Virus record (IMG/VR): IMGVR_UViG_3300037341_000028
Location: 1 to 48,856 of that record
Length of the DNA: 48,856 nt
Reading direction: 5' to 3' (one strand)
Source: a virus
Part shown: positions 1 through 48,856 of the stretch, piece by piece
Layout: each line of letters begins with the position of its first letter
How positions within the stretch are numbered: position 1 is the stretch's first letter
Position numbers and translations under genes: made by a program
Notes under the pieces: model-generated
What the model saw: the letters and a program-made list of their open reading frames with translations, nothing else
Told to the model about the DNA's origin: nothing
Database searches by the model: none

Positions 1-120
1 CCGAACCCACATAACGATCAACACCAGAAGCAGCGGCACAATCGACACCCAGTGCCGCTGAAACATTTGCATTTCGGTTGCCTCTGGATTGCGTATCCAG
101 TCTGCCAGGATGATGAGTGC
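1..120. repeat. Left copy of 120-base terminal direct repeat
   Basis: Identical to the last 120 bases of the window (48737-48856). The repeat falls inside a small gene that becomes intact when the ends are joined, so it most likely marks the overlap of a circular assembly rather than a packaged terminal repeat. The unit genome is then 48,736 bases. Confidence 0.95.
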
Positions 121-171
121 AGCCACATTGAGCAGCACAACCTGTATAATCATTGCGGTTCTCTGTGTCAT
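1..171 (-). CDS. Small two-helix membrane protein, spans the circular junction
   Basis: The gene starts at an ATG overlapping the stop of the upstream beta-helix gene (TGATG) and runs off the left edge. On the circle it ends with TAG at 48728-48730, giving 59 residues. Two hydrophobic stretches are visible, residues 8-24 (MIIQVVLLNVAALIILA region) and 43-56 (SIVPLLLVLIVMWV), followed by a basic tail RRK. The short segment between them is rich in Glu, Met and Gln. This is the look of a small phage membrane protein such as a holin or an inhibitor of secondary infection, but it sits among head-tail connector genes, far from the lysis cassette. No family is recognised and no function is assigned. 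Confidence 0.75.
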   Translation of the reverse strand, partial: MTQRTAMIIQVVLLNVAALIILADWIRNPEATEMQMFQRHWVSIVPLLLVLIVMWVR

Positions 172-1229
172 CACGTCACAATCTTGAGCGTACCGCCATC
201 ATTCCAGAACGCCCCGGTGGGCAGGCCGCTTGCCGACGTGGGCAGGCTTGGAGCCACGACGTAATTGTCGGTAAAGGCGACTTGCGGAACGCCGATGTAA
301 CTACCCTGCGTATCTGGGCAAACAATCCTGAGATTGCGATTGACATTGACGTCCCAGACGGTATCAGCAATGATCTGGGTACCCACGGCGTAGCAGTCGC
401 CCGAACTGCCCATCTTGATGCCCACCGTACCGCTATGGCTGCCTGTTTCCAGGATGTGCCCAAACCGCACAATCAGGCTGCTATTCACAATGTTCCCCGC
501 GATGCCGAGCGCGTTGTCGCCTGCGAGGTACAAATCCTCTACATTGACATGCAGATGCCCCTGCCCGACCGTGCTGTCGCCGATGCCCTCCCCATTTTGA
601 GGCACCCATATCTTCGGCGTGAACAGAAAAAAGATACCCGGTGACGACGTGTTCTTGACGCAGAACGTGTTGACGATGCTACCCTGGCCGGGCTGCTCAG
701 CGCCGGTTGCGCCCGTCCCGTCCACCTCGTTGATGTAGCAGAACGACGTGTTATCACCAGATGTTTTATCCAGCAGCGTTGTGCCGTTCGCAGTCGCTGA
801 GATGCGAAACAACCGAAGCTGTACCTCATCCCCGAGCGTGACCGTGCCGCGTACCGTGGCGAGCGGCCCGTCAATATCCACATAGTCAGGCTGTGCGATG
901 TTCTCGGCGTACTCGCCGCTATCCACGATCACAATCGACACGCGACTATACAGCCCTGGCGACAGTGCCGACGCTGCGGTAATCGCCGCGCCGATGGTGA
1001 GGAATGCCGTTTGCGGGTTCGTGCCGTCGTTTGTGTCGGCGCCGTGTTTCCCGACGAACAGCGTACGCTGATACGTGGCAAATGATACACCGTCACGGAT
1101 GGCAGCAATGGACGTGCGTTTCGTACTGCCAGTGCCACCCGCCGATCCCTGAATGGGCAGGTAGTCATCATCCGCAGGCGTCAGGTCCTCGGTGAGCTCA
1201 ATGATTTGTGTCAGTTCGTTCTCAGCCAT
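171..1229 (-). CDS. Beta-helix-like virion fibre or head decoration protein
   Basis: 352 residues from an ATG that overlaps the stop of the preceding connector gene. Residues 1-50 form a linker with the phrase ADDDYLPIQGSAGGTGSTKR, typical of phage fibre starts. After about residue 55 the chain has the pattern of a right-handed parallel beta-helix (pectin-lyase-like): short turns rich in Gly, Asn, Asp and Thr between beta strands, and the early phrase VGKHGADTNDGTNPQTAF that opens many such proteins. The C-terminus has the small fibre cap TGAFWNDGGTLKIV. The gene lies between a head-closure protein and the gp10-like protein, an unusual place for a tail fibre, so a head fibre or decoration is possible. 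Virion location is inferred from context. Confidence 0.65.
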   Translation of the reverse strand: MAENELTQIIELTEDLTPADDDYLPIQGSAGGTGSTKRTSIAAIRDGVSFATYQRTLFVGKHGADTNDGTNPQTAFLTIGAAITAASALSPGLYSRVSIVIVDSGEYAENIAQPDYVDIDGPLATVRGTVTLGDEVQLRLFRISATANGTTLLDKTSGDNTSFCYINEVDGTGATGAEQPGQGSIVNTFCVKNTSSPGIFFLFTPKIWVPQNGEGIGDSTVGQGHLHVNVEDLYLAGDNALGIAGNIVNSSLIVRFGHILETGSHSGTVGIKMGSSGDCYAVGTQIIADTVWDVNVNRNLRIVCPDTQGSYIGVPQVAFTDNYVVAPSLPTSASGLPTGAFWNDGGTLKIVT

Positions 1230-1699
1230 CACACCACCCACAACCCGACGCCGCCGTCGGTTGCAATGATTGCGTCGCCGTCCGTTGCGAGCGTCGGAAT
1301 GCTCGCCAGCGTCACCGTATCCAGCTCGCCACGTACAATCTCAGTGTCCAGATACGTGCTGCGGGTCTGCGGATCAGTCTGGACGCCCTGAATATCGTAT
1401 GCCTGCCCGTCTGACACAAAGCGCATACGCTCTTCTACCTCCGGATAGGCGCCGCGCAACGCGATGCGATGCGTGATCGTGCCATATGTTTGCTCTGCGG
1501 TGTCTGTCTCACTCACCGCAACAGGCGAGACACGGCACGGAACGTTGATCAGGCGACTGCTGATCAATTGCCACGCCTCTACCGGCTGCCCATAGGTGTC
1601 CTGTGCTGTGTTGAGGCGCTGTACCGTGCCAACTTGCGGATAGAAGTCTGCCAGGTTGCGCAGCAATTTCGGATGTATCAGGTGACGTCGCGCAGCCAT
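1229..1699 (-). CDS. Head-tail joining / head closure protein
   Basis: 156 residues. The chain begins with a basic N-terminus and a DFYPQVGTVQRL strand, followed by a beta-rich body (YGQPVEAWQ, VPCRVSPVAV, HRIALRGAYPEVEERMRFV) that matches the layout of phage head-tail joining proteins (SPP1 gp16 / HK97 gp9 type), which cap the connector before the tail attaches. It overlaps the upstream connector by 22 bases and the downstream gene by one base. Position after the major capsid protein and adaptor supports the call; the sequence match is by pattern only. Confidence 0.6.
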   Translation of the reverse strand: MAARRHLIHPKLLRNLADFYPQVGTVQRLNTAQDTYGQPVEAWQLISSRLINVPCRVSPVAVSETDTAEQTYGTITHRIALRGAYPEVEERMRFVSDGQAYDIQGVQTDPQTRSTYLDTEIVRGELDTVTLASIPTLATDGDAIIATDGGVGLWVV

Positions 1700-2070
1700 T
1701 CATTCATCCATATCTCACGAGCGGCAAACTCGCTCACGTTCTGCTCGGCAATGTCCCAGGCGGTGCCCTCGCGGGCTTCTTCTTCGTCTGCCAGCCGCCG
1801 CTGATGTTTTGCCTGTGCTCGAAACTCTTCCGCCAGTTGCGCGCCATCGGTTGTAATGTCCAGTAGTTTGATGACCTTCTGGATATACAACTCGCTTCCG
1901 GCCACCGTCTCGTATATGCGGGCAATGGCGCGCCGCATGTTGCTGCCCTCGAAACTAAAGAATACGTCATACTCTTCATCCGTGAAAACCGGATCAGTCG
2001 TGTCCGTGTCCTTCAGTGCCAGAAGGCGAAGATTTCCGACGGTTGTTCCTGGTACGTACGTTGCTGCCAT
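1678..2070 (-). CDS. Head-tail connector (adaptor) protein
   Basis: 130 residues, mostly helical. The N-terminal part contains TVGNLRLLALKDTDTTDPVF and a TDEEYDVFF segment, the common opening of gp6/gp15-like adaptor proteins in which helices form the ring below the portal. The C-terminal part is a charged helix and ends in IWMNEWLRDVT. A Shine-Dalgarno AGGAG lies ten bases before the ATG. The start lies inside the preceding 73-codon gene in another frame. The order capsid, small gene, adaptor, closure protein agrees with the role. Confidence 0.65.
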   Translation of the reverse strand: MAATYVPGTTVGNLRLLALKDTDTTDPVFTDEEYDVFFSFEGSNMRRAIARIYETVAGSELYIQKVIKLLDITTDGAQLAEEFRAQAKHQRRLADEEEAREGTAWDIAEQNVSEFAAREIWMNEWLRDVT

Positions 2071-2215
2071 CGCGTGCAGGCTCCTGTAGTCTCATCTGCC
2101 CCTCGGGCGGTGCGGGCGGCGCTGGTTTTAACGCCGCCATTTGTGCCCTGAGCGCCTGGAGTTCTGCGAGTATCGCGTCCAGACGCTCATCAGTGCCGTT
2201 TGTTGCGGGCTGCAT
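1994..2215 (-). CDS. Small protein after the major capsid gene, unknown function
   Basis: 73 residues, started by an ATG that shares a base with the stop of the capsid gene (TAATG), so translation is probably coupled. Residues 8-30 are a leucine- and alanine-rich amphipathic helix (RLDAILAELQALRAQMAAL), then a Pro-rich hinge (PAPPAPPEG) and a basic, disordered tail rich in Arg, Asn, Ser and His. It overlaps the next gene by 77 bases in a different frame, which lowers confidence a little. No family is recognised; a coiled-coil accessory of the head is possible. Confidence 0.6.
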   Translation of the reverse strand: MQPATNGTDERLDAILAELQALRAQMAALKPAPPAPPEGQMRLQEPARDGSNVRTRNNRRKSSPSGTEGHGHD

Positions 2216-3387
2216 TACGAGCCGCTTCCGTTACTAGCCACCGTGCAGCGGAAGTCCGCCAATTGTCCACCAAAGACGTGCATCACGCCCCACTCGTAAC
2301 TATTGCTGTCGAACGAACCAATGGGGATTTCAGTGTTGCCCGTCAAACTCACGGCGTCCGGTCGGCGACGGAAGATGGCAGGCGCGCCTCCCAGAAGCGA
2401 CAGGAAGCCCACTTCAATCGCCGGACGTCCGCTTGTGGGCGACGCGAACAGATACCAGGACGTATCACCGTTGCTGTCGGCAATGTACGGCAGCCACGGG
2501 TTAACCACAATCTGCGTTTTGTTCGCCATCCAGTTTGCGGTAACAATCCGCTGCTCATCCGCAGGAGCAGACACAGCACCCTGGCCCACCAGGCCGATCT
2601 CCAGTTGTGTCGCGTTGAGAATGTTGCGCGCTGTGATCTCCAGTGCAGGCGGCACCACGAGCGTCACGGCATCGATGAAAATTGGCAGGCCATTCTCGTC
2701 GGTTTGATTTTTCAACACCTGGTATGCAGTCTGGAGTGCGCTGATCGAAAGTTCCGGGTTGCTCGTGACCACGTTGTTATTGGTTGCGTTGTAGACAGCC
2801 GCGAGCGGCCCCGACGTACCTGCGTACAATTCAGTCACGAACTTCTCTTCACTCCGACGGGCGCCTTCTGCGAGGCTAGTGGGCAAAATGTCAAACGCAC
2901 CCAGATCGTCATTAACCAGCGTTTCCATCGTCATCTGAACTTTGCCGACATATTTCTTGACGGCATAGTCGGCAAGTTCACGATCTTCCACGGCCCTATA
3001 GCCCACGCCGGTCGTGCCTTCGGGCGCCTCTACCAGGAGCTGATTACCTCCAAATGTAGCAAGCGTCTTGACATTGCGAAAATCGGGCACCATGCGTTGT
3101 TGGGCATAGGTCGTCCAGTTTGTACCGTATACCATATACGCAGAGGCCAAGCGACGCGAGAGAATATCCCCAAACAGATTGGGAAAATCACTCGTGCTCA
3201 TTGCCTCACGAAGCGGGATGCGCGAGCGGCGTGCTTGCAGATCGTTCAGGTACGTTTGTGCTTCAATGAGTTTTTGTTTGTATTCGGTTGTGTTCCGGTT
3301 AACCTGTGCGTGTTGGCGTGCCAACGCTTCAAATGTCGCCACGTGTGCATTGTTAGCCTCCATCAGGCCCGTAAATTCAATACTCAT
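2215..3387 (-). CDS. Major capsid protein (HK97 fold expected)
   Basis: 390 residues. Residues 10-58 form a helical, charged delta-domain-like region, followed by REAMSTSDFPNLFGDILSR, the start of the shell domain in this capsid family. Later segments VGYRAVEDRELADYAVKKY (spine strand), MTMETLVNDD, a helix with ARRSEEKFVTEL, and LVVPPALEITARNIL are typical of Mu gpT/HK97-like capsid subunits. It directly follows the protease-scaffold gene and precedes connector genes, which is the canonical order. About 415 copies would form a T=7 shell if the genome fills an ordinary head; that number is general knowledge, not seen here. Confidence 0.85.
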   Translation of the reverse strand: MSIEFTGLMEANNAHVATFEALARQHAQVNRNTTEYKQKLIEAQTYLNDLQARRSRIPLREAMSTSDFPNLFGDILSRRLASAYMVYGTNWTTYAQQRMVPDFRNVKTLATFGGNQLLVEAPEGTTGVGYRAVEDRELADYAVKKYVGKVQMTMETLVNDDLGAFDILPTSLAEGARRSEEKFVTELYAGTSGPLAAVYNATNNNVVTSNPELSISALQTAYQVLKNQTDENGLPIFIDAVTLVVPPALEITARNILNATQLEIGLVGQGAVSAPADEQRIVTANWMANKTQIVVNPWLPYIADSNGDTSWYLFASPTSGRPAIEVGFLSLLGGAPAIFRRRPDAVSLTGNTEIPIGSFDSNSYEWGVMHVFGGQLADFRCTVASNGSGS

Positions 3388-5186
3388 TATCGCACCCCCC
3401 GCGCTGCAATTTTGGCGCGCTGTTCATCCATGCCGCTCACCCGAAACGCCTCCTCAAGTTTCGCTTCAAGATCGGCGTCCGTGAGCACAGCAGGCGCGCT
3501 AGTGCCCATCCCGCGAATAATGCCCGATGGCGCGGCTTCTGCCAGTTCAACCCAGGCCACGTCGCTCGCCTCTTTGATGTGCTTGCTGAACTCGGTGTAG
3601 TCGATTGCCATACCATCCTCGGTAAACGGGATGGTGCGTTCCAATTCACGCGACAATCGGGCGACCGTGCGCTGTGGCAGGTTGCTGTCCAGGCGCTCCT
3701 GAATATAATGCCGTGCCTCAGTCAGCAGGCGCGCCTGTCGCTCTGCCTTCAGCGCCTCTTCCAGTTCCGTTCGCACATTGACATGTGCCTGATTGGTTTC
3801 CTCCAGACGGGCAAGCCGCTCCTGGAGTGCCGTGAGTTCCTCTGGTTTCACTTTGCCCCTCCGGACTTTTTCAGTTGGTTTATCCTGGCGCCCTTCCACC
3901 AGGCGCATGACATTTGTGCCATCGTTTGTGTGCGCTTCCATCAGGCGCGCCACTCTTCCGCCCGCGCCTGCACGCGTGACGAAATCCACACTATCGGCCC
4001 TGATTAACTGCTCAATAATGCGACCCTTGCGCCCATCCACCTCGCCAGTGCGGTATGCACCGTGAGCGCGAATGGATACGTCCAAATCCTCGCCAATAGC
4101 CGCAATGAGCGGGCGATGATTGTTGTAGTATTCGATATCGGCATACAGGCCGTCATCCATCCACACCGCGTCACTAGCCAGTTTGCCTGCCAGATCGCGG
4201 ATGTCGCGTTCGGGCCGTTCGGCTTCCTCGGTTTTTGTCGGGTGATTAAGATACAGGTGTGTGCCAGCCGTGAACACGTTCGGCCCGTCGCGGCGCAACA
4301 CTTCTGCCGGATAGTAGCCCATAGCGCCCCAGCCAGGCGTGATGATGCGGATGAGGGCGCGCCCGTTGCGCTCCTGCTCGCGCAGTTTCGTCTCGGCCAG
4401 AAACGACGCCTCTTCCATCTCATCGTCTTTGTACGCCTCATCGGGCGTCATCTCGTCTATCATCTCTTGCAGCATCTTCATGGCGTCCATCACGCGCTGC
4501 ATGTTGCGCTTGTTGAGTTTGCGCCCCGCCTCCTCGATGGCGTTTTCCAGAGACGCGGCAGCCTCTTCCGCCTCGGCATAGGCATGGTCATTGCACACCA
4601 TGTCGTTTGCTGTCTCAAAGTCAAAGCGAGTGCAAATATCGTTCTGCCGAAACTCGCAATTCCCGCAACGCGCCCGCCCATCAGCGGCGCGATAGTTCGG
4701 CGCGTCTTCCTGCGCTTCAGTTGGCGTGCTTTCCTGTTCTCTGTCCATCTGTCTTGCTATCCTCTCCGACCATCGGCGCCCGGCATCGCCGCCCCACAAA
4801 TCCCAGGCAATGCGCCACGTCGTCGGCTCGCCATCTTCCAGGTCGTAATGCTTATCACGATTGGCGCCGTGACGGGCAAAGAACGAAACCATTCGCTGAA
4901 TGGTGTCTGCCGAGATGTTACGCCCGTTTGCCAGGTCACGAGCTCGCGCAATGCCGACGTCAGTGCCGCCGCGCCCATACTCGTCTCGCCAGTCCAGCGC
5001 ACGCTGTGCGGCGTCTCGGACGCCTTGCGGCGGCGTGTAACTCTCGGCTTCTCGCGACGTGACGTTGATGTCGAGAGCGGTTTTCTGATCTTCAGCAGCG
5101 GCGCGGCTGTCGTGCCTGCCCACGACCTCGCCATCGTCCTTGACGACGCACCACTCATCATCGCACTGGCGGACGGTGTAAGGCAT
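3387..5186 (-). CDS. Head maturation protease fused to scaffold, with extra N-terminal domains
   Basis: 599 residues from the ATG at 5186 (MPYTVRQC), placed three bases after the preceding stop. Four parts are visible. (1) A short N-terminal unit, residues 1-38. (2) A helical domain around residues 50-150 containing GRGGTDVGIARARDLANG and TTWRIAWDLWGGDAGRRW, known from capsid-associated proteins of several tailed phages. (3) A Cys cluster around residues 165-205 (CGNC...C...C.DH). (4) A protease-like domain around 265-420 with LNHPT and DVSIRAHG plus SVDFVTRAGAGG, giving the expected His and Ser of phage prohead proteases. The rest, from about 440, is a long charged coiled coil expected to act as scaffold. 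Catalytic assignment is by motif only. Confidence 0.75.
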   Translation of the reverse strand: MPYTVRQCDDEWCVVKDDGEVVGRHDSRAAAEDQKTALDINVTSREAESYTPPQGVRDAAQRALDWRDEYGRGGTDVGIARARDLANGRNISADTIQRMVSFFARHGANRDKHYDLEDGEPTTWRIAWDLWGGDAGRRWSERIARQMDREQESTPTEAQEDAPNYRAADGRARCGNCEFRQNDICTRFDFETANDMVCNDHAYAEAEEAAASLENAIEEAGRKLNKRNMQRVMDAMKMLQEMIDEMTPDEAYKDDEMEEASFLAETKLREQERNGRALIRIITPGWGAMGYYPAEVLRRDGPNVFTAGTHLYLNHPTKTEEAERPERDIRDLAGKLASDAVWMDDGLYADIEYYNNHRPLIAAIGEDLDVSIRAHGAYRTGEVDGRKGRIIEQLIRADSVDFVTRAGAGGRVARLMEAHTNDGTNVMRLVEGRQDKPTEKVRRGKVKPEELTALQERLARLEETNQAHVNVRTELEEALKAERQARLLTEARHYIQERLDSNLPQRTVARLSRELERTIPFTEDGMAIDYTEFSKHIKEASDVAWVELAEAAPSGIIRGMGTSAPAVLTDADLEAKLEEAFRVSGMDEQRAKIAARGVR

Positions 5187-5187
5187 T

Positions 5188-5592
5188 CTATTGGATGTGC
5201 CACACCGAGATTTCGGCGCCCGCGACACCTGCCGCCGATGCAACGCTACTCACGGCGTAGCCGAAGAAGACACCGTCAGTGTTGAGGTTGAGCGCGCTGC
5301 TTTCGGTGGCACTCTGCGTACTGTCGTAATAGATAGCGTCCCCTGCCACCACGGTCGTCTGCACGCGCCCATCATTCGGGCCGCTGTATGGGATGACGCG
5401 CAACGTTGCTACGTAATCCCCGAATAGTACAGTCGTGTCGGTTGCATCGTTCTGGCCGTCGCCTTCATCCGTGATTGCAACGCCGGTGATGCTGTTCCAT
5501 AACACCGGGTCGCCGCTGGCAGGCGTCGTCGGGTGCGTCACCGTCACCGACCGTCCATAATCGCTCAGGTACTCGGTAATGTTTGTTGCCAT
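5188..5592 (-). CDS. Capsid decoration-like protein (DUF2190 type)
   Basis: 134 residues from the ATG at 5592, chosen because GGGAGGG lies just upstream; a longer in-frame ORF begins at 5664 but has no ribosome site and would run through a terminator hairpin. The chain is all-beta, rich in Ala, Gly, Thr and Val, with GDPVLWNSITGVAITDEGDG and GDAIYYDSTQSA, the pattern of small trimeric decoration or head-fibre base proteins that bind the outside of the shell. It is the first gene of the capsid operon behind a consensus promoter and an attenuator-like leader. Confidence 0.65.
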   Translation of the reverse strand: MATNITEYLSDYGRSVTVTHPTTPASGDPVLWNSITGVAITDEGDGQNDATDTTVLFGDYVATLRVIPYSGPNDGRVQTTVVAGDAIYYDSTQSATESSALNLNTDGVFFGYAVSSVASAAGVAGAEISVWHIQ

Positions 5593-5611
5593 TCGTTCCC
5601 TCCCAGAGAAC

Positions 5612-5652
5612 AAAAAAAGCGGTGCACCCTCCCGAAGGAGAATGCACCGCTT
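5612..5652 (-). terminator. Intrinsic terminator in the leader of the head operon (attenuator candidate)
   Basis: Read leftward, AAGCGGTGCA and TGCACCGCTT form a perfect 10-bp stem around an inner hairpin, followed by a run of T. It lies between the promoter at 5712-5740 and the first capsid gene at 5592. A competing stem is possible: GAATGC (bases 5661-5666) pairs with GCATTC (5640-5645), which overlaps the 5' arm of the terminator. This mutually exclusive pair is the layout of an attenuator; no known ligand or protein motif was recognised. Confidence 0.85.
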
Positions 5653-5711
5653 ACGTTTCCGCATTCAGTGAATATATAAAACGCCTAAAGGTTCAAGCGT
5701 AGACTATCCTT

Positions 5712-5740
5712 ATTATAAGCGTGTAGGTATGGGTTGTCAA
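5712..5740 (-). promoter_or_regulatory. Perfect consensus sigma-70 promoter for the head genes
   Basis: Leftward TTGACA (5735-5740), 17-base spacer, TATAAT (5712-5717): an exact match to the consensus. The -35 box contains the stop codon of the upstream 72-residue gene. Expected transcription start is near 5705, leaving about 110 bases of leader before the capsid operon. Confidence 0.9.
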
Positions 5741-5955
5741 TATTTACTAATACAACATTCGATTTCGCCGCCATCGCGCCGTTCGCGCCTGGTGAGCAGG
5801 GTACGCGGGAGATCATAACGCCGTTCGATGAGCACCGCCAGTGAGATCACCTGTGGGCGAATGCGCTGCTCAGAGGTGGGTAGCAGTTGCGCGCATTCCA
5901 CAAGCGGTGGATGCAGCTTGAGCAGCGCCTCGCGGACCTTCTGTTGGTTATCCAT
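5737..5955 (-). CDS. Small helical protein, unknown function
   Basis: 72 residues, overlapping the end of the minor head gene by 8 bases. The chain is helical and basic (KVREALLKLHPPLVECAQLL, then RRYDLPRTLLTRRERRDGG) and ends in CCISKY. No family is recognised. Its stop codon lies inside the -35 box of the strong promoter for the capsid genes, so it is the last gene of the portal-side transcript. Confidence 0.65.
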   Translation of the reverse strand: MDNQQKVREALLKLHPPLVECAQLLPTSEQRIRPQVISLAVLIERRYDLPRTLLTRRERRDGGEIECCISKY

Positions 5956-6763
5956 CGCGTGCCCTCCTGTGTTGTACGGCGCAGCGACAACCGGGAAAGC
6001 GCGGCTCGTGATAGTCGCCCGACGGGAACGCTTGCGCCATTGCTATCCATCCCACTGATGCGTTCTGCCTGCACCCGTCGCTCACGCGATCATCCCCCGT
6101 CGTAATCCAGCGATGTTGCATGCGGATGCCCTCCCGCTCTATGCGCTCCGCTGCTTGACGTTGCGCGGTCCCGTATGCATTCGCCGTCTCAGTCACCGCT
6201 ACCAGCTCGGCACGATTGCGCAGATGGCGCTGCGGTTTGGGCGCGCTGAACTCGGCAAAGCGGGAGCGTATCTGGCGCGCCATCTCGGTATACGATGTGC
6301 CCTGCTCCATCCCCTCAACCATTAGCGTACGGATGTAATCCCGCGTCGTATCGTTGATCATCGTGACGCGTTGCGCGCCGTAGTCGCGTAGGAATTGCAC
6401 AGCCTCTGGGTTGTCAATGTCGAATGCGATGCGTAGGCCCGCCTCCCGCTGGATGTCCTCATTACCAACAATCCAGGACGCCCGCGCCGCTGCTTCTATC
6501 GGCGCCGTCATCGCCTGCTGCGTCAGGCGCACGGTATCGAGCCAGGCGGTAATCCAGATATTCTCTGGCACGCTTTCCTGAAGCGGTTCCGGGAACGCGT
6601 CTCGCAGTTTCCGCAACTCTCGCAAAAATGTATTCGATTGACGCTTGAATGCATCAGCCATAGCCCGCGACAGGCGGCGCTCAATCGGGCGCAGGCGCCG
6701 GTCGCGTTCGTTCGTGCCAAGCGCCTCGGCAATGCGTTCAACGGTAGTCACTTCCACACCCAC
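5948..6763 (-). CDS. Minor head protein (Mu F / SPP1 gp7-like)
   Basis: 271 residues from a GTG. After a helical first half the chain has GTSYTEMARQIRSRF and AELVAVTETANAYGTAQRQAA, followed by HRWITTGDDRVSDGCRQ and, at the C-terminus, HEPRFPGCRCAVQHR. This is the typical order of the phage head morphogenesis domain of Mu gpF and SPP1 gp7: helix pair, D-x-R-V-x-D...C...H.N/P.C.C. Such proteins ride with the portal and are thought to act in DNA ejection or head assembly. It sits between portal and capsid genes, as expected. Confidence 0.85.
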   Translation of the reverse strand: MGVEVTTVERIAEALGTNERDRRLRPIERRLSRAMADAFKRQSNTFLRELRKLRDAFPEPLQESVPENIWITAWLDTVRLTQQAMTAPIEAAARASWIVGNEDIQREAGLRIAFDIDNPEAVQFLRDYGAQRVTMINDTTRDYIRTLMVEGMEQGTSYTEMARQIRSRFAEFSAPKPQRHLRNRAELVAVTETANAYGTAQRQAAERIEREGIRMQHRWITTGDDRVSDGCRQNASVGWIAMAQAFPSGDYHEPRFPGCRCAVQHRRARDG

Positions 6764-7029
6764 CCCGCGTCATAATGGGCAATGCAGCGCAACATGCTAT
6801 CATTGCACTCTATCGGTGTGTGATCGGGCGGCGGCGTGCCCGGCGGCGGCGTCACCTCATAGCGCCAGACGGGATACGTATAACGCTCACGAGTGTTATT
6901 GTCGAGATCAAACACCGCCCATGACGCCTCATCATCATCAATACGGCGGATCGTCCAACCACAATCGCGCAAGTGCTGAATAGCGTGCCCTGTCGAGATT
7001 TTGTCACGCTCTGTCATCGGACCGATCAT
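6748..7029 (-). CDS. Small protein between portal and minor head genes, unknown
   Basis: 93 residues, ATG overlapping the stop of the previous gene (ATGA). It contains an early helix (GHAIQHLRDCGWTIRRIDDDEA), a beta segment (SWAVFDLDNNTRERYTYPVW) and a Pro-rich stretch. It ends in ARYDAGWVWK-like sequence (IAHYDAGWVWK). It overlaps the minor head gene by 16 bases. No family is recognised; proteins of this size between portal and head genes are often accessory and non-virion. Confidence 0.65.
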   Translation of the reverse strand: MIGPMTERDKISTGHAIQHLRDCGWTIRRIDDDEASWAVFDLDNNTRERYTYPVWRYEVTPPPGTPPPDHTPIECNDSMLRCIAHYDAGWVWK

Positions 7030-7337
7030 GGCCCCTCCTGTTCTGGTGGCTCCGGCAACCGACGCCAGTGCGAGACGGATATGTCAGACAGCGCGTACCC
7101 GTTATCAGCTATGAAAGACAGCCCAACCCAAACGCGCTCTTGCCCATATTGCCATCTCAACACATAACGCGCTAGGTTACAACCTGCATGAAAGCTATCA
7201 ACACACCAGGCCAGAACGGTTTCACCCGGTTCTGGCAAGGCATCATGGACGCTGATCCAGCCGGGCGCCTCTGGTTTGTGCTTGGGTGGCGGGGTGGCCA
7301 CTCTTTTCTCAGGATTATTCCACCATTCCCATCTCAT
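7026..7337 (-). CDS. DUF551-like small protein
   Basis: 103 residues from the ATG at 7337, one base past the upstream stop. Residues 28-100 carry PGWISVHDALPEPGETVLAW and, at the end, ISVSHWRRLPEPPEQ, which is the signature of DUF551, a small domain common in tailed phages with no known activity. The N-terminal 27 residues are basic and disordered. A longer ORF from 7454 exists but overlaps the previous gene fully and lacks a ribosome site. Confidence 0.7.
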   Translation of the reverse strand: MRWEWWNNPEKRVATPPPKHKPEAPGWISVHDALPEPGETVLAWCVDSFHAGCNLARYVLRWQYGQERVWVGLSFIADNGYALSDISVSHWRRLPEPPEQEGP

Positions 7338-7338
7338 T

Positions 7339-7623
7339 CTACACCTCCCGCGCCGCTTCCCTGCCCTCCATATAGCCCTGTATCCAGGCAGCGAGTACGT
7401 CGTGAGAAAAACGACAATCACCCACAAACTTGACAGTATGGAATGTCTTAACATCTACAACATCAAGTTGGATACCAGGAAACCTCCTTTGTAACGCACG
7501 GTGAGCAATGCACACATCCTCGTATGATCTTAGTGCGATCAAATGACGCTTGCGACCACCGAGGATACGCTTTTGTTCGTCATTCAGTTCGCATTTTTGT
7601 TCAAATGTGGTGTTATCCATCAT
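7339..7623 (-). CDS. Small protein downstream of portal, unknown
   Basis: 94 residues. The start at 7623 (ATGATGG) is preceded by GAGGGGAG and overlaps the portal stop by 11 bases. The chain is mixed alpha/beta with a central LIALRSYEDVCIAHRALQRR and a VKTFHTVKFVGDCRF strand pair; it ends in a helix (WIQGYMEGREAAREV). No family is recognised. Confidence 0.65.
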   Translation of the reverse strand: MMDNTTFEQKCELNDEQKRILGGRKRHLIALRSYEDVCIAHRALQRRFPGIQLDVVDVKTFHTVKFVGDCRFSHDVLAAWIQGYMEGREAAREV

Positions 7624-9208
7624 GCTCCCCTCGCACCGCTTCCACAATCCGCCGTGCCACCTCTTCCATACCCGGCGGCGTGCCGTCGCCGAAGTCCCCG
7701 GGCTGCCAGTCGTCGGGGTACATCGCGTCCAGTTCTTTGTCTACATCCTCAACGCCGAGCGCAACGAGGAGCAAGCGCGCTACCGTGCGAGCGCTCACGG
7801 TCTGCGATTGATGCGCCGTGGTGATCGCCTCAACACGCTCCTTTACATCGATGTTGATGATCTCTGGGAAGTCAATTACGATGCTGCTGTCGTATGGCTC
7901 GCCCGTCTCGGGGTTCGTGTTCCAATCCAGGGCGATGGTGTCTTGCCCTGGGTCGGCCTCGTCTGGCTCGCGCCGCACATCTGCCATCCCTGCCAACGCG
8001 CCGCGTGGTGCCATCGCTGCGTTCTTCACGACGTAACCGAGGATGCCTTGCACGACATTCCGCCACATCTCCTGACGGTAACGCATCATCAGCTCAGTCG
8101 GCCTATCCAGGCTCTTTGCTGTGGCGTGGTTGCCGACATCGGCGTCGCCATAGAACACCTCAGGAATACCCGCTGCCGCCGCGACCATCAACAGGAAACG
8201 ACGACCATCCTCAGGCGCAACCGACAGCCCGCGAATGTTCAACGGCTCGTAATCGGCGTCCGAGTTTGCTCGAATGAACGCGCTACCGGTTGCGGTTGCC
8301 GGATTGGTTTCGCGACGATCATGGCTGCTAATCGTTGACGCCAGTTTACTTTTGGCTTTCGCAACGCCGCCCGCGCCGCCTCCCGTCGTGACCTTGACGG
8401 CAATGCGACTGACGGCCTGGGTGTAGCTGTGGATGCTCTCCAAGAACACCTTGTACGCCCGTGCCCAATCGATCTGCGCATACACCGTTGACAGACCAAA
8501 CTGCCACCATGACATGCCGCCGACTTTGACGTGATAGATCGGCGCGTCCCATTCGATAGCAATGCCGTTGTAGGTGTCTGGCCTCTGTTTCGGCGTATAG
8601 CGCCAGTCAGGATAGTATGCGGCGCGGTATCCGCCTTGCGCACCTGTCTGCGTCCAGCGACGCAGGTAGTACCACGGTTCTTTTGCATCGTCTGGGTTGC
8701 AGACGATCTCTTGTATTTCATCAAGCGGCACACTCCGCACACGCACGCGCCCGCTGCGCTGGTTCGTGAACAGGACAAAGAACAGGTTGCCCGACACTTG
8801 CAAGTCAACGTCCTTGCCCATCATCGCCTGCGTTCGGGTAAGTTCGGCCTGGTTTCGCTCATCATCCCAGAACGTCTGTATCACATCGTTGATCTCAGGG
8901 TTTGGCGCGCTCACCTGCACGCCCTGCCCGAAGGTGTAGAAGGTTTTGATGTTGATGCCTCGCTGAATGAGCGGATTTTTGAGATACATCACCTCAGCAA
9001 GGTTCGCAACTTCCTGGATAGATTGCCGGGTAAACTGATCGCCGCCGCCGTGCAGTTGTTCCCATCGCGCATCTGGGCCGTACAACTCAAGCTCAAGCTC
9101 ACCGATGCGGCTCTCCAGGAGAGAGGCGAGCGCTTCGAAGTACGCGCCCTCATTCGTTGGTTGCTGCGGTTGATACGGCATGCCATTCGGCAATACAAGC
9201 GTGCTCAT
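7613..9208 (-). CDS. Portal protein
   Basis: 531 residues. The portal forms the dodecameric ring at the capsid vertex through which DNA is packaged. Visible portal features are NPLIQRGINIKTFYTFGQG near residue 80 (stem entry), the segment WWQFGLSTVYAQIDWARAYK around 240, and the conserved block LLMVAAAAGIPEVFYGDAD then TAKSLDRPTELMMRYRQE around 345-385, where portals typically have GIP...T.S. The C-terminus is acidic and disordered. It lies two genes downstream of the terminase large subunit, with only a KilA-N gene inserted. Confidence 0.88.
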   Translation of the reverse strand: MSTLVLPNGMPYQPQQPTNEGAYFEALASLLESRIGELELELYGPDARWEQLHGGGDQFTRQSIQEVANLAEVMYLKNPLIQRGINIKTFYTFGQGVQVSAPNPEINDVIQTFWDDERNQAELTRTQAMMGKDVDLQVSGNLFFVLFTNQRSGRVRVRSVPLDEIQEIVCNPDDAKEPWYYLRRWTQTGAQGGYRAAYYPDWRYTPKQRPDTYNGIAIEWDAPIYHVKVGGMSWWQFGLSTVYAQIDWARAYKVFLESIHSYTQAVSRIAVKVTTGGGAGGVAKAKSKLASTISSHDRRETNPATATGSAFIRANSDADYEPLNIRGLSVAPEDGRRFLLMVAAAAGIPEVFYGDADVGNHATAKSLDRPTELMMRYRQEMWRNVVQGILGYVVKNAAMAPRGALAGMADVRREPDEADPGQDTIALDWNTNPETGEPYDSSIVIDFPEIINIDVKERVEAITTAHQSQTVSARTVARLLLVALGVEDVDKELDAMYPDDWQPGDFGDGTPPGMEEVARRIVEAVRGEHDG

Positions 9209-9223
9209 GTGCTCACCATCCTG

Positions 9224-10408
9224 CTACGCTGCGAAATCACGGCCCATTATCCACATTTCAAGATGGAAGTGTAACGCATGGCAAGAAAGACGCTGATTGT
9301 GCAACTCTTGAAACCACTCGACAAACCCATGGTTAAACTTAAACGTGCCGCGAGCACTACCAACAGCAGGAATGTGTACCCGCTTTACGCACTCGTGAAA
9401 CATCTTCTCAGCACGTACCCGATCATCGGTGATGATATAAAGCGGGTCTTCGTCCCAGAACGGAATGCCCTGGCACGACTTTGCGCCGTTGTAGTCTTTG
9501 TCTTTCATTCGGTCGGATGGGTGGCGATAAGACTGGCCTATCGCCATACGATCATTCTTGCGGTCACACGTCACATACACAAACCCGGCTTCAGGCGTAA
9601 ACTGCTGCGGTACAGGCTCTGGTGACACCTGTGCGGGTTGTTGTGTGCTCTGAAGTTCCTGCAGCAATGTTTTCATCTCATCAAAACGGGCTGTGAATGT
9701 TTTGCCCATCTGATCAAGGCTTGCAGCCATGACACTCAATTCTCGCTGTGCCCCAACCGTGCAGTCATCGGCCTGTGGTGCAGGCAGTGCAGGCCCGCCG
9801 TGCCAATGCTCCAAAACAAAACGCAGGCACGCCAGATGCAAGGCAGGCGAAAGATACATCGCGTAGGCCAGGGCTAACTCTTCGCAGTACCAGGTAGACC
9901 CGCCGCCACGTTGCCCTTCTCTGCCGCTCTTGCGTGTCTCGGTGATTGAAGGTGCCTCAGACACCTTCAATAGTTCCTCGATAAGTTCTTGTGTTTGCTC
10001 CTGATTGAACCATTGGTAGGGTTTCTTGTGTTCCGGCGCACCACTCGCCTTGAACATCTCAGTCACATTCACCATGCGTTTACTACTCTCACGCGGGTCA
10101 AGAGGCACCTGTGCATCGGCATAGGTAAGGTAAATGTATTCCCGGTTGTCTTCGGGTATGATGTAGTCGTCTTGTTGTGGCGCAACAACAACCACCTGCT
10201 GCTGCTGCGGCTGCTGCTGCGCGTTCTGGGTAGCGCGCTTTTCCCTGTATTCCCGTTCATAGGCACGATTGCATGGGCGGCAATACGTCTGCAACCCATC
10301 ACGCTTTGACTTATTCGGCTCGAACTCCGACACAGGCCGCATCGGGTCGCGGCCTTCTTTTTCGCAGCGAGGGCATTTTTTCTTCGCTTCTTGTGTTACA
10401 CTAGACAT
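9224..10408 (-). CDS. KilA-N domain protein with zinc ribbon and T5orf172-like nuclease-type domain
   Basis: 394 residues from the ATG at 10408, chosen because GGAG lies eight bases upstream (another ATG is at 10423). Three parts are visible. Residues 8-50 contain CPRC...CRPC, a zinc ribbon of the kind seen in phage HNH-associated proteins. After a Gln-rich linker, residues 90-210 contain KRMVNVTEMFKASG and STWYCEELALAYAMYLSPAL, the hallmarks of KilA-N DNA-binding domains. Residues 285-375 (FVYVTCDRKNDRMAIGQS, then RAEKMFHECV) resemble the T5orf172 branch of the GIY-YIG fold. It likely binds DNA, perhaps as a regulator; nuclease activity is uncertain. It stands alone between terminase and portal with its own upstream gap. 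Confidence 0.75.
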   Translation of the reverse strand: MSSVTQEAKKKCPRCEKEGRDPMRPVSEFEPNKSKRDGLQTYCRPCNRAYEREYREKRATQNAQQQPQQQQVVVVAPQQDDYIIPEDNREYIYLTYADAQVPLDPRESSKRMVNVTEMFKASGAPEHKKPYQWFNQEQTQELIEELLKVSEAPSITETRKSGREGQRGGGSTWYCEELALAYAMYLSPALHLACLRFVLEHWHGGPALPAPQADDCTVGAQRELSVMAASLDQMGKTFTARFDEMKTLLQELQSTQQPAQVSPEPVPQQFTPEAGFVYVTCDRKNDRMAIGQSYRHPSDRMKDKDYNGAKSCQGIPFWDEDPLYIITDDRVRAEKMFHECVKRVHIPAVGSARGTFKFNHGFVEWFQELHNQRLSCHALHFHLEMWIMGRDFAA

Positions 10409-10438
10409 AGCTTGGTGCTCCATTCACCGAGTTGCAAA

Positions 10439-10479
10439 CGCTTGCTTGTGGTGGTTTCCAGTGCCGCCACAGGCAAGCG
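10439..10479. repeat. Inverted repeat in the gap between terminase and KilA-N genes
   Basis: CGCTTGC and GCAAGCG at the ends enclose TGTGG and CCACA with one mismatch between each block. The resulting hairpin lies in the 133-base gap at 10409-10541. The gap also holds a second ACCACAAGC copy and a modest leftward promoter-like pair (TTGCAA, 18 bases, TATGCT). It may be an operator for the downstream KilA-N gene or a weak terminator of the terminase transcript; there is no T run. Confidence 0.5.
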
Positions 10480-10541
10480 ACAAAGAACGCTACCACAAGC
10501 ATAGCACAAACGCTCATGCACTTGCAAGCACCCGCCATTGC

Positions 10542-11930
10542 TCACCACCCCGATATCCCTGGAATGTCATCGGCGTACCTGATGACATGTGTCTCGTGCG
10601 GCGCGGCTGTGAGATGATACGCGCCTATCGCCAAACTCATCACGCAGTCCTGCACCAGATTGCGGTCATCCCACTGGTACCCCATCAGTTCGCGGCGCTC
10701 CTGCTCTGTCCAGTCTGCCTTGAGTGTACCCTGCTCAAGCAACAGTTGCAACGCCTGAATAGCCTGCACCTTGCTCTTGCTACTCGTGACAAACGGCTCG
10801 GCAGGCACGGCAAGGTTTTCAATTAGCGGATCACCGATGCCATTGCTTTCTATCACAAGTTTTCCAGGATAGTGGTTCCATGCCTGTTCTATGTGTTGCT
10901 GTATGACAGGATACGGCAGACGCTCCAGGCGTTCGTGATAGACGCGCTGCACGGGTTGTACAGCCACATCAAAGACGTTGATGACCGTGGCATCCTGTCT
11001 ACGTCCGACGTCTACACTCAACAGGTACAGACCACCAGAGTAAAATGGCTGCTCACCTACGGCACCGTGTGTGGCATTGGCGATACCCTGTTCGCTGAAC
11101 ACTGCCAGCCCGGACATCACAAAGTCGCATTCAAACTCCGCCGCCCATTGCTGAGCGGTGTACTTCGGTCGCTCCTCAAGGTACCATGCGGCCTGATCGT
11201 GTGGTACGCCTACCGCCTGCTCTTCTGGCGTGTAGTAACGTGGGCAATGGTGCCAGGGATGCACGAAGTAGCGGAAGCCGCTCTGCTGCCCATAGAGTTC
11301 GCTAAACAGGTTGCCGCGCCCGTTCGGTGTGCTGCCTACAACGAGGCGCCCGCCCTGAGCTAATGCCGGGCTGATGCTCTGGTAGATCTCCTCGTCATAC
11401 GCAGCATAGGCGAACTCGTCAAGGTAAACGATATTCGCCGCATAGCCGCGGCCTGCTGATGGGTTGGCAGGTAGCGAGAGAATGCGGCTGCCATTCGCGA
11501 ACTCCATTTCGCTCTGGTTCCGCTTGCGGAGTGCAGGCGGGTTCCGCAGGTTGTGGTAGGCCACGAAACAATAGCGCAGCATATTAACGGCGAGTGCCTG
11601 GTTACGGCTCACCAGGAGTACGGTAGATTGCGCGTCGTGGATAGCGGTGTACAGCGCCTCGATTGCGAACACCTGGCTAAACCCAATCTGACGCGCCTTG
11701 AGCACGAACCGACGCGGCTCCTCGTAGGCATCAAGGTATGCCGCCTGATAGTCGTATGGCTCGAAAGGTATCAGGCCGCGCACGGGGTGCACAAGCATCG
11801 CCTCATTGCGCGCCCATTCCAGAGGCGGGGGCTGCTCACCCGCCGCCTGTGGTGCGGCGCTGTTCGGTTGTGGCACTCGCCATTGCTGGCGCAGCCATCG
11901 CCTACTCTGTTGTGTCAGTGTTGCGGGCAT
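10542..11930 (-). CDS. terL: Terminase large subunit (DNA-packaging ATPase and nuclease)
   Basis: 462 residues. The N-terminal ATPase has a Walker-A-like KARQIGFS at 78-85, Walker B IVYLDEF with Asp171-Glu172, and motif III GSTPNG at 199-204. The C-terminal RNase-H-fold nuclease shows Asp307 (SVDVG), Glu361 (VIESNG) and Asp428 (VQDCVMSLAI), the three metal-binding acids. The enzyme pumps DNA into the prohead and cuts the concatemer. It overlaps the small subunit by 29 bases, which suggests coupled translation. The Walker A loop lacks the usual Gly-Lys-Ser ending, as is common in phage terminases with R/K-Q-x-G-x-S. Confidence 0.95.
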   Translation of the reverse strand: MPATLTQQSRRWLRQQWRVPQPNSAAPQAAGEQPPPLEWARNEAMLVHPVRGLIPFEPYDYQAAYLDAYEEPRRFVLKARQIGFSQVFAIEALYTAIHDAQSTVLLVSRNQALAVNMLRYCFVAYHNLRNPPALRKRNQSEMEFANGSRILSLPANPSAGRGYAANIVYLDEFAYAAYDEEIYQSISPALAQGGRLVVGSTPNGRGNLFSELYGQQSGFRYFVHPWHHCPRYYTPEEQAVGVPHDQAAWYLEERPKYTAQQWAAEFECDFVMSGLAVFSEQGIANATHGAVGEQPFYSGGLYLLSVDVGRRQDATVINVFDVAVQPVQRVYHERLERLPYPVIQQHIEQAWNHYPGKLVIESNGIGDPLIENLAVPAEPFVTSSKSKVQAIQALQLLLEQGTLKADWTEQERRELMGYQWDDRNLVQDCVMSLAIGAYHLTAAPHETHVIRYADDIPGISGW

Positions 11931-12381
11931 GCTCTAGTGCCTCATCTATACCAAGCGCCGCGGCGTCAATGTCGGTTGCAGCCTCCAGCGATTGCGCGAC
12001 CGTTCGCAAAAGTGCTGCAACGTGCTTCGGCTCGATATCTCCTGCCTTCATATCCTTGATCGTTTCGCCGAGCCGTGCCGACAGGCCCCGCCCCAACTGG
12101 CGCAACGTTTTGGCGTCCAGTAGCGCGTCTTGCCGCAATCGCTCGATCTCACTATTACGCTTTGCGCGTAGGGCGGCGTTGTGCTCTTCGAGCACCGCCG
12201 CGTCGTACTGGCGCACCCGCTCCTGCCAGTGGTGTTGTGATGACCAACGACCAATAACTGTAGAACTCTTGTCCAGCTTTTGTGCAACATCTCGCACGCT
12301 GCGTTGGCTGCCCATTTCGGCATAGGCCACAAACGCGGCGTATGCTTTGGCGCTCTCGTTGGGTAACTGTTCCGGCAGCAC
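11902..12381 (-). CDS. terS: Terminase small subunit
   Basis: 159 residues from a GTG two bases after the stop of the methyltransferase. The N-terminal 60 residues include AYAAFVAYAEMGSQRSVRDV followed by a helix-turn-helix (VAQKLDKSSTVIGRWSSQHH) and the conserved W...RV..YD, typical of small terminase DNA-recognition domains. The middle is a long oligomerisation helix and the end is acidic. It recognises the packaging site and hands DNA to the large subunit encoded next. Confidence 0.85.
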   Translation of the reverse strand: MLPEQLPNESAKAYAAFVAYAEMGSQRSVRDVAQKLDKSSTVIGRWSSQHHWQERVRQYDAAVLEEHNAALRAKRNSEIERLRQDALLDAKTLRQLGRGLSARLGETIKDMKAGDIEPKHVAALLRTVAQSLEAATDIDAAALGIDEALEHARNTDTTE

Positions 12382-12383
12382 AT

Positions 12384-13514
12384 CTACGCCTCTACCTTCT
12401 CCACCGTCAACCCTTCCGCCTCACATCGCTGTAGGATAATCTCGCAAAAGCCTGGATCGATTTCAATCATCCGGGCTATGCGGCCTGTGCGGTGTGCTGC
12501 AATCAGTGTAGCACCGCTACCTCCAAAAGGCACATACACCAGGCTTTCAGGTGAACTGTATTGTTGAAGCAGCGACACGAGCACATCAAGCGGCTTTTCG
12601 TGTTTGTGGTGCACGCTTGTATAGGAACTCTCGAAAAATGTTGACGGTGGCGCCCCGTTTTCTCCACGCCATTCGGCGTTGTAATAATCAATATTAAAAA
12701 TCCAAATATTACGATGATGGCAAAATGGACGTTGACCGCTGTACATCCGCCCAAAATGGAATCGCCACACCAGATCAACATCAGGCCAGTTTTGCCACTC
12801 CAAACATACCGGAGATAATTCAAACGCCATGCCCCATAGGGTTATAGTACCCTGGCATAGTTCTAATGCGTCAACCTGTTGGATCACACCCATTTCATAT
12901 GGCGGATCAACCTCAGAAAATGACGCCCGCTCGCCCTGCATCAACCGTTCCACTGTCGCCGGGTCGGTGCAGTCTCCACAGATGAGCCGATGCACGCCGC
13001 CGAGGAGCCACACGTCACCCGGCTGCACGCGGCACGACGCGGCCTCGTCGGGTTCAAACTCATCGCCGCCATTGCCGGGCTCGGGCAGTTCCGGCGTCAA
13101 TCCATCAAGCAGCGCGCCATACTCGGCATCGTCAAACCCCATCGCAGCAATGTCAAAATCAGCCTGCTGCAACTCATCAAGCAGCGCAGCCAGTTCGGCG
13201 TCGTCGGGTTCGGCCCCGCGCCGCGTCTCGTTGTCAGCTACGAGATAGGCCATGGCCTGCTCTTCTGTCCAGTCGTCGGGAAGATGGGTTAGTTGAGTGA
13301 CACGCAACGATGTATAGCCGAGATGCTGTGCAGCCAGGTACACGCCGTGGCCCGCGACGATGGTGTCGCCGTGCACCACGATAGGGCGCACCTGACCGAA
13401 CTGGCGCAAGCTGGCAGCAAGCCGCTCAATCTGCTCAGGCGGGTGCTGATTGTAGTTGCGCGGGTGTGGCGACAGCGTATCAATGTCGCGTGTCTGTTCA
13501 ATCGGTTCGCTCAC
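12384..13514 (-). CDS. ParB-like domain plus DNA N6/N4 methyltransferase
   Basis: 376 residues from a GTG. Residues 11-75 form a ParB/sulfiredoxin-like domain (LSPHPRNYNQHPPEQIERL, then IVAGHGVYLAAQHLG). Residues 160-370 form a beta-class amino-methyltransferase: catalytic DPPY at 203-206, HEKP at 305-308 and the SAM-binding VYVPFGGSGATLIAA at 326-340. Such proteins methylate adenine or cytosine on phage DNA, often as protection from host restriction. The usual residue after DPPY is Gly; here it is Glu. It precedes the terminases and follows lysis-side genes. Target sequence is unknown. Confidence 0.85.
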   Translation of the reverse strand: MSEPIEQTRDIDTLSPHPRNYNQHPPEQIERLAASLRQFGQVRPIVVHGDTIVAGHGVYLAAQHLGYTSLRVTQLTHLPDDWTEEQAMAYLVADNETRRGAEPDDAELAALLDELQQADFDIAAMGFDDAEYGALLDGLTPELPEPGNGGDEFEPDEAASCRVQPGDVWLLGGVHRLICGDCTDPATVERLMQGERASFSEVDPPYEMGVIQQVDALELCQGTITLWGMAFELSPVCLEWQNWPDVDLVWRFHFGRMYSGQRPFCHHRNIWIFNIDYYNAEWRGENGAPPSTFFESSYTSVHHKHEKPLDVLVSLLQQYSSPESLVYVPFGGSGATLIAAHRTGRIARMIEIDPGFCEIILQRCEAEGLTVEKVEA

Positions 13515-13518
13515 AGAC

Positions 13519-13608
13519 CTACCTCTTCCAAACCCAAACGATCACCAACACCGACACAATCAGAGTAGTGACCAGAAAGAGCGACATTTCATACATAGGA
13601 TTGATCAT
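13519..13608 (-). CDS. 29-residue single-pass membrane peptide
   Basis: A short ORF whose ATG overlaps the stop of the previous gene (ATGA) and which ends five bases before the GTG of the methyltransferase. After MINPMYEM the chain is almost entirely hydrophobic (SLFLVTTLIVSVLVIVWVW) and ends in Lys-Arg, as expected for one helix with a basic cytoplasmic end. Coupled start and tight fit between neighbours make it likely real. Near the lysis genes, it might be a small holin-like or regulatory peptide. Confidence 0.6.
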   Translation of the reverse strand: MINPMYEMSLFLVTTLIVSVLVIVWVWKR

Positions 13609-13790
13609 GGTTGATCCGTTGGCTGCATACGCGCAATGAACGCCTGTATCTCTCGGAACAGCATCAACTGCTCACTAACGGCGTACACCGCTATCAGGTA
13701 CTCACCGCGACGCTCCATTGGCAGCAGTTCGGCACAGGCGACAAGTGTGTCAATAGCGCGCTCCAGCGTGATGTGCGTGGCCTGTGTCAC
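13605..13790 (-). CDS. Small helical protein, unknown
   Basis: 61 residues from a GTG two bases after the upstream stop. Two or three helices are predicted by eye (ITLERAIDTLVACAELLPME, then EYLIAVYAVSEQLMLFREI). No family is recognised. It is translationally coupled to a 29-residue membrane peptide downstream. Confidence 0.55.
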   Translation of the reverse strand: MTQATHITLERAIDTLVACAELLPMERRGEYLIAVYAVSEQLMLFREIQAFIARMQPTDQP

Positions 13791-13791
13791 T

Positions 13792-14361
13792 CTACTGCCA
13801 CCCCATAAGCGGGATTAACCCGCGTTCGGCTGCTTCATGGAGCAGCGAACGAAGATAACTCTCCGTGACAGGGTGCAGCACCATGTTCTGCCGATTTTTG
13901 GCGTACCATGTGCGTGTGTCACGGTTGCCATAGGTACGACCTGCACCAATCCAGTCAGCAACCATCTCACGTGCGTATGTCTCGGGGATGCGTAGTGGCT
14001 TGAGTTCGCCGCCGTCGCCGATGACTACCCATGCCTGCCAATGATGGCGATTGCGCTGATGATGGAGCCAGGCGTAATCAAACTGATCACTGATAGCAGC
14101 CGGATTGTACGCGCCTGTGCTGTCTCGCACATCGCGCTTGCTTCCGTCTGGGTGGTAAAACGTATGCACGTATCCGGCCCACTCTGCCGCGGTGAATTTT
14201 GACCAGTCGTGCATGATTGCGCGGTGTAACGGCACACCCATGCCGCGGCAGGCATGAAAAACATGCCATTTGTGGCGCAACAAATCTCGCAAATGGGACA
14301 GGTGTGCACGCATCCTATTGTCTTCTTTCTGCCCGCATGGGTGTCGTGGTTTCGTCGTCAC
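13792..14361 (-). CDS. DUF5662-like protein
   Basis: Up to 189 residues with a GTG at 14361 overlapping the amidase stop; an ATG at 14313 (MRAHLSHL) gives 173 residues and matches better where family members begin. The core HKWHVFHACRGMGVPLHRAI followed by MHDWSKFTAAEWAGYVHTFY, and later AWLHHQRNRHHWQAWV, is the signature of DUF5662, a His-rich family frequent in phages and resembling HD-type metal sites. Function is unknown. It sits directly behind the amidase. Confidence 0.75.
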   Translation of the reverse strand: MTTKPRHPCGQKEDNRMRAHLSHLRDLLRHKWHVFHACRGMGVPLHRAIMHDWSKFTAAEWAGYVHTFYHPDGSKRDVRDSTGAYNPAAISDQFDYAWLHHQRNRHHWQAWVVIGDGGELKPLRIPETYAREMVADWIGAGRTYGNRDTRTWYAKNRQNMVLHPVTESYLRSLLHEAAERGLIPLMGWQ

Positions 14362-15089
14362 TCTGCTACCACTCCGCTGCTATGAACATAGTACGTACTC
14401 TCTGACAGACGGCCCCACTGCCCGCCGTATGCCTCATCAGTCCAATCGCACCACTCTGCGATATGCAGGCGGCTGCCGGGCTGGAGTATCTGCGCAACGT
14501 TCGCGGACGGTGGCTCTGGCACCTCAGGAGCGTACCGCACATACGCCGTGATACCATCAGGCACCACATGCCAATGCGGGGCGCGTAGTTCAGGCGGCGG
14601 CCCATAGACGGCAGAGACAAATGCATCCCAATCGAGCCCTTGCGGGTCAGTCTTTCGGCCCGGCGCAATATCGCTATGGCGCACCAATTGCGGCTGTGGA
14701 ATGCCGTACTCACTCACCAGTTTTTGCACGAGCCACACGGCGGCATCGAGTTGACGTGTATCGTGCGGTGTCGAGGTGTTGGGATGAGAGAGTTCAATGC
14801 CGATGCTGTGATCGTTGAGGTGGCTCGTCTGTGCGCCATCTACAATCCAGGAGGAGGCGCCAGCGTGCCAGGCGCGGTTGGTGTCGTGCACGAATTGGGT
14901 GATCCTGCCATCTGGGGAGATGTAGTAGTGAGTAGAGACGGGCGCGGCCGGATCGCCGCCATGCTGCAGCCACTCATAATCGCTCGGATGGCTTCCGGCG
15001 GTGGCGTGCATGACGACCATACGGCGAGAATTGCCGCCGATGTAGTAGTGTGGTTGCGCCATTTCCACGCGATGAATAAGATACGTCAT
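14358..15089 (-). CDS. N-acetylmuramoyl-L-alanine amidase (endolysin)
   Basis: 243 residues from the ATG at 15089, overlapping the stop of the upstream gene (ATGA). An Amidase_2 (PGRP-like) domain covers residues 15-165: zinc ligands His28 (VVMHATAG), His138 (LVRHSDIAPG) and Asp148 (GRKTDPQ), with Lys146 and the NDHSIGIELSHP strand. The last 75 residues (ITAYVRYAPEVPEPP, LQPGSRLHIAEWCDW, STYYVHSSGVVAE) look like an SH3-type wall-binding domain. It cuts peptide stems from glycan in the host wall. No signal peptide is seen, so release needs a holin. Confidence 0.9.
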   Translation of the reverse strand: MTYLIHRVEMAQPHYYIGGNSRRMVVMHATAGSHPSDYEWLQHGGDPAAPVSTHYYISPDGRITQFVHDTNRAWHAGASSWIVDGAQTSHLNDHSIGIELSHPNTSTPHDTRQLDAAVWLVQKLVSEYGIPQPQLVRHSDIAPGRKTDPQGLDWDAFVSAVYGPPPELRAPHWHVVPDGITAYVRYAPEVPEPPSANVAQILQPGSRLHIAEWCDWTDEAYGGQWGRLSESTYYVHSSGVVAE

Positions 15090-15433
15090 GCTTCCCCCAT
15101 CCGCTGTGCTGCCTTTTCGATGCGTTTCCACCATTGCGCCCACTCCAGAACGCCGTCAATCCATTTGTAATAGGCAACAAGTCCGCCATAGTAGGAATAC
15201 CCATGCCCATCACCATGTTCCATTGGAACGTGCCCAATATTGCGCGTTGTTCTGGCGTTGCCGCGTGTACCACACTCGTTGAGTTCGTGCCAATAGGCGA
15301 GCGCCCAAGCCGGATCAATACCATAGTCCACGAGGATTTTATATGCCTCGCTGGCGTGGGGCGCGAGCGGCGATTGTGCGATCTCCAGAATGGCTGTGAA
15401 ACGTTCTGGTGTGATACGCGGCGAGCCATGCAT
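15086..15433 (-). CDS. Glucosaminidase/lysozyme-like wall hydrolase
   Basis: 115 residues. The segment YGIDPAWALAYWHELNECGT followed by RGNARTTRNIGHVP matches the core of bacterial glucosaminidase-like lysozyme domains, where a Glu after the H/W-x-E pattern (here Glu50) is catalytic and the N-I-G strand follows. The C-terminal half (YYGGLVAYYKWIDGVLEWAQ) matches the helix that usually carries Y..W..G. It is shorter than full-length enzymes but has both ends of the fold. Sandwiched between holin candidate and amidase, it probably acts as a second endolysin. Confidence 0.65.
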   Translation of the reverse strand: MHGSPRITPERFTAILEIAQSPLAPHASEAYKILVDYGIDPAWALAYWHELNECGTRGNARTTRNIGHVPMEHGDGHGYSYYGGLVAYYKWIDGVLEWAQWWKRIEKAAQRMGEA

Positions 15434-15801
15434 CAGGCGTCAGGCTCCTTCCATCCGGGCACATCTGTAGCCATTCTACCGTGCCGGTACCAGAGTTGCG
15501 ACGCAAGTGCTGCTGCAAATCCCCACGCCGCCTGTATCCAGTCATCGCCTTGCGCATAGGCGAGCAATGCTGCCGCCGCAATGCCGATGAGGAGCGAGAG
15601 AAGCGTGCTTGTGTGGAGCGCATAACGCGGCTTGTGCAGGAGCGCATACAGCCAGGCCAGCACCTGGCTATGAGGACGTTGCGGCGGCGGCGGGAATGTG
15701 TTGCGCAGATTGGCGAACAGGATAGACGCCGCCGCGCCCGCTCCGGCCTGCGAGGCAAGATAGGCGAGTGCAGATATTAGTTCAGTCGGCATCGTTTCCA
15801 T
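15433..15801 (-). CDS. Holin candidate (multi-pass membrane protein)
   Basis: 122 residues with about three hydrophobic stretches: 5-30 (ELISALAYLASQAGAGAAAS), 62-82 (STLLSLLIGIAAAALLAYA) and 88-104 (WIQAAWGFAAALASQLW), and a charged C-terminus. Size, membrane segments and position just before two wall hydrolases fit a holin, which forms lesions in the inner membrane and sets the time of lysis. The family is not recognised, so the role is inferred from context. Confidence 0.65.
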   Translation of the reverse strand: METMPTELISALAYLASQAGAGAAASILFANLRNTFPPPPQRPHSQVLAWLYALLHKPRYALHTSTLLSLLIGIAAAALLAYAQGDDWIQAAWGFAAALASQLWYRHGRMATDVPGWKEPDA

Positions 15802-16420
15802 CTGGCAGTGGTCCTAGTTCCTGTGTCTCTGGCACTTCGTACGCCTGCTCGTCATAACGTGCCAGGCGATTACGGTCTTCTTCGTGTTTCGCGCTTTGTC
15901 TCTGGATTTCTAACCAGTGCGTATGAACTTTCTTTCTCAGGTTCTCCACTTCGGCTTGCAATGCCCTGTATTGCTGCAACGTTTCGGCATGCTTGGCCTC
16001 GCTTTCTTCGAGTGCCAGGAGGTGTGCATCAGCCTGTTGTTTGCACACATTCAGTTGATATTCGAGCTGCAACACCATATGGTGTGCCTCTCGCAGTGCC
16101 TTACCTTGAGCTGTAAACTCGGCTTCATTGGTAGCGAGGCGATCACGTAAGTCGGTTTCGATCGAGCGTGCTCGCGTCAGTTGCTCCTCAATCGTCGTGT
16201 AGAGCATGTCCGACAACCTGAGCGCATTTTGGAGCCGTTCAGATTGTTCAGCCTGGCCCTGGGCCAGTGTTTTTATTTTTAAATCCAGGCGCTTCTCGGA
16301 TTGGCCCATCAGCCACTTGACAAGTGTAAACACTCCACCAGCCAGGCCACCGAGCGCAGTAAGGATCAGTGAGAGGAATGCAATAGCCTCGGCTGGATTG
16401 TCCTGGATGAATTGCCACAC
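15782..16420 (-). CDS. Membrane-anchored coiled-coil protein of the lysis cassette
   Basis: 212 residues from a GTG with GAGG six bases upstream. Residues 12-38 form one transmembrane helix (IAFLSLILTALGGLAGGVFT) and nearly all of 45-195 is a heptad-rich charged coiled coil. The C-terminus is acidic (PETQELGPLPDGNDAD). It overlaps the holin candidate by 20 bases and is the first gene behind an extended -10 promoter. It could be a spanin-like or holin-regulating protein; long phage coiled coils with one N-terminal anchor are also seen as lysis accessory proteins. No family is named. Confidence 0.7.
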   Translation of the reverse strand: MWQFIQDNPAEAIAFLSLILTALGGLAGGVFTLVKWLMGQSEKRLDLKIKTLAQGQAEQSERLQNALRLSDMLYTTIEEQLTRARSIETDLRDRLATNEAEFTAQGKALREAHHMVLQLEYQLNVCKQQADAHLLALEESEAKHAETLQQYRALQAEVENLRKKVHTHWLEIQRQSAKHEEDRNRLARYDEQAYEVPETQELGPLPDGNDAD

Positions 16421-16454
16421 AAAACCTCAACGAAAAACCTGATACGTCAGTCTG

Positions 16455-16483
16455 ATTATAGCATGTATTTCTCCTTTTGTGTA
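16455..16483 (-). promoter_or_regulatory. Extended -10 promoter for lysis and terminase genes
   Basis: Leftward TACACA (16478-16483), 17-base spacer ending in TGC, then TATAAT (16455-16460). The -10 box is perfect and preceded by TG, which makes up for the weak -35. Transcription would start near 16448, about 28 bases before the GTG of the coiled-coil protein. The region 16421-16548 has no other gene. Confidence 0.65.
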
Positions 16484-16548
16484 TCCCTCCCCAGCACTCG
16501 TCACACCTCCTCCCGCAACCCAGGGCGGCGACGCGCCAATCATGCACG

Positions 16549-16807
16549 TCATTCAAACATATCCAGTTGTCGCGGCCTATCCCGCTCCTCGGTAATGCGC
16601 TGCTGCGCAGACGCGATGCACCTCGCTCATAATCTCAGTGAGCCAGGCAACCCATTGCGCCCGCCCGCCCCGATCATCGTCCCAGGCCATATTCATGAAT
16701 GCGATGCCCGACGGTGGATCACACACGAGCGCGTGTATACTGTCGCTCTCTAACGTCCGCAGCACGTCCAGTGCATCGCCGTGGTGAAGTGTTACGGTAC
16801 CCATCAT
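16549..16807 (-). pseudogene. Remnant of a DNA methyltransferase, internally deleted and frameshifted
   Basis: The ORF from 16807 encodes 76 residues. It starts with the classic N-terminus of a phage amino-methyltransferase: TVTLHHGDALDVLRTLESDS, then ALVCDPPSGIAFMNMAWDDD, where DPPSG is the catalytic motif IV. It then has RGGRAQWVAWLTEIMSEVHR and ends at 16577 after a few unrelated residues. In another frame the same DNA continues with ITEERDRPRQLDMFE and a stop at 16549, a typical C-terminal end of such enzymes. The SAM-binding region is missing. A deletion of the middle with a frameshift explains this. A functional 76-residue protein is less likely. Confidence 0.7.
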
Positions 16808-17139
16808 TCCACCCCCTCCACTTGCTGCTTTACATCCCATTTCACATGTCGAGACGGGTCTTGGAGCAGGTGCCAACGCATAGGCATGTATGCGCTGGTA
16901 GGATACACCGGGATAATGCACACCTCCGGCAGATACACATAGATACACGGCACAAATTTTCCATAGAGCGGCGTCTTTGCTATGCTGCATTGCGGCTCAC
17001 TCCAGACAATCGCCGTCGGTAAATAGCCATAATCAAGCACATAGCAACGCAGAAAATATTCAAGATCATCCGGGATCGGTTCTCCATTCGGGAACGCAAA
17101 TCCCGGAAAACTCCACCCAGCAGGCCATTCGAATTTCAT
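16804..17139 (-). CDS. Small protein, unknown function
   Basis: 111 residues, ATG overlapping the previous stop (ATGA) and stop overlapping the next ATG. The chain is rich in aromatic residues, with FEWPAGWSFPGFAFPNGEPI, a middle AIVWSEPQCS, and VCIIPVYPTSAYMPMRWHLL. This suggests a compact beta-rich fold. No family is recognised. It lies between the primase-helicase region and the decayed methyltransferase. Confidence 0.65.
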   Translation of the reverse strand: MKFEWPAGWSFPGFAFPNGEPIPDDLEYFLRCYVLDYGYLPTAIVWSEPQCSIAKTPLYGKFVPCIYVYLPEVCIIPVYPTSAYMPMRWHLLQDPSRHVKWDVKQQVEGVE

Positions 17140-17369
17140 GCATTTCCCTCCACTTGCTCTCGCAGCCGTTCCATGGCTAGCGGCAGACTGTACCACGGCG
17201 GCGCGTCTGTGTCGTCTAGCGTCCAGTATGGCGCCGTGGGCGCCTCGATACCGAGTGCAGTAGCAAGGCGCTCCAATTCGGCATGTAGAGCGCGGCGTTG
17301 TTCGGCCCGCGCTGCCAATTCGGGCTGGTCGGAGTGGTGGCGTTGTGTGGTGAGTTTGCGGCGTGCCAT
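17136..17369 (-). CDS. Small protein downstream of the primase-helicase, unknown
   Basis: 77 residues; its ATG shares a base with the stop of the primase-helicase gene. Residues 1-20 are basic (MARRKLTTQRHHSDQPELAA), followed by a helix (RRALHAELERLATALGIEA) and an acidic Trp-containing segment (APYWTLDDTDAPPWYSLPL). No family is recognised; a partner of the helicase is only suggested by coupling. Confidence 0.6.
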   Translation of the reverse strand: MARRKLTTQRHHSDQPELAARAEQRRALHAELERLATALGIEAPTAPYWTLDDTDAPPWYSLPLAMERLREQVEGNA

Positions 17370-19546
17370 TAGTAGCCCTCCACAGCGTTATACCCGCCGT
17401 TCTCATGCAGCCATTGTGCAACCTGATTACTCGCATCCGCCCGACTTGCAAATGGTTCGGGCCAAATGATATGGCCTTGATCATCCGTTAACCAGTGCTG
17501 CCCATTGTCGATTGTGATGCGGAGTGTACCCGATGTGTGTGCACTGAGTACATCCCCGATGTACTCTTTTTGCGATTTTTCGCCTATAGAATAGCAGGCA
17601 GAGTAGGCAGAGTTACCAAAAAATGCCGTTTTATCGCTTCCTGATGCGTCGCCAACTCTGCCACCCCCCCAGGCAGAGTTAGGCAGAGTTGGGGCCCCGT
17701 AGGCAGAGTGCCTACTCTGCCTACTATTCCCACTCTGCCCACTCTGCCTACTCTGCCTGCAAATTTTCTCGTATTTGCCATAACCCACTTTACGAACAAG
17801 CAAGCTATCGGCAAGGTGACGTAACTGTTTTTGCACAGCATTGACGGTGGTTTCCAGTTCGGCGGCGATGTCTTTGGGTGTGTACTGGATGCCTTCCTGC
17901 ATTACCTCCAGAACGCGCTGGCGCTCGCTCGTGATGGCATATGCAGCCGCGTCACCTTCGATACGGTGCTCAGTCGCATAATCATCCCATGACAGCGCCA
18001 GTTCCTCATCGTCAACATCGCGGCCACGAATATGGAGCACCATGTCATCAGAGCCAGGCACGCGCCCGATAATCCACATCGTTGCGACGCCGCCCGTCAG
18101 ACCAGTAGAACCGCTGATCTCATCAAATACATCATCGGCCTTGGCCTTGCGGGTGTGATGAATAGTAATGATCGTAATGCGGTGGCGCTCTGCAAACTCG
18201 TTCAATGGCTTGACAGCATTGTAATCGTCGTCGTATGGGTTTGCGTTCTTGTCTCGTGGTGCCCTGATATTCTGAAGGATGTCCACAACAATGAGCGCGG
18301 TTTTCGGATGATGCTGCATCCATTCCTCGAGCATCTGAATGCCCGCCTCGCCGCGTTCCCAGGATGTAAAAAGATGGAAGTTATCAGGCCATTCGAGGGT
18401 ATCCCCAAGCATTGCCCCGACGCGGCTTTTCATGCGGCGTTGATTGCTCTCCAGATCGAGATACAGCACCTCGCCGGATCGTGTGTCCAGACTGTCAAAC
18501 GCCTTCCGCTGCTGCATTGCCACAGCCAGTGACAGACCGAGCGCCAGCCATGACTTCTTGGTCTTCGGTTTGCCAGCCATCAGGCAACAGCCTTCCGGTA
18601 GCAGGCCCGGCACAACCCACTGCAACTCGTCAAACTCTTTACGACGCAGCGCAAACAGCGTAATGCCTTCTTGTATCCAGGCTGGCGTATAGACTGTGCC
18701 AGTACGGGCGCGCTTTTCGAGTGCCTGCAATGTCTCTTCGGGGTTGTCGCGGCAGAAATCAGCCAGGTCATAACCGAAATCATGACCCAGATCAATCGCC
18801 GTTCCCCTTACCTGCTCAGCGATTTGGGGTGCAATCCTACGGCCTTTATCGTCGCTATCGAGCGCCACATACACCCGGCCCTGCCATCGCTCCTGAAGCT
18901 CTTCTACAAGCAGCTGCGGTAACTTCTTCTCACCGCCTGGTACACAGATGGCAGGCACACCGTAGTGATGAGCGACCACAGTAGACGCCTCGCCATTGCA
19001 GATGATCAGGCAGTCGAGTTGCATACTGATTGCCACACCAAGCCCATACCAACACGGTTTCCAGCCTTTTTCGTGATCGTACTTCAGCCCGGCTTTCTCT
19101 TCGTCCAGATACCGATACCGGGTGCCCGTCTGTGTCGCAATAGCCAACACCTTATGGCCGCGCCGCCGGGTTTCTTTCCACCCGGCGCGGCTAAATACCT
19201 GTTTGCTCACACCGTGTTTTGTAGCGTAATCCTCGAGCGAGGTATACGCCGGTTTCGGTGCGTATGTGGCGCCCTGCGTCAACCCGGCGCGCTCCCAGGC
19301 GGTGCCTGGTAACTGCGTGTCGTTGGGTGTCTGGATATTCAGGCGCTCAGCCAACTCCCGCTGGCTCCCGCCTTCCTCGTCTTTGTGATCGTACCAGACT
19401 AGAAAGCCATCATCGTTTTCCGACACGGCGAGCGTGCCCCCATCGGCATCGGCTCGCCACGGTGTGTTGTAGCGGCCTTCGCCGTGCTGTGTATTCTGGT
19501 ATGGTTCGAGTGCCTGCAAGATAGCGGTTTTTGTGTCGTACATCAT
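17369..19546 (-). CDS. Toprim primase-like / RepA-type helicase replication protein
   Basis: 725 residues from the ATG at 19546, preceded by AGGACACG. Residues 1-95 resemble the N-terminal unit before phage Toprim domains but lack zinc-binding Cys. The Toprim fold spans about 175-270 with Glu186 (CNGEAS) and Asp230/232 (ALDSDDKG). A RecA-type AAA domain spans 310-530 with Walker A around 324-332 (AGKPKTKKS) and Walker B 418-422 (LIVVD). A winged helix lies around 540-595. Residues 596-655 are a Gln/Ser/Arg/Gly-rich linker encoded by repeated DNA 9-mers. It is expected to unwind the origin and possibly prime synthesis. Walker A has Lys where Gly is usual. Confidence 0.85.
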   Translation of the reverse strand: MMYDTKTAILQALEPYQNTQHGEGRYNTPWRADADGGTLAVSENDDGFLVWYDHKDEEGGSQRELAERLNIQTPNDTQLPGTAWERAGLTQGATYAPKPAYTSLEDYATKHGVSKQVFSRAGWKETRRRGHKVLAIATQTGTRYRYLDEEKAGLKYDHEKGWKPCWYGLGVAISMQLDCLIICNGEASTVVAHHYGVPAICVPGGEKKLPQLLVEELQERWQGRVYVALDSDDKGRRIAPQIAEQVRGTAIDLGHDFGYDLADFCRDNPEETLQALEKRARTGTVYTPAWIQEGITLFALRRKEFDELQWVVPGLLPEGCCLMAGKPKTKKSWLALGLSLAVAMQQRKAFDSLDTRSGEVLYLDLESNQRRMKSRVGAMLGDTLEWPDNFHLFTSWERGEAGIQMLEEWMQHHPKTALIVVDILQNIRAPRDKNANPYDDDYNAVKPLNEFAERHRITIITIHHTRKAKADDVFDEISGSTGLTGGVATMWIIGRVPGSDDMVLHIRGRDVDDEELALSWDDYATEHRIEGDAAAYAITSERQRVLEVMQEGIQYTPKDIAAELETTVNAVQKQLRHLADSLLVRKVGYGKYEKICRQSRQSGQSGNSRQSRHSAYGAPTLPNSAWGGGRVGDASGSDKTAFFGNSAYSACYSIGEKSQKEYIGDVLSAHTSGTLRITIDNGQHWLTDDQGHIIWPEPFASRADASNQVAQWLHENGGYNAVEGY
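17596..17758. repeat. Ten 9-mer repeats inside the replication gene (iteron-like, possible origin)
   Basis: AGGCAGAGT occurs directly at 17596, 17605, 17671, 17681 and 17701. Its complement ACTCTGCC(T) occurs at 17655, 17714, 17732, 17741 and 17750. Five copies per orientation in 163 bases, arranged as direct groups that face each other, are far more than chance. They encode the low-complexity linker of the primase-helicase. Phage origins inside the initiator gene are known (lambda ori lies in gene O), so an origin is a reasonable inference; a coding repeat of no further role is the alternative. Confidence 0.7.
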
Positions 19547-19565
19547 CGTGTCCTGATTTGCAATA

Positions 19566-20120
19566 TTATTCGGCCACTTCTCCATCGATAACCGTGCCGT
19601 CAAACTCGCTTGCCAGGTACAAGCCGGCTAGCAGATCAGGCACCACGATGCGAGCGCACATACTGATAGCGCGCCACCTGCACATATTCGCCGGGTACTT
19701 TTTCCAGTTGCTATCTGGTTTCACCAACCCGGCCCGCTCTGCATCCTTCACGCTATAGGTAAGCGTGAAGCGAAACCCGGTACTCCTGATCATCGTAACG
19801 GTGCAGGCGTCGTCGGTGCTGCTGTCAATCGAGAGGCGCACAATGTCGGGTCGGCTTTGGATTTTCGCTAGCATTCCCTGCGAGGTGAGCGCAACCTTGC
19901 CCATTACCACTTGCAGATTATCGCCCACCGAGGAAAGCGGGAACCCCAGTTCATACGCCTTGAGCATCGCAAACGCGGCCTGCTCCGGCTTACTCACGCC
20001 TGCTACCAGACGGCATTCATAGACGGTTTCAGCCATCGATGTAATCAGATGCCACGCCTCAGGCGTCACTTCGCGCCGCGCAAGTTCGGTGGTTGTGGTC
20101 GGTACCAATTCGGTGGTCAT
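19566..20120 (-). CDS. RecT-like single-strand annealing protein
   Basis: 184 residues. The block QAAFAMLKAYELGFPLSSVG, then LQVVMGKVALTSQGMLAKI, and near the end WKKYPANMCRWRAISMCARI and VVPDLLAGLYLASEF, is the shared layout of a short RecT-related family in phages: a motif for growing on ssDNA ends, a G-K-x-x-L-T strand and a conserved K/R-P-x-M-x-R-x-R. Such proteins anneal complementary single strands during recombination and replication restart. It overlaps the stop of the ERCC4-like gene by 4 bases and lies just before the primase-helicase. Confidence 0.75.
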   Translation of the reverse strand: MTTELVPTTTTELARREVTPEAWHLITSMAETVYECRLVAGVSKPEQAAFAMLKAYELGFPLSSVGDNLQVVMGKVALTSQGMLAKIQSRPDIVRLSIDSSTDDACTVTMIRSTGFRFTLTYSVKDAERAGLVKPDSNWKKYPANMCRWRAISMCARIVVPDLLAGLYLASEFDGTVIDGEVAE

Positions 20121-20764
20121 GTGGTTGCCTCCTGCGGTTCGTGGACTTCCACACGGAAACCCATATCATCGTACAATCCCATCGCCTCGCGTACCTTACG
20201 CCGGGTTTCTGGCCCGATGCCTGGGAGCTCATGCTGATCATCAGTGAGCACCATCAGTGCCCACGCGGCGCTGCCGCAGTGCTCCAGAAGTGCTATGGCC
20301 TTCTGCTCGCCGATGCCTGGCAAGGCCAGCAGCATATCGAGATCAGGATCGGCAAAGAGCACGTCACGCGGCGGGCGTACGCGGCGCGCGCTACGGTCAC
20401 GGCTAGCCAGACGTTGCACCGTCTCGACAAGCGTTTCCTGTTTGATATGCAGCGTCCCGACGCCGATTTCTTGCACGCTCAAGAGCGCGCCGGATAGATC
20501 ATCGTCAAGCGTGCGCTTGCCCTCCAGCGTGATGAGATATGCCCACGGTGAGAGGTTACGAAGCTTTAACATGTCAGCATAGAGTGTCTTATCACGCAAT
20601 GCATGGCGCAATTCATTCGTAGCCATGACGCGAATGGCTAACTGTGCACCATCGGCGCATACAGCCAGGTACGATGCTGGCGTAATTGGCGCGCTGATGG
20701 CAGGTACACGCCACTCCGGCTGCGCTTGCATATTCATTCCATTATAGAGTATACTAGTCAGCAT
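20117..20764 (-). CDS. ERCC4-like protein with double HhH, catalytic motif apparently lost
   Basis: 215 residues from the ATG at 20764, with GGAG eight bases before it. The C-terminal half has two helix-hairpin-helix units, LLALPGIGEQKAIALLEHCG and HELPGIGPETRRKVREAMG, which bind DNA non-specifically. The N-terminal half has the order of an ERCC4/XPF nuclease: a beta strand, LRHALRDKTLYADMLKLRNL, and WAYLITLEGKR. At the place of the catalytic E-R-K-x3-D motif it reads AIRVMATNEL, so the acids are not seen. It may be an inactive DNA-structure binder. It is linked to recT and the primase-helicase. Confidence 0.6.
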   Translation of the reverse strand: MLTSILYNGMNMQAQPEWRVPAISAPITPASYLAVCADGAQLAIRVMATNELRHALRDKTLYADMLKLRNLSPWAYLITLEGKRTLDDDLSGALLSVQEIGVGTLHIKQETLVETVQRLASRDRSARRVRPPRDVLFADPDLDMLLALPGIGEQKAIALLEHCGSAAWALMVLTDDQHELPGIGPETRRKVREAMGLYDDMGFRVEVHEPQEATT

Positions 20765-20778
20765 GATTGTTTCTCCAT

Positions 20779-20816
20779 AAAGCGCCTGTGCAGGTGATCA
20801 CCTGCACAGGCGCTTT
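20779..20816. terminator. Perfect 38-base palindrome between two replication genes
   Basis: Bases 20779-20797 are the exact reverse complement of 20798-20816 (arms begin AAAGCGCCTG, centre TGATCA). It starts 10 bases upstream of the stop-side end of the 239-residue gene's trailing gap and ends 14 bases before the ATG of the ERCC4-like gene. As RNA it is a strong GC-rich stem with short A/U ends, so it may act as a partial terminator or processing site in the leftward operon; as DNA it could be an operator or cruciform site. Confidence 0.6.
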
Positions 20817-20825
20817 TGCTCATCG

Positions 20826-21545
20826 CTAGTAGGGCAGGATGCCCGTGATATCGATGACCTCTTTAGATGTCATCGTAATACCCGCGTCCTTCATCAGTGG
20901 GTTGGCCTCGAGCATCTGTTGAAATGCCTTTTCGGGATCGGGCTGCTGCTGTGCTGCTGTCCACATCGCAGGCAGCAGCGTAACCAGCGTGCCACGCTGC
21001 GGGTGCTCGTCTTCAATTGGCTGTGGTACGTTCTTCGTCGGGGCATCGCCGCCATTGCGACGTTCATTCCAGAACGCCTCTGCAGCAGCCTCACATGCTT
21101 CACGGCTCTCGAAAACCTCAACGAACCAGGGCGCTGTCAGGTCTTTCTGCTCGCCGTCTTTGTTCGTGTACTCACCTGTTTTTACCAACTGAATATGCAC
21201 CCAATGCCGATGTACCTGGCTCATTGGGTCTGCAACACCGAGCGCCGTCAACGATGGGCGTACTACCTTCGTCCAGTCGGGCCGCTTGCGCGAGCGCGCT
21301 TGCATTGTGCGGTCAATGTTGTAGGTGTTCCCATCACGGCTCGTGCCATAAAAGTTGAAGACAATTTCCACATCCGGGTTTTTATGCTCCGGATTGTTGG
21401 CATCATAGTCAACCAACTGCCAGCGACCATCAACCTGTTGAAACACGACCTCGCGTGTGTCGATCTCGCACTCGACAAAATAGTCTTTCGTCCGGGATTG
21501 CGGCTCCGTTGTGGCGTTCATTGCGTTTGCCATTGCGTTGTTCAT
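20826..21545 (-). CDS. Conserved-looking early protein, unknown (replication cluster)
   Basis: 239 residues from the ATG at 21545, preceded by AAAGGAACC; the ORF is open back to 21599 without a good ribosome site. Visible segments are DYFVECEIDTREVVFQQVDG, RKRPDWTKVVRPSLTALGVA, a beta pair HRHWVHIQLVKTGEYTNKDG, and an acidic to helical C-terminus with a Gln-rich piece. Position directly upstream of the annealing and helicase genes suggests a DNA-handling role such as an OB-type ssDNA binder, but no motif proves this. Confidence 0.6.
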   Translation of the reverse strand: MNNAMANAMNATTEPQSRTKDYFVECEIDTREVVFQQVDGRWQLVDYDANNPEHKNPDVEIVFNFYGTSRDGNTYNIDRTMQARSRKRPDWTKVVRPSLTALGVADPMSQVHRHWVHIQLVKTGEYTNKDGEQKDLTAPWFVEVFESREACEAAAEAFWNERRNGGDAPTKNVPQPIEDEHPQRGTLVTLLPAMWTAAQQQPDPEKAFQQMLEANPLMKDAGITMTSKEVIDITGILPY

Positions 21546-21567
21546 GTTGGTTCCTTTCGTGTTGTGA

Positions 21568-21627
21568 TTACGGCTTCGATTGATAGTCAACGGTGTCATC
21601 GATATATGGTGCCATAGTGGTACTCAT
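21568..21627 (-). CDS. Possible 19-residue coupled ORF
   Basis: An ATG overlapping the stop of the 102-residue gene (ATGA) opens MSTTMAPYIDDTVDYQSKP and a TAA stop. The only support is coupling and its fit in the gap before the next ribosome site. It may be just a leader peptide. Confidence 0.35.
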   Translation of the reverse strand: MSTTMAPYIDDTVDYQSKP

Positions 21628-21932
21628 ACCGTCACCACCTGCCAGCGACACCATATCGGGATGCGCTGGTCTTTGTGCACCTCGTATGCCAGATCGCTGC
21701 TACTGCCACCAATCTCAAACACGGCTTCCCAATCCTCTGCGGCTATCGCGGCTTCCAGTTCGGCGCGCAACTGGCGCAACTCAGCGTCGTGCAACTCGTC
21801 AGTTGTCTGGACACCGAATGCCCGCATAGCCTCAACCATTCCTCTCCACTCCATTGCCATCAAATAATCCCCACGCCCAGCCACCTCCTCTTCTGCGATG
21901 TTTTGCAGGAGTTGTGTTATGTCCACGCTCAT
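21624..21932 (-). CDS. Small early protein, unknown
   Basis: 102 residues; ATG overlaps the upstream stop. Mostly helical: ITQLLQNIAEEEVAGRGDYL, WRGMVEAMRAFGVQTTDELH, then LRQLRAELEAAIAAEDWEAV, and a short beta tail ending IPIWCRWQVVTV. Acidic overall. No family is recognised. It is in the first, short-gene part of the leftward early operon. Confidence 0.65.
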   Translation of the reverse strand: MSVDITQLLQNIAEEEVAGRGDYLMAMEWRGMVEAMRAFGVQTTDELHDAELRQLRAELEAAIAAEDWEAVFEIGGSSSDLAYEVHKDQRIPIWCRWQVVTV

Positions 21933-22075
21933 GACTTCTCCTGTTCCTCCTCCTTCTGTTGTTCCTTGTGTGCCTGTGCAATCGCCTGTCCGCTATTGCA
22001 ACCCTGCTTCTGCTGTATCTCGTCTGCCCGTTCTAACAGGCGTACGGCTTCCTCTCGTGTGATGTCTGCCATCAT
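21929..22075 (-). CDS. 48-residue charged helical protein
   Basis: Starts MMADITREEAVRLLERADEI and ends with a Gln/Glu/Lys-rich helix; either of two adjacent ATG codons may start it. Stop overlaps the next ATG (ATGA). No known family; small acidic early phage proteins of this kind often bind host factors. Confidence 0.55.
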   Translation of the reverse strand: MMADITREEAVRLLERADEIQQKQGCNSGQAIAQAHKEQQKEEEQEKS

Positions 22076-22077
22076 CC

Positions 22078-22221
22078 CTACCCTTTCAACCGCTTGTAAA
22101 CGATATTGTCCAGCGCCGCCTGTGCCGCCTGGCGCGTAGGATAAAATCCTACAAGGTCGCCATCCAAGTAGGCGGCATAGTCGCCTGTGATTGTGTCGTA
22201 CTCAACGTATTTGTGGTTCAT
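22078..22221 (-). CDS. 47-residue early protein, first gene of the leftward operon
   Basis: ATG at 22221 is preceded by AGAGGAGCATCGGA, and the chain reads MNHKYVEYDTITGDYAAYLD followed by DLVGFYPTRQAAQAALDNIV and a basic end. A two-strand plus helix fold is likely. It lies about 45 bases behind the leftward promoter, so it should be among the earliest products. No function is recognised. Confidence 0.65.
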   Translation of the reverse strand: MNHKYVEYDTITGDYAAYLDGDLVGFYPTRQAAQAALDNIVYKRLKG

Positions 22222-22267
22222 TCCGATGCTCCTCTTTGTGTGGCGCCGCCCGTTGCGACGTGCTGTT

Positions 22268-22296
22268 ATTGTATCATACTATAACCGCTTTGTCTA
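22268..22296 (-). promoter_or_regulatory. Leftward early promoter
   Basis: Read leftward: TAGACA (22291-22296), 17 bases, TACAAT (22268-22273), each one mismatch from consensus. It faces away from the rightward promoter only five bases on (22302), so the two polymerase sites are back to back and could be controlled by one operator-binding protein. Confidence 0.8.
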
Positions 22297-22301
22297 GAGT
22301 A

Positions 22302-22330
22302 TTGACAAAATGAACATGAACCTTTACAAT
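22302..22330 (+). promoter_or_regulatory. Rightward early promoter
   Basis: TTGACA (22302-22307), 17 bases, TACAAT (22325-22330). The spacer contains the direct repeat ATGAAC-ATGAAC at 22310-22321, a candidate binding site for the XRE-type regulator encoded 40 bases downstream. The ATG codons within this promoter cannot be gene starts. Confidence 0.85.
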
Positions 22331-22369
22331 GGACGTGGACAGAGGGATGACAGGGAGAGGGGAGGGGAC

Positions 22370-22621
22370 ATGACGAAGGTTGTGAATAAGTTAAAAAAAA
22401 TTCGCCTCATGCGGTCGGCAGAGATGAATGTTCATCTGTCATTGTCAGCCGTAGCTCGAGAAATCGACTACAGCCGAACCAACTTATTTTATTTCGAAAC
22501 CAGGACAGATCGCATACCGACGGCTGAGATGCTGGCCCGTTTAGCGGATTTTTACGGCGTCGAGCCGGGCGCCCTGATTGGGTGGAACGAGGATATTGTA
22601 ACAGAGGAGACAGAACAGTGA
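22370..22621 (+). CDS. XRE/Cro-type helix-turn-helix regulator
   Basis: 83 residues from the ATG at 22370, behind GGGGAGGGG. Residues 8-75 form a lambda-repressor-like domain: KKIRLMRSAEMNVHLSLSAV, helix-turn-helix AREIDYSRTNLFYFET, then RIPTAEMLARLADFYGVEPG, which is the usual end of Xre/Cro domains. There is no C-terminal cleavage domain. As the first gene behind one of two divergent early promoters it is the best candidate for the lysis/maintenance switch or an early repressor. Confidence 0.85.
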   Translation: MTKVVNKLKKIRLMRSAEMNVHLSLSAVAREIDYSRTNLFYFETRTDRIPTAEMLARLADFYGVEPGALIGWNEDIVTEETEQ

Positions 22622-23157
22622 CCACACTCGAAAACGCCATCACCACCGCCCGCCAGGCCCTGGCCGAGCAGCGCGCTACCGAGAAGGCGCAGCGCGACGC
22701 AGAACACGCCCGCCAGTGCGACCTGCACCAGGCCGCGCAGGCAGACCTGGAATCCTGGCTCTATGAACTGCCAAAAGGGATGGCAAGCCGCGCTGATTAC
22801 AATGTTCCGTTCCCGCTGCCAACACACGTATTTGATATCATCGTCTCGTTCGACCTGAGTGATTACGGCGCCGCGCCGATCAGCACCCGCCCCGAATGGC
22901 GCGGCGACCACTGGTTTTTCAAAACGTGGCGCGTGGCACACCACAAACTGGATTTCTTCAGCAACGAGGATGAACCGCCGGAGTGGCGCGTCGTCGTGTC
23001 GGACGAATGCACGCCATACACGCCCGAATGCACGACATATACAACGCTCGAACAGACGCTCGTGGCCGCGCTGGCAGAGTATGAGCGCGCAACCGGCCCG
23101 CTGGCAGCGGAGGCCCGCGCCCGCACCGATCAAGCCCGAGAGGATTGGGTAGCATGA
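22618..23157 (+). CDS. Early protein of unknown function
   Basis: 179 residues from a GTG overlapping the regulator stop. A charged helical N-terminus (ARQALAEQRATEKAQRDAEH) leads to a mixed domain with YNVPFPLPTHVFDIIVSFDL, HWFFKTWRVAHHKLDFFS and EWRVVVSDECTPYTPEC. A helical C-terminus (LVAALAEYERA) follows. No family recognised. Confidence 0.65.
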   Translation: MTTLENAITTARQALAEQRATEKAQRDAEHARQCDLHQAAQADLESWLYELPKGMASRADYNVPFPLPTHVFDIIVSFDLSDYGAAPISTRPEWRGDHWFFKTWRVAHHKLDFFSNEDEPPEWRVVVSDECTPYTPECTTYTTLEQTLVAALAEYERATGPLAAEARARTDQAREDWVA

Positions 23158-23369
23158 ACCACCGACGGCCCTGGCTGCGCTTTTTAGACAAGTCATTGTG
23201 TCCGAATTTCTATCGCGGCTCGGCGTTGCTACTACATCTCGACACAGGCGTGACAGATGTGTGGTGCGATGATATGGTCATCGGCACCACGCGACGGATG
23301 GAAGAGGTCCGCTCTATCGTGGAGCGGTATGAGCAGTTTGGAGCAACAAAGGAGACGACCAATGAGTGA
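23154..23369 (+). CDS. Small early protein, unknown
   Basis: 71 residues, ATG overlapping the previous stop (ATGA). It has a basic N-terminus (MNHRRPWLRFLDKSLCPNFY), a beta region LLLHLDTGVTDVWCDDMVIG and a C-terminal helix. No family is recognised; overlap on both sides supports that it is translated. Confidence 0.6.
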   Translation: MNHRRPWLRFLDKSLCPNFYRGSALLLHLDTGVTDVWCDDMVIGTTRRMEEVRSIVERYEQFGATKETTNE

Positions 23370-23667
23370 CCACAAGAACCCCGCCGATTTTATCGAGGAC
23401 GCCGAACGCCGGGCTGGTGCCCGTTGGGACGACCCTGCCGGGCTGTACACACTGCTCGCCAGTGTTACCCGCGCAATGGGCACGAACCCGCACGACGAAC
23501 GCGATGATTACGCAGCCGGAATGCTGCTAGCACAACAGATACAGGATGAATTGACTGGAGAGGCCGCACGCAAGCGCGCCGCTGATGACATGCTCGTAGC
23601 CATGTTGACGGCTGGCATGTCGCCCGACGCGTTGGGCGCCTTGCTCGGCAAGAAGAAAGAAGGTTAA
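23362..23667 (+). CDS. Small helical early protein, unknown
   Basis: 101 residues with GGAGACGACC before the ATG, overlapping the previous gene by 8 bases. Helical, with DFIEDAERRAGARWDDPAGL, a middle DYAAGMLLAQQIQDELTGEA, and a C-terminal helix that resembles a short helix-turn-helix ending in LGALLGKKKEG. Not enough for a family call. Confidence 0.6.
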   Translation: MSDHKNPADFIEDAERRAGARWDDPAGLYTLLASVTRAMGTNPHDERDDYAAGMLLAQQIQDELTGEAARKRAADDMLVAMLTAGMSPDALGALLGKKKEG

Positions 23668-23670
23668 GCG

Positions 23671-23982
23671 ATGACACTGGAGAACACACAGACGGGCGAC
23701 CTGCTTTACATCAGCAATGGCCGCACATCTACCATTTCGCGTGCCACACACGTCACAAAGACACAGGTGCACGCAATCTCGCGCAAATTCAGGCGGGATG
23801 GTAGTGAAATCGGTGTCGATATATGGGGCAGCCACCACGCTCGGCCTGCTACCAAGGAGGATATCATAGAGCACAGGCGGCGCGCGCTGGCACGTAATTT
23901 ATACCAAGTAGAATATATCGAGTTGTCGCTTGATCAACTCGAACGTATCTGGGATATTGTAGAGGAGGGCACCAATGAATAA
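23671..23982 (+). CDS. Small early protein with beta-rich start, unknown
   Basis: 103 residues. The first half is beta-rich and polar (GDLLYISNGRTSTISRATHV, then VHAISRKFRRDGSEIGVDIW) and looks like a small barrel that handles nucleic acid; the second half is two helices (EDIIEHRRRALARNLYQVEY, LSLDQLERIWDIVEEG). No family is recognised. Confidence 0.6.
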   Translation: MTLENTQTGDLLYISNGRTSTISRATHVTKTQVHAISRKFRRDGSEIGVDIWGSHHARPATKEDIIEHRRRALARNLYQVEYIELSLDQLERIWDIVEEGTNE

Positions 23983-24211
23983 CCCGCCACGACCCCCGGC
24001 AGAGCAACGCAAGGAGATGCGCGCTACATCGCTCGCATTTAGCATGGCAACACAGGCGGGCGCAGAGGTGGCAACTGGCCCGCGTGAACAACTGTACGCC
24101 TTTCTAGCCGGTCACGGCTATGAATGGAACGGACATGATTGGGTGCGCATGCCACCCGTCTCACCACAGACGGGGCACGCCTATGATGATACAGAGAGGT
24201 TCCCGGGATGA
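23975..24211 (+). CDS. Small early protein, unknown
   Basis: 78 residues, overlapping the previous gene by 8 bases with GAGGAGGGC as ribosome site. Residues 40-60 (EQLYAFLAGHGYEWNGHDWV) form a small W-x-G-x-x-W motif seen in short phage proteins that carry an E/F-x-x-x-W-x-G-x-x-W turn; function unknown. Confidence 0.6.
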   Translation: MNNPPRPPAEQRKEMRATSLAFSMATQAGAEVATGPREQLYAFLAGHGYEWNGHDWVRMPPVSPQTGHAYDDTERFPG

Positions 24212-24483
24212 ATGATAATGAGGAATTGTTCCTGGTGCGCTTGCATTTGCAGCCACATACACCAGAAACACAGAACGACGTTATGGGGTTGATTGGTCAA
24301 CGACTTACAGAAAACCTCGTTATTGATCACATCTGGTCTGATGAGTGGCTTGTTGTACTGGTATCAAATAGTGCCAAGGCAAACGCGATACGCGATGAGG
24401 CTCAGCGTATCTGTCCGGACATCAATTCAGAGATACAGGAAACGACGAGCGGTGCGTGGTGGTATATGAAGGCGATGTCATAG
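24208..24483 (+). CDS. Small early protein, unknown
   Basis: 91 residues, ATG overlapping the previous stop (ATGA). An alpha/beta chain: LFLVRLHLQPHTPETQNDVM, then VIDHIWSDEWLVVLVSNSAK and a helix with AIRDEAQRICPDI. The alternation of strand, helix, strand, strand, helix resembles a ferredoxin-like fold. No family is recognised. Confidence 0.55.
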   Translation: MNDNEELFLVRLHLQPHTPETQNDVMGLIGQRLTENLVIDHIWSDEWLVVLVSNSAKANAIRDEAQRICPDINSEIQETTSGAWWYMKAMS

Positions 24484-24708
24484 ATGAGTGACCGTGCCAC
24501 GCGATACCGCAAGCGCCATCCGGAGCGTGTCAAGGAGGCACAACGCCGCTGGCGCGAGCGCAACCGCGAACAGCGCCGCGAATACAACCGCGAGTATAAG
24601 CGGCGAACGCAGAAGGGCTACCGCCAGCGCCGCAAGGTTGCGCTATGGAATAGCATTATAGGGGTGTACGAGCGTGACGAAACAACAGACATTTGTAGAG
24701 ACACCTGA
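24484..24708 (+). CDS. Highly basic helical protein
   Basis: 74 residues, starting right after the previous stop. Residues 5-52 are almost only Arg, Lys, Glu, Gln and Tyr (RYRKRHPERVKEAQRRWRER and NREYKRRTQKGYRQRRK), one long basic helix likely to contact nucleic acid, similar in feel to N-terminal parts of phage HNH-associated proteins. Overlaps the next gene by 35 bases. Confidence 0.55.
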   Translation: MSDRATRYRKRHPERVKEAQRRWRERNREQRREYNREYKRRTQKGYRQRRKVALWNSIIGVYERDETTDICRDT

Positions 24709-25585
24709 ACCTGAAGCCATTTTACGCGCTGCTGTGGCCGCGTATGAGCCGCGCCTTGTTGTGGCTGCCGTGTCAGGAGGGCGCGATAGTATTGCAGCCG
24801 CGCACGTCGCCAGTCAGCACCCGCGATTTGCAGGCGTTTTGCACCTCAATACAGGCATCGGTATTGAGGAAACACGCCAGTTTATACGCGACGTGTGCCA
24901 GGATCGTGGCTGGCGGCTCTGGGAGTATCGCGCTGTGGATAACTGCCGTGCTGATGGTACACCTGATCCAATGGTGTACGAGCGCCTCTGTATTGAACAC
25001 GGGTTCCCCGGCCCGGATCAGCATCGCAAAATGTACAGCAAACTGAAACAGCGCCCGCTCGCTATGTTTTTGCGGCATATTAAAGAGCGGCGCGGTGACA
25101 GGATTATGATTGTAGATGGCATCCGCAGTCAAGAGAGCGTACGAAGAATGGGCAATGCTGCGCTACAACGGCGCGACGCGAAAACCGGCTGTTACTGGTC
25201 ATCGCCGCTATACTATTTCGACAAAGGCCAACGCGACGAATACACAGCAGCCTATGACTTGCCTGTCAATCCGGTGTCGGAGCGGTTGTGCATGTCGGGC
25301 GAATGCAAATGCGGTGCCTATGCGACGATAGGCGAGCGCGATTTGGATAGGTTTTTCTATCCTGATTTCGCCGCCGATCTGGATAGGATTGAGCAGGCAG
25401 TACAGGCAGCTCGCGACGACTACAACGTCTGGGGATGGGCAGCCACACCAGAACACGCCCGCCGCTGGGCGCGTCAACGTGTGCCAGCGGGGCAATCTGA
25501 TTTTTTGCCGCTTTGTGTCGGCTGCGATAATCGGATGGCAATGCAAGCTGAAGTGATAGGAGAGCAGGATGGCACGACGCGCTAA
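24674..25585 (+). CDS. PAPS-reductase-like ATP pyrophosphatase family protein
   Basis: 303 residues from a GTG. The PP-loop SGGRDSIAAAHVA at about 34-46 binds ATP; GVLHLNTGIGIEETRQFI and VDGIRSQESVRRMG match the core of the phosphoadenosine phosphosulfate reductase superfamily. Cys pairs LCMSGECKCGAY (about 214) and LCVGCDNR (about 281) look like an iron-sulfur or metal site, as in DndC and related phage proteins. It may activate sulfur or adenylate a substrate for nucleic acid modification; the phage roles of this family are not settled. It overlaps a VRR-NUC nuclease gene by 17 bases. Confidence 0.8.
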   Translation: MTKQQTFVETPEPEAILRAAVAAYEPRLVVAAVSGGRDSIAAAHVASQHPRFAGVLHLNTGIGIEETRQFIRDVCQDRGWRLWEYRAVDNCRADGTPDPMVYERLCIEHGFPGPDQHRKMYSKLKQRPLAMFLRHIKERRGDRIMIVDGIRSQESVRRMGNAALQRRDAKTGCYWSSPLYYFDKGQRDEYTAAYDLPVNPVSERLCMSGECKCGAYATIGERDLDRFFYPDFAADLDRIEQAVQAARDDYNVWGWAATPEHARRWARQRVPAGQSDFLPLCVGCDNRMAMQAEVIGEQDGTTR

Positions 25586-25868
25586 TCGGAAGGACGCCAA
25601 CCACGGGGGGATTGTGCGTACGCTGCGCCAAATTGGCGCGCACGTCATAGACGCAGCAGTCGCGCCACAATTGGGATTTGATTTAATCGTAGTGTTTCGT
25701 GGGCGTGTGTATTTCATCGAGGTCAAGGACGGCAGCAAACCACCGTGTGAGCGCCAATTGACAGAGGGAGAGCGGGAACAACGGGCCGCGCTCGCCCTGC
25801 ACGATGTGGAATATCACGTCGTATTGTCAGAGGATGAGGCGCTGAGGGTGATAGGGGCGATTACATGA
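25569..25868 (+). CDS. VRR-NUC domain nuclease
   Basis: 99 residues, preceded by AGGAGAGCAGG. The PD-(D/E)xK core is clear: GFDLIVVFRGRVYFIEVKDG gives Asp and Glu-x-Lys, followed by QLTEGEREQRAALALHDVEY, the helix that ends with the usual Gln/Glu-rich and aromatic segment. Stand-alone phage VRR-NUC proteins of this size cut branched or flap DNA and are often replication/recombination helpers. An N-terminal basic helix (ARRANRKDANHGGIVRTLRQ) is also typical. Confidence 0.85.
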   Translation: MARRANRKDANHGGIVRTLRQIGAHVIDAAVAPQLGFDLIVVFRGRVYFIEVKDGSKPPCERQLTEGEREQRAALALHDVEYHVVLSEDEALRVIGAIT

Positions 25869-26014
25869 AACCATACCAGGAATACCGACGGTGCACATGT
25901 GGCACCGTGTATATCATCAGCCGTAGCAGCCAGCGCCATCGCTGCGAGCGTTGCCACGAAACGGCAATGCAGCGCGAGCGGCGCGAGTTGAGGAAGGAGC
26001 GGGATAATGCGTGA
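25865..26014 (+). CDS. 49-residue zinc-ribbon-like protein
   Basis: ATG overlaps the nuclease stop (ATGA). The chain has RRCTCGTVYIISRSSQRHRC and ERCHETAMQ, i.e. C-x-C-G...C-x-x-C, a small zinc ribbon, then a very basic helix. Its own stop overlaps the next tiny gene. Likely nucleic-acid binding. Confidence 0.65.
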   Translation: MKPYQEYRRCTCGTVYIISRSSQRHRCERCHETAMQRERRELRKERDNA

Positions 26015-26078
26015 CATTGGATGGTGGGCGCTCGCTATCTTTTGTATCTACATCGCGCTATGGGGGGTGTTCGGATGA
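26007..26078 (+). CDS. 23-residue membrane peptide
   Basis: ATG at 26007, inside the end of the zinc-ribbon gene with AAGGAGCGGG upstream; stop overlaps the ATG of the Myb-like gene. The chain MRDIGWWALAIFCIYIALWG plus VFG is one hydrophobic helix. Coupled on both sides, so it is either a translated membrane peptide or a coupling leader. Confidence 0.5.
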   Translation: MRDIGWWALAIFCIYIALWGVFG

Positions 26079-26698
26079 CACGCCGCGCATGGACACCTGA
26101 GGAGGATACACGCCTCGTTGAGATGGCACAGCAGGGCGCGCTTGCTTGGCAGATTGCACGTGAGCTAGACCGCTCTGTCGACTCGATACGATCGCGGTGC
26201 AAACGCCAACATGGCACTCTGTTTGGATTGCGCACCTATTGGTATGCGCCGCTATCTGCAGGGCAGACAGCAAGTTTGTTTGGGTTTGCAGCCGTCAACT
26301 CCGTGACACGATGGATTGCTAATGGATGGCTGAAGGCGTACCGTGTTTACACATCCCCGAAGCGGAGCGGTACGCGCAACACAGAGTTTCGCATCTCGCA
26401 GGATGGCATCCTGGATTTCATCAGTAAACGAGAGCATTGGATGCGATGGGAGCCAGAACGCATCACCGACCCATACATCCGTGACGAGGCACTGCGGCTC
26501 CGTGCTGAGGCCGATGGGCATTGGATACGCATATCGGATTGGGCAAAAGTACGCGGTTACACGAACGACGCATCGCAACGCTGGATACGGCTCGGATACC
26601 TCACAGGCACACGCCATCATCATTGGTGGTACGTCTGGAGTGAGGACCTCACGGCATTCACACCACCGAGCGAGCGAGGATATGCAAACAAAGGTTGA
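26075..26698 (+). CDS. Myb/SANT-like DNA-binding protein
   Basis: 207 residues from the ATG at 26075 (ATGA overlap). Residues 1-52 are a Myb-like domain: RRAWTPEEDTRLVEMAQQGA, then AWQIARELDRSVDSIRSRCK. A second region (SAGQTASLFGFAAVNSVTRW, IANGWLKAYRVYTSPKR) looks like a MerR/excisionase-type helix-turn-helix with wing, and a third (WIRISDWAKVRGYTNDASQR, WIRLGYLTG) repeats that pattern. It therefore has three DNA-contact units and probably acts as a sequence-specific regulator. Last gene before the pentamer array. Confidence 0.75.
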   Translation: MTRRAWTPEEDTRLVEMAQQGALAWQIARELDRSVDSIRSRCKRQHGTLFGLRTYWYAPLSAGQTASLFGFAAVNSVTRWIANGWLKAYRVYTSPKRSGTRNTEFRISQDGILDFISKREHWMRWEPERITDPYIRDEALRLRAEADGHWIRISDWAKVRGYTNDASQRWIRLGYLTGTRHHHWWYVWSEDLTAFTPPSERGYANKG

Positions 26699-26737
26699 TA
26701 TGCTATTATGGAGTATACATCTATTTATGATGTAGTC

Positions 26738-26884
26738 AGGCGTGGCTAGGCATGGCTAGCCTTTGGCGAGGTGTGGCACGGCATGGCAGGGCAGGCTAGG
26801 CACGGCTGGGCGAGGCACGGCAGGGCAGGCGTGGCGTGGCTTGGCGGCCCCCGGCATGGCGGGGCGGGGCATGGCAAGGCGTGG
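26738..26884 (+). repeat. GC-rich pentamer array 1 (NGGCN units)
   Basis: About 147 bases of imperfect tandem five-base units of the form NGGCN, most often AGGCA, TGGCA, GGGCA, CGGCA and TGGCG. It fills the region 26699-26911 between the Myb-like gene and the next start, apart from an AT-rich stretch at 26699-26737 that may hold a promoter. Strand-asymmetric (G-rich on +). See array 2 at 28168. Confidence 0.85.
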
Positions 26885-26911
26885 ATTTTATTCACAATAG
26901 GAGGTAACACG

Positions 26912-27520
26912 ATGGCAGCAACAGCCAAGAAGGATGCAGGGGTAGTAGAGGTTCCGGGGATTGATATCCTTCGGGTGAATGTTCGGATTGTCGGCATGTC
27001 GGAACTGGTGATGCACGCATGGTCTGATAAAGCAAAGAAGCAGATGCTCGATAAGCAGATGGGGAAGGCGGCCCAGAAGCGGGAGACGAAAGACCCGCAG
27101 CGGGATTATGAAGAGGCGTTCTACCGCCTCCCCGACGGGCGCCCGTGTTTCCCCTCTATTGCCTTTAAGGCTGCGATTGTGAGCGCCGCTCGGCAAGTGG
27201 ACGGGTTGCCGATGACGTTTCTGCGTGGTGCACTCCATATCGATGGCGAGTTTGTGCCGATTGAAGGCGAGCCGCGTATGAGGGAGGACACGGTACGCGT
27301 GGGCAATGGCACCGCCGATCTGCGCTACCGGCCCGGCTTCCCAGAGTGGAGCGCCACACTGCCCATCCGCCTCAATCGCCGGGCCTTGACGCTTGAGCAA
27401 CTTCTGGCACTGATTGATCAGGCGGGGTTCTCGGTTGGGGTTGGGGAGTTTCGCCCAGAGAAGGATGGGGCATGGGGTATGTTTGAGGTAGACATTAATG
27501 CTGTGGAGGTGCTCAATTGA
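26912..27520 (+). CDS. Conserved phage protein upstream of repeat array 2, unknown activity
   Basis: 202 residues from the ATG at 26912 (AGGAGGTAACACG upstream). The body contains LVMHAWSDKAKKQMLDKQMG, YRLPDGRPCFPSIAFKAAIV, PRMREDTVRVGNGTADLRYR, PIRLNRRALTLEQLLALIDQ and GVGEFRPEKDGAWGMFEVDI. I recognise this order from other tailed phages, where the gene sits in early modules; the glycine-rich end recalls RAMP/Cas7-like folds but that is only an impression. It is flanked on both sides by the pentamer arrays together with the next gene. Confidence 0.7.
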   Translation: MAATAKKDAGVVEVPGIDILRVNVRIVGMSELVMHAWSDKAKKQMLDKQMGKAAQKRETKDPQRDYEEAFYRLPDGRPCFPSIAFKAAIVSAARQVDGLPMTFLRGALHIDGEFVPIEGEPRMREDTVRVGNGTADLRYRPGFPEWSATLPIRLNRRALTLEQLLALIDQAGFSVGVGEFRPEKDGAWGMFEVDINAVEVLN

Positions 27521-28167
27521 CAGAAATACAACCGCACAACCCAGTGTACATCTCTCACGGTTTCGGGTGGGCAGCGGATGCCTGGAAAGACAAGCGATTG
27601 CAGGGCGTTGACGATGCTGAACTCAATGCAATTATAGAGCGCCATCTGTCACCTTCTGGTGCCATCAACGTCTATACACTGGTGAATGAAGCGGCCAGTG
27701 CAAGCCACCCCCTGCACGAGTTTTTTTATGCTGAAGATGACAAACAGGCTGCGTACCGCTGGCGTGGCAGTCAGGGGCAAGAAATACTGCGCAGCGTTGT
27801 GCGACTTTGGCGCAATACCCACACAAACGAAATTCAGCGTGATACTGATCGGGCATTTGTGTCGATGGGTATGGGCGGTAAGACAGAACACGAGGGTGTG
27901 TATAAACTTGTAGAAGTCAAACGCCCCGAACTACCCGCGCCATCGGCAGAAACAAAAAAACAATGCCAAATAAAACGATCAACGCAACCCGAACCACAGC
28001 CGCAACCTTTACGCGTGGCTGCACCGTCGCCTGCTGCAACAAATGAACTACCAGAACAACACAAACGGGCACTCGGCATCCTGAAAAAGTGGGCAGAGAG
28101 CTATCGAGACAACCCGTACTTCGCGCCCATTGTGGCGGTGGTTGACAGTTACCCCGACCCGGATTAG
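27517..28167 (+). CDS. Early phage protein, unknown, paired with the preceding gene
   Basis: 216 residues, apparently from a TTG overlapping the previous stop. Residues 45-95 (INVYTLVNEAASASHPLHEF, FYAEDDKQAAYRWRGSQGQE, ILRSVVRLW) match a pattern common in phage early proteins: a short helix, H/P-L-H-x-x-F-x-W/Y-D-D, then a helix with R...Q...I. A basic Pro/Gln-rich linker and a C-terminal helix (HKRALGILKKWAESYRDNPY) follow. It may be a regulator; no proof. Ends where array 2 begins. Confidence 0.65.
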   Translation: MTEIQPHNPVYISHGFGWAADAWKDKRLQGVDDAELNAIIERHLSPSGAINVYTLVNEAASASHPLHEFFYAEDDKQAAYRWRGSQGQEILRSVVRLWRNTHTNEIQRDTDRAFVSMGMGGKTEHEGVYKLVEVKRPELPAPSAETKKQCQIKRSTQPEPQPQPLRVAAPSPAATNELPEQHKRALGILKKWAESYRDNPYFAPIVAVVDSYPDPD

Positions 28168-28382
28168 ACACGGCAGGCAAGGCTAGCGGGGCTAGGCAGG
28201 TCCCGGCCCGGCAAGGCTTGGTATGGCAAGGCAAGGCAGGCATGGCAGGGCAGGGCGTGACCAGGCAAGGCTCGGCATGGTTGGGCAAGGCTTGGGAACC
28301 TGGGCACGTTCGAAAACTGCCCACAAGGCAGGCGGGGCAAGGCGCGGCGTGGCCAGGCCGGGCGAGGCGTGGCACGGCAAGG
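28168..28382 (+). repeat. GC-rich pentamer array 2 (NGGCN units)
   Basis: About 215 bases of the same degenerate pentamers as array 1, starting at the stop of the preceding gene and ending 26 bases before the dCTP-deaminase-like gene. It is interrupted at 28297-28326 by an island containing a hairpin (TGGGCA at 28301-28306 and TGCCCA at 28318-28323). An ORF passes through it only because the repeats lack stop codons. Confidence 0.85.
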
Positions 28383-28408
28383 TTTTTTACAGAAGGGAGA
28401 GGGGGGGT

Positions 28409-28969
28409 ATGATATTAGGAAACGACGCAATCAAGGCGGCGCTTGACGCGGGCCACATCGTGTGTGATCCCGCGCCCGACGCTGCCGCTATCCAGACACA
28501 TATCGACGTGCATCTAGGCGCAGCGTTCTGGGTGCCGCGCCCGAATAGCGCGCCGATTGACATGCGGCACTGCGACCCACACGACTACTATATGTTATTA
28601 GAGAACTGCACAGAACACGACCCGGTGATACTGTCGCCGGGCGGGTTTGCACTGGCACACACCGACGAATACGTCGGCACTACGGTGCCGTGGCTGGAGC
28701 CGCACCTCGAGACGCGCTCGACCGTGGCGCGGTGGGGCATCACCGTCCACGTGAGTGCCGGGATAGGCGACGCCGGGTATTGCTCACGGTGGACACTCGA
28801 GCTGTACAACCACAACAACGTTTCCATCCGGGTATACGCCGGGCTACGTATCGGATTAATCAAATTCTACCGCGTCGAGAGTAATAGCAGCCTCTACACA
28901 GGCCGATACAACACGCCTGCAACCGAGTGGCAGGCCACGGCAATGCTGCCGCGCCGGGGGAATGTATGA
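28409..28969 (+). CDS. dcd: dCTP deaminase / dUTPase family enzyme
   Basis: 186 residues from the ATG at 28409 behind AGGGAGAGGGGGG. It has the trimeric dUTPase-like fold order: MILGNDAIKAALDAGHIV, VILSPGGFALAHTDEYVG (conserved P-G-x-F-x-L), ETRSTVARWG with Ser104 and Arg108, VSAGIGDAGYCSRWTLELYN with Glu131, and YAGLRIGLIKFYRV. Ser, Arg and Glu fit dCTP deaminases, which make dUTP from dCTP. It likely adjusts nucleotide pools for phage replication; whether it also hydrolyses dUTP cannot be told. Confidence 0.85.
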   Translation: MILGNDAIKAALDAGHIVCDPAPDAAAIQTHIDVHLGAAFWVPRPNSAPIDMRHCDPHDYYMLLENCTEHDPVILSPGGFALAHTDEYVGTTVPWLEPHLETRSTVARWGITVHVSAGIGDAGYCSRWTLELYNHNNVSIRVYAGLRIGLIKFYRVESNSSLYTGRYNTPATEWQATAMLPRRGNV

Positions 28970-29154
28970 GTAAGCGCAAAAACGAAACACCAGAACAGCG
29001 AGCGCGCCGGCTGTACCTGAAGCGCCTGTCGCGCCAACAACGGAGCGACTATGCGCCTGTTGTTATTGGCAGCAACGGCAAACGCTACCGCCTGGTACGT
29101 AGGCAGCATAGCAAGGATGACCTGCACGGCGACGAAGCTCGCCGCATAGACTAG
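28966..29154 (+). CDS. Small basic protein, unknown
   Basis: 62 residues, ATG overlapping the deaminase stop (ATGA). Basic throughout (MSKRKNETPEQRARRLYLKR, then YAPVVIGSNGKRYRLVRRQH). A helix followed by a small beta hairpin; likely nucleic-acid binding. No family is recognised. Its stop is directly followed by a dispersed hairpin repeat. Confidence 0.6.
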   Translation: MSKRKNETPEQRARRLYLKRLSRQQRSDYAPVVIGSNGKRYRLVRRQHSKDDLHGDEARRID

Positions 29155-29193
29155 GCACATTCGCCTGCGTGGGCGTGTGCATAGATAGTATCC
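29154..29193 (+). repeat. Dispersed 40-base hairpin repeat, copy 1
   Basis: Matches bases 31459-31498 in 37 of 40 positions; only the three bases at 29166-29168 (TGC versus CAC) differ, and these lie in the loop or top of the stem. Arms GCACA and TGTGC enclose CGCC and GGCG. It begins at the stop codon of the upstream gene. The rest of 29194-29309 shows no convincing gene. Confidence 0.85.
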
Positions 29194-29309
29194 GCTGCCG
29201 AGCGCAAAGGCGCAAAGCCAGAGGCATTCGAGAAGGTGCCCACGTCGCGCTGACTGAGATGCTCAAGGAAGCGGCATGAAATTGCCCCCTGCATTATCAA
29301 TATTGCCTC

Positions 29310-29338
29310 TTGACATACTTTGTATGGCGTGCTATCAT
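29310..29338 (+). promoter_or_regulatory. Sigma-70 promoter
   Basis: TTGACA (29310-29315), 17 bases, TATCAT (29333-29338). It starts the unit of small genes from 29383 onward. Confidence 0.85.
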
Positions 29339-29382
29339 ACATACAACGGCATACGGAGTATGACAAAACAGGAGACAACACG

Positions 29383-29568
29383 ATGGAGAGCACATACGCG
29401 GAGATACTGGCAGACGTGATGGAAAACGGCCTCGTGAATGTTGAGGAGGAACGCGACGTGATGCTGGCGGAACTGGAAGAAGAAATTAAGTTCGCGTGTC
29501 ACGAACGCGAGATGAGCGCAGAAGAGACGGAAGCCGCTGTCGAGTTCGCGCTGGCACACATCGGATAG
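29383..29568 (+). CDS. Small acidic protein, unknown
   Basis: 61 residues from the ATG at 29383 with GGAGACAACACG before it. Very acidic and helical (MESTYAEILADVMENGLVNV, then ERDVMLAELEEEIKFACHER and ETEAAVEFALAHIG). First gene behind the promoter at 29310. Such small acidic early proteins often bind host proteins or mimic DNA; here that is speculation. Confidence 0.65.
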   Translation: MESTYAEILADVMENGLVNVEEERDVMLAELEEEIKFACHEREMSAEETEAAVEFALAHIG

Positions 29569-29578
29569 TCAATCAATA

Positions 29579-29623
29579 GCAGCCCCGCCGGAGGCATCGT
29601 ATCCGGTTAGGAGGTACATCATG
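29579..29623 (+). repeat. Duplicated ribosome-binding leader, copy 1
   Basis: About 45 bases (GCAGCCCCGCCGGAGGC..., with AGGAGG and ATG at the end) recur at 29961-30005 in front of the next gene with about 80 percent identity. The match covers the Shine-Dalgarno and start codon, so it looks like a copied translation-control element. Confidence 0.75.
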
Positions 29624-29956
29624 GAGAAGAGCAAGTTTATGGCAATGCAACTGCGGCCTGAAAGCCGCCCTAAATGGGACAATGAGGCCGAAGAGGGTTA
29701 CAGCATCCCCGCTGGGCGGGACGAAATGTATTGGGTCATTGTTCCTACTATTTTGCAGGATGCAAAGCGCATCGAGTATTCCGACGCAGACGAAGATCAT
29801 CCTGAAGGGGTGATCGAGGCGACACTTGCAGACGGCAAGTGGGCAAAGATTGAAGGCGTCCCCTGGGGGGATACTGAAGAGGAGGCGTGGCAAGAGTTCG
29901 GAGAGTATGACGAGATTTATATAAGTGTCAAAGAGCCGTTCCCACGTTTCTACTAA
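29621..29956 (+). CDS. Acidic protein, unknown
   Basis: 111 residues behind TTAGGAGG. Contains MEKSKFMAMQLRPESRPKWD, RDEMYWVIVPTILQDAKRIE, ATLADGKWAKIEGVPWGDTE and a C-terminal beta end. Rich in Asp/Glu and Trp. It shares its leader sequence with the following gene. No family is recognised. Confidence 0.65.
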   Translation: MEKSKFMAMQLRPESRPKWDNEAEEGYSIPAGRDEMYWVIVPTILQDAKRIEYSDADEDHPEGVIEATLADGKWAKIEGVPWGDTEEEAWQEFGEYDEIYISVKEPFPRFY

Positions 29957-29960
29957 GCAG

Positions 29961-30005
29961 AGCAGCCCCGCCGAGGCGTTGTATCGGGCTAGGAGGCGCA
30001 TCATG
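29961..30005 (+). repeat. Duplicated ribosome-binding leader, copy 2
   Basis: Second copy of the leader described at 29579, ending in CTAGGAGGCGCATCATG, where the ATG starts the 52-residue gene. Confidence 0.75.
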
Positions 30006-30161
30006 AAGTTTGATATCAACAAGATACGTCGGCTGATGGAAGAGACGAAAGGCATGAACATTGTTGCATGCTCCGAGTATGTCCGGACATACGCACCGGA
30101 CATCCATGAAACGCCTATCGCAGATGCGATTATCACAGGAAGTTACGACCCCGTGGCGTAG
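30003..30161 (+). CDS. 52-residue protein, unknown
   Basis: ATG preceded by AGGAGGCGCATC. The chain (MKFDINKIRRLMEETKGMNI, SEYVRTYAPDIHETPIADAI) is a compact helical piece, perhaps three helices like a small DNA-binding domain, but no clear motif is seen. Bases 30162-30229 hold no gene. Confidence 0.55.
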   Translation: MKFDINKIRRLMEETKGMNIVACSEYVRTYAPDIHETPIADAIITGSYDPVA

Positions 30162-30229
30162 GCACAGGAATACAACGCGACGGCAGGTGAGCGGGCAATG
30201 GAGTATGCAGGCGGGAAGGTAAAACTGTA

Positions 30230-31102
30230 ATGAGCAAGATCATCACACACACATCGCCGGATTGGGACGCTATCGGGAGCGCGTGGCTGTTGCAACGCCA
30301 TGACAGTCACTACGAGCACGCTGAGATTGTTTGCGCTAGTCGTGAGCAAATCGAGGAATACAAAAACACGCACGCCGCTATTGTGGATTGCGGCGGCATC
30401 CTTGATCCGCTTGGGCGCCGCTTCGATCACCACCAGATGCCTGAGAGCGCCGCGAATGAAACGTGTGCTGCGTTGCTCGTCTGGGAATGGCTCGGCGGGA
30501 AGAGCGGATTTGCTGCCCATCTGGAGCCGCTTATCATGCTCATCTGGGCAGGCGACACAGGACGCAACAAATACGGCGCAGATGTAAGCCGCGAGGTTGG
30601 CCTGCACGCACAACTCAGCGCCCGCAAAGCGGCAGACTGGACGGACGCCGCATTAATGGAGTGGGGATGCCAGGAGTTTGATCTGCTGGCAGCACGCTTG
30701 CAGCGACAGGCAGAAGCCGCCGCCGAGCTTGCGGAGAAACTTGTGTGGCGTTCCGAAGATGGCAAAGTCGTTGCCATTGAGCACGGACAGCCGCGCCACA
30801 GTCAAGCCGCGTTCGCCGCCGGGGCAACGCTGGTAGTGTTCCGCAGCGACATTCCAACAGAGAACGGCACATCTTACGCCATCGGCATCCAAAGCAATCA
30901 GGCTGCTGAGTTCCCGCACGTTGGGGCTGTCCTCGCGGACTCCGCGGTGGATAGTGCAACACAGGTTGATGATTGGTTCCGCCACCCAGCGGGCTTCTTT
31001 GCTGGACGCGGCACAAGCAAGGCCACGCGCTTTGACCCGGTGCCTGACGGATTGACGGTTGACGCTGTGGCTCGCGCCATTGACGCAGCGTGGGATCGTT
31101 AG
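30230..31102 (+). CDS. DHH-family phosphoesterase-like protein
   Basis: 290 residues. Motifs THTSPDWDAIGSAWLLQR at about 6-23 (D-x-D) and VDCGGILDPLGRRFDHHQ at about 52-69 (D...DHH) are metal-binding motifs of the DHH/MYG1 superfamily. AALLVWEWLGG and LIMLIWAGDTGRNK follow as expected. The C-terminus has GTSYAIGIQSNQAAEFPH and HPAGFFAGRGTSKAT, like the substrate-binding DHHA-type part with a G-G/R-x-S pattern. The family cuts nucleotides, short oligonucleotides or DNA ends. Its role here is unknown; nucleotide signalling or RNA/DNA turnover are options. Confidence 0.75.
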   Translation: MSKIITHTSPDWDAIGSAWLLQRHDSHYEHAEIVCASREQIEEYKNTHAAIVDCGGILDPLGRRFDHHQMPESAANETCAALLVWEWLGGKSGFAAHLEPLIMLIWAGDTGRNKYGADVSREVGLHAQLSARKAADWTDAALMEWGCQEFDLLAARLQRQAEAAAELAEKLVWRSEDGKVVAIEHGQPRHSQAAFAAGATLVVFRSDIPTENGTSYAIGIQSNQAAEFPHVGAVLADSAVDSATQVDDWFRHPAGFFAGRGTSKATRFDPVPDGLTVDAVARAIDAAWDR

Positions 31103-31110
31103 GAGTGATT

Positions 31111-31440
31111 ATGCCCCGCTATTCCCTCCGCCTTGACGCGGAGTCCGCCGCTCGTCTGGAGCGCCTCGCCGAACAACACGGCGGCGAGGCCAGCGCCACG
31201 ATGCGCGAGGCGCTGAAATTGTACGAACTCGGCCAGGCGCACATGGCCGGTCTTGTGCGCGACGCATTGCTCAATCTGGCTGCTACCATCGAGCCGGATG
31301 AGTGCTACGATCCCGCCGATGATCCGCGTCGCGCTGAGGCGGTGATGGCACTTGCTGCCATCCTCGGCAGTGTCCCGGCTGCCGAAGGCGCCGCGCAGGC
31401 ACTCACGGTGATCTGGGCGCAGCGGCAAGAGCAACACTGA
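31111..31440 (+). CDS. Ribbon-helix-helix-like protein
   Basis: 109 residues from the ATG at 31111 with AGGAGTGATT upstream. The start PRYSLRLDAESAARLERLAE followed by QHGGEASATMREALKLYELG matches a CopG/MetJ-type ribbon-helix-helix, a dimeric DNA binder. The remaining 60 residues are helical with an acidic turn (IEPDECYDPADDPRRAEAV). It may regulate the small units around it; a plasmid-type copy control or antitoxin role is possible. Confidence 0.65.
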   Translation: MPRYSLRLDAESAARLERLAEQHGGEASATMREALKLYELGQAHMAGLVRDALLNLAATIEPDECYDPADDPRRAEAVMALAAILGSVPAAEGAAQALTVIWAQRQEQH

Positions 31441-31458
31441 CGCGAGCCGCCCCACTCC

Positions 31459-31498
31459 GGCACATTCGCCCACGTGGGCGTGTGCATAGATAGTATCC
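31459..31498 (+). repeat. Dispersed 40-base hairpin repeat, copy 2
   Basis: Second copy of the hairpin at 29154. Here CGCCCAC and GTGGGCG pair completely, with GCACA and TGTGC outside and a two-base bulge, making a 12-bp stem with no loop bases beyond the centre. It lies 18 bases after the stop of the RHH-like gene. Confidence 0.85.
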
Positions 31499-31508
31499 AC
31501 ATAGAAGA

Positions 31509-31585
31509 AAGGAGGACGCTCCTTCTGTAGTTTTGAGCTTTGAGATGGTCTCACGAGCCCGTGCTTCAAGGTACGGGCTTTGTGT
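31509..31585 (+). terminator. Two hairpins at the end of the RHH transcript, probable weak terminator
   Basis: AAGGAG/CTCCTT (31509-31524, 4-base loop) is followed by AGCCCGT/ACGGGCT (31556-31579, 10-base loop) and a T-rich tail. With the repeat at 31459 this gives three stem-loops in the 268-base gap 31441-31708, upstream of a fresh promoter at 31633. Confidence 0.5.
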
Positions 31586-31632
31586 CTCTGAGGTGGTTTT
31601 GTAGCAATCTTCTATCATATCTCCCGAACCTC

Positions 31633-31662
31633 TTGACATATCGATACACAATCGTGTATAAT
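31633..31662 (+). promoter_or_regulatory. Sigma-70 promoter
   Basis: TTGACA (31633-31638), 18 bases, TATAAT (31657-31662): both boxes are perfect. It drives a unit of four small genes ending at the terminator at 32690. Confidence 0.85.
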
Positions 31663-31708
31663 GGTGTCAGTTGAGGGACAACTGGTAGCAATAAGGAGAG
31701 ACACCGAT

Positions 31709-31909
31709 ATGACAGAGCAGATTACCCCGGATGGCACGATGGAGCGAGCGACGGACGTAGTACACGTCAAGATTGTAGAGGTTACGACAATGCCCCGCGA
31801 TGCTCGCACATGGGCGAAAGTGGACAAGATGCGCCCGTTGGCAGAAGGCGGCTGGTACTTCTTCGGTGTGCCGGAATGGACGCCACTGGAATGCGTGACG
31901 CTTTTTTGA
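31709..31909 (+). CDS. 66-residue protein, unknown
   Basis: Starts at 31709 behind AAGGAGAGACACCG. Beta-rich with HVKIVEVTTMPRDARTWAKV and a Trp/Phe end (EGGWYFFGVPEWTPLECVTL). No family is recognised. Confidence 0.6.
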   Translation: MTEQITPDGTMERATDVVHVKIVEVTTMPRDARTWAKVDKMRPLAEGGWYFFGVPEWTPLECVTLF

Positions 31910-31973
31910 GAAAGTTAGGCAAACATTGCCATGGGCGGCGCAAGCCGCTCATGACAGCACAGGAGCAAGGAAG

Positions 31974-32195
31974 ATGAATAAACCGCAACCGACACAAGAA
32001 GCAATCGTACGCCAGATGGCAGACCGCACCATACGCATTACGGTACACACACCCGACGCGCTGTCAATTGTAGAAACAGCGCGTCAGTTCGGCAGAGTTT
32101 ATGAAGCCATAATGCATGCAAACATGTATGATCTGTTTGTTGCCGATGGGTACGACGTGACAGAGGTGTTGCAATATCTGAAAAGTCAGGTATAG
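31974..32195 (+). CDS. 73-residue protein, unknown
   Basis: Starts at 31974 with AGGAGCAAGGA upstream. Reads MNKPQPTQEAIVRQMADRTI, RITVHTPDALSIVETARQFG, then a C-terminal helical part. Alternation of strand and helix with no diagnostic motif. Confidence 0.55.
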   Translation: MNKPQPTQEAIVRQMADRTIRITVHTPDALSIVETARQFGRVYEAIMHANMYDLFVADGYDVTEVLQYLKSQV

Positions 32196-32212
32196 AAAGC
32201 GGCAGGCACAGA

Positions 32213-32455
32213 ATGCCAGATGAAACCATCACTTACCAGGAAGCCGCCGAGCACCTGAACATCCGCCCCGACTACGTGCGCAAGCTCGTGCAATGGGGCA
32301 AACTGGAAGCCGCGCCTGCCGTCGGCAACCGTGGCCGCGTCACCCGCGCCTCGGTGGAACGCTACGCTGCGCAGCGGGGGCGGCGACAATTGAAGCCGAT
32401 TGAGGAGTTATCCGAACGGCAACGGTATAGGAGAAGGAAGGAAGGGGACGAATGA
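32213..32455 (+). CDS. Excisionase/MerR-type helix-turn-helix protein
   Basis: 80 residues. ETITYQEAAEHLNIRPDYVR followed by KLVQWGKLEAAPAVGNRGRV is the classic DNA-binding fold of excisionase and MerR-like small regulators (T-x-x-E-A-A-x-x-L...V....W.G.L.A), ending in SVERYAAQRG and a basic tail. Similar in type to the 61-residue protein at 35967. Likely a transcription regulator, since no integrase gene is seen that it could serve. Confidence 0.8.
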   Translation: MPDETITYQEAAEHLNIRPDYVRKLVQWGKLEAAPAVGNRGRVTRASVERYAAQRGRRQLKPIEELSERQRYRRRKEGDE

Positions 32456-32658
32456 AGTACGAAAGTTTAAAGCAGGCGTTTTTCAACGGCGACACCGAAT
32501 ACATTGGTCGGACGCTTGGTAAGAACGCAGACCGCATCGCTAAGCAGGCAAACGAGACAGACGACGCCGAACGCGGCACGTACCTCAACGGCTATGCAAA
32601 GGCGATTAATGACATTATGGCAGCTCTTGGTCTGGAGTACATCGAAGGTGACGTATAG
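32452..32658 (+). CDS. 68-residue helical protein, unknown
   Basis: ATG overlaps the upstream stop (ATGA). Helical, with KQAFFNGDTEYIGRTLGKNA and YLNGYAKAINDIMAALGLEY. The N-G-Y-x-x-A-I-N-D-I turn occurs in small phage proteins of unknown role. Last gene before the rho-independent terminator at 32690. Confidence 0.6.
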   Translation: MKYESLKQAFFNGDTEYIGRTLGKNADRIAKQANETDDAERGTYLNGYAKAINDIMAALGLEYIEGDV

Positions 32659-32689
32659 ACGGCAACGGTACAGGAGACGAAAATCATAG

Positions 32690-32714
32690 CCCCGCTTCGG
32701 CGGGGTTTCGTTTT
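32690..32714 (+). terminator. Intrinsic terminator
   Basis: CCCCGC-TTCG-GCGGGG with a tail TTTCGTTTT: a UUCG tetraloop stem with T run. Separates the small-gene unit from the partition module. Confidence 0.95.
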
Positions 32715-32721
32715 GCCCGGA

Positions 32722-32777
32722 TTGTACAGGATTGACACAACGTGTTATAATTGGCTTATAAGTTTGTTATAAGTTGT
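32722..32777 (+). promoter_or_regulatory. parC: parM promoter with three 11-bp tandem repeats (parC candidate)
   Basis: Three contiguous 11-mers at 32745-32755 (TTATAATTGGC), 32756-32766 (TTATAAGTTTG) and 32767-32777 (TTATAAGTTGT). They overlap the -10 region: TTGTAC (32722), 18 bases, TATAAT (32746), or TTGACA (32732), 19 bases, TATAAG (32757). In plasmid R1, ParR binds 11-bp direct repeats around the parM promoter to form the centromere and repress the operon. The same repeat length and place here support a parC function; only three copies are seen, against ten in R1. Confidence 0.7.
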
Positions 32778-32792
32778 TGTGAGGAGGGGTGT

Positions 32793-33845
32793 ATGCATGT
32801 CGTGTATGATGATGGGGCTGGATTGACAAAGGCAGGCATAGCGGGCAATGGAATGCAGGTCACGGCGATACCAGCACTGGTGCTACCCGTTGAGGCGGGT
32901 ATGGATGAGGAGTACCTATTGCGTTCTGATGTGATTGTTATCGGTCATAATCGTAATCAGTATCTTGTGGGCGATGCGGCCCGCGCACAGGGCGCCACTG
33001 CCTATGCCACAAGCAACTACCGCTACACGTCGCCAGATGCGCGCATCCGCCTCTACGCGGCGCTGTCCGAACTACTCCCGCCTGGAGAGCACGCCATTCG
33101 GATGGTCGCGGGGGCGAACGCGGAAGCATATCGCGCATTAAAACGCGATATTCAAGACTTCTTCACAGGCTCACACGAGTTCACGCGAGCGGACGCGAGC
33201 TACCGTGTGAATATCACAGACGTGCATGTGACCTCACAGCCGCGTGGCGCCGTGCTCTATTTCAGCGCACATACTCCTGCTGAACTGAAACAGGCACTCC
33301 AGAAGCGACCGCTCCATAGGGCCAACATTATTGGTATTGACGTGGGCACATTCACCACCGATTTGATCGCGCTCCGGCCCGAACGGCGCGCCGATGGCAG
33401 CAGTGAAATGCAAGAAATCTACCGGCGTTCTAAAGCGTTGCGGTTTGGCGTCCAGACGCTACGCAATAAGGTTGCCGAGTTGATCCAGCGATTGCAAGGC
33501 GCGCCGGGTCTGCCGGAACTCTGGGAGGTTGATCGGGCCATTGCAGAGCGGGTTGTGACCATTGACGGCAAGGATGAGAGCATCGCGCCTGAGATTGACG
33601 ACCTTCGTGATAGTCTCTGGGCACGCGCACATGAGGAGATACGTGCCCATTTTGAAGGTTTCTCAACGCATTATTTGCTGGTTGTCGGAGGAGGCGCAAC
33701 AGATACGACGTTCGGGCCGTCCATTCGTGCAACGTGGCACGGAAAACTGCCGATGGGAATGCCAGAAAAACACGCGCCACACGAGGCGCCTGTCAGGGGA
33801 TATGCAGAAATGGCTGTGCAGAAGTGGGGCCGTGACAATGCCTGA
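32793..33845 (+). CDS. parM: ParM-like actin, segregation ATPase
   Basis: 350 residues from the ATG at 32793 (GAGGAGGGG upstream). Actin-fold motifs are clear: phosphate 1 VYDDGAGLTKAG at 4-15, phosphate 2 IIGIDVGTFTTDLIAL at 179-194 and adenosine motif YLLVVGGGATD at 294-304. Length and motif spacing match ParM/StbA and related plasmid actins (about 320-350). These polymerise into filaments that push or pull DNA bound through ParR. The parR-like gene overlaps its end by 8 bases, and three 11-bp repeats precede it. Phage relatives such as AlpC move prophage DNA, an alternative role. Confidence 0.9.
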   Translation: MHVVYDDGAGLTKAGIAGNGMQVTAIPALVLPVEAGMDEEYLLRSDVIVIGHNRNQYLVGDAARAQGATAYATSNYRYTSPDARIRLYAALSELLPPGEHAIRMVAGANAEAYRALKRDIQDFFTGSHEFTRADASYRVNITDVHVTSQPRGAVLYFSAHTPAELKQALQKRPLHRANIIGIDVGTFTTDLIALRPERRADGSSEMQEIYRRSKALRFGVQTLRNKVAELIQRLQGAPGLPELWEVDRAIAERVVTIDGKDESIAPEIDDLRDSLWARAHEEIRAHFEGFSTHYLLVVGGGATDTTFGPSIRATWHGKLPMGMPEKHAPHEAPVRGYAEMAVQKWGRDNA

Positions 33846-34038
33846 GCCGCGCCGCTATACACTGCTGCTCTATCTGGACGATGAGAGCGACAACGCCATT
33901 GCTGAATGGCTCGACAGCCTCTCATTACGGAAACGCCAAAACGATGTAAAGGCGGCCCTACTGCGCGGCATACAGCAGCAGAACGCGCCACAGCCGCCAC
34001 AGTCGCCTGATGACGATGATGATACGTTCACGCTCTAA
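33838..34038 (+). CDS. parR: ParR-like centromere-binding adaptor
   Basis: 66 residues. RRYTLLLYLDDESDNAIAEW followed by LDSLSLRKRQNDVKAALLRG is the ribbon-helix-helix pattern of small ParR proteins encoded just downstream of parM: a beta strand Y-T-L-x-L-x-L, then W-L-D-S-L...R.R...K.ALL. The C-terminus (PQPPQSPDDDDDTFTL) is disordered and acidic and ends in hydrophobic residues, as expected for the tail that grips the ParM filament end. It should bind the 11-bp repeats at 32745-32777. Confidence 0.8.
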   Translation: MPEPRRYTLLLYLDDESDNAIAEWLDSLSLRKRQNDVKAALLRGIQQQNAPQPPQSPDDDDDTFTL

Positions 34039-34048
34039 AGAGAGGACT

Positions 34049-34720
34049 ATGCATCTACAACACAAAGAAGCTACCGCAACGCAGGCCGTGCAGGAACTTG
34101 CAGCCGAACGGCTGTATATTGATGCGAAGCAAACCATACTCACCGCGGGCGCATCTACCGTGCTTGCATTCCAGGGCACGCTGGGGCTATTCGTGCTGTC
34201 TGCCGCAATCCCTGCGGGTGCGTGGCAATGGTATCCGCTCGGGTTTGGGTTGTGCGTGTTGTCGTTTCTGGCGTTCCTGATCCCGTATTTCACCTATAAA
34301 AAGTGGCGCGCTGATCTGGACTATGAAGCCGACCGCCGTGCCTTGATGCTTGATGCATACGAAGAAAAGCAAGGTGTCACCACGACGATCACCGCCAGTG
34401 AAACAACGATCACGGCAGACGACCCGGCCCGGCTGCTGCTACTCCTGTTCTCACTCTGGCAGCGACGGAACGAACACCCAACACCATGGTCTGTGCGCAG
34501 TCTAGAAGGGCCGCAATACCTGAGTGTTGATCGTCGCGTGTTTGGGACGGCACAAATCCACCTCGGACAGGTGCCGACGCGAGAACACGCTCAGCAAATT
34601 GCAGCGCGACTAGAAGGCGCCCGCCTGCTCTCAGGCAATGGTGAGCGCAGCACGCGCCGCCTGCAACCGCAAACACTGGAGGAGTTTTTGAATTTGACTA
34701 TACCGAGGGTACTGAGATGA
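34049..34720 (+). CDS. Membrane protein of the partition operon, unknown
   Basis: 223 residues from the ATG at 34049 behind AGAGAGGACT. Two hydrophobic helices occupy about 42-62 and 66-86 (LFVLSAAIPAGAW region and GFGLCVLSFLAFLIPYF), followed by a cytoplasmic, helical C-terminal domain with a short insert and QYLSVDRRVFGTAQIHLGQV. That part has the look of a winged-helix or DNA-binding segment (REHAQQIAARLEGARLLSGN). It follows parR by ten bases and overlaps the next gene (ATGA). Function unknown; a membrane link to the partition system is an inference from operon structure. Confidence 0.65.
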   Translation: MHLQHKEATATQAVQELAAERLYIDAKQTILTAGASTVLAFQGTLGLFVLSAAIPAGAWQWYPLGFGLCVLSFLAFLIPYFTYKKWRADLDYEADRRALMLDAYEEKQGVTTTITASETTITADDPARLLLLLFSLWQRRNEHPTPWSVRSLEGPQYLSVDRRVFGTAQIHLGQVPTREHAQQIAARLEGARLLSGNGERSTRRLQPQTLEEFLNLTIPRVLR

Positions 34721-35574
34721 CAGATGATCAACGACTAGCCATCGCCCGCCGCGAGTTGTATGGAGAATGGCGCCGCGCCGACTTGCAGCGCGTGCTTAAC
34801 ATAAAACAGACAAAAGCGGGCCAATTAATCCGGGAATGGGAAATTGCAGGGCATATTACTGTGCGATACTCTAGCACGACGCAGGTATGTGCGTGGGCAG
34901 CCGACAAACCCGTGTCCGAAACAGCACAGACAGACGGACAGATGCCCCCGCACGCGCCCGCGAGCGCCCGCACGCAACGCTCGCGCCGCGTCCCTATGCC
35001 CTGGATTGTAGCGGGCATCGCGTGTGCGTTCGTGATAGCTGCCGTGGCGTCGTTCGCGGCGCTCACTCGACAGAATGAGCCAGTAGCTGTACAGTCGACA
35101 CCCACAACGGCGCCCACTGCTACCCAAACAAGCATACCGATGGTCGCGGCCTACTACGCACCAGGCGGGGAGTATGCACAGGATATCCCCATCGGCGGGC
35201 CTGTAACCGGCACATACGGACGCTACGTCCAGATTGACGGCCATCTCTGGATAGAGGCACCCGATCTCGCAGAACCGACGCCAGCGCCGACACAGACGCC
35301 GCACGTCATTGTCGTAGAGCAACCCGCACCGCCCGCACCTCCTGTGCAGACAACCGCGCCAACCGCTACCGCCGCGCCAGTACTGCCGCCCGACACCGTG
35401 CGAACATCAGCAGGTGTTGAGGTTGAGGTGGCAGCGACGGCAAAGTCGGTCGGCTGGACGATTGCCTGTAATGCCGATGAGTGCCGGTGTTTTAGCGGCG
35501 CCGTACCAGATGGCTACAGCATAGCACGCCGGAACGTTGAGTCAGAGGCATGTATGCTAGCTGTGAAGCCGTAA
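34717..35574 (+). CDS. HTH-transmembrane-extracytoplasmic protein
   Basis: 285 residues with a clear domain order. Residues 1-65 hold a winged-helix-like part (LAIARRELYGEWRRADLQRV, NIKQTKAGQLIREWEIAG). Residues 100-122 form one transmembrane helix (IVAGIACAFVIAAVASFAAL). The rest is outside: a Pro/Thr/Ala-rich spacer (TPTTAPTATQTSIP), a small domain around 150-185 and an ending with Cys pairs (CNADECRC). DNA-binding inside and a wall-facing part outside suggest anchoring of DNA to the membrane or signalling. Last gene of the partition operon, before a strong terminator. Confidence 0.7.
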   Translation: MTDDQRLAIARRELYGEWRRADLQRVLNIKQTKAGQLIREWEIAGHITVRYSSTTQVCAWAADKPVSETAQTDGQMPPHAPASARTQRSRRVPMPWIVAGIACAFVIAAVASFAALTRQNEPVAVQSTPTTAPTATQTSIPMVAAYYAPGGEYAQDIPIGGPVTGTYGRYVQIDGHLWIEAPDLAEPTPAPTQTPHVIVVEQPAPPAPPVQTTAPTATAAPVLPPDTVRTSAGVEVEVAATAKSVGWTIACNADECRCFSGAVPDGYSIARRNVESEACMLAVKP

Positions 35575-35588
35575 CTCACACCGCCACC

Positions 35589-35613
35589 GCCCGCCGGAGT
35601 GGCGGGCTTTTTT
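35589..35613 (+). terminator. Intrinsic terminator after the partition operon
   Basis: GCCCGCC-GGAGT-GGCGGGC followed by six T. Canonical rho-independent shape. Confidence 0.95.
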
Positions 35614-35637
35614 GTTGCCTGAAAACTCGCACGATCT

Positions 35638-35651
35638 GGCTTTGCAAAGCC
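35638..35651. promoter_or_regulatory. 14-base palindromic operator candidate
   Basis: GGCTTTGCAAAGCC is a perfect inverted repeat placed directly against the -35 box of the next promoter, a usual place for a repressor or activator dimer. The nearby excisionase-type protein (35967) or the XRE regulator are candidates to bind it. Confidence 0.5.
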
Positions 35652-35680
35652 TTGTAAAAATGACGAACGTGTGCTATAAT
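35652..35680 (+). promoter_or_regulatory. Sigma-70 promoter
   Basis: TTGTAA (35652-35657), 17 bases, TATAAT (35675-35680). Drives the last two rightward genes. Confidence 0.8.
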
Positions 35681-35727
35681 TAGATCAGTTGAGAGACGCT
35701 CAACATTCACACACAGGAGACAAGACA

Positions 35728-35970
35728 ATGGCAGGCACAAATAACTTTCCGGCAATTGACGACATTGGCGTAATCGGTTACACGCTGCACGGTGGCTGTG
35801 TAGTAATCACACAGACGGATGATGGCGGATATCGCATCGCGTATCACGCACAAGACGGAATGCCCGAAACCAGTTCTGATATATTTGAAACACTCGAAAA
35901 AACACATGAGGCTATGGCGCAGATCAGGATCAACGGAGAATGGGCACCGATGGAAGAAATAGAGCAGTGA
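35728..35970 (+). CDS. 80-residue protein, unknown
   Basis: ATG at 35728 with AGGAGACAAGACA upstream. A beta-rich start (IGVIGYTLHGGCVVITQTDD, GGYRIAYHAQDGMPETSS) and a C-terminal helix with IFETLEKTHEAMAQIRING. Looks like a small one-domain protein with three or four strands and a helix. No family is recognised. Overlaps the next gene by 4 bases. Confidence 0.6.
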   Translation: MAGTNNFPAIDDIGVIGYTLHGGCVVITQTDDGGYRIAYHAQDGMPETSSDIFETLEKTHEAMAQIRINGEWAPMEEIEQ

Positions 35971-36152
35971 AACACCACACCACCCAGGAGGCCGCCCGCC
36001 TCTTGAGGCTCACCCAACAGGGCGTACTTGCAGCCATCAGGCGCGGCAAGTTGCACGCCGAAAAGCACGGGCGCGATTGGCAAATATCGGACGAAGAGGT
36101 CGAGCGGTATCGACAAGAGCCTCGGCAGCGCGGCAGGCCCAAGAAACAGTAG
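35967..36152 (+). CDS. Excisionase-type helix-turn-helix protein
   Basis: 61 residues from a GTG overlapping the previous stop. HHTTQEAARLLRLTQQGVLA followed by AIRRGKLHAEKHGRDWQIS, then EEVERYRQEPRQRGRPKK: a textbook helix-turn-helix of excisionase/MerR type (HTH_17) with a basic AT-hook-like tail (QRGRPKK). Probably a small transcription regulator, perhaps of its own promoter with the palindrome at 35638. Confidence 0.8.
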   Translation: MKHHTTQEAARLLRLTQQGVLAAIRRGKLHAEKHGRDWQISDEEVERYRQEPRQRGRPKKQ

Positions 36153-36158
36153 ATAACA

Positions 36159-36193
36159 CAGGGCGCGGCGGGCCACATCCCCGCCGCGCCCTG
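36159..36193 (+). terminator. GC-rich hairpin ending the rightward strand
   Basis: CAGGGCGCGGCGGG and CCCGCCGCGCCCTG pair over 14 bases around a 7-base loop, 7 bases after the last rightward stop. No T run follows, so it may depend on the second hairpin at 36241. Confidence 0.75.
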
Positions 36194-36240
36194 CTTCCTA
36201 CATGCATACGCCATATCCGATGGCGCGCCCCATTATAGCA

Positions 36241-36276
36241 CGAGGCGCCGCCCTTCTCTCCAAGGGCGGCGCCTCG
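36241..36276. terminator. Convergent terminator hairpin between the two strands
   Basis: CGAGGCGCCGCCCTT and its exact complement form a 15-bp stem with a 6-base loop between the rightward early genes and the end of the leftward tail operon. Works for both directions by symmetry; the T run is weak. Confidence 0.75.
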
Positions 36277-36317
36277 CGTAAAGGTAGCATCAAGGAAGTG
36301 TCAACCACACGCGGCCA

Positions 36318-36623
36318 TTATACCACACTTCGCACGACGTTGAGCGTGGCCGAATAATCTGCCGGTGTCGTCGCCTGGCCTTCCATCAGGTTGTTCAACT
36401 GCTCTGCGAACGTCACCAGGCTCCCCAACTGCGCCGCCGTGAACGGGAACCCCGCGCCGGTCAAATCGGCGTCAGTGATCCGGTTCGCATTCGGGCTTTG
36501 TGGATCGCCTACGTTATATTCATTGTCGAAATAAATTGCATACGCCGTCTGGAGCGCCTCGTGTGCCTGTGCAATCGCCGTGCCTGCATCGACCATCGAT
36601 TGCACCAGTGTTGCCTTATCCAT
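36318..36623 (-). CDS. Small protein at the end of the tail operon, unknown
   Basis: 101 residues from the ATG at 36623. Helical start (KATLVQSMVDAGTAIAQAHE), an acidic turn with YFDNEYNVGDPQSPNA, then ITDADLTGAGFPFTAAQLGS and a C-terminal helix. The middle motif is seen in small phage proteins next to tail fibres, perhaps structural. Last gene of the leftward transcript before the convergent hairpin. Confidence 0.6.
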   Translation of the reverse strand: MDKATLVQSMVDAGTAIAQAHEALQTAYAIYFDNEYNVGDPQSPNANRITDADLTGAGFPFTAAQLGSLVTFAEQLNNLMEGQATTPADYSATLNVVRSVV

Positions 36624-36846
36624 ATATCCTCTCTCTCTGGTAGAACTCCCGCGCCACACCAGCCGGGCGCGCCACTCGAAACGGTTGCGGCTCGCGCACG
36701 GCAGACGGCGCCAGCTCCGGCGTGTTGCCCGCTGCGAGCCAGTCTTGATACTGCTGCCAGTGCCGGTTGCGCGGGTCGTCTGGAATGCTGCGCCCGCTTG
36801 GGACGTGGTACACGCCGCCGTCCTCGAGGAGTTTGTAATCTGCCAT
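36616..36846 (-). CDS. Small protein of the tail fibre region, unknown
   Basis: 76 residues from the ATG at 36846, one base after the fibre stop. Starts MADYKLLEDGGVYHVPSGRS with IPDDPRNRHWQQYQDWLAAG, a pattern common to short proteins near phage tail fibre genes (R-x-I-P-x-D-x-x-N-x-x-x-x-x-Y-x-x-W). The second half is Pro- and Arg-rich. It overlaps the next gene by 8 bases. Confidence 0.65.
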   Translation of the reverse strand: MADYKLLEDGGVYHVPSGRSIPDDPRNRHWQQYQDWLAAGNTPELAPSAVREPQPFRVARPAGVAREFYQRERIYG

Positions 36847-36847
36847 G

Positions 36848-38176
36848 TTACAGCTCCGCATCGATATCAACAGAGGATGATGCTGTAATGGTACGTAATA
36901 TGCCCGGTTGGCCGACGGTAAAACTTCCAGTTTTACCGACCTGGAAAAATGCCGTTTTGATACCAATATCACTAACAGCATTGATGGTGACGGGTGTGAT
37001 AACACCCGTAGATGCCAACACCTCAAATGTTCCAGATGTACTGATGCTCGGTATAACACGCTTTTCAACCCACTGAAAAAAGGCAAAAAACGTATTCGGG
37101 TTGCGAGCGAACCCTGGCCCGATTTGTTCAGCAGCGATATTACCCGCAAGCCGTTCAAAGTATCGCTGGCACAACGCAAGCTCCATACCAATCGGGCGCG
37201 GTTCGAATGGCGTCGTAAAGTTACCTTCGCTTAACTTTATCGCCTCATAATCTAGTGTGGTCAACTGTGATATGCCAGTCGTTGTATAAAACAATATACA
37301 TAGATTACTAAAAAGAGAACCCAATGTGACGGTATGGCTAAAATCTTGCCAGGTGTTGGCAGTCAGACTGATAGACTTCTCTGTCCCTGCAATAAGAAAG
37401 GTAGGGTCGAGTGTCACGGTAGAGCCCCAGGAGGATATGGGATCGTTTGGCACAACATCCTCGGTACCATACCATTCGGCGACAACTACTTTTACTGTTA
37501 CATTATTATCACAACGCAAAAAGCCGGACAGCGTTACCTCTTTACTTTGCAGGTGTTGGCAGTTTGCGCCTTCAACATACTGTGCTGTGCCTATTTGTTG
37601 AGGTGTGGTATTTTCCTGCCTCAACCTTACTGTATATCTTTGAGTAGTGCCACTTATCCTTATTACATCTACACTATTTGACAACTCTGACAAAACCTTC
37701 CAACGATCAAAACCATAGTCAGTATCATCGATAGTTGTAGCTGAAGTGGGATCATCTAGCCTCTGTGCAATAGCTCCATTCGGATTGATTACAACATTTC
37801 GAAATGCCGGATCATCGGCCCATTCTGGCGCGGTCTCTGCGCCATTGACAGTGAGCCGCTGTCCTGCTGTGCCGATACCAAGCCGCTGCAATCCAGAGCC
37901 GTCGCGATAGATGACATCCCCCTCTGTCGTGGTCGGGTCTGTCAAACTCGCATCGGCGGGTTCCCATTCGCCCGTGACGTTATTCCATGTCACCACCTGG
38001 CCCGCTGTGGCACCTGTCTGCAGGAGTTGATCGAGCCGGATATCGGCAGAGTTAACGACGTTTTCGGCAATGTCGTTTGCCTGTGCCAGCACCGCGTCGG
38101 TTTGTTCATCCTGATCGCGTTGAATGCGCTGTTGCCGTTTGCGCTCAATCTCAGCGGCGCGCTGCTGGAAGTCCAC
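36848..38176 (-). CDS. Tail fibre protein
   Basis: 442 residues from the GTG at 38176, preceded by GAAGGGGGCGTGTA and overlapping the hub stop; a longer start at 38215 would add a CPYC sequence. Residues 1-40 are a charged helix, then a linker with TAGQVVTWNNVTGEWEPADA and GDVIYRDGSGLQRLGIGTAG, the typical repeats of phage fibre shafts. A C-terminal beta-rich carbohydrate-binding-like region follows (DDTDYGFDRWKVLSE, VTLSGFLRCDNNVTVKVVVA, NTWQDFSHTVTLGSLF, EALCQRYFERL-like CQRYFERLAGN). This last region is common in fibres of many phages. Likely binds the host surface. Confidence 0.75.
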   Translation of the reverse strand: MDFQQRAAEIERKRQQRIQRDQDEQTDAVLAQANDIAENVVNSADIRLDQLLQTGATAGQVVTWNNVTGEWEPADASLTDPTTTEGDVIYRDGSGLQRLGIGTAGQRLTVNGAETAPEWADDPAFRNVVINPNGAIAQRLDDPTSATTIDDTDYGFDRWKVLSELSNSVDVIRISGTTQRYTVRLRQENTTPQQIGTAQYVEGANCQHLQSKEVTLSGFLRCDNNVTVKVVVAEWYGTEDVVPNDPISSWGSTVTLDPTFLIAGTEKSISLTANTWQDFSHTVTLGSLFSNLCILFYTTTGISQLTTLDYEAIKLSEGNFTTPFEPRPIGMELALCQRYFERLAGNIAAEQIGPGFARNPNTFFAFFQWVEKRVIPSISTSGTFEVLASTGVITPVTINAVSDIGIKTAFFQVGKTGSFTVGQPGILRTITASSSVDIDAEL

Positions 38177-41100
38177 TACACGCCCCCTTCTTTGACAATA
38201 TGGACATACTGCCACTCATTGGACAATGCCGTCACGTCGATGATAATAACCTCATCTGTTGTGCTATTCCACACGTGCACCTCATTCGACGCAATACCGG
38301 CGATCAACTCCCTGCTTTGTGCATCGCAGTGCAGCCAATTGACAGCCAATCCCGACATTGCAACGGTCTGATCGCTCGGGGTGCCGAACGGATCGAGGAT
38401 TTCCACAATGCCATTGCCTGTTGCGATGCATAATCTATCCCCAACGGCAATGGCTGGAGGGGTTTTGGCAGAAGCAGCGGCGCGTGCTTGCGTCGGAATG
38501 GCGGCGCCGCGATAGTCGGCAGACACATAGGTATACCCGTCAAAACTCGGGTCGTCTGCTCGCAGTGCAACTTTTCGGCTGGCGCCAGGATAGCGGTTGC
38601 CGTAGAACAGTACATCGATGTCGCCAATATTCGGCGACGGCTCCACTAATGTACCACTGGCATTGGCATACAAAAGGTATTCGTCTGGGAAATTTTGATA
38701 CATAATCGTATCGCCGCCGACGCCTGCCCCGATGAGATACAGCGCACGAGCGCCAGTGGCTAGCGTTGACAGCTCATACTCTTGCGTGCTTGCCGTACCA
38801 GTGCCGCGAAATAGATACGATGTGTGGTCGCTCAATAGTGCCGTAAACATCCACAGGCCATTTGTCTCGGTATCCCACTCGGTGCGTTCCATGACGACCG
38901 TTCCTGACACCAGGGATGTTGAGATAGTAACCTCTTGCCACGTCGTGCCACTCCAGCGCCACAGCGGGCTATAGGTGGAGCCGTTGCTCACCAGTTGGCC
39001 GCTACTCACCACCGCCTCCTGATTGCCGTTCGTGTGGATAATCGCCAGCCACTCACCACTATTGAGCGGATTGGCAACAATCCACTCAACCCACAGCGTG
39101 ACAGCCGGAAGCCCCGCATTGCGCAGCGTTGCCGTACCATCGGAGCGCACTTCGTACACGCCGGCCTGCGTGACATTGCGCTGCGGAATGAGCAGATACC
39201 AGTCCTCCGGCAGTTTCGTTGCCCCCACTGGCAGGTATCCGATGGCAGTGGTAGCCGTACTCACATCGTCAATTCGTAGCAGCGTGTTGATATCGTTGTT
39301 GATGATTTTTAGCGTGCCCTGGTTCGTGCCTGTGCCAACATCCCCGATGTAGCAGAGATCGTTAAACGGGCTGTCGCCCCCGACGGCGCCGTCTCGCAGC
39401 AGCGATGCAGTGTTGCCGCTCGTGTTTGTGCCGATAGCAGTCGCGTCAAAATTGACGCCGTTTTGCAACAGCAGGTACAGGTTGCCTGACGCGTCCCCAG
39501 CGATGTAGCCCGGCTCCGTGGCAAGCGGCGTGATCGCCGTGAGTGATGTGGGACTTAGCGCGCCCCAATTCACAGTATAGCCCTGCTGAATTTTGAGTGC
39601 ATTCGTGCTATTCCCGGCGCTGCTGAATACTGCCGCGTTGCCCCATGGTGCATCTGCAAGTTGCTCGGCTGTGCTGCCCATAGCCCCGGTGATTGCGGTA
39701 GTCCACGACGCGCCGCCGTCAAAACTCTCCAGTACATCGGCGCCCTCGCAAATACGGATATAGTCTGCGTTGTCAGGCGGCGTGCTCACGTCGGCAATGG
39801 CAGCATTCGAGCGCAACAGTGTGAACGATGCGCCCTCATCAGTCGAGAGGTACAGATCACTCCCCGCAGCAACAAGCACAATGGCCTGCTCTTCCTCAGG
39901 TATCCAGATAACGTCAATCTGCGTATTCGATGGATGTGTCCATATGAGCGCGGTGGGTGTAGGGTATATCCACTGATAGAGCGCACCGTCATCCCAACCC
40001 GACCACGCGCCATTGGGATTGAACTTCGACACCGCCGTGCAGGTTTGCCCCGTCCTGGTATGCGATCTCCAGCCACTCACAGTCAACAATCGATGCCCGT
40101 TGCTTCCTGTTGCCGTTGAAAGCGGCCTGAACAACGATTGCACGTCAACGGTATCCAGCGATTTGCTGATGCTCTGCGGTGTCGCAACACCGTCGTCAAC
40201 TTCCAGACTGATCGTAACGCTGGTGGGATCGCCCGTGTCGAGTACGAATGATGCTGTGTTGCCCGTCACGGGCGTGGAAGGCGTCGGCGTGGCGCCTGTC
40301 ACCGTCCATGTACGTGTGCCATCGTCTGATTGCGTCGCGTCAACGTGGACGAACAATCTATCTGATAGGCCCGCGCCCGTGTCAATTGGTTCGGTGTCCA
40401 CGGTGAGCGTGAAATCGACAAACAGCGGCGGCGGTACTGGATACCCTGGATCGGTAATACCAATGTCGTCTTTGTCATCCTCGCTGAACCCGGTACCTGT
40501 CAAATCCGGCACGCCGAGCGAGCAATTGAGCGTCATCGTCCCCTGGCTGGTGTCGGCACTCCTGACAATTGCCGTTGTGGTGACAACATAGCCCTGTCGA
40601 TTGGGAATGTCCAGTGCAATCGTTGTCGCTGGCAGCAGATCGGCATCCATCGCACACGGGATTTGCACGGTGCGTTTCGCACGAATACCTTTTGCCGTCT
40701 CGCGCTTTGCAATCAACTCGCAAACTGCATTGGACTGTGCAAAGCGGTATGTTCCACTCCCTGTTTTACCTGACACGCCTGTCGCGGCAAACGTGAAATT
40801 CGGTGTTGTGCCGTCTGATAATTTGCGGCCCCGCGCTACCCACCCGGCGATGACGCTCTCGAAACTACCGGCCTCGTCACTATAGCCTGCATAGATGCCA
40901 CGCTGATCGCCTGTCGGATCGCCATAGACATAGGTGTGCGCGCCCGTCTGCTGCGGAATGTCCAGATCATATGAGACGCGAATGACGCCGCCGGGAGTTA
41001 CCCATATGGCACACGATGTAAATTTCATCAACTCGTCTATGAGTTTCGCGACGTTTTCGGCGCCCGCCTCGAGCGTGATGCTCTCCACAGGGCAGAGATT

Positions 41101-41553
41101 GTAGTCAGTACCCGGGTCGTGAATGTCGCCTATCAACGCGCTGTCAATGCCTGCATCGGTGAGTAGATCAGTAACCGCGTCGGTAAATGGGCGATCATTC
41201 CAGGTGAGATCACTTGATAGCGGCTTGTCGAGTTGCCCGAGGATATCAATGAGCGTCAATCGAAATCCGAACGGCGCGATGCTCACCACGGGTTGGTCTG
41301 CAAAGCCGGTAAAAAAGCGACGGCGCGCTGACACCCCATCAACGCCCGCCGCATTGATTACGACGTAGGCAGACAGCGGCTCGCCTGTCGTGATCTCGAC
41401 ATACCGATCGAGCACCACCGTGCAATTACTGCGCTGCTGATTGTAGCCAATGCGGCGCCGGGGGAATGTCACGCAACGATAGTACACGCCGTCAATGTAA
41501 ACGGCGGCATTCCACGTGACGTGTCTGTCGGTAACGGGGAATGGAATGGTCAC
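38176..41553 (-). CDS. Tail hub / host-recognition protein with beta-propeller part
   Basis: 1125 residues. Residues 1-370 look like a tail hub: DGVYYRCVTFPRRRIGYNQQ, SAYVVINAAGVDGVSARRRF, GFADQPVVSIAPFGFRLTLI, WNDRPFTDAVTDLLTDAGID and the SCAIWVTPGGVIRVSYDLD motif. Around 375-455 lies an Ig/PKD-like domain with FVHVDATQSDDGTRTWTV. From about 470 there is a many-bladed beta-propeller with Asp-box-like turns STDEGASFTLL and SFDGGASWTTA, as in sialidase-type and HCF136-type propellers. Propellers at phage tail tips can bind or cut surface glycans. It overlaps the genes on both sides by a few bases. Confidence 0.8.
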   Translation of the reverse strand: MTIPFPVTDRHVTWNAAVYIDGVYYRCVTFPRRRIGYNQQRSNCTVVLDRYVEITTGEPLSAYVVINAAGVDGVSARRRFFTGFADQPVVSIAPFGFRLTLIDILGQLDKPLSSDLTWNDRPFTDAVTDLLTDAGIDSALIGDIHDPGTDYNLCPVESITLEAGAENVAKLIDELMKFTSCAIWVTPGGVIRVSYDLDIPQQTGAHTYVYGDPTGDQRGIYAGYSDEAGSFESVIAGWVARGRKLSDGTTPNFTFAATGVSGKTGSGTYRFAQSNAVCELIAKRETAKGIRAKRTVQIPCAMDADLLPATTIALDIPNRQGYVVTTTAIVRSADTSQGTMTLNCSLGVPDLTGTGFSEDDKDDIGITDPGYPVPPPLFVDFTLTVDTEPIDTGAGLSDRLFVHVDATQSDDGTRTWTVTGATPTPSTPVTGNTASFVLDTGDPTSVTISLEVDDGVATPQSISKSLDTVDVQSLFRPLSTATGSNGHRLLTVSGWRSHTRTGQTCTAVSKFNPNGAWSGWDDGALYQWIYPTPTALIWTHPSNTQIDVIWIPEEEQAIVLVAAGSDLYLSTDEGASFTLLRSNAAIADVSTPPDNADYIRICEGADVLESFDGGASWTTAITGAMGSTAEQLADAPWGNAAVFSSAGNSTNALKIQQGYTVNWGALSPTSLTAITPLATEPGYIAGDASGNLYLLLQNGVNFDATAIGTNTSGNTASLLRDGAVGGDSPFNDLCYIGDVGTGTNQGTLKIINNDINTLLRIDDVSTATTAIGYLPVGATKLPEDWYLLIPQRNVTQAGVYEVRSDGTATLRNAGLPAVTLWVEWIVANPLNSGEWLAIIHTNGNQEAVVSSGQLVSNGSTYSPLWRWSGTTWQEVTISTSLVSGTVVMERTEWDTETNGLWMFTALLSDHTSYLFRGTGTASTQEYELSTLATGARALYLIGAGVGGDTIMYQNFPDEYLLYANASGTLVEPSPNIGDIDVLFYGNRYPGASRKVALRADDPSFDGYTYVSADYRGAAIPTQARAAASAKTPPAIAVGDRLCIATGNGIVEILDPFGTPSDQTVAMSGLAVNWLHCDAQSRELIAGIASNEVHVWNSTTDEVIIIDVTALSNEWQYVHIVKEGGV

Positions 41554-41915
41554 CCTTCAAACCTCAGTGTACCCACATACTCATAATCCGTGCAACTCGC
41601 GAGCAATTCGGTAAGCGTGACACCAACTAGCGTCACGTCATACGTATTTGTGCCGTCGCTAAGTTGCCCCGGCTTGCCATACAGTTGTGAGACGTTGCGG
41701 AGTTTTAATGCGTCGGCAGTCGAGCAACGTATCTGAAAATCGCCGCCTTTGAACACAAGCGGGCCGTAGCCGAACACATCAACACGCCCCGCGATACCGC
41801 CGATGAACATATTCGTCTCATAGCGCGCCTCTCGCTGCGGTGTCAGTTTCGCATTATCGCCCGCCTGCGGCTCGAATGTTGCCGACACTGCCCCGACCGT
41901 AAACGTCCATGCCAC
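41550..41915 (-). CDS. Small tail protein between tape measure and hub (distal-tail-like)
   Basis: 121 residues, ATG sharing a base with the tape measure stop. Beta-rich, with AWTFTVGAVSATFEPQAGDN, EARYETNMFIGGIAGRVDVF and YGPLVFKGGDFQIRCSTADA. Position directly between tape measure and hub is that of distal tail protein (Dit) or gpM/gpL-like tip proteins. It is shorter than most Dit proteins, so it may correspond to the N-terminal ring domain only. Confidence 0.6.
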   Translation of the reverse strand: MAWTFTVGAVSATFEPQAGDNAKLTPQREARYETNMFIGGIAGRVDVFGYGPLVFKGGDFQIRCSTADALKLRNVSQLYGKPGQLSDGTNTYDVTLVGVTLTELLASCTDYEYVGTLRFEG

Positions 41916-44209
41916 TAGCGCACCCCCTGCTTGAGCACATCATCCTGCCCATATTCGAGCGCGGCCATAATGCGCGCCGCTGCCATGTCGGCAACCTGCT
42001 GCGCCCGCTCGGCACTATCCACGCTGCCGATATTCATAGACATAGACACACTCGCATTCCCACCCATCGCACTGCCCGTGACGCCTGCCGGGAGTACTGC
42101 CGATGCTTGCCCAAGGTTGACGAGTTCTGGCCCTTGCTCCCCAACGACCGTCCAGCCGGAACCTGTGCCGCCCATGGCGCGCTCACCAAATTGCGACGCC
42201 ACAACCCCGGCGCCCTCCTGAATATCGGTACCCCACTGGCTCAGCCAGTCAGGCGGCTTGATGTTGCGCAGCCGCTCGCCCAGGTTGAGAATATTGCTAA
42301 TTGCGTTTTGAATAGCCTGCCCAATGGCCTGGAATGCGGCAATGATCGGATCGATAAAATTGGCCCGAAACACCTGGAAACCCGCCACCGCCGCCGCGAA
42401 CGCCGCATCGATATCAATGCCGAACGCTGCCATAGCCAGGCGCACAATCTCGACGATCATATTAAAACCATTTTCAAACATTTGCGCGAATGTGAGCACA
42501 AACTGGAGGCTAAACTGTTGGATAGTCTGCCACGCGCCGCGCCAGTTTCCATCGATGATCTGGAGCGCCAACGTGATCGCGGCTGTGATGGCGTCCAAAA
42601 ACAACCCGACGGCAGTGCTGATCTGTTGCCATGCCATTGTCAGGATGCTGACAATCTCATCGCCGTGGGCAGCGATGAATGCCGCGATACCCTGCAATGT
42701 GGGCACGATGGTTGCATCTATCAACTGGATAGCGAGTGATATGATCGTCGTAATCTGGTTCCACGTCGTCTGGAAAAATAGTTGAATGCTGGCGCCGTTC
42801 TCTCGCAAGAACGCCTGAATAATCCCGAACCCGCTCTGTACGATACTCGTGATGGCAGTGACAACCGCGCCGAATGTCTGCTGCAGCATGGCCCATTGCT
42901 CGCCTAGCCCGATGGTCGCCATACTGAAGCCCTGCGTTGCCGCTTCTGCGCCCTGGAATGCCCCCTGGATAGACGAGACGAGCGGCCCAATGATAGCACC
43001 AACCTGGCTCGCCAATTGCTGAAATTGAAATATCAATTCACCAATAAACTGCACCACCGGCTGCATCGCGTCGGGAAGGTGAGTGAGCCAGTCGTTAAGG
43101 TAATCGCCTTCTTCCAGAACAAAACCGAGGTAGCGCGCCAACGGCACAACGACCGCCATAAACCTATCGAGCGCACCCACTGCCATGTCAATCCAGCCGG
43201 GCGCGTTCGTGCCGAACCACTCAATAGCCGATATGATATGCGGCATGGCCTGGTTCGCAATTTCGAGGAGTTTATCCCCAAGCGGTGCCAGTGCCGCCGT
43301 GGCCTCGCTCGTGATGCCTGCCCATAGCGCACCGAATGTGCCGTACTGCCGCCCACTCTCTTCGATCTCCGTACCGAGCGCCTCTACCCCTTCGAGCGCC
43401 TCCCCAAGCGCGAACGTAGCTTCGGCGCCGAAATCCTCAAACGTGGTACCGAACGCCTGCACGCCCGCCTCTTGCCGAAGCAGGGGGTCCTCGATGCTCT
43501 CAATACTATCGGCGATGCGTTCAAACGCTTGTCGCTGCGTAATCTCGCCACGTGCGAACTGATCAAAGAGCTCAGCGGTACTCTCGTCAATGTCGCGGAT
43601 GTTTTTGATGACTGCTGGGTCACGAAGGCGGATGCCGAACTCGTTGAAGGCGTCCCCGACTTTGTCGGTGTTCATAAATCCGGCTTCCAATCCCTCATTG
43701 ATCAATGCGAGGGAGTCAAAGCCAGTCACGCCCAAATCGGCGAAATCATCGGAGTATTCGTTGAGCGTATCATTCAAATCCCCGAACCGATCAAGGCCCA
43801 TTTCCTGGCCTTCAGTCAGCACGAGGAACGCTTCTTCAGCCGATGTGCCGAACTCATCTTGCACACGCTGTGCGCTGCGGGCTGCCTCTGTCAAGTCCTG
43901 ATCATACGCATCGGCAAGGAACAGTGCATCTGCCGTCGCCTCATCAAGCGCGCCGCCGAACGCCTTTTCGAGCGTCGCAACGCGCCCTTGTGCTGAGATC
44001 GCCGCCGCACCGATACCCGCAATGGCGCCCACGGCAATGGTCGCACTTGCCGCGATGCCTGTTGCTGCCGCGCCCATCCCGGCAGACAGCGCGCCACTAA
44101 TGCGGTTTCCGCTGCGCTCCGCACGGTTGGCAACATTACGCGTGCCTCGATCAAACTCGGACGCGTCCAGAGAGAGCAGGACATTCAATTGTTCTAACAC
44201 ATCAGCCAT
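41915..44209 (-). CDS. Tail tape measure protein
   Basis: 764 residues. The N-terminal part has VLEQLNVLLSLDASEFDRGT and a hydrophobic stretch around 42-72 (GIAASATIAVGAIAGIGAAA), the common opening of tape measures. A middle with DRFGDLNDTLNEYSDDFADL and FEDFGAEATFALGEALEGVE matches the TMP repeat region. Two more hydrophobic zones lie near 380-400 and 470-545. The C-terminal end has GGTGSGWTVVGEQGPELVNL, the usual W-x-V-G-E-x-G-P-E-L motif. It sets tail length (about 115 nm if 0.15 nm per residue, a general rule) and enters the host during ejection. Confidence 0.92.
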   Translation of the reverse strand: MADVLEQLNVLLSLDASEFDRGTRNVANRAERSGNRISGALSAGMGAAATGIAASATIAVGAIAGIGAAAISAQGRVATLEKAFGGALDEATADALFLADAYDQDLTEAARSAQRVQDEFGTSAEEAFLVLTEGQEMGLDRFGDLNDTLNEYSDDFADLGVTGFDSLALINEGLEAGFMNTDKVGDAFNEFGIRLRDPAVIKNIRDIDESTAELFDQFARGEITQRQAFERIADSIESIEDPLLRQEAGVQAFGTTFEDFGAEATFALGEALEGVEALGTEIEESGRQYGTFGALWAGITSEATAALAPLGDKLLEIANQAMPHIISAIEWFGTNAPGWIDMAVGALDRFMAVVVPLARYLGFVLEEGDYLNDWLTHLPDAMQPVVQFIGELIFQFQQLASQVGAIIGPLVSSIQGAFQGAEAATQGFSMATIGLGEQWAMLQQTFGAVVTAITSIVQSGFGIIQAFLRENGASIQLFFQTTWNQITTIISLAIQLIDATIVPTLQGIAAFIAAHGDEIVSILTMAWQQISTAVGLFLDAITAAITLALQIIDGNWRGAWQTIQQFSLQFVLTFAQMFENGFNMIVEIVRLAMAAFGIDIDAAFAAAVAGFQVFRANFIDPIIAAFQAIGQAIQNAISNILNLGERLRNIKPPDWLSQWGTDIQEGAGVVASQFGERAMGGTGSGWTVVGEQGPELVNLGQASAVLPAGVTGSAMGGNASVSMSMNIGSVDSAERAQQVADMAAARIMAALEYGQDDVLKQGVR

Positions 44210-44573
44210 TATGCAGCCTGTGTCCTATCATCACCACCGAGTGCCTGTACCCACATTCTGAGAATGGCGGCCTGCTCTTCAGGCGTCTGCGGTTGTGGCG
44301 GCGGCCTGTCGAATTGAGGCATAAATTCCTTCGGTGCGTACGGTTTGCGCCGCTTCTTTTTGTCGCGGTTTGTCTCAGCGATCACCGCCGCAATCATTCC
44401 AGAGCGCAGATCGGCGCGCTCCTCACCCCAGGGATCAAGATCGTAGTACAGTTGCCACAACACCCACACCTCCGCACTCATCTCCTCGAGCAACGCGTAT
44501 GGATTGACGATGTAACGCCCGCCAGCCTGCAACGCTAATCGATAGAGGAGCCGTTGCTGGGGCTCCCGGATTT
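44209..44573 (-). CDS. T part of the G-T tail assembly chaperone (reached by -1 frameshift)
   Basis: Starting at the last base of the slippery A-run, the -1 frame reads IREPQQRLLYRLALQAGGRY and IVNPYALLEEMSAEVWVLWQ, then a basic end PYAPKEFMPQFDRPPPQP and AAILRMWVQALGGDD. It has no convincing start of its own: a TTG at 44532 lacks a ribosome site. With residues 1-112 of the G protein it gives a 232-residue GT fusion, similar to gpG-T of lambda that loads tape measure and tail tube subunits. The tape measure gene overlaps its stop by one base. Confidence 0.85.
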
Positions 44574-44906
44574 TTTTGCTAGCTCTTCCTGGCGCGCCTT
44601 ATCAACGCCGCTAAATTCCAAAATCTCCGGCAGCAGTGTTGCCATGACCGCCGCTGTCCCTGGCAGGCTGTACAGCTTCTCGACATCCTTATCAGAGTAG
44701 AGCCGCTCGCCATCCTCCCCGATCATGACGCGTGCCAATACCTGCACGCCCGCCCGCGCCATATCGCCGTTCTCTTTCGCCTTCAAAAATACTTGCAGGT
44801 CTGCCGCCGACATCGGCACAATGCGAACATCCCCGCCCCACTCGGGAACGGGGATATCGCGGTGCCGCTGCTCTCGTGTCTCAATTTGCTCGCGTGTGAG
44901 CAGCAT
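44535..44906 (-). CDS. Tail assembly chaperone G protein
   Basis: 123 residues in the zero frame. Residues 8-30 (IETREQRHRDIPVPEWGGDV) open the chain as in many gpG/chaperone proteins; VRIVPMSAADLQVFLKAKEN and GVQVLARVMIGEDGERLYSD follow, with a C-terminal helix. The end, LAKKSGSPSNGSSID, is read after the slippery site in most ribosomes. Tail tube lies upstream and tape measure downstream: the conserved order tube, G, GT, tape measure. Confidence 0.85.
   Translation of the reverse strand: MLLTREQIETREQRHRDIPVPEWGGDVRIVPMSAADLQVFLKAKENGDMARAGVQVLARVMIGEDGERLYSDKDVEKLYSLPGTAAVMATLLPEILEFSGVDKARQEELAKKSGSPSNGSSID
44547..44577 (-). promoter_or_regulatory. -1 programmed ribosomal frameshift site
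   Basis: On the coding strand GCA-AAA-AAA gives the slippery heptamer A-AAA-AAA (44571-44577). Four bases later starts a hairpin with arms GGAGCC (44561-44566) and GGCTCC (44547-44552) and an 8-base loop. Slipping one base back joins the G frame to the T frame in a single open chain, as in lambda and many siphoviruses. Confidence 0.85.
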
Positions 44907-44915
44907 GGCCCTCTC

Positions 44916-45365
44916 CTATAATAGCGTTGGCTTACCCGACGGCTTGAGCGTGACATTTGCCACGGCCCGACCATCGATCGGCGTTTCAACACTAAAACTC
45001 ATCACAAACGCTGTCACTGTAAATGTTGCAATCACGCTGTCGTTACTCTTGACTTCAACCATCCAGTCGCGATTGCAGCCTTCAATCCAGTCGTTATAGA
45101 GCATCCGGTGTGACGTTTCGGTCGGTTGCCAGTTCACCACCATCTCGATATCATCGGCGGTTTTCAGACCACTGATAAACGTGGTAAACCCGTCCGGCGT
45201 ATCGTGATGGGTTGTCTCAATCTCTGCAGTAGAGCCGCCTGGTGGATTGATCTGATTGATATATGTGACGCGTGTCCATTGTGGATTATTGGCGTCACCA
45301 TCGGAGCGCCACAGCGTCGTGCCGTATGCCCAGATAGCATCCCCTGTTGTTGGGCAGTTTGCCAT
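44916..45365 (-). CDS. Major tail tube protein
   Basis: 149 residues. The chain is the beta-sandwich type of lambda-like tail tube subunits: AIWAYGTTLWRSDGDANNPQ, WTRVTYINQINPPGGSTAEI, ETTHHDTPDGFTTFISGLKT, the central DIEMVVNWQPTETSHRMLYN with a helix, VATFTVTAFVMSFSVETPID and AVANVTLKPSG. D-G-x-x-x-I/F-x-x-G-L and the closing T-L-x-P-S-G are typical. It polymerises around the tape measure. It lies directly upstream of the G/GT chaperones. Confidence 0.88.
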   Translation of the reverse strand: MANCPTTGDAIWAYGTTLWRSDGDANNPQWTRVTYINQINPPGGSTAEIETTHHDTPDGFTTFISGLKTADDIEMVVNWQPTETSHRMLYNDWIEGCNRDWMVEVKSNDSVIATFTVTAFVMSFSVETPIDGRAVANVTLKPSGKPTLL

Positions 45366-45376
45366 GATGCCCTCCT

Positions 45377-45760
45377 CTAGCCCTGATTAGGACGAAATAC
45401 GGCAGCCTTTGCCGTTGCGGTGCCGCTTTCCTCAACCGTCAGGTACACGAGCGAGCCACCGTCAGGTACCCAACCCTCGAGTACCTCAAGTTCAAAAATG
45501 CAGAAGTCCATCCCATTGACTTCCTTGACTTTGTCAGCCTGCACGCCGTACGGGTTGTTCGTACCTTCCACGGTTGCGCTGATGGTATCGTCGCTTGATG
45601 CCGCGTCATTCCAGACGATCAACACGTCGCCTTTTTTGGCGTTGAAACTATTCGCACTGGCGCCCGTGTCCAAGTCTACCCACGCGCCGGTGGCCGCGCC
45701 ATTTGCCGACGCCAGCGACGGGTACGTCCCTACGCCTTCTACTACGGTAATCGTCGCCAT
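45377..45760 (-). CDS. Small beta-rich protein next to the tail tube, probable virion protein
   Basis: 127 residues. All-beta, Ala- and Gly-rich: MATITVVEGVGTYPSLASAN, GDVLIVWNDAASSDDTISAT, VEGTNNPYGVQADKVKEVNG and LEVLEGWVPDGGSLVYLTVE. This resembles small Ig-like or decoration proteins that cover tail tubes or capsids. Between a glycosyltransferase-methyltransferase and the tail tube, it might be the glycosylated substrate. No family is named. Confidence 0.6.
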   Translation of the reverse strand: MATITVVEGVGTYPSLASANGAATGAWVDLDTGASANSFNAKKGDVLIVWNDAASSDDTISATVEGTNNPYGVQADKVKEVNGMDFCIFELEVLEGWVPDGGSLVYLTVEESGTATAKAAVFRPNQG

Positions 45761-46870
45761 CTAGCCCTCCTTGTGAGCTTCTACATAAAAACTATGGTTC
45801 GTGCGAAATGGGTCATCGATATCGATGCGGCTGTCGAATGCAACCGGCTCCGCTGTTGCAAAGCCTGCTGCCAGTAGTACATCGCACAGGCGCGGCACAT
45901 CCCAGACATAGCGATGCGGATCGCGTGCCACGTTAAATATAATAGCGTTAACGTAATCAATCGGCTGTGGTTCCTCCACGCCGGGAATGGCAGAGCACAC
46001 GAACTGCGTAAATCCCTGCCAGTCAGACACGTCCCCACGTACATAGTCAGCGAGGAGGCGCGGCACATCTGGCAGCACGAGCCGCACGACACCACCAGGC
46101 AGTAGCGCCCGGTGGCACTCGTCAATCAGTTTCGACGCGACGGAATAGTCGAGATGCTCCAGAACGTGCGATGCATAGATGTAGTCAATGCTGTTGTTAA
46201 AAAATGGCAGCCCCTGTCGGATGTCGTGCGCCTTGACGCCTGCACGGGGCGCGCTGTCAATGTTAATCCAGCCATCGCGCACGTCGGTGCCACACCCCAG
46301 ATTTACCATCACATGGCGCGGCGCGCCGTGCGATTGACGATTGAAGTAGCACAAAACTTCGTCCACAAAGCGGAAATCCTCGGGACATTGCTCGTACAAT
46401 TCCTGGATAAAAATACCATCATGCACGGGCAATTCGCACCACCGCAGGTCGCCGATCAGGTCGCGGCGCAGTACGAACTGCGCTGTGTCGATACTGCCGA
46501 TGCGGACGTTTTCCGGTGCGGCTTGCAGCAGACGCCGCTCGTCGGCGCGCTCCTGCGAAAACACAAACGCCCGCGCCTCCGGCTGCGCTGCGATTTCCTC
46601 TTCGAGCCGCCGAAAAAATCCCGGATGCACGCTGTTGTCATCGTCCAAAATCCAAACCCACCCATCACGGATACTGGAGAGTGCCGCTTCAACGTTACGC
46701 GCCATATCAGCCCGCCCATTGCCGGGATGTGTGGCGCCGTGTGGGTGGATGATGTAGTGCCGAATATCCAGGTTGTGTCCTTCGGCAGCGTTCAGGCTCT
46801 CGAAGATGCCCGGTAGATATCCCGGTCTGCTCAGTGCAGTGATAATGGTTAGTGTTGGGTACTCGCTCAT
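45761..46870 (-). CDS. Glycosyltransferase-methyltransferase fusion
   Basis: 369 residues. Residues 1-175 are a GT-A-type glycosyltransferase: TLTIITALSRPGYLPGIFES, then WVWILDDDNSVHPGFFRRLE with the D-D-D-N metal site at about 75-78. Residues 185-365 are a SAM-dependent methyltransferase: VNLGCGTDVRDGWINID (motif I), IDYIYASHVLEHLDYSVAS and ALLPGGVVRLVLPD. This order suggests that a sugar is added and then methylated, possibly on a virion protein or on host wall glycan. The gene overlaps the other glycosyltransferase by 4 bases and lies between tail completion genes and the tail tube, an unusual place. Confidence 0.8.
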   Translation of the reverse strand: MSEYPTLTIITALSRPGYLPGIFESLNAAEGHNLDIRHYIIHPHGATHPGNGRADMARNVEAALSSIRDGWVWILDDDNSVHPGFFRRLEEEIAAQPEARAFVFSQERADERRLLQAAPENVRIGSIDTAQFVLRRDLIGDLRWCELPVHDGIFIQELYEQCPEDFRFVDEVLCYFNRQSHGAPRHVMVNLGCGTDVRDGWINIDSAPRAGVKAHDIRQGLPFFNNSIDYIYASHVLEHLDYSVASKLIDECHRALLPGGVVRLVLPDVPRLLADYVRGDVSDWQGFTQFVCSAIPGVEEPQPIDYVNAIIFNVARDPHRYVWDVPRLCDVLLAAGFATAEPVAFDSRIDIDDPFRTNHSFYVEAHKEG

Positions 46871-47562
46871 GCCTCAATCCTGTGCATCTTCTCTTCGTTG
46901 ATATCCGGCCATAGCGTGACAAACGCACCTTCCTGCATATCGATATGCCCACATACGATGGACGTATCACACACCTGTTTGATGCCTGCCATCTGGCAGT
47001 CGAATGCAAAATAGGTGTCTTGCGAGGAGTGAGCGCCTTCTCCAATGCGGTGCTCCACACGGTAGCGGATGTGTTCCAGAACGCGGCGACGAATGAGGGT
47101 AAATCCGTTGCCCTGGCCCTCGCATTCGATCACGCTGCCCCACGCGGCTCGCGCCCGCTCTGGGAAAAATGACAATGACTGTCCTGTGAACGTCACGTTA
47201 TCCATCGCCGGAAACGCATTCCAACGATAGAACGGCGGCTGTCGGAAACAGTAAAGCGCATAGCCAACATCGGCGTCGTGCTCGTCTAGCGTGGCAAGCA
47301 TCCTCGTCAAGGCATCCTTTTCAAACACGATATCTTGTTCGACAGTCAGTAGGTAGTCATAGTTGCCGCGCAAGCACATATCGCGAGCTTGATTGTACTT
47401 CCAGGCGATGCGTGTTTTCGCGTCGGCTATGTGTTCGTCGCCGCCTCGCAGCATCACAATGTCAGACTGGTATGCCCGGCTGTGCTGGAGTTGGAATAGA
47501 CTATCCAGAGTGCGGCGATGGATGCCCGTATGGATGGGGATGGCAATCAAAACGTTAGACAT
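46867..47562 (-). CDS. Glycosyltransferase (GT-A fold)
   Basis: 231 residues. Starts NVLIAIPIHTGIHRRTLDSL as in GT2-like enzymes; DYLLTVEQDIVFEKDALTRM holds the metal-binding E-Q-D triad at about 75-77 and GNGFTLIRRRVLEHIRYRVE follows. No membrane helix, so a soluble enzyme. With the fused enzyme downstream it makes a two-step glycan modification pair. Overlaps neighbours by 8 and 4 bases. Confidence 0.75.
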   Translation of the reverse strand: MSNVLIAIPIHTGIHRRTLDSLFQLQHSRAYQSDIVMLRGGDEHIADAKTRIAWKYNQARDMCLRGNYDYLLTVEQDIVFEKDALTRMLATLDEHDADVGYALYCFRQPPFYRWNAFPAMDNVTFTGQSLSFFPERARAAWGSVIECEGQGNGFTLIRRRVLEHIRYRVEHRIGEGAHSSQDTYFAFDCQMAGIKQVCDTSIVCGHIDMQEGAFVTLWPDINEEKMHRIEA

Positions 47563-47944
47563 AGCGACACACCACCTCTACTCCGGCATGCTGCCAGTTC
47601 TCTTGAAACCACCCGCGAATGACAGCGCGTAGCGCAATCGTTGACGCTGGCACATCTTCCGCTCGCGTCATATCAATATATGCCGTCTCGCCCGCGTTCG
47701 TTGTCTGGTACACGAGTGGCGGCTCGTATGCGTACCAGGCATCACCGTCCGAACTGTGCTCAATCTCCACTGAGACATGCCCGCCGTTCGCATTCCGCCC
47801 GATGGTGATGACCCATTTCAGGGCGTCATACGCCGCGTCAACCGGGCCGACGACGCGTCCGCTTGTGCCGTTCATCAGTGCGAATGGCTTCTGGCGTGCC
47901 ACAATGCCGAGCCGCTCCAGTTGTGCTGTCGATACTGCTATCAT
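47555..47944 (-). CDS. Tail-module beta protein, unknown
   Basis: 129 residues, ATG overlapping the previous stop. Contains ITIGRNANGGHVSVEIEHSS, DGDAWYAYEPPLVYQTTNAG and STIALRAVIRGWFQENWQHA. The pattern is that of a carbohydrate-binding or jelly-roll-like beta domain. It sits between the DUF3168-type tail completion gene and the glycosyltransferases. No family is named. Confidence 0.6.
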   Translation of the reverse strand: MIAVSTAQLERLGIVARQKPFALMNGTSGRVVGPVDAAYDALKWVITIGRNANGGHVSVEIEHSSDGDAWYAYEPPLVYQTTNAGETAYIDMTRAEDVPASTIALRAVIRGWFQENWQHAGVEVVCRYV

Positions 47945-48318
47945 CCCCGTCCTATGATGTAATCTTGCCGCGATACGTAATAATCCACATCCGGCTCATA
48001 ACTCGCCACCTGATTACGAAGGAACACGCGCCCCACTCTGACGCCGCCCATATCGCCAGAGAAGCCCGACAACCGCTCGCGTATCTTATCGAGCAACTCA
48101 TCGGCATCGATACGCCGCACACCAAACGCGCTGATCTGAATGCGCACATCATCAGTGCAGGTATCGCCCTCGTGCGTGTAGGACGGCGCGGTGCTGATGC
48201 GCTGATAGATGGCAGCAGGCAGATCGGGCTGCTGCGGTAGCCTGTCTGGATAGAGCCGCAAATCCGTGATGCTGCTCTTCAGGTATGTCCACAACCCCTG
48301 CTCAATCGATGGCGTCAT
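47941..48318 (-). CDS. Tail completion protein (DUF3168-like)
   Basis: 125 residues. SIEQGLWTYLKSSITDLRLY and PDRLPQQPDLPAAIYQRIST, then TDDVRIQISAFGVRRIDADE, follow the order of DUF3168/gpU-like proteins: N-terminal helix, P-x-x-P-A-I/V-x-Y/F-x-x-I-S, and a later strand with I-x-x-S/D-x-x-x-x-x-x-x-A-x-x-L. They cap the tail end that joins the head. It overlaps the gp10-like gene by 17 bases. Confidence 0.8.
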   Translation of the reverse strand: MTPSIEQGLWTYLKSSITDLRLYPDRLPQQPDLPAAIYQRISTAPSYTHEGDTCTDDVRIQISAFGVRRIDADELLDKIRERLSGFSGDMGGVRVGRVFLRNQVASYEPDVDYYVSRQDYIIGRG

Positions 48319-48712
48319 TTATCGCATCCCGTAGCGCGTCCTGAATTTCCAGGTATGCATTTTCGCGTTCCTGATCAAACGCGGGCCTCAGGTACGGCTG
48401 CGCTGGCTGGCTGTAGAGCCGTCCAAGTTTGTCACGTCCGTTAAAGCCGAACTCGATACGCCGCGCATAGGCCAGGTTCGTCCCGATAGCTGCGCTGGCA
48501 CTCGTGGCGCTGCTCTCACTGATCTGCACCGTGATGTCGCGGCGAAGCGTGCCAGTCTTGACAGGCGCTCTCACCTGCGCCTCGTTTTTGATAAGTTGCC
48601 CGCCGGTGAGCACCGCCGCCTCCAGTTTCGCCTGTCGCATCTCCTCGGACATGTCTAACAACTTGCGCTTAAGTTCGGGTAGTCCCTCAATTGTCACGTT
48701 GCGCTTCGCCAT
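48302..48712 (-). CDS. HK97 gp10-like tail/neck protein
   Basis: 136 residues. VTIEGLPELKRKLLDMSEEM, a long helix, then IKNEAQVRAPVKTGTLRRDI and AAIGTNLAYARRIEFGFNGR, ending with QPYLRPAFDQERENAYLEI. This is the signature of HK97 gp10 family proteins (G-L..L...L, A-P-x-x-T-G-x-L-R-x-S/D-I, Y-A-x-x-x-E-F-G, P-F/Y-x-x-P-A). They act at the head-tail junction. Starts 15 bases after the small two-helix membrane gene. Confidence 0.9.
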   Translation of the reverse strand: MAKRNVTIEGLPELKRKLLDMSEEMRQAKLEAAVLTGGQLIKNEAQVRAPVKTGTLRRDITVQISESSATSASAAIGTNLAYARRIEFGFNGRDKLGRLYSQPAQPYLRPAFDQERENAYLEIQDALRDAINDAID

Positions 48713-48727
48713 AAACTGCTCACTATG

Positions 48728-48856
48728 CTACTTCCGCCGAACCCACATAACGATCAACACCAGAAGCAGCGGCACAATCGACACCCAGTGCCGCTGAAAC
48801 ATTTGCATTTCGGTTGCCTCTGGATTGCGTATCCAGTCTGCCAGGATGATGAGTGC
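48728..48856 (-). CDS. Second part of the junction-spanning small membrane gene (partial at the right edge)
   Basis: Same gene as 1-171: bases 48737-48856 repeat positions 1-120 and 48728-48736 hold its last codons and TAG stop. The copy is cut at the window edge. Confidence 0.75.
   Translation of the reverse strand, partial: ALIILADWIRNPEATEMQMFQRHWVSIVPLLLVLIVMWVRRK
48737..48856. repeat. Right copy of 120-base terminal direct repeat
   Basis: Exact match to bases 1-120; see the left copy. The length of 120 is compatible with an assembler k-mer overlap. Confidence 0.95.

Follow-up and report, generated by a model that had tools for sequence, protein, structure and literature searches.

How are the capsid genes of a phage transcribed when a consensus promoter in front of them is followed at once by an intrinsic terminator? 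The question is raised by a leader at positions 5612 to 5740, on the minus strand, of virus record IMGVR_UViG_3300037341_000028 (48,856 bases; the whole stretch is called the window here). We report a comparative analysis of this leader and read it, at about even confidence, as a conditional transcription terminator, that is, an attenuator-type gate, between the packaging genes and the capsid and tail genes. Relatives were found among public viral contigs from metagenomes by scans with the capsid and portal proteins; 14 distinct contigs cover the site and, with the window, provide 15 sequences for comparison.

Genome context

The first and last 120 bases of the window (1 to 120 and 48737 to 48856) are identical, so the genome is probably circular and complete at 48,736 bases. 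No DNA similarity was found between the window and known phage and plasmid collections, and the nearest capsid relatives in cellular genomes (Chloroflexota, Actinomycetota, and Bacillota) are about 40% identical. The leader lies on the minus strand, as do the late genes, which are arranged in the following order: terminase, a KilA-N gene, portal, three small genes, and a MuF-type head protein in the packaging part, followed by a 72-amino-acid gene (5737 to 5955), the leader, and the genes for a head decoration or cement protein (5188 to 5592; phrog_122, PF09956), the head maturation protease (3387 to 5243), and the major capsid protein (2215 to 3387). Given this order, the leader separates the packaging genes from the capsid and tail genes. 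It had been placed in front of the first head gene in the original prediction, which is not the case: it is preceded on the same strand by the terminase, portal, and MuF genes, and the gene behind the leader is the first of the capsid part instead. The 72-amino-acid gene, which had no match in protein family searches, ends at the upstream border of the variable site described below. A ribosome binding site region (GGGAGG, 5593 to 5608, read from the sequence) lies immediately 3′ of the T run of the terminator. A longer frame from an ATG at 5664 inside the leader, in frame with the decoration gene, was rejected as the start because it lacks a ribosome binding site and the ATG is absent in several relatives and out of frame in one (L002).

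Elsewhere in the window, divergent promoters at 22268 to 22330, with an HTH (XRE-like) gene at 22310 to 22621, likely mark the early/late switch region. An actin-like (ALP) protein gene of the plasmid segregation type is found at 32751 to 33845, and no integrase was recognized among the window proteins scanned. Together, these three features hint at a phage-plasmid or plasmid-like carrier state; the capsid genes would then be kept silent by a closed gate. A perfect 38-base palindrome (AAAGCGCCTGTGCAGGTGATCACCTGCACAGGCGCTTT, 20779 to 20816) lies between late genes.

Promoter, terminator, and leader RNA

The promoter (5712 to 5740) is of the sigma70 type, with exact TTGACA and TATAAT hexamers 17 bases apart, and its −35 box overlaps the TGA stop codon of the 72-amino-acid gene. 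This exact match, reported in the original prediction, is confirmed and exceeds chance, which would give 0.01 matches in the whole window; one further match is present at 31633 to 31662 on the plus strand. Two copies of a 40-base direct repeat, 95% identical (29154 to 29193 and 31459 to 31498), each lie shortly upstream of a strong plus-strand promoter (29310 and 31633, respectively). On the minus strand of the late region, no second promoter with at least 11 of 12 matches was found by a scan that other promoter types would escape. Since no other recognizable late minus-strand promoter serves the capsid genes, they would be reached only across the terminator.

The terminator (5612 to 5652) comprises a 16-pair hairpin (5652 to 5617) with a UUCG loop and seven T's (5618 to 5612). 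It is the clearest on the minus strand in the late region, where no other strong terminator was found, and the RNA predicted from 5705 to 5610 folds with a z score of −5.4 relative to dinucleotide shuffles. That a complete intrinsic terminator follows the promoter therefore stands as predicted; it is kept in 14 of 14 relatives, and the stem is followed by four to eight T's in 15 of 15 sequences. The promoter and terminator positions would yield a short leader RNA of about 94 nt (5612 to 5705), in agreement with the RNA of about 95 bases expected earlier in the absence of bypass.

In window-type leaders only, which account for 6 of the 15 sequences, the leader RNA has a 5′ hairpin (ACGCTTGAACCTTTAGGCGT, 5681 to 5700) and then a U/A-rich stretch. 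Among these six sequences, 2 of 37 positions in the transcribed 5′ part are variable, compared with 9 of 24 positions in the promoter spacer and discriminator (5 of 17 in the spacer itself) and 69 of 134 third codon positions; this low variation supports a function for the RNA sequence. Other relatives do without this 5′ part. Searches of Rfam gave no match at the gathering threshold in the window or its relatives, and tRNA searches gave no match.

The conserved block

A block consisting of CTGAAT, a GNRA hairpin, the terminator, the ribosome binding site, and ATGGC abuts the decoration gene in 14 of 14 relatives, with one copy per phage record in the seven records searched. More distant relatives, at about 40% capsid protein identity, are without it, and phage and plasmid collections yielded nothing similar. 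Block-like matches in 3 of 400 genomes from the phylum of a distant-relative MAG scored 33 to 34 bits, whereas true members score 73 to 93 bits; these matches resemble ordinary terminators. In the viral collection, two loose pattern scans at the DNA level gave mostly unrelated sites among the matches listed.

The GNRA hairpin of the window (5652 to 5663) has four pairs, TGCG-GAAA-CGTA. Its stem is 100% paired across the 15 sequences, and three of the four pairs change on both sides, with the variants TGCG/CGTA, TATC/GATA, TGTC/GATA, TGTC/GACA, and TTTC/GAAA, the last with a GCAA loop (TTTC-GCAA-GAAA). Counted together, this stem and the terminator form 19 pairs in 100% of the sequences, 5 of them changed on both sides. 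The covariation score is 0.267 versus 0.156 in shuffles, and 0 of 500 shuffles reach it, a comparison that overstates the covariation because the 15 sequences are related, largely from a few metagenomes, and not independent.

The original prediction proposed that GAATGC (5666 to 5661) pairs with GCATTC (5645 to 5640) in competition with the terminator arm. The pairing can form in the window, but it is broken in 5 of 15 sequences, its covariation is not above that of shuffles, its stability is −5.7 kcal/mol versus −28.7 kcal/mol for the terminator, and its pairs reach a probability of about 0.01 or less in folds of the nascent RNA. Pair counts across the 15 sequences and folding thus do not support it as a feature. 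Of the two stems for which covariation had been proposed as a check, the terminator is conserved with covariation and the GAATGC/GCATTC stem shows none above that of shuffles. The proposal that promoter and terminator make the capsid genes depend on read-through fits the sequence and the conservation of the terminator; its competing stem is what has to be given up.

Folding of growing transcripts yielded another structure, a predicted antiterminator hairpin at 5645 to 5670, in which CACTG (5670 to 5666) pairs with CGGTG (5649 to 5645) and encloses the GNRA hairpin, with a 2-by-2 internal loop (AA/AG) between the outer stem and the GNRA hairpin. The leader can still be called attenuator-like in the sense that an alternative hairpin over the 5′ arm of the terminator is predicted in 15 of 15 sequences, with a structure that differs from the one named earlier. 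This hairpin is the predicted fold of the nascent block at a probability of 0.79 to 1.0, computed with the full upstream RNA for L003, L009, and L010; a shortened upstream sequence gave another fold in L009 and L010, which is gone with the whole upstream RNA. Overall, 99.3% of the cells of this hairpin in the 15-sequence comparison are paired, and the fifth pair of the CACTG/CGGTG stem is missing in L010. Because the hairpin contains the foot of the terminator 5′ arm, the two structures are mutually exclusive. Covariation is uninformative for the outer stem, which does not vary except at its closing pair; in addition, 9% of random 7-mers would likewise cover CGGT. We regard the hairpin, as modeled, as a good candidate for an antiterminator element. 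ACTGAAT is invariant in all 15 sequences despite unrelated upstream sequence, whereas the following gene has 23 of 134 invariant third codon positions (17%) in the same set; the constancy of ACTGAAT is a stronger point than the predicted hairpin.

The exchangeable upstream site

The block is preceded by a promoter-like sequence in each relative, and these sequences differ. At least five unrelated promoter/RNA types occupy the site among the 15 sequences. In the window type, the −10 box lies 43 nt from the block, and the same promoter hexamers are found in five relatives, with unrelated promoters at the site in others. The second type, TTGACA-18-TATACT, is found in 5 of 15 sequences and lies 26 nt from the block. 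Just 11 nt separate the −10 box from the block in L008, which has almost no 5′ part, and extended −10 promoters (by eye) in L009, L003, and L010 precede RNA segments of roughly 110, 430, and 80 nt, respectively. An additional promoter-small RNA-terminator unit is found upstream in two relatives (L005 and L023), and small genes are present at the site in others. Since L014 combines the second promoter type with a window-type hairpin, block and promoter recombine. The site thus consists of DNA between late genes that differs or is absent in close relatives and has its own promoter, and we interpret it, from these comparisons, as a moron site at which promoters and structured RNAs are exchanged.

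Several individual cassettes can be described. The additional units (L005:2880-3090 and L023:4303-4507) precede a window-type leader and look unrelated to each other. In L014, a gene with LamG-like sequence (by eye; L014:10863-11537) lies in the variable site before the capsid genes. At L010:3780-3860, the extended −10 promoter and the terminator block are separated by a short segment that resembles a tRNA, CGCAACT...GGTTGCGACCA, and includes a T-arm. Two RNA-like modules of L003 (1576-1698 and 1819-2033) are 93 to 96% identical to parts of L367:7127-7470 (minus strand), where they occur in the opposite order; they have a tRNA-like T-arm (GGTGCAASTCC) and ACCA ends, with no Rfam match for the L003 modules and no ARAGORN match. 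L367 is a different phage, with a protease 47% identical over 101 residues, and its layout is alike in other sequence: a promoter-like TATAAT, structured RNA modules, a strong terminator, and head genes.

Proposed mechanism and related systems

A gate on capsid production is suggested because the stop signal and the competing fold are kept in 14 of 14 relatives while the promoter and upstream RNA are exchanged. Host-type RNA polymerase would start at the consensus promoter and, by default, stop after about 94 nt and release a structured short RNA. The emerging RNA is predicted to fold first into CACTG-AA-[GNRA hairpin]-AG-CGGTG, which would cover the foot of the terminator 5′ arm; if undisturbed, the terminator hairpin would displace this imperfect hairpin. 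A factor that holds the hairpin or modifies the polymerase would let transcription pass into the genes for the decoration protein, protease, major capsid protein, and tail, and the gate would likewise halt transcripts coming from the packaging genes. Such a stabilizing factor must be assumed because the alternative hairpin is much less stable than the fold that combines the terminator with the GNRA hairpin; we infer its action and timing, and with them regulated read-through, from the arrangement described. No antiterminator protein was recognized among about 40 window proteins scanned. Antiterminators of the Q, AlpA, or GafZ kind load on DNA in the promoter spacer; since these spacers are not conserved, a factor that acts on the conserved hairpin in the RNA is the likelier one.

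The arrangement resembles several known systems. As in attenuators, a promoter and an intrinsic terminator lie upstream of the first gene behind them. The lambda pR′/tR′ (6S RNA)/Q system, AlpA of P. aeruginosa, and GafZ of the Caulobacter GTA have a strong promoter and a promoter-proximal terminator before late genes, as found here, and make a short RNA by default with a large late or lysis operon behind it. AlpA- and GafZ-type factors load at DNA between −35 and −10 (PMC7969949, PMC11150451). In contrast, the spacers at this locus are unrelated among relatives, with no conserved loading element, and the conserved part is RNA beside the terminator; moreover, this leader lies inside the structural cluster and not at its start. 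No relative of Q, AlpA, or GafZ was recognized among the window proteins scanned, Q proteins being very diverse. N-boxB and HK022 put antitermination also use a small nascent-RNA hairpin before terminators, with a GNRA-like loop in boxB, but here one hairpin directly abuts the terminator; no boxA was seen by eye in the leader, and no N-like protein was recognized among the window proteins scanned. In the RAT attenuators of BglG, SacY, and LicT, an imperfect hairpin overlaps the terminator 5′ arm and excludes the terminator, as predicted here. These control sugar operons rather than phage structural genes, their sequence presumably differs from that of the leader hairpin, and the hairpin here has a GNRA loop. 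No PRD/CAT-type RNA-binding antiterminator was found among the roughly 40 window proteins scanned, although a host protein may supply this function.

Alternative explanations

The terminator may simply insulate the capsid genes from moron-site promoters, for instance during a carrier or lysogenic state, with no RNA switch and with read-through by a late polymerase made termination resistant elsewhere or by simple leakiness. A terminator that stays constant while upstream promoters, structured RNAs, and small genes are exchanged, and the further promoter-RNA-terminator units of two relatives, would fit such a role. It also has established precedents in insulating terminators and in processive antitermination of late operons (Tn916, PMC11658703; CcGTA, PMC11150451; AlpA, PMC7969949). 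Insulation does not account, however, for the invariance of ACTGAAT or for the covariation of the GNRA hairpin next to the terminator. Antiterminators that load on DNA do so between −35 and −10, and relatives differ in these spacers; we consider insulation possible but on the unlikely side. Less probable still is that the locus primarily encodes a small RNA that acts in trans, its 5′ part exchangeable and its 3′ end shared, with a secondary effect on the capsid genes. The model for this would be EcOnc01-03 (AgvB, AsxR) of E. coli O157 lambdoid prophages, which likewise combine a variable 5′ part with a conserved 3′ part that runs to a terminator, and which occupy a moron site of the late region (PMC4104026). 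All 15 sequences have a variable 5′ region and a common 3′ terminator, and the constancy of the window-type 5′ part given above would suit such an RNA, but L008 has almost no 5′ part and the constant part goes with the capsid gene rather than the cassette, unlike in EcOnc01-03, which lie behind pR′ and converge with other small RNAs, whereas this leader lies directly before capsid genes. That the hairpins are untranslated structure that stabilizes the capsid mRNA or aids its translation without stopping transcription is very improbable: their position immediately ahead of the ribosome binding site is the same in all relatives, but stabilizing hairpins need no T run such as the one behind every stem.

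The conditional terminator, our preferred reading, also accommodates the moron-like site. Lambdoid and P22-like morons are independently expressed late-operon inserts that differ in each relative, and the P22 ant moron is considered to influence read-through into the gene for the tailspike (PMC2629481). Here, by contrast, several cassettes look noncoding, and a constant terminator block stands behind them. A more specific and rather doubtful proposal is a phage-specific RNA switch in which the hairpin, with its invariant AA/AG internal loop and its GNRA loop, would bind a phage or host protein that opens the terminator and thereby times capsid production, and the site upstream would be a dock for interchangeable promoters and structured, partly tRNA-like RNAs, two of which recur in L367. 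Promoter-terminator control is known; what is new is its location within the structural cluster, an RNA hairpin adjoining the terminator, and the upstream exchange of promoters and RNAs.

If the gate operates as proposed, a terminator inside the structural cluster that controls the capsid genes would be a less familiar way of timing late expression. The variable site suggests that phages exchange noncoding RNAs as cassettes, much like moron genes. Should the short RNAs be made, these phages would supply a natural set of small RNAs that share the 3′ end and differ in the 5′ part.

Follow-up and report, generated by a model that had tools for sequence, protein, structure and literature searches.

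A putative iteron origin inside the gene of its proposed winged-helix initiator, a viral primase-helicase

A compact array of short facing repeats lies inside a primase-helicase gene of a 48,856-bp virus record (the whole stretch analysed here, called the window below), which also carries terminase, portal and tape-measure genes. We consider it highly probable that this array is an iteron replication origin located within the gene of its own initiator and bound by the winged helix encoded by that gene. An earlier note on this DNA had proposed such an origin in a Toprim-helicase initiator gene, and this remains the best reading of the locus, with origin activity inferred from the sequence comparisons described below.

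Results

A dense array of facing repeats

The 8-mer core GGCAGAGT occurs ten times within 17597-17757 (161 bp), five times on each strand, with the sites mostly 9 bp apart and arranged in facing groups (Table 1). The earlier note had reported a 9-mer found five times per orientation in 163 bases; the place was correct, and the five-plus-five count holds for the 8-mer core, but the exact 9-mer AGGCAGAGT is present in eight copies (five on the plus strand and three on the minus strand) in the 48,856 bp. In shuffled versions of the whole window, AGGCAGAGT occurred 0.20 times on average and a count of eight was never reached. When the whole window was scanned in 300-bp stretches, the array was the densest cluster of short repeats (10 copies, rank 1), and the next-ranked place, at 28.1 kb, had six copies in a single orientation, while shuffled genomes contained at most three copies per 300 bp.

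The A/T-rich block that adjoins the array is conserved at the DNA level in relatives and is, speculatively, a candidate melting region. The AT content of this candidate region in the window's family is approximately 0.60-0.65, which is not unusual for the locus, and the AT excess beside arrays, about 10% across families, is weak in the window's own family. A perfect 9-bp hairpin (GAGTACATC/GATGTACTC), with a T-run after it on the plus strand, is found beside this block, at 17546-17566, and is not strictly conserved in relatives. Scans for tRNAs and Rfam families returned nothing. The cumulative GC skew of the window, which had been suggested as a check on the origin, does not point to 17.7 kb: there is no turning point at that position, and the minimum lies near 23 kb, where gene direction changes. 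The sign of the skew tracks gene direction and is uninformative about an origin at 17.7 kb.

Table 1. Coordinates of the array, its sites and the surrounding gene in the window.
Feature	Position	Strand	Basis
Whole iteron array	17596..17758	.	repeat counts and density scan
Iteron GGCAGAGT	17597..17604	+	core match
Iteron GGCAGAGT	17606..17613	+	core match
Iteron GGCAGAGT	17655..17662	-	core match
Iteron GGCAGAGT	17672..17679	+	core match
Iteron GGCAGAGT	17682..17689	+	core match
Iteron GGCAGAGT	17702..17709	+	core match
Iteron GGCAGAGT	17714..17721	-	core match
Iteron GGCAGAGT	17732..17739	-	core match
Iteron GGCAGAGT	17741..17748	-	core match
Iteron GGCAGAGT	17750..17757	-	core match
A/T-rich block adjoining the array, candidate melting region (speculative)	17565..17594	.	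DNA-level conservation in relatives
Primase-helicase gene (Toprim-like, AAA_25, winged helix, iteron-coded linker, C-terminal domain)	17369..19546	-	ORF and Pfam
Toprim-like domain, residues 212-268	18800..18970	-	Toprim_2 E=0.0031, weak, under curated cut-off
AAA_25 / RSF1010 RepA-like helicase domain, residues 317-488	18140..18655	-	AAA_25 E=3.7e-27; profile and structural search
Winged helix, residues 556-613, proposed iteron reader	17765..17938	-	domain, profile, structure prediction
Recognition helix region, residues 584-598, ETTVNAVQKQLRHLA	17810..17854	-	alignment with relatives
Small ordered C-terminal domain, residues ~678-740	17384..17572	-	AlphaFold2

The protein encoded around the array

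The gene runs on the minus strand from an ATG at 19546 to a stop at 17369, and a TTG upstream, at 19603, is a possible alternative start. Its helicase belongs to the RepA/DnaB RecA-fold class: a profile search matched RepA (1g8y, E=1.3e-13) where a PDB search with the single sequence had been empty, and a structural search gave DnaB and RepA as the best folds (1olo_B, Z 20.9, rmsd 3.2, 220 aligned). Among solved structures, its nearest relatives are hexameric DnaB and RSF1010 RepA. The structural matches listed were filled by the helicase domain, so that the absence of winged-helix entries among them says nothing about the winged helix. At E 0.01, Pfam gave no match in the protein to an initiator domain of the Rep_3 or RepA_N type.

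The array encodes residues ~615-670, which places it in a linker between the winged helix and the C-terminal domain; the earlier note had likewise recognized a linker between the winged helix and the C-terminus. In an AlphaFold2 model built from 68 sequences (mean pLDDT 85.8), this linker has a pLDDT below 50, and the helicase, winged helix and C-terminal domain around it are ordered. Because the linker is predicted to be disordered, it would be free to encode iterons.

Selection on the array DNA

Synonymous variation was counted in six close relatives at codons with an invariant residue. Of these, 5 of 43 varied synonymously within the array and the A-rich block, compared with 336 of 470 upstream in the gene (Fisher 9e-15), which indicates that the array DNA itself is under selection. 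Sites on opposite strands encode different peptides (NSAYSA and TLPNS as opposed to RQSRQSG), and selection for a peptide repeat therefore cannot account for the sites of both strands.

Co-variation of recognition helix and sites

In the AAA domain the relative L017 is 94% identical to the window, but identity falls to 59% over the winged helix and to 40% over the recognition helix, whereas L015 and L016, at the same AAA distance from the window, have kept 93-95% of the winged helix and 87-100% of the recognition helix. At aligned positions and on both strands, L017 carries GTCACTCT in place of the window's GGCAGAGT and AGAGTGAC in place of its ACTCTGCC. The linker peptides of L017 differ from those of the window although the register of the array is kept. 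The observation that would have spoken against an origin, homologues with the same linker but without the DNA repeats, is thus reversed in L017, where another linker peptide accompanies an array in register with a new motif. The pair formed by L017 and the window amounts to a natural swap of reader and sites, and makes specificity directly testable.

A tandem scan of viral contigs with the L017 motif, blind to protein, recovered the contig of L017 itself and 20 other stretches. In two of these 20 (L236 and L239) the repeats form a facing array inside an AAA_25 winged-helix gene; the helicase (AAA) of L236 is 37% identical to that of L017, and AVKKLL in the recognition helix is common to L236, L239 and L017. 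In a third (L231) the tandem directly follows the stop of an AAA gene. A distant fragment, L051, has the recognition helix LNAVxxQLR, compared with VNAVxxQLR in the window, and contains GGCAGAGT sites in similar order. Among 45 stretches from a motif scan with GGCAGAGTNGGCAGAGT, facing clusters were found only in the window's family and in L051. We rejected L023, L040 and L050 as facing arrays, these being low-complexity runs in one orientation, and most of the remaining stretches had two copies only. A profile scan built from close relatives only returned the same ten contigs and nothing further.

Arrays at other AAA_25 winged-helix loci

We surveyed approximately 150 loci with the pattern AAA_25 plus winged helix from bacterial genomes and viral contigs, 145 of which were testable, and called an array where the top 8-mer at the gene's 3' end exceeded all 60 dinucleotide shuffles. 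Arrays were called at 60 of the 145 loci. Among controls of equal length, 0 of 144 taken upstream, within the helicase, and 8 of 137 taken further downstream gave one (Fisher 7e-22 and 5e-13, respectively). The loci had been selected with helicase patterns and are to some extent redundant, the 60 with arrays forming 28 groups at 50% AAA identity. The shuffle test gave no significant array at the other 85 surveyed loci, and AAA_25 relatives such as L067, L071 and L072 showed none. After removal of one near-duplicate, 22 arrays lay in the gene, 12 across the stop and 25 after it.

The motifs vary among loci (ACCATTGA, CCCTAAGA, TGTCCGAA, AAGTTACC and others), and in several families the number of sites per strand is very unequal (7:1, 6:1, 9:3). 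Copies are grouped by orientation, one and then the other, beyond chance: 78 orientation switches were observed, compared with a mean of 133 expected and a minimum of 109 in 2000 shuffles. The spacing mode is 9 bp in coding and noncoding arrays alike, and because the noncoding arrays share this mode, the codon frame probably does not account for it.

Across the loci, motif similarity tracks the recognition helix beyond helicase relatedness. Partial Mantel tests of motif against recognition helix, given AAA similarity, yielded r=0.29 (p=0.0003) for 40 loci and r=0.21 (p=0.001) for 25 nonredundant loci. Of eight segments with 15-16 residues each, the recognition helix gave the strongest correlation, followed by the middle of the winged helix (0.15); one AAA segment (400-414) had a weak correlation with the motif (r=0.13), and the other segments had none. 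Because partial Mantel tests can be over-confident, we give more weight to the single pairs (L017, L236/L239 and L051).

One such locus is on pATHE01 (L065), an 8.3-kb plasmid of Caldicellulosiruptor bescii, a culturable host, in which a Prim-Pol domain replaces Toprim in an AAA_25 winged-helix gene. This gene contains nine AGAGTGAA sites (L065 1738-1901), which encode IHSIHSIHS. Shorter AAA_25 proteins are encoded in an Enterococcus faecalis plasmid record (L068 3904-4445) and in Streptococcus phage phi-SsuZKB4_rum (L070 3904-4446). Their genes end in GGTGACAG repeats, which run on past the stop in facing orientation, with tetracycline-resistance genes nearby, and these repeats are probably the replication origin of the two mobile elements.

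Other features of the virus record

The region 32743-34038 on the plus strand contains a ParM/actin-like gene (ALP_N E=4e-15) and, after it, a small ParR-like ORF that matches Plasmid_stab_B weakly; directly upstream of the ParM-like gene are repeats of GTTATAA/CTTATAA (32743-32775). This region resembles a plasmid partition system, and because such partition-like genes are present, the virus may be a phage-plasmid. No ParM-like gene was found in the relatives, whose records are fragments. Two intergenic GGCAnGGC clusters, each in one orientation and about 1.4 kb apart, lie on the plus strand at 26738-26881 and 28176-28380; they are also found in the relatives G003 and G005 and are absent from the 53.7-kb relative G004. 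The rightward gene block includes PAPS reductase-like (24674-25585), dCTP deaminase-like (28223-28969) and MYG1/DHH-like (30230-31102) genes, all on the plus strand.

Discussion

In the mechanism that we propose, the winged helix preceding the linker would bind the GGCAGAGT sites, and these facing, closely spaced sites would collect the RepA/DnaB-type helicase and its primase-like N-terminus on the DNA. Strands would open locally, perhaps at the A-rich block, after which helicase rings could load and the N-terminal domain could prime, so that replication would start at the array. As winged helix and array changed together, the origin would become specific to its element.

The co-variation of recognition helix and motif supports binding, not initiation as such, and would also be expected if the array served its own winged helix in regulation, as an autorepressor operator or in copy-number control or handcuffing. 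Iterons of known plasmids also serve copy control. However, in all families surveyed the arrays occupy the 3' end of the gene, far from the promoter, and a promoter scan near the array gave nothing above chance on the gene's strand. Moreover, the proposed reader belongs to a helicase-primase, and origins with a related layout are known (PMC7581432), so that regulation in place of initiation is an unlikely role for the array. Retention of the facing repeats for a hairpin, in single-stranded DNA or RNA, and not as single protein sites, is quite doubtful as well. The array strand does form a strong hairpin, with a predicted folding energy far below that of shuffles (-61.8 kcal/mol, z -9.6), the pairing would survive an in-register change on both strands, and a stem-loop origin, which the array could resemble if it is not an RNA element, follows the primase-helicase gene of pRN1 (PMC4234260). 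Such folding is nevertheless expected of any facing repeats, a stem needs no tandem 9-bp spacing, the strongly unequal strand numbers of several families do not suit it, and it would not predict the correlation with the recognition helix.

Repeat arrays are common at centromeres, and the ParM/actin-like gene and weak ParR-like ORF on the record might suggest that the array is a partition site. These par genes are 15 kb away and have upstream repeats of their own, however, whereas at other loci the arrays follow the AAA_25 gene, with a motif that tracks the winged helix of that gene; we regard a centromere-like function as very improbable. That the array is a low-complexity coding repeat spread by slippage, with no function as DNA, would agree with tandem 9-bp units equal to three codons in a disordered linker, but can hardly be reconciled with a unit that is present on both strands with different peptides, with the suppression of synonymous change, with a register kept through the motif switch, or with the 9-bp spacing shared by noncoding arrays elsewhere.

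An iteron origin inside the initiator gene thus remains the reading that we prefer for the window, and we think it fairly probable that the window exemplifies a widespread, undescribed class of one-polypeptide replicons. Members would combine a primase (Toprim or Prim-Pol), a RepA-type AAA_25 helicase and a winged helix, and the 3' end of each gene would carry a facing iteron origin for that member, often in coding sequence; winged helix and array would be exchanged, or would co-evolve, as a specificity cassette, and the link between helix and motif could be read from sequence. This offers a testable role for many such proteins, as self-contained origin-binding helicases. Their origins could be located with sequence data only, to an accuracy of a few hundred bases, in phages, in plasmids and in contigs from several bacterial phyla, and the short cognate origins are possible vector parts for poorly known hosts.

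The earlier note had called the origin lambda-like, a comparison that holds for its placement in a gene and not for its initiator, which is not O-like but has an AAA_25 helicase of RepA/DnaB fold and is closer to SaPI Rep, SCCmec Cch2 and P4 alpha. The iterons of lambda are located inside gene O. They are the origin repeats bound by the initiator (PMC5043065), and the lactococcal phages TP901-1 and Tuc2009 have origin repeats inside the replisome organizer gene (PMC8965321). In all of these, as in the window with its inferred binder, the protein that binds the repeats is encoded by the sequence in which they lie. However, lambda O and the replisome organizers are not helicases, whereas in the window the proposed reader, a winged helix, is part of a polypeptide that also contains a helicase and a primase-like domain, and the sites of the window are 8-9 bp at 9-bp spacing, in contrast to the 19-bp inverted repeats of lambda.

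The helicase of P4 alpha is of another class and the P4 ori lies outside the gene, a general description that sets the window apart in helicase class and ori placement. Otherwise P4 alpha is a single polypeptide that unites a Toprim primase and a helicase with origin recognition (PMC4234260), as the protein of the window would do. Initiation in RSF1010 requires three separate polypeptides, RepA, RepB and RepC (PMC4234260); its RepA resembles the helicase domain of the window, which is joined in one protein to an iteron reader and a primase-like domain. The origin binder of RSF1010 is the separate RepC; in the window a fused winged helix tracks the motif, and a separate initiator could be encoded elsewhere in the record. 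The archaeal plasmid pRN1 encodes a primase-helicase, ORF904, in which a winged helix is C-terminal, and has its stem-loop origin behind this gene (PMC4234260); it thus shares with the window both this domain combination and an origin adjoining the 3' end of the gene. Its helicase is of SF3, however, and its stem-loop origin is without iterons, which the window has in an array that also folds strongly.

In the literature covered, most subscription journals lying outside it, searches for iterons with primase and winged helix, or for AAA_25 with iterons, found no papers, and there was no example of a RepA-class helicase joined to a primase-like domain and an iteron reader, with an array that often lies in the gene and a reader that changes in step with its sites. 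The C-terminal domains of SaPI Rep and SCCmec Cch2 recognize iterons just downstream of their own genes (PMC7581432), and like the protein of the window, these initiator helicases pair a C-terminal DNA-binding domain with iterons at the 3' end of the gene that encodes them. By description, the window differs from them in its RepA/DnaB RecA-fold helicase, its primase-like fusion and an array that can lie within the gene. The locus is best explained as lambda-like in placement and SaPI-Rep-like in logic, with a helicase of the RepA/DnaB-fold class.

What the first reader, a model, noticed from the sequence alone, without database searches (positions are those of the whole stretch)
26738..28382. 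Two GC-rich pentamer arrays flank a two-gene cassette
Degenerate NGGCN tandem units fill the gaps on both sides of the genes at 26912-28167, about 147 and 215 bases long, and nothing like them occurs elsewhere in the window. The strong strand bias (G on the + strand) and placement suggest recombination hot spots, slippage-prone spacers or sites bound by a phage protein. The genes inside may be an exchangeable module.
Basis: seen in the sequence. Interest (0 to 1): 0.7.

Follow-up and report, generated by a model that had tools for sequence, protein, structure and literature searches.

The report
Phage RNA-guide (VIPR) gene cassette
The two strange GGC-rich repeat arrays look like guide-RNA genes of a phage-encoded, CRISPR-related RNA-guided system called VIPR, described only in 2026, that some phages use to switch off genes of rival phages; this is a new example in an uncultivated phage whose target remains unknown.

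Summary
The arrays are real: all 43 matches to five-unit GGCNN (up to 2 mismatches) lie in the two gaps, all on the + strand, against 0.47 expected. They are not recombination spacers. The first enclosed gene (26912-27520) is a homologue of the SUSP1 Vipr protein (profile E 6.8e-42). Its model (pLDDT 95) matches CRISPR Cas7/Csm3 subunits. A preprint, PMC13142463, describes this layout as VIPR: a Vipr RAMP protein, an accessory gene, and flanking arrays transcribed as vrRNAs in which GGY is scaffold and NN is guide, read against dsDNA with one skipped base. A protein-blind scan for (GGCNN)x8 in IMG/VR returned 120 loci; 85 have a Vipr within 863 bp, 83 of those on the same strand. In five close relatives vipr DNA is 82-93% identical, yet no six-unit guide string is shared with the window. 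Inference: about three vrRNAs program Vipr to repress other phages. No target was found for three window guides or three relatives' guides in IMG/VR; the skip rule could not be confirmed here. Verdict: observation confirmed; new member of a known, very recent kind; the arrays, not vipr, are the fast-changing part.

The parts
26739..26823 (+). Distal part of the upstream GGCNN array: candidate older or overlapping vrRNA units (26739-26789; GGCA 26790-26793; six units 26794-26823)
   Evidence: Parse; similar but rearranged in relatives
26824..26882 (+). Candidate vrRNA 1: leader GGCA, nine NN units (GT GT TT GG CC AT GG GG AT; one unit has CCC for GGC), then GGCAA GGCGT
26883..26904 (+). End motif GGATTTTATTCACA... 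running into the ribosome-binding site of vipr; conserved, with small changes, in all six phages of the group
   Evidence: Alignment A3
26912..27520 (+). vipr: RAMP/Cas7-like protein, PHROG 4652
27517..28167 (+). Second gene in the vap position, TTG start overlapping the vipr stop; PHROG 15946, function unknown; absent in relative L007
28172..28234 (+). First, irregular part of the downstream array
28235..28293 (+). Candidate vrRNA 2: leader GGCA, nine NN units (AT AG AG GT CA AA TC AT TG; one unit has GAC), then GGCAA GGCTT
28294..28324 (+). Invariant 3' tail GGGAACCTGGGCACGTTCGAAAACTGCCCAC
   Evidence: Found in 4 of 5 close relatives with 0-2 mismatches; predicted hairpin is no stronger than shuffles
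28327..28380 (+). Candidate vrRNA 3: leader GGCA, nine NN units (GG AA GC GT CA CG GA GT AC), then GGCAA and a T run

Best explanation
This is a VIPR (Viral Interference Programmable Repeat) locus. The arrays are transcribed on the + strand into short vrRNAs, each with a GGCA leader, about nine or more GGC-NN units, and an end or tail. Vipr subunits coat the RNA; the fixed GGC is held by the protein and each NN pairs with two bases of double-stranded DNA, with one base skipped between pairs. The loaded complex blocks transcription of a chosen gene, most likely of a competing phage, prophage or satellite in the same host. Shown here: homology of the protein, its RAMP fold, array architecture, association of array and gene across phages, and guide turnover. 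Inferred from the published system: transcription, RNA binding, the skip rule, DNA targeting and repression.
For: Vipr homology: profile of 81 relatives against the PDB gives 36pp 'SUSP1 Vipr protein' at 6.8e-42; the window protein alone 6.4e-6. Fold: pLDDT 95.2, pTM 0.87; all 50 Foldseek rows shown are CRISPR effector chains, VIA Z up to 12.3 over 141-158 residues. Conserved C-terminal AGxxxGxGDxRPxxxGxxGRFxV, glycine-rich-loop-like (label recalled). Arrays: 43 matches against 0.47 expected. DNA-only scan: 85 of 120 array loci have Vipr within 863 bp, 83 of 85 same strand. Guides differ: 0 six-unit strings shared between window and 5 relatives while vipr is 82-93% identical. Tail kept in 4 of 5 relatives. 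Same two-gene layout between GGY arrays in Felixounavirus wV8, whose gene 95 matches the Vipr profile at 2.3e-48. Paper PMC13142463, whole main text read.
Against: No natural target was found: 3 window guides and 3 relatives' guides scanned over IMG/VR gave only chance-like hits. In the loci held here the 1-base skip does not clearly beat other skips or shuffled guides once loci fetched because they match are set aside. The tail hairpin is no stronger than shuffles (z -0.1 to -0.2). 35 of 120 array loci have no Vipr in the locus. The second gene shows no similarity to wV8 gene 94. No promoter-like site on + was called just upstream of array 1 and no terminator in 26500-28500.
Confidence: 0.93

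Rival explanations
1. The arrays are DNA sites: an iteron-like or centromere-like array bound by a phage protein (for replication or by the ParM-like partition gene at 32751-33845), not guide RNA genes.
For: Regular 5-base period; an actin-like partition gene lies in the window.
Against: Arrays associate with the Vipr gene on the coding strand in 83 of 85 loci, while NN is free; the fold of the neighbour is that of a guide-RNA-binding RAMP. Iterons would be expected to keep whole units.
Confidence: 0.03
2. Slippage-prone or recombinogenic GC-rich spacers without function.
For: Array length differs among relatives (downstream spans of 48 to 347 bases) and some IMG/VR pattern hits are plain repeats (6 of 35 loci without Vipr have 3 or fewer kinds of NN).
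Against: Slippage makes neighbouring units alike; here NN is diverse, GGC is kept at a fixed step, and the GGCA leader and the tail are conserved.
Confidence: 0.02
3. The locus is a VIPR derivative whose Vipr and RNAs now act on host or the phage's own genes as a regulator, rather than against rival phages.
For: No rival-phage target found in IMG/VR for six guides. The host genome is unknown, so host targets were not searched.
Against: No good match of the guides in the window or the five relatives; guides turn over fast, as expected in a conflict; published natural targets are mostly satellites and prophages.
Confidence: 0.1

Closest known systems
VIPR systems (SUSP1, type II, and the Pseudomonas fulva prophage), PMC13142463
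   Same: RAMP-fold Vipr homologue; two-gene cassette; GGY/NN arrays on both sides; a conserved 3' tail; phage-encoded.
   Different: Vipr is distant from SUSP1 (about 20% identical to the wV8 Vipr in the profile alignment); the second gene shows no similarity to wV8 gene 94; target unknown. The type (I-VII) was not assigned.
Mycobacterium phages Saal and ByChance (genus Cheoctovirus) and Gordonia phage Pipp: unnamed Vipr homologues
   Same: Vipr 47-49% identical to the window's; Saal and ByChance carry a GGCNN array just upstream and a second-gene homologue.
   Different: In Saal the array lies on one side only in the stretch read; the genes are annotated 'hypothetical protein'. No array count was made for Pipp.
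Class 1 CRISPR-Cas effector subunit Csm3/Cas7
   Same: Fold: Z up to 12.3, 11-14% sequence identity in the top rows.
   Different: No CRISPR repeat-spacer array in this stretch; pentamer guides instead; a single RAMP gene.

Membership tests
VIPR | vipr gene: RAMP homologue with the RRM-type/Cas7 fold | tested here: met
   PDB profile hit to SUSP1 Vipr 6.8e-42; Csm3-like fold
VIPR | Encoded in a phage or other mobile element (most cases) | tested here: met
   Window carries portal, terminase, capsid and tape-measure genes
VIPR | Intergenic arrays of 9-16 GGY-NN pentamers flanking vipr | tested here: met
   Three candidate vrRNAs, each nine NN units plus one or two semi-constant units, some with one substituted GGC; one upstream and two downstream
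VIPR | GGY conserved, NN hypervariable among relatives | tested here: met
   0 shared six-unit strings between window and each of 5 relatives
VIPR | Invariant structured 3' tail on each vrRNA | tested here: inconclusive
   31-base tail after vrRNA 2 in 4 of 5 relatives; hairpin no better than shuffles; vrRNA 1 and 3 end in other conserved motifs
VIPR | vap accessory gene | tested here: inconclusive
VIPR | vrRNA expressed and bound by Vipr | not testable with these tools
   Needs RNA sequencing and pull-down
VIPR | Target recognition with a 1-base skip | tested here: inconclusive
   No target found; skip controls at chance level
CRISPR-Cas class 1 | CRISPR array of direct repeats with unique spacers | tested here: not met
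   Only pentamer-based repeats in this stretch
CRISPR-Cas class 1 | Several cas genes beside the array | tested here: inconclusive
   The first gene's family showed no convincing PADLOC match; the window's other proteins were not scanned against PADLOC

The most novel reading that the evidence does not exclude
Guide arrays are the traded currency: in this mosaic phage group the vipr gene is a fixed anchor while whole guide arrays, and even the accessory gene, are replaced between phages whose vipr is over 90% identical. Arrays also travel without any vipr (17 of 19 whole contigs with an array and no Vipr beside it carry no detectable Vipr), so some elements may supply guides to, or parasitise, a Vipr made by another phage in the same cell.
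Probability: 0.25. Interest if true: 0.75.

Novelty: new member of a known kind. Interest (0 to 1): 0.5.

Why it matters
VIPR is proposed to be older than CRISPR and uses a gapped guide code. This locus and its relatives add a group in which guide turnover between near relatives can be read directly, a natural vipr locus without the accessory gene, and arrays without a vipr. A plain DNA pattern, (GGCNN)x8, finds such loci without protein search, so an odd repeat seen by eye leads to an RNA-guided system. It also suggests a function for a phage family (PHROG 4652) still listed as unknown.

Tried and rejected
Rejected readings. An RNA site bound by a ring protein such as TRAP (recalled from memory) was a lead until the PDB hit to Vipr. 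Rfam had no match in 26600-28500 up to E 1. Pfam, PADLOC and NCBIfam gave no family for the window protein, and single-member weak hits only among its relatives. The literal sequence GGCAAGGCAAGGC in papers gave two unrelated hits (search listing only).

Target searches that led nowhere. The all-guides-against-all-loci counts: one search kept all arrays; one search dropped low-complexity arrays (L056, L112, L120 and runs with fewer than five kinds of NN) and duplicate loci. One search also includes loci that had been fetched because they match window guides, so its 18-of-18 rows for the window are biased. The best single hit is window vrRNA 3, 20 of 20 bases including the semi-constant AA unit, in L172 and L174. 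It lies in a capsid-like protein (a guess from its sequence) of a contig of about 37% GC; about 0.02 such hits are expected by my estimate, so I treat it as chance. Two sphingomonad prophage guides against 397 family genomes each: 0 hits; one of them also against 11 whole genomes: five 2-mismatch hits and one control hit. A test whether NN looks like codon positions 1-2 favoured that phase in 3 of 3 sets but scarcely better than uniform, or worse. Host search: no genome relative with the single protein; 44 with an alignment, the best 53% identical, so the host is unknown. In the fold search no SUSP1 Vipr row was shown (library to 2026-04-08).

Full report
What is there. The window is a 48,856-base IMG/VR virus record with portal, large terminase, capsid, primase/helicase and tape-measure genes. 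Between a Myb-like/D5-like regulator gene (26021-26698) and a dCTP-deaminase-like gene (28409-28969) lie two genes with GGCNN arrays before and after them. Allowing 2 mismatches, the five-unit pattern matches 43 times in the window, all on + and all inside the arrays, against 0.47 in shuffles.

Anatomy. Printed with GGY breaks, the arrays show blocks: a 4-base step GGCA followed by GGC, then about nine GGC-NN units, then a semi-constant end (GGCAA GGCTT or the like). Three complete blocks are clear: 26824-26882, 28235-28293 and 28327-28380. The second is followed by a 31-base tail (28294-28324), present with 0-2 mismatches in 4 of 5 close relatives and not found in the fifth. The tail can form a hairpin, but no better than shuffled sequence. 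The first block runs into a conserved motif and the ribosome-binding site of the next gene.

The protein. The first gene falls in PHROG 4652, 'unknown function'. A profile of 81 relatives finds one convincing PDB chain, 36pp, named 'SUSP1 Vipr protein', at 6.8e-42; the window protein alone finds it at 6.4e-6. AlphaFold2 on 80 relatives gives pLDDT 95.2 and pTM 0.87. The 50 Foldseek rows shown are all CRISPR effector chains, chiefly type III Csm/Cmr and type VII, from E 5.9e-7; VIA-align gives Z 12.3 with four Csm3-type chains at 2.6-3.5 A over 141-158 residues.

The link between array and gene. A Vipr profile, seeded from the window and its relatives and iterated on a set that includes these loci, finds a Vipr in 85 of 120, always within 863 bases (median 61), on the same strand as GGC in 83 of 85. 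Of the 35 without, 6 have three or fewer kinds of NN and look like plain microsatellites; of the other 29, 19 whole contigs were searched and 2 carry a Vipr elsewhere; the remaining 10, with arrays near contig ends, were not searched further. From the protein side, 21 of the 36 IMG/VR relatives of the window protein carry GGC arrays on + in the fetched stretch; at least one of the 15 others (L022) carries a more degenerate GGY array that this detector missed.

What it is. PMC13142463 (bioRxiv, 2026; whole main text read; supplement not read) describes VIPR: a Vipr RAMP protein, usually one accessory gene, and vrRNAs of 9-16 YNNGG repeats with a 3' tail. NN pairs with dsDNA with one base skipped, repressing transcription; natural targets are mostly satellites and prophages. 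The window locus matches this in gene order, fold, unit, strand and variability. In wV8, a relative of SUSP1 in the same subfamily Ounavirinae, the same layout is visible, with GGY arrays around gene 95 (profile hit 2.3e-48) and gene 94, and direct repeats annotated at deposit next to the arrays. I did not locate the SUSP1 locus itself: the three stretches fetched (1-2000, 50000-75000 and 72900-90743) gave no Vipr hit. In the paper search, the preprint was the only VIPR paper of this kind listed.

Guide turnover. Among the window and five close relatives, vipr DNA is 82-93% identical to the window's, yet no six-unit NN string is shared with the window; one pair of relatives (G001 and G002) shares two. 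The window and G001 do share a guide stretch with a substituted unit (GT GT TT GG CC AT GG GG) in vrRNA 1, which the strict GGY count does not see. Neighbouring genes are mosaic: the deaminase gene is 95% identical in one relative, 64% in another, and gave no match in three; the second gene gives no match in G004, and locus L007 of that phage runs from vipr through an array straight into the deaminase gene. So the arrays and flanks change faster than vipr.

The second gene. It is PHROG 15946, recurs beside Vipr in many loci including contigs of Sphingomonas, Sphingopyxis and Novosphingobium, has a medium-confidence model (pLDDT 80) and no PDB match below E 0.58. It shows no similarity to wV8 gene 94. 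I call it 'in the vap position' and do not claim which vap it is.

Targets. Three window guides and three guides of relatives, eight units each, were scanned over IMG/VR as gapped patterns: 12, 6, 15, 4, 1 and 12 loci. Extension by the remaining units was at chance level except one 20-of-20 match, present in two contigs, that is probably chance. Nothing convincing was found among the six phages. The skip rule is therefore taken from the paper and is not confirmed here.

Verdict. A VIPR locus, new member of a known kind.

Noticed in passing
L040, L044, L048, L054, L066, L071, L082, L093, L106, L114, L115, L119, L121, L130, L136, L142, L144, L150, L157: Viral contigs with GGCNN arrays but no Vipr in the locus; whole-contig search found a Vipr elsewhere in only 2 of 19. 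Possible free-standing vrRNA arrays or a very divergent partner.
   Followed up: partly
L007:931-2363: Close relative with vipr between two arrays and no second gene: vipr is followed by an array and then the deaminase gene.
   Followed up: partly
L263:1277-2727: In phage wV8 (EU877232) direct repeats 'DR_4' annotated at deposit lie next to or overlap the GGY arrays on both sides of the Vipr-like gene.
   Followed up: partly
L002:3003-3247: Mycobacterium phage Saal has a GGCNN array upstream of gene 51, a Vipr homologue annotated as hypothetical; ATGGCAGGC boundaries recur along it.
   Followed up: partly
L074 and L128: Only two loci where the nearby Vipr lies on the strand opposite to GGC.
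   Followed up: no
L212-L255: 44 bacterial genome contigs with a Vipr, from sphingomonads, actinomycetes, Clostridia, Selenomonadales and others; most have GGY arrays close to the gene.
   Followed up: partly
window:32751-33845: ParM-like actin gene, 91-96% identical in two relatives though much around it differs.
   Followed up: no
window:30230-31102: Gene with a weak N-terminal match to MYG1/DHH phosphoesterase families.
   Followed up: no

Follow-up and report, generated by a model that had tools for sequence, protein, structure and literature searches.

Exchangeable actin-type partition cassettes in a clade of uncultured tailed phages suggest a plasmid-like prophage

Why should a complete tailed phage carry the parts of a plasmid segregation system while showing no integrase? 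The question is raised by positions 32,722–34,038 of the IMG/VR record IMGVR_UViG_3300037341_000028, where an earlier note had described an actin-like ParM, a ParR adaptor and centromere-like repeats, and had read the element either as a phage-plasmid or as a phage that uses actin filaments to move its DNA. The window analysed here is the whole virus record, 48,856 nucleotides in length. With a probability of about 0.74, we consider the element to be a temperate phage-plasmid, that is, a low-copy circular prophage that relies for its stable inheritance on a type II (ParMRC) cassette, which is exchangeable for cassettes of other specificities.

The record ends in an exact 120-bp direct repeat, and in G013 and G014, two independent relatives, the window ends map near each other and in order, with approximately 0.8–1.2 kb of additional sequence between the two end matches. 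For these two reasons, we regard the genome as complete and as circular or circularly permuted, in agreement with the circular genome proposed earlier. The structural set is also complete (terminase, portal, capsid/protease, head closure, tape measure, tail fibre, and amidase). A 1125-aa gene adjoining the tail genes (38176–41553, minus strand) had no Pfam or PHROG match, and a gene at 24674–25585 (plus strand) belongs to the PAPS-reductase family, one of the families listed as auxiliary metabolic genes of phages. The starts of two early genes are surrounded by dense short repeats of the GGCA type (GGCAGGGCAGGC and GGCAAGGC; 26738–26881 and 28210–28368).

Table 1. Features of the partition locus and of the phage genome, in window coordinates.
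Feature	Position	Strand	Basis or remark
Direct terminal repeat	1..120; second copy 48737-48856	.	Implies a 48,736-bp genome that is circular or circularly permuted
Replication initiator: Toprim-like primase, AAA_25 helicase, winged-helix-like region	17369..19603	-	Replaced in G013 and G003
Candidate origin, ten exact GGCAGAGT iterons in both orientations	17597..17758	.	Lies in the 3'-terminal part of the initiator gene
Candidate regulator of lysogeny, XRE/Cro-C1 type (HTH_31/HTH_3)	22370..22621	+	Domain match
Intrinsic terminator and start of promoter region	32688..32728	+	Left edge of exchanged segment; 93-95% identical between cassette types
Sigma-70-like parM promoter, TGTACA-17-TATAAT	32723..32751	+	10 of 12
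Exchangeable cassette (repeats, parM, parR)	32729..34039	+	No DNA similarity to the same slot in L059, L060 and L033
Putative parC-like centromere, three 11-bp repeats, core TTATAA	32743..32775	+	Over and just 3' of the -10 box
parM, actin-like ATPase, type A allele, 350 aa	32793..33845	+	Pfam ALP_N, phrog_691, actin-fold residues, dN/dS
parR, predicted small DNA-binding adaptor, 66 aa	33838..34038	+	Plasmid_stab_B, model, acidic tail
Membrane protein, two hydrophobic segments	34049..34720	+	Probably same operon; unchanged across ParMR alleles
Protein at the presumed operon end, judged by eye to have an HTH-like N-terminus and a Thr/Pro-rich, SH3-like outer part; one TM segment	34717..35574	+	
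HTH_17 (excisionase-like/MerR-like) DNA-binding protein	35967..36152	+	Domain match

The parM and parR genes and the repeats at their promoter

The profile search proposed for the parM frame against ParM/Alp families gave a match to Pfam ALP_N above the cut-off (3.9e-15) and a full-length match to phrog_691, "partition protein" (4e-25), together with a match to MreB-like_C below the cut-off (4e-5). All three actin motifs described earlier are present, as the residues G8-x-G10, D183-V-G-T, and G299-G-G-A302, and the gene is under purifying selection (dN/dS of approximately 0.07–0.13). When ParM was compared with PDB chains by phmmer, nothing significant was found; a profile built from ParM types A and B matched CorM at E=4e-4 over a single stretch only, and the AlphaFold2 model, based on a seven-sequence alignment, had a pLDDT of 44.

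As had been noted, parR overlaps the end of parM; the overlap with the parM stop is 8 bases, and the ParR protein matched Pfam Plasmid_stab_B just below the curated cut-off (7e-5). Its structural model (pLDDT 71) has an extended N-terminus followed by two helices, from which we infer the ribbon-helix-helix type that the earlier note had named; the search of this model against the PDB returned no fold match. The C-terminus of ParR is an acidic tail, DDDDDTFTL, and such a tail ends the ParRs of all cassette types. Purifying selection acts on parR as well (dN/dS of approximately 0.07–0.11).

The three contiguous 11-bp repeats reported on the promoter have TTATAA cores at 32745, 32756, and 32767. 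They were recovered by TRF (period 11, 3 copies), and the spaced TTATAA triple, with ≤3 mismatches allowed, occurred once in the window and 0 times in shuffled sequences. The repeats are conserved in four phages. The first TTATAA coincides with the -10 box of the parM promoter, and only the other two are therefore independent of it.

In established ParMRC systems, the repeats are bound by ParR, and the ParM filaments that it nucleates drive sister molecules apart (PMC9426499). By analogy, ParR dimers would bind the 11-bp repeats of this phage and form a partition complex and, because the repeats overlap the promoter, would also repress parM. The acidic C-terminal tail of ParR may then touch the ends of ParM filaments, and ATP-driven ParM polymerisation would separate the sister circles before division. 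The number of repeats (two or three, against ten in plasmid R1) and the ParR family match just below the cut-off weigh against this reading.

Exchange of repeats, parM and parR as one unit

Close relatives of this ParM, sharing 95–97% identity, are encoded in three other phage contigs. G013, a near-complete relative with approximately 79–91% identity over most shared structural genes, is without type A ParM; its slot holds a different ParM (type B) followed by a ParR-like gene, and the type B cassette was found in two more contigs, L059 and L060. When the window was compared with these two contigs, the terminator (38–41 bp) was shared, no DNA similarity was detected over 32729–34039, and the right flank (34040–35574) was 89–90% identical. 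Similarity stops at 32728/32729 and resumes at 34039/34040, and the replaced piece therefore comprises the repeats, parM, and parR, which change together as a single block while the flanks stay nearly identical. The type B replacement segment also holds one extra small gene ahead of the shared flank.

The two ParMs are 27% identical. Type B keeps the key actin-fold residues G8-x-G10, D183-x-G, T188, D190, and G299-G-G-A302, and differs from type A at V184 and T186 of D183-V-G-T. Its ParR also differs from that of type A, and its promoter region carries two TTGCAC repeats with the same 11-bp step, conserved in three phages. A remnant of a third cassette lies in G013 (L033:9113-9786), where the first residues of the homologue of the 34049 protein are fused to a ParM C-terminus and are followed by an intact ParR with 38% identity to the type B ParR; this remnant is the scar of an earlier cassette exchange. 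ParM scored above the cut-off in seven of seven slot-spanning contigs, and types A and B co-occur in the same samples, as judged by contig names. Viral scans with the downstream genes and with a ParR profile recovered the same phages, and a scan with the neighbour gene at 36321–36659 added one contig, which ends short of the slot. Just before its ParMRC cassette, G013 has a complete gene for DnaN, the DNA polymerase III beta clamp (L033:5839-6948), for which no counterpart was seen in the window.

The exchange might reflect ordinary mosaicism of the early region, with the repeats being just an AT-rich promoter that has no functional tie to the proteins. The 28–36 kb region is indeed mosaic in general, and the first TTATAA overlaps the -10 box, leaving just two further copies. 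However, the repeats, parM, and parR switch jointly while the terminator and downstream genes remain; the 11-bp step recurs in type B with a different core (exact-match test with first-order resampling, p of approximately 0.003 for type A and 0.006 for type B); and the spaced triple is absent from the shuffles. This explanation is therefore extremely improbable. The swap of repeats, parM, and parR as a unit for a cassette with different repeats strongly supports the type II partition system proposed earlier, and the presence of a different cassette at the same spot in close relatives suggests a plasmid life in the host, with swapping of segregation systems.

In Clostridium perfringens, ParR recognises its own parC only, and allelic ParMRC families determine plasmid compatibility (PMC9426499). 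If each allele of the phage cassette likewise recognises its own repeats alone, related phages with different cassettes could share one cell. ParR binding, filament function, and compatibility would all follow here by analogy with such characterised systems.

The second reading in the earlier note, DNA transport along actin filaments, places the function of the actin in lytic growth: as with AlpC/AlpA, it would move or position replicating phage DNA, with the 11-mers as attachment sites and no plasmid prophage. The element is a complete tailed phage, and its ParM shares ALP_N with AlpC-type actins, the C. glutamicum matches to PF17989 being below the cut-off. Furthermore, a partition gene by itself is no proof of a plasmid prophage, AlpC being cited as a counter-example (PMC8026635). 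However, motor precedes adaptor here, which is the order of ParMR and the reverse of that in alpAC (PMC4446434), and alleles with different centromeres are expected from plasmid compatibility, not from lytic transport, which offers no evident explanation for allelic specificities. Transport of this kind is thus the less likely of the two readings, and we regard it as unlikely.

The two genes downstream of the cassette remain when the cassette changes. The 34717–35574 gene is the last of the presumed operon and is kept across ParMR alleles; its product gave no family match above the cut-off, and its layout resembles that of RodZ, close to an actin gene. Its Thr/Pro-rich outer part may resemble Chloroflexota proteins. 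Because both membrane proteins are unchanged when ParMRC is swapped, motor, adaptor, and centromere could be interchangeable parts on a fixed membrane module, in which the 34049 and 34717 proteins would anchor the actin or DNA to the envelope as a phage RodZ-like partner, although we hold this to be quite improbable.

Replication initiators, integration genes and host

The large replication protein described earlier is a primase-helicase with a weak Toprim match, an AAA_25 domain, and a winged-helix-like C-terminal region. Copies of GGCAGAGT span approximately 160 bp of coding sequence directly after this last region; with one mismatch allowed in the 9-mer, ten copies were counted at the array, where the frequency in the remainder of the genome would predict approximately 0.04. 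The initiator of G013 combines Prim-Pol with AAA_25 and has GGAACCAT repeats (about 12493–12620), and that of G003 is of the Prim-Pol type; its array (41791–41906) consists of three GGTACTTC copies, repeated every 9 bp, and then three in inverted orientation. Each array lies in the 3' end of the initiator gene and uses a different 8-mer, with copies in both orientations, so that in each of the three phages a different primase-type initiator is paired with a different set of iterons. As judged from these sequences, the three arrays are probably initiator-specific replication origins.

G003 carries the type A cassette (92% DNA identity) beside a different initiator; the two modules therefore move independently. 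Replication modules are also swapped among lambdoid phages that are not plasmids, which weighs against the phage-plasmid reading. The lambda origin lies inside the O gene (PMC7157519), and lambda is no plasmid. In combination, the swapping of cassette and initiator may be read as the signature of plasmid-like compatibility types, a pattern known from the ParMRC plasmids of Clostridium perfringens and, in parABS form, from cluster A mycobacteriophages; compatibility is argued by analogy with plasmids. Genes for replication and partition are frequent in phage-plasmids and very rare in other phages; they often pass between plasmids and phage-plasmids, for which incompatibility escape has been suggested as the reason (PMC10879196).

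As the earlier note had claimed, no tyrosine or serine recombinase was found: searches of the window and of 15 related records with the profiles PF00589 (Phage_integrase) and PF00239 (Resolvase) returned nothing at E≤1. The same two profiles and PF00665 (rve) were silent at E≤1 in the seven slot-spanning contigs (the window and six relatives), which include two near-complete relatives. Control genomes gave matches in the recombinase, rve, and ParA profile searches. Mu-like transposition, hinted at by a Mu-F head protein, was rejected on the absence of rve; Mu-F proteins are found in many non-Mu phages.

A temperate phage might nevertheless integrate by means of unrecognised or host recombinases, in which case the cassette would help only in the phases preceding or following integration (pseudolysogeny). 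The genome does encode an excisionase-like HTH_17 protein, one 1125-aa gene is without a family, and very divergent recombinases can escape profile searches. Against this stand the silence of all three integration profiles at E≤1 in the seven slot-spanning contigs and the frequent occurrence of HTH_17 proteins as general regulators, and we judge hidden integration to be very unlikely.

The ParA ATPase of type I parABS systems was likewise not found, since a search of the seven slot-spanning records with AAA_31 (PF13614) was negative at E≤1. A fusion of a ParB-like nuclease/partition domain with an N6/N4 DNA methyltransferase is encoded at 12384–13514 (minus strand); without a ParA partner, it was rejected as a partition system and is probably concerned with DNA modification.

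The XRE-type regulator that had been described is present. Scans of genome contigs with ParM and portal, whose reach is close relatives, returned neither a host or host-genome copy nor an extrachromosomal lysogen, which counts against a plasmid prophage. The phage-plasmid state of the prophage, which the earlier note had offered as one of two readings, is favoured by gene content and cassette exchange.

Comparison with known partition systems

Plasmid R1 likewise has 11-bp repeats and a promoter-borne parC that is followed by parM and parR, so that the earlier comparison with R1 holds for layout; it does not extend to the number of repeats, since R1 has ten repeats flanking the promoter and the window phage has three. 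In AlpA/AlpC of prophage CGP3, a phage likewise encodes an actin and a DNA adaptor with a site at the promoter, but the adaptor precedes the actin, the reverse of the parM–parR order found here, and CGP3 is chromosomally integrated until induction (PMC4446434).

Cluster A mycobacteriophages are also tailed and carry a maintenance cassette that replaces the integrase in a fixed slot; those with parABS form extrachromosomal prophages, some with RepA (PMC7157519, PMC6550527). Their system is type I (ParA/ParB), and the alternative occupant of the slot is an integrase there and another ParMRC here. Among tailed Bacillus phages, IEBH and vB_BtS_B83 have a ParM-like actin and an RHH adaptor and are listed among circular plasmid prophages (PMC8026635). 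They belong to another phage group, and B83 has Xer recombinases, which are absent here; allelic cassette exchange is not described in the portions of that source consulted. ParM phage-plasmids are therefore already known in Bacillus, and what is new is the occurrence of exchangeable alleles within one phage clade. In a limited literature search, exchangeable type II cassettes with independently swapped initiators were not found for any one phage clade.

The closest parallel in allelic diversity is given by the pCW3-like plasmids of C. perfringens, whose type II ParMRC systems fall into families A–J with 15–54% ParM identity between families, and in which close replicons carry alternative alleles with divergent ParM (PMC9426499). 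Those plasmids are conjugative elements and not phages, their repeats are 17 bp long in pCW3, and their Rep is conserved, whereas Rep is swapped too in this phage clade. The swappable cassettes may set prophage compatibility, that is, which phages share a cell, in a plasmid-like manner. What had been a single gene annotation becomes a testable natural experiment on sets of motor, adaptor, and centromere, and the compact three-part cassettes, with matched distinct cores (TTATAA versus TTGCAC), would be useful for studies of ParR specificity. Allelic ParMRC diversity is in this way extended from clostridial plasmids to a clade of uncultured tailed phages.

Follow-up and report, generated by a model that had tools for sequence, protein, structure and literature searches.

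A glycosyltransferase and a glycosyltransferase-methyltransferase fusion in a viral tail operon form a candidate virion-glycosylation module

Glycosylation of phage tails is already known, from few isolates. Mycobacteriophages use their own glycosyltransferases (GTs) to glycosylate the capsid and the tail tube, as described in two reports (PMC12363180, PMC12619734). The algal virus PBCV-1 encodes A064R, a GT-GT-methyltransferase fusion that caps the capsid glycan with O-methyl-rhamnose (PMC9614988), and the capsid protein of STIV is glycosylated and its A197 protein is essential (PMC10551542). The candidate locus described here shares phage-encoded GTs with the tailed mycobacteriophages Che8, Corndog, and Myrna, in which the tail tube and capsid are the acceptors; it differs in carrying a methyltransferase joined to one of its GTs and in the place of the pair, between the tail terminator and tail tube genes. 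Phage-encoded GT genes, as in the mycobacteriophage systems, occur here together with virion structural genes, in this operon and in relatives.

The window, that is, the whole stretch of DNA analysed, is a 48,856-base virus record. Its tail operon includes the following features, given in minus-strand order:

48302-48712, minus strand: gp10-like gene
47941-48318, minus strand: tail terminator of the tail completion gp17 family, 125 aa (PF11367, E 2.3e-12; phrog_347)
47555-47944, minus strand: 129-aa protein with no family assignment, directly before GT1 and overlapping it by 8 nt
46867-47562, minus strand: GT1, a predicted GT-A-type glycosyltransferase of 231 aa (phrog_1574 family)
45761-46870, minus strand: GT plus methyltransferase fusion, whole ORF, 369 aa
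46322-46870, minus strand: N-terminal GT-A half of the fusion, residues 1-183, as judged from an AlphaFold2 model, PDB comparison, and separate-gene homologues
45761-46321, minus strand: C-terminal half of the fusion, residues 184-369 plus stop, a predicted class I SAM methyltransferase (PF08241)
45377-45760, minus strand: 127-aa protein with no family assignment, between the fusion and the tail tube
44916-45365, minus strand: major tail tube protein, 149 aa, a leading candidate acceptor (PF16461, 2.6e-11; phrog_158, 4.9e-21)

The tail tube gene is followed by two chaperone-type genes and then the tape measure. The late region runs on the minus strand through the portal, head genes, and capsid, and then across the record ends into the gp10-like gene and onward; a related contig (L028) joins the head and tail parts in that same order. 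GT1 and the fusion overlap by 4 nt, and the fusion and the 127-aa gene abut. Searches of Pfam, PHROGs, and phage records gave neither a family match nor phage relatives for the 129-aa and 127-aa proteins, and no tRNA genes, sought as a clue to the host, are encoded. The GT/methyltransferase pair is confirmed as a genuine feature of the tail operon. An earlier note on this DNA had placed it between tail completion and tail tube genes, which agrees with the terminator (PF11367) on one side and the tube (PF16461/phrog_158) on the other; the layout it described was right, but it omitted a fourth gene, the 129-aa gene between the terminator and GT1.

GT1 is, by family and motifs, a predicted GT-A-type glycosyltransferase. 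It has a sub-threshold match to GT2 in Pfam (E 0.004), and among PHROGs it matches phrog_12406 'glycosyltransferase' (2e-4) and, with an E value of 8.4e-9, phrog_1574, a significant profile match that places it in this viral glycosyltransferase family. A protein of the methanogen virus vir323, annotated as phrog_1574, aligns with 88% of GT1 (E 2e-4) and itself resembles the Anp1, GT21, and GT2 families, all below cut-off. One search of phage records with GT1 at E 1e-3 came back empty, and vir323 is among the matches listed at 2e-4; as these results are uneven, the case for the family rests on profiles and motifs and not on that match alone. With the vir323 protein as query, 107 phage records match, several of them annotated as glycosyltransferase. 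The earlier note called virion glycosylation in phages known but rare; for enzymes of this kind, rarity is unsupported or overstated, the GT1 family having been found in more than 100 phage records.

The GT-A core is expected to contain a DxD motif, a G-loop glycine, an xED aspartate, and a C-terminal histidine (PMC7185993). In an alignment of 12 GT1 family members, D77, G151/G153, D182, and H206 are invariant, and we assigned G151/G153 to the G-loop, D182 to the catalytic xED aspartate, and H206 to the C-terminal histidine. The DxD-type motif is ExD (residues 75-77), its first acid being E75 in the clade of the window and D in the other members. The core residues were recovered both in the 12-sequence alignment and in the alignment to STIV A197 (2c0n), the one good PDB entry found with the wider GT1 family profile (4e-8). 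A197 is a GT-A enzyme of an archaeal virus that matches this profile over the DxD, G-loop, and xED regions, and GT1 D182 aligns in the family profile with A197 Asp151, which is described as the catalytic base (PMC4187194). The clade's own profile finds A197 at only E 0.69, so the match rests on the wider family. STIV differs from the phage of the window in being a non-tailed icosahedral virus, and the papers cited here report no methyltransferase partner for A197. The structure model of GT1, built from a shallow alignment, has a mean pLDDT of 34.

The N-terminal half of the fusion is sub-threshold in Pfam but clear by modelled fold. The AlphaFold2 model is usable over residues 1-176 (pLDDT mostly 60-90), and comparison of residues 1-180 with the PDB gave Z scores of 14-15 to SpsA, RmlT, 6p61, TarS, and TarP (14.9 for both SpsA and RmlT). 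Foldseek additionally retrieved D1 of the PBCV-1 capsid glycosyltransferase A064R at E ~9e-5, and the profile of this half finds AvpGT and TarP at 0.0015-0.005. Its DDD at residues 76-78 is invariant across its family. The modelled fold together with this DxD motif identifies the half as a GT-A domain, the outcome of a fold prediction that the earlier note had proposed as a check. The C-terminal half is assigned by family to the class I SAM-dependent methyltransferases, with a PF08241 (Methyltransf_11) score of 31.0 bits against a gathering score of 21.2 and motif-I-like NLGCG, LPF, LEH, and PGG stretches that are conserved among members of the clade; the model has pLDDT <50 over most of residues 177-323. 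The description of two GT-A-type enzymes, one of them fused to a SAM methyltransferase, is therefore backed by Pfam, by the fold comparison of the fusion, and by the GT1 family profile. Profile comparison detected no relation between GT1 and the GT half of the fusion, both profiles being shallow, and we accordingly treat them as two separate GT-A families.

A064R and the fusion each combine a GT-A domain and a class I methyltransferase on one polypeptide. A064R, for which we compared the PBCV-1 A064R / A061L system, targets an algal-virus capsid N-glycan, shows no close sequence relationship to the fusion, and has a second GT domain (D2). Such a domain is absent from the 369-aa fusion, whose GT half runs straight into the methyltransferase, and the fusion is therefore not classed as an A064R-type member.

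Among the solved structures nearest in fold to the GT half are wall and polysaccharide enzymes (TarP, TarS, RmlT, and WrtF), and in bacteria, GT-methyltransferase pairs that methyl-cap surface polysaccharides are common. Both points would suit enzymes that act during infection on a glycan of the host surface (for example LPS, capsule, or wall polymer) and so stop re-adsorption or superinfection, with the methyl group capping the polymer. We nevertheless regard a host glycan target as unlikely, since the genes lie within the late tail operon and overlap genes on its structural side, and no flippase-type partner was recognised among the genes scanned. Hydropathy analysis also detected no transmembrane segment in GT1 or in the fusion, which counts against the host glycan and argues for a cytosolic acceptor.

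Relatives of the fusion's GT half occur in other viral contigs at 30-39% identity. In three of these (L035, L036, and the L070 group), the relative is encoded on its own and immediately follows one or two stand-alone methyltransferase genes, which belong to Methyltransf_24 in L035, Methyltransf_31/23 in L036, and Methyltransf_11 plus Methyltransf_24 in L070. The L036 cluster continues with one more glycosyltransferase-like gene, a major tail protein (phrog_4574, 3e-8), a gp10-like gene, and the tape measure; the L035 cluster lies within the stretch upstream of the tape measure, and the enzymes of the L070 group are not directly beside tail genes. Proteins encoded side by side in certain genomes and as one chain elsewhere are, in many cases, probably functional partners. 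Two further proteins were noted: a 639-aa protein (L066, 7914-9833) in which a region of the fusion's GT-A family is combined with a GT4-like one, more glycosyltransferase genes lying downstream, and a tail-module protein (L035, 10085-11602) with a YCF48/BNR-type propeller region.

The relatives of GT1 recur beside virion genes. In the cyanomyoviruses P-SSM2, S-SSM7, S-CAM9, S-SKS1, DSL-LC03, and Sf-FS3, the relative precedes the baseplate genes gp25 and gp6 by a few small genes; in spring-water phages it lies between the capsid and tail tubular protein A or adjoins the capsid gene, and in vir323 it comes before tail-fibre-like and collagen-like tail genes. The exceptions are S-TIM5 and one unverified record. 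The phrog_1574 or 'T4-GC 102' proteins upstream of gp25 in cyanophages belong to the same family as GT1 and are likewise close to baseplate genes. Unlike the window, the 'T4-GC 102' records viewed have no fused or adjacent sugar methyltransferase, and some are flanked by 2OG-Fe(II) oxygenases. A virion target, as the earlier note had suggested, is retained as the best reading on two grounds: relatives of both enzymes in unrelated viruses adjoin tail, baseplate, or head genes, and there are precedents among viruses. The same grouping in unrelated viruses speaks against the host surface glycan.

Genes resembling 2OG-Fe(II) oxygenases or prolyl-4-hydroxylases flank the GT1 relative before gp25 in P-SSM2 (L087, 2512-4879) and Sf-FS3 (L084, 3623-4288), which suggests that a cyanophage baseplate protein may be hydroxylated and then glycosylated. 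In vir323 (L081, 7381-9520), the GT1 relative is followed by a tail-fibre-like gene and then by a gene for a tail protein with collagen repeats, a possible glycosylation acceptor. A more far-reaching proposal, which we put forward only tentatively and consider doubtful, is that GT1 belongs to an old viral GT lineage, spanning archaeal and bacterial viruses and dedicated to tail and baseplate glycosylation, which in this clade would work with a fused GT-methyltransferase to produce a methyl-capped tail glycan. The targets of its cyanophage members may be residues that the 2OG oxygenases encoded next to them have hydroxylated.

Within the clade of the window, the order 129-aa gene, GT1, fusion, 127-aa gene, and tube is kept in all 21 related public contigs examined, a few of which begin within the 129-aa gene; an order kept this consistently indicates that the block is not a chance arrangement. 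Both enzymes are under strong purifying selection, with dN/dS values of 0.02-0.05 for GT1 and 0.05-0.07 for the fusion. In the most divergent relative (L024/L029), GT1 (82% identity) and the fusion (77%) rank highest in conservation among the tail-operon genes compared, ahead of the terminator (68%), the 127-aa protein (53%), and the tube (37%). The pair had been described as inserted into the operon. Searches from the terminator and from the tube, covering contigs that reach the locus, found no empty-site relative without the pair; every relative carries it where the contig extends that far, and insertion is therefore unsupported in this clade. No close relatives were found in bacterial genomes.

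A mosaic contig (L023) indicates which neighbours travel with the pair. Between ~48,300 and ~45,900, L023 shares 79-86% identity with the window and 60-75% with L029; the rest of the contig, the 127-aa and tube genes included, is closer to L029 (59-78%) and distant from the window (47-66%). This identity pattern suggests that a single segment was transferred that comprised the terminator, the 129-aa gene, GT1, and the fusion; the 127-aa gene, for its part, probably recombines with the tube side and not with the GT pair. An assembly chimera is unlikely as the source of L023, since its block reaches at best ~82% identity with any sampled contig. The 127-aa gene had been proposed as a companion of the pair: it is present in 21 of 21 contigs, but it goes with the tube in L023. 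Its candidacy as a specific partner is weakened by this mosaic, in which the terminator and the 129-aa gene are linked to the pair instead.

We think it reasonably probable that these genes make up a virion-glycosylation module, expressed late and co-translated, that puts a methyl-capped sugar on a tail-associated protein. GT1 and the GT half of the fusion would transfer one or two sugars in the cytoplasm onto a newly made tail-associated protein, the candidate acceptors being the tail tube and the 129-aa or 127-aa protein, and the C-terminal domain of the fusion would then methylate the sugar as a cap. No sugar-nucleotide genes turned up in the set of proteins scanned, which would leave the host to supply the donor in the form of its nucleotide-sugars. 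That the acceptor is a virion protein, the order of addition, and that the sugar is what receives the methyl group are what we infer. A benefit to the phage might lie in masking of the tail, in stability, or in adsorption. The tail tube of the window is short and single-domain and has no obvious Ser/Thr-rich tail, a difference from the mycobacteriophages, whose reported sites are C-terminal.

The acceptor could instead belong to the head or be a tail protein that binds the receptor, for example the 1125-aa tail protein, which contains the stretch richest in Ser/Thr/Pro of all structural proteins. Some GT1 relatives do adjoin capsid genes, and capsid glycosylation is documented in PBCV-1, known for STIV, and found in mycobacteriophages too. 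The pair in the window, however, sits between the terminator and the tube, away from the capsid gene, and it persists even where identity in the 1125-aa protein has fallen to 25%, which makes such an acceptor quite improbable in our judgement. We consider it less probable still that the enzymes glycosylate and methylate the bases of the phage DNA. Virus-encoded DNA-modifying glycosyltransferases exist (Pyle et al. 2024, as cited in PMC12619734), but the genes described here belong to the late tail operon and not to the replication region, and a scan of ten early-region proteins revealed neither a base hydroxymethylase nor a thymidylate-synthase-like or any other hypermodification gene.

Three points are new for the favoured tail-directed module: a GT-methyltransferase fusion encoded in a tail operon, the occurrence of its counterparts as separate genes elsewhere, and the repeated placement of GT1 family members close to virion genes. 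To our knowledge, a methyl-capped tail glycan has not been demonstrated for any tailed phage. The fusion points to a methyl cap, and methyl caps elsewhere alter the recognition and stability of glycans. That the GT1 family recurs near genes for tails, baseplates, or heads across unrelated tailed viruses suggests that tail glycosylation is commoner than thought, and the family includes the well-cultured cyanophages P-SSM2 and S-SSM7, isolates suited to direct testing.

Several other features of the window lie outside the tail operon. An actin-like protein is encoded at 32751-33845 (ALP_N, 4e-15) and might serve plasmid-like segregation or intracellular phage positioning. Two ORFs (26771-27520 and 28223-28969) have repetitive Gly/Arg/His/Trp-rich translations that stem from low-complexity DNA repeats, and they may not be genes. 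A ParB-like N-terminal domain is fused to a DNA methyltransferase-type region at 12384-13514, and a PAPS-reductase-domain protein is encoded in the early region at 24674-25585.
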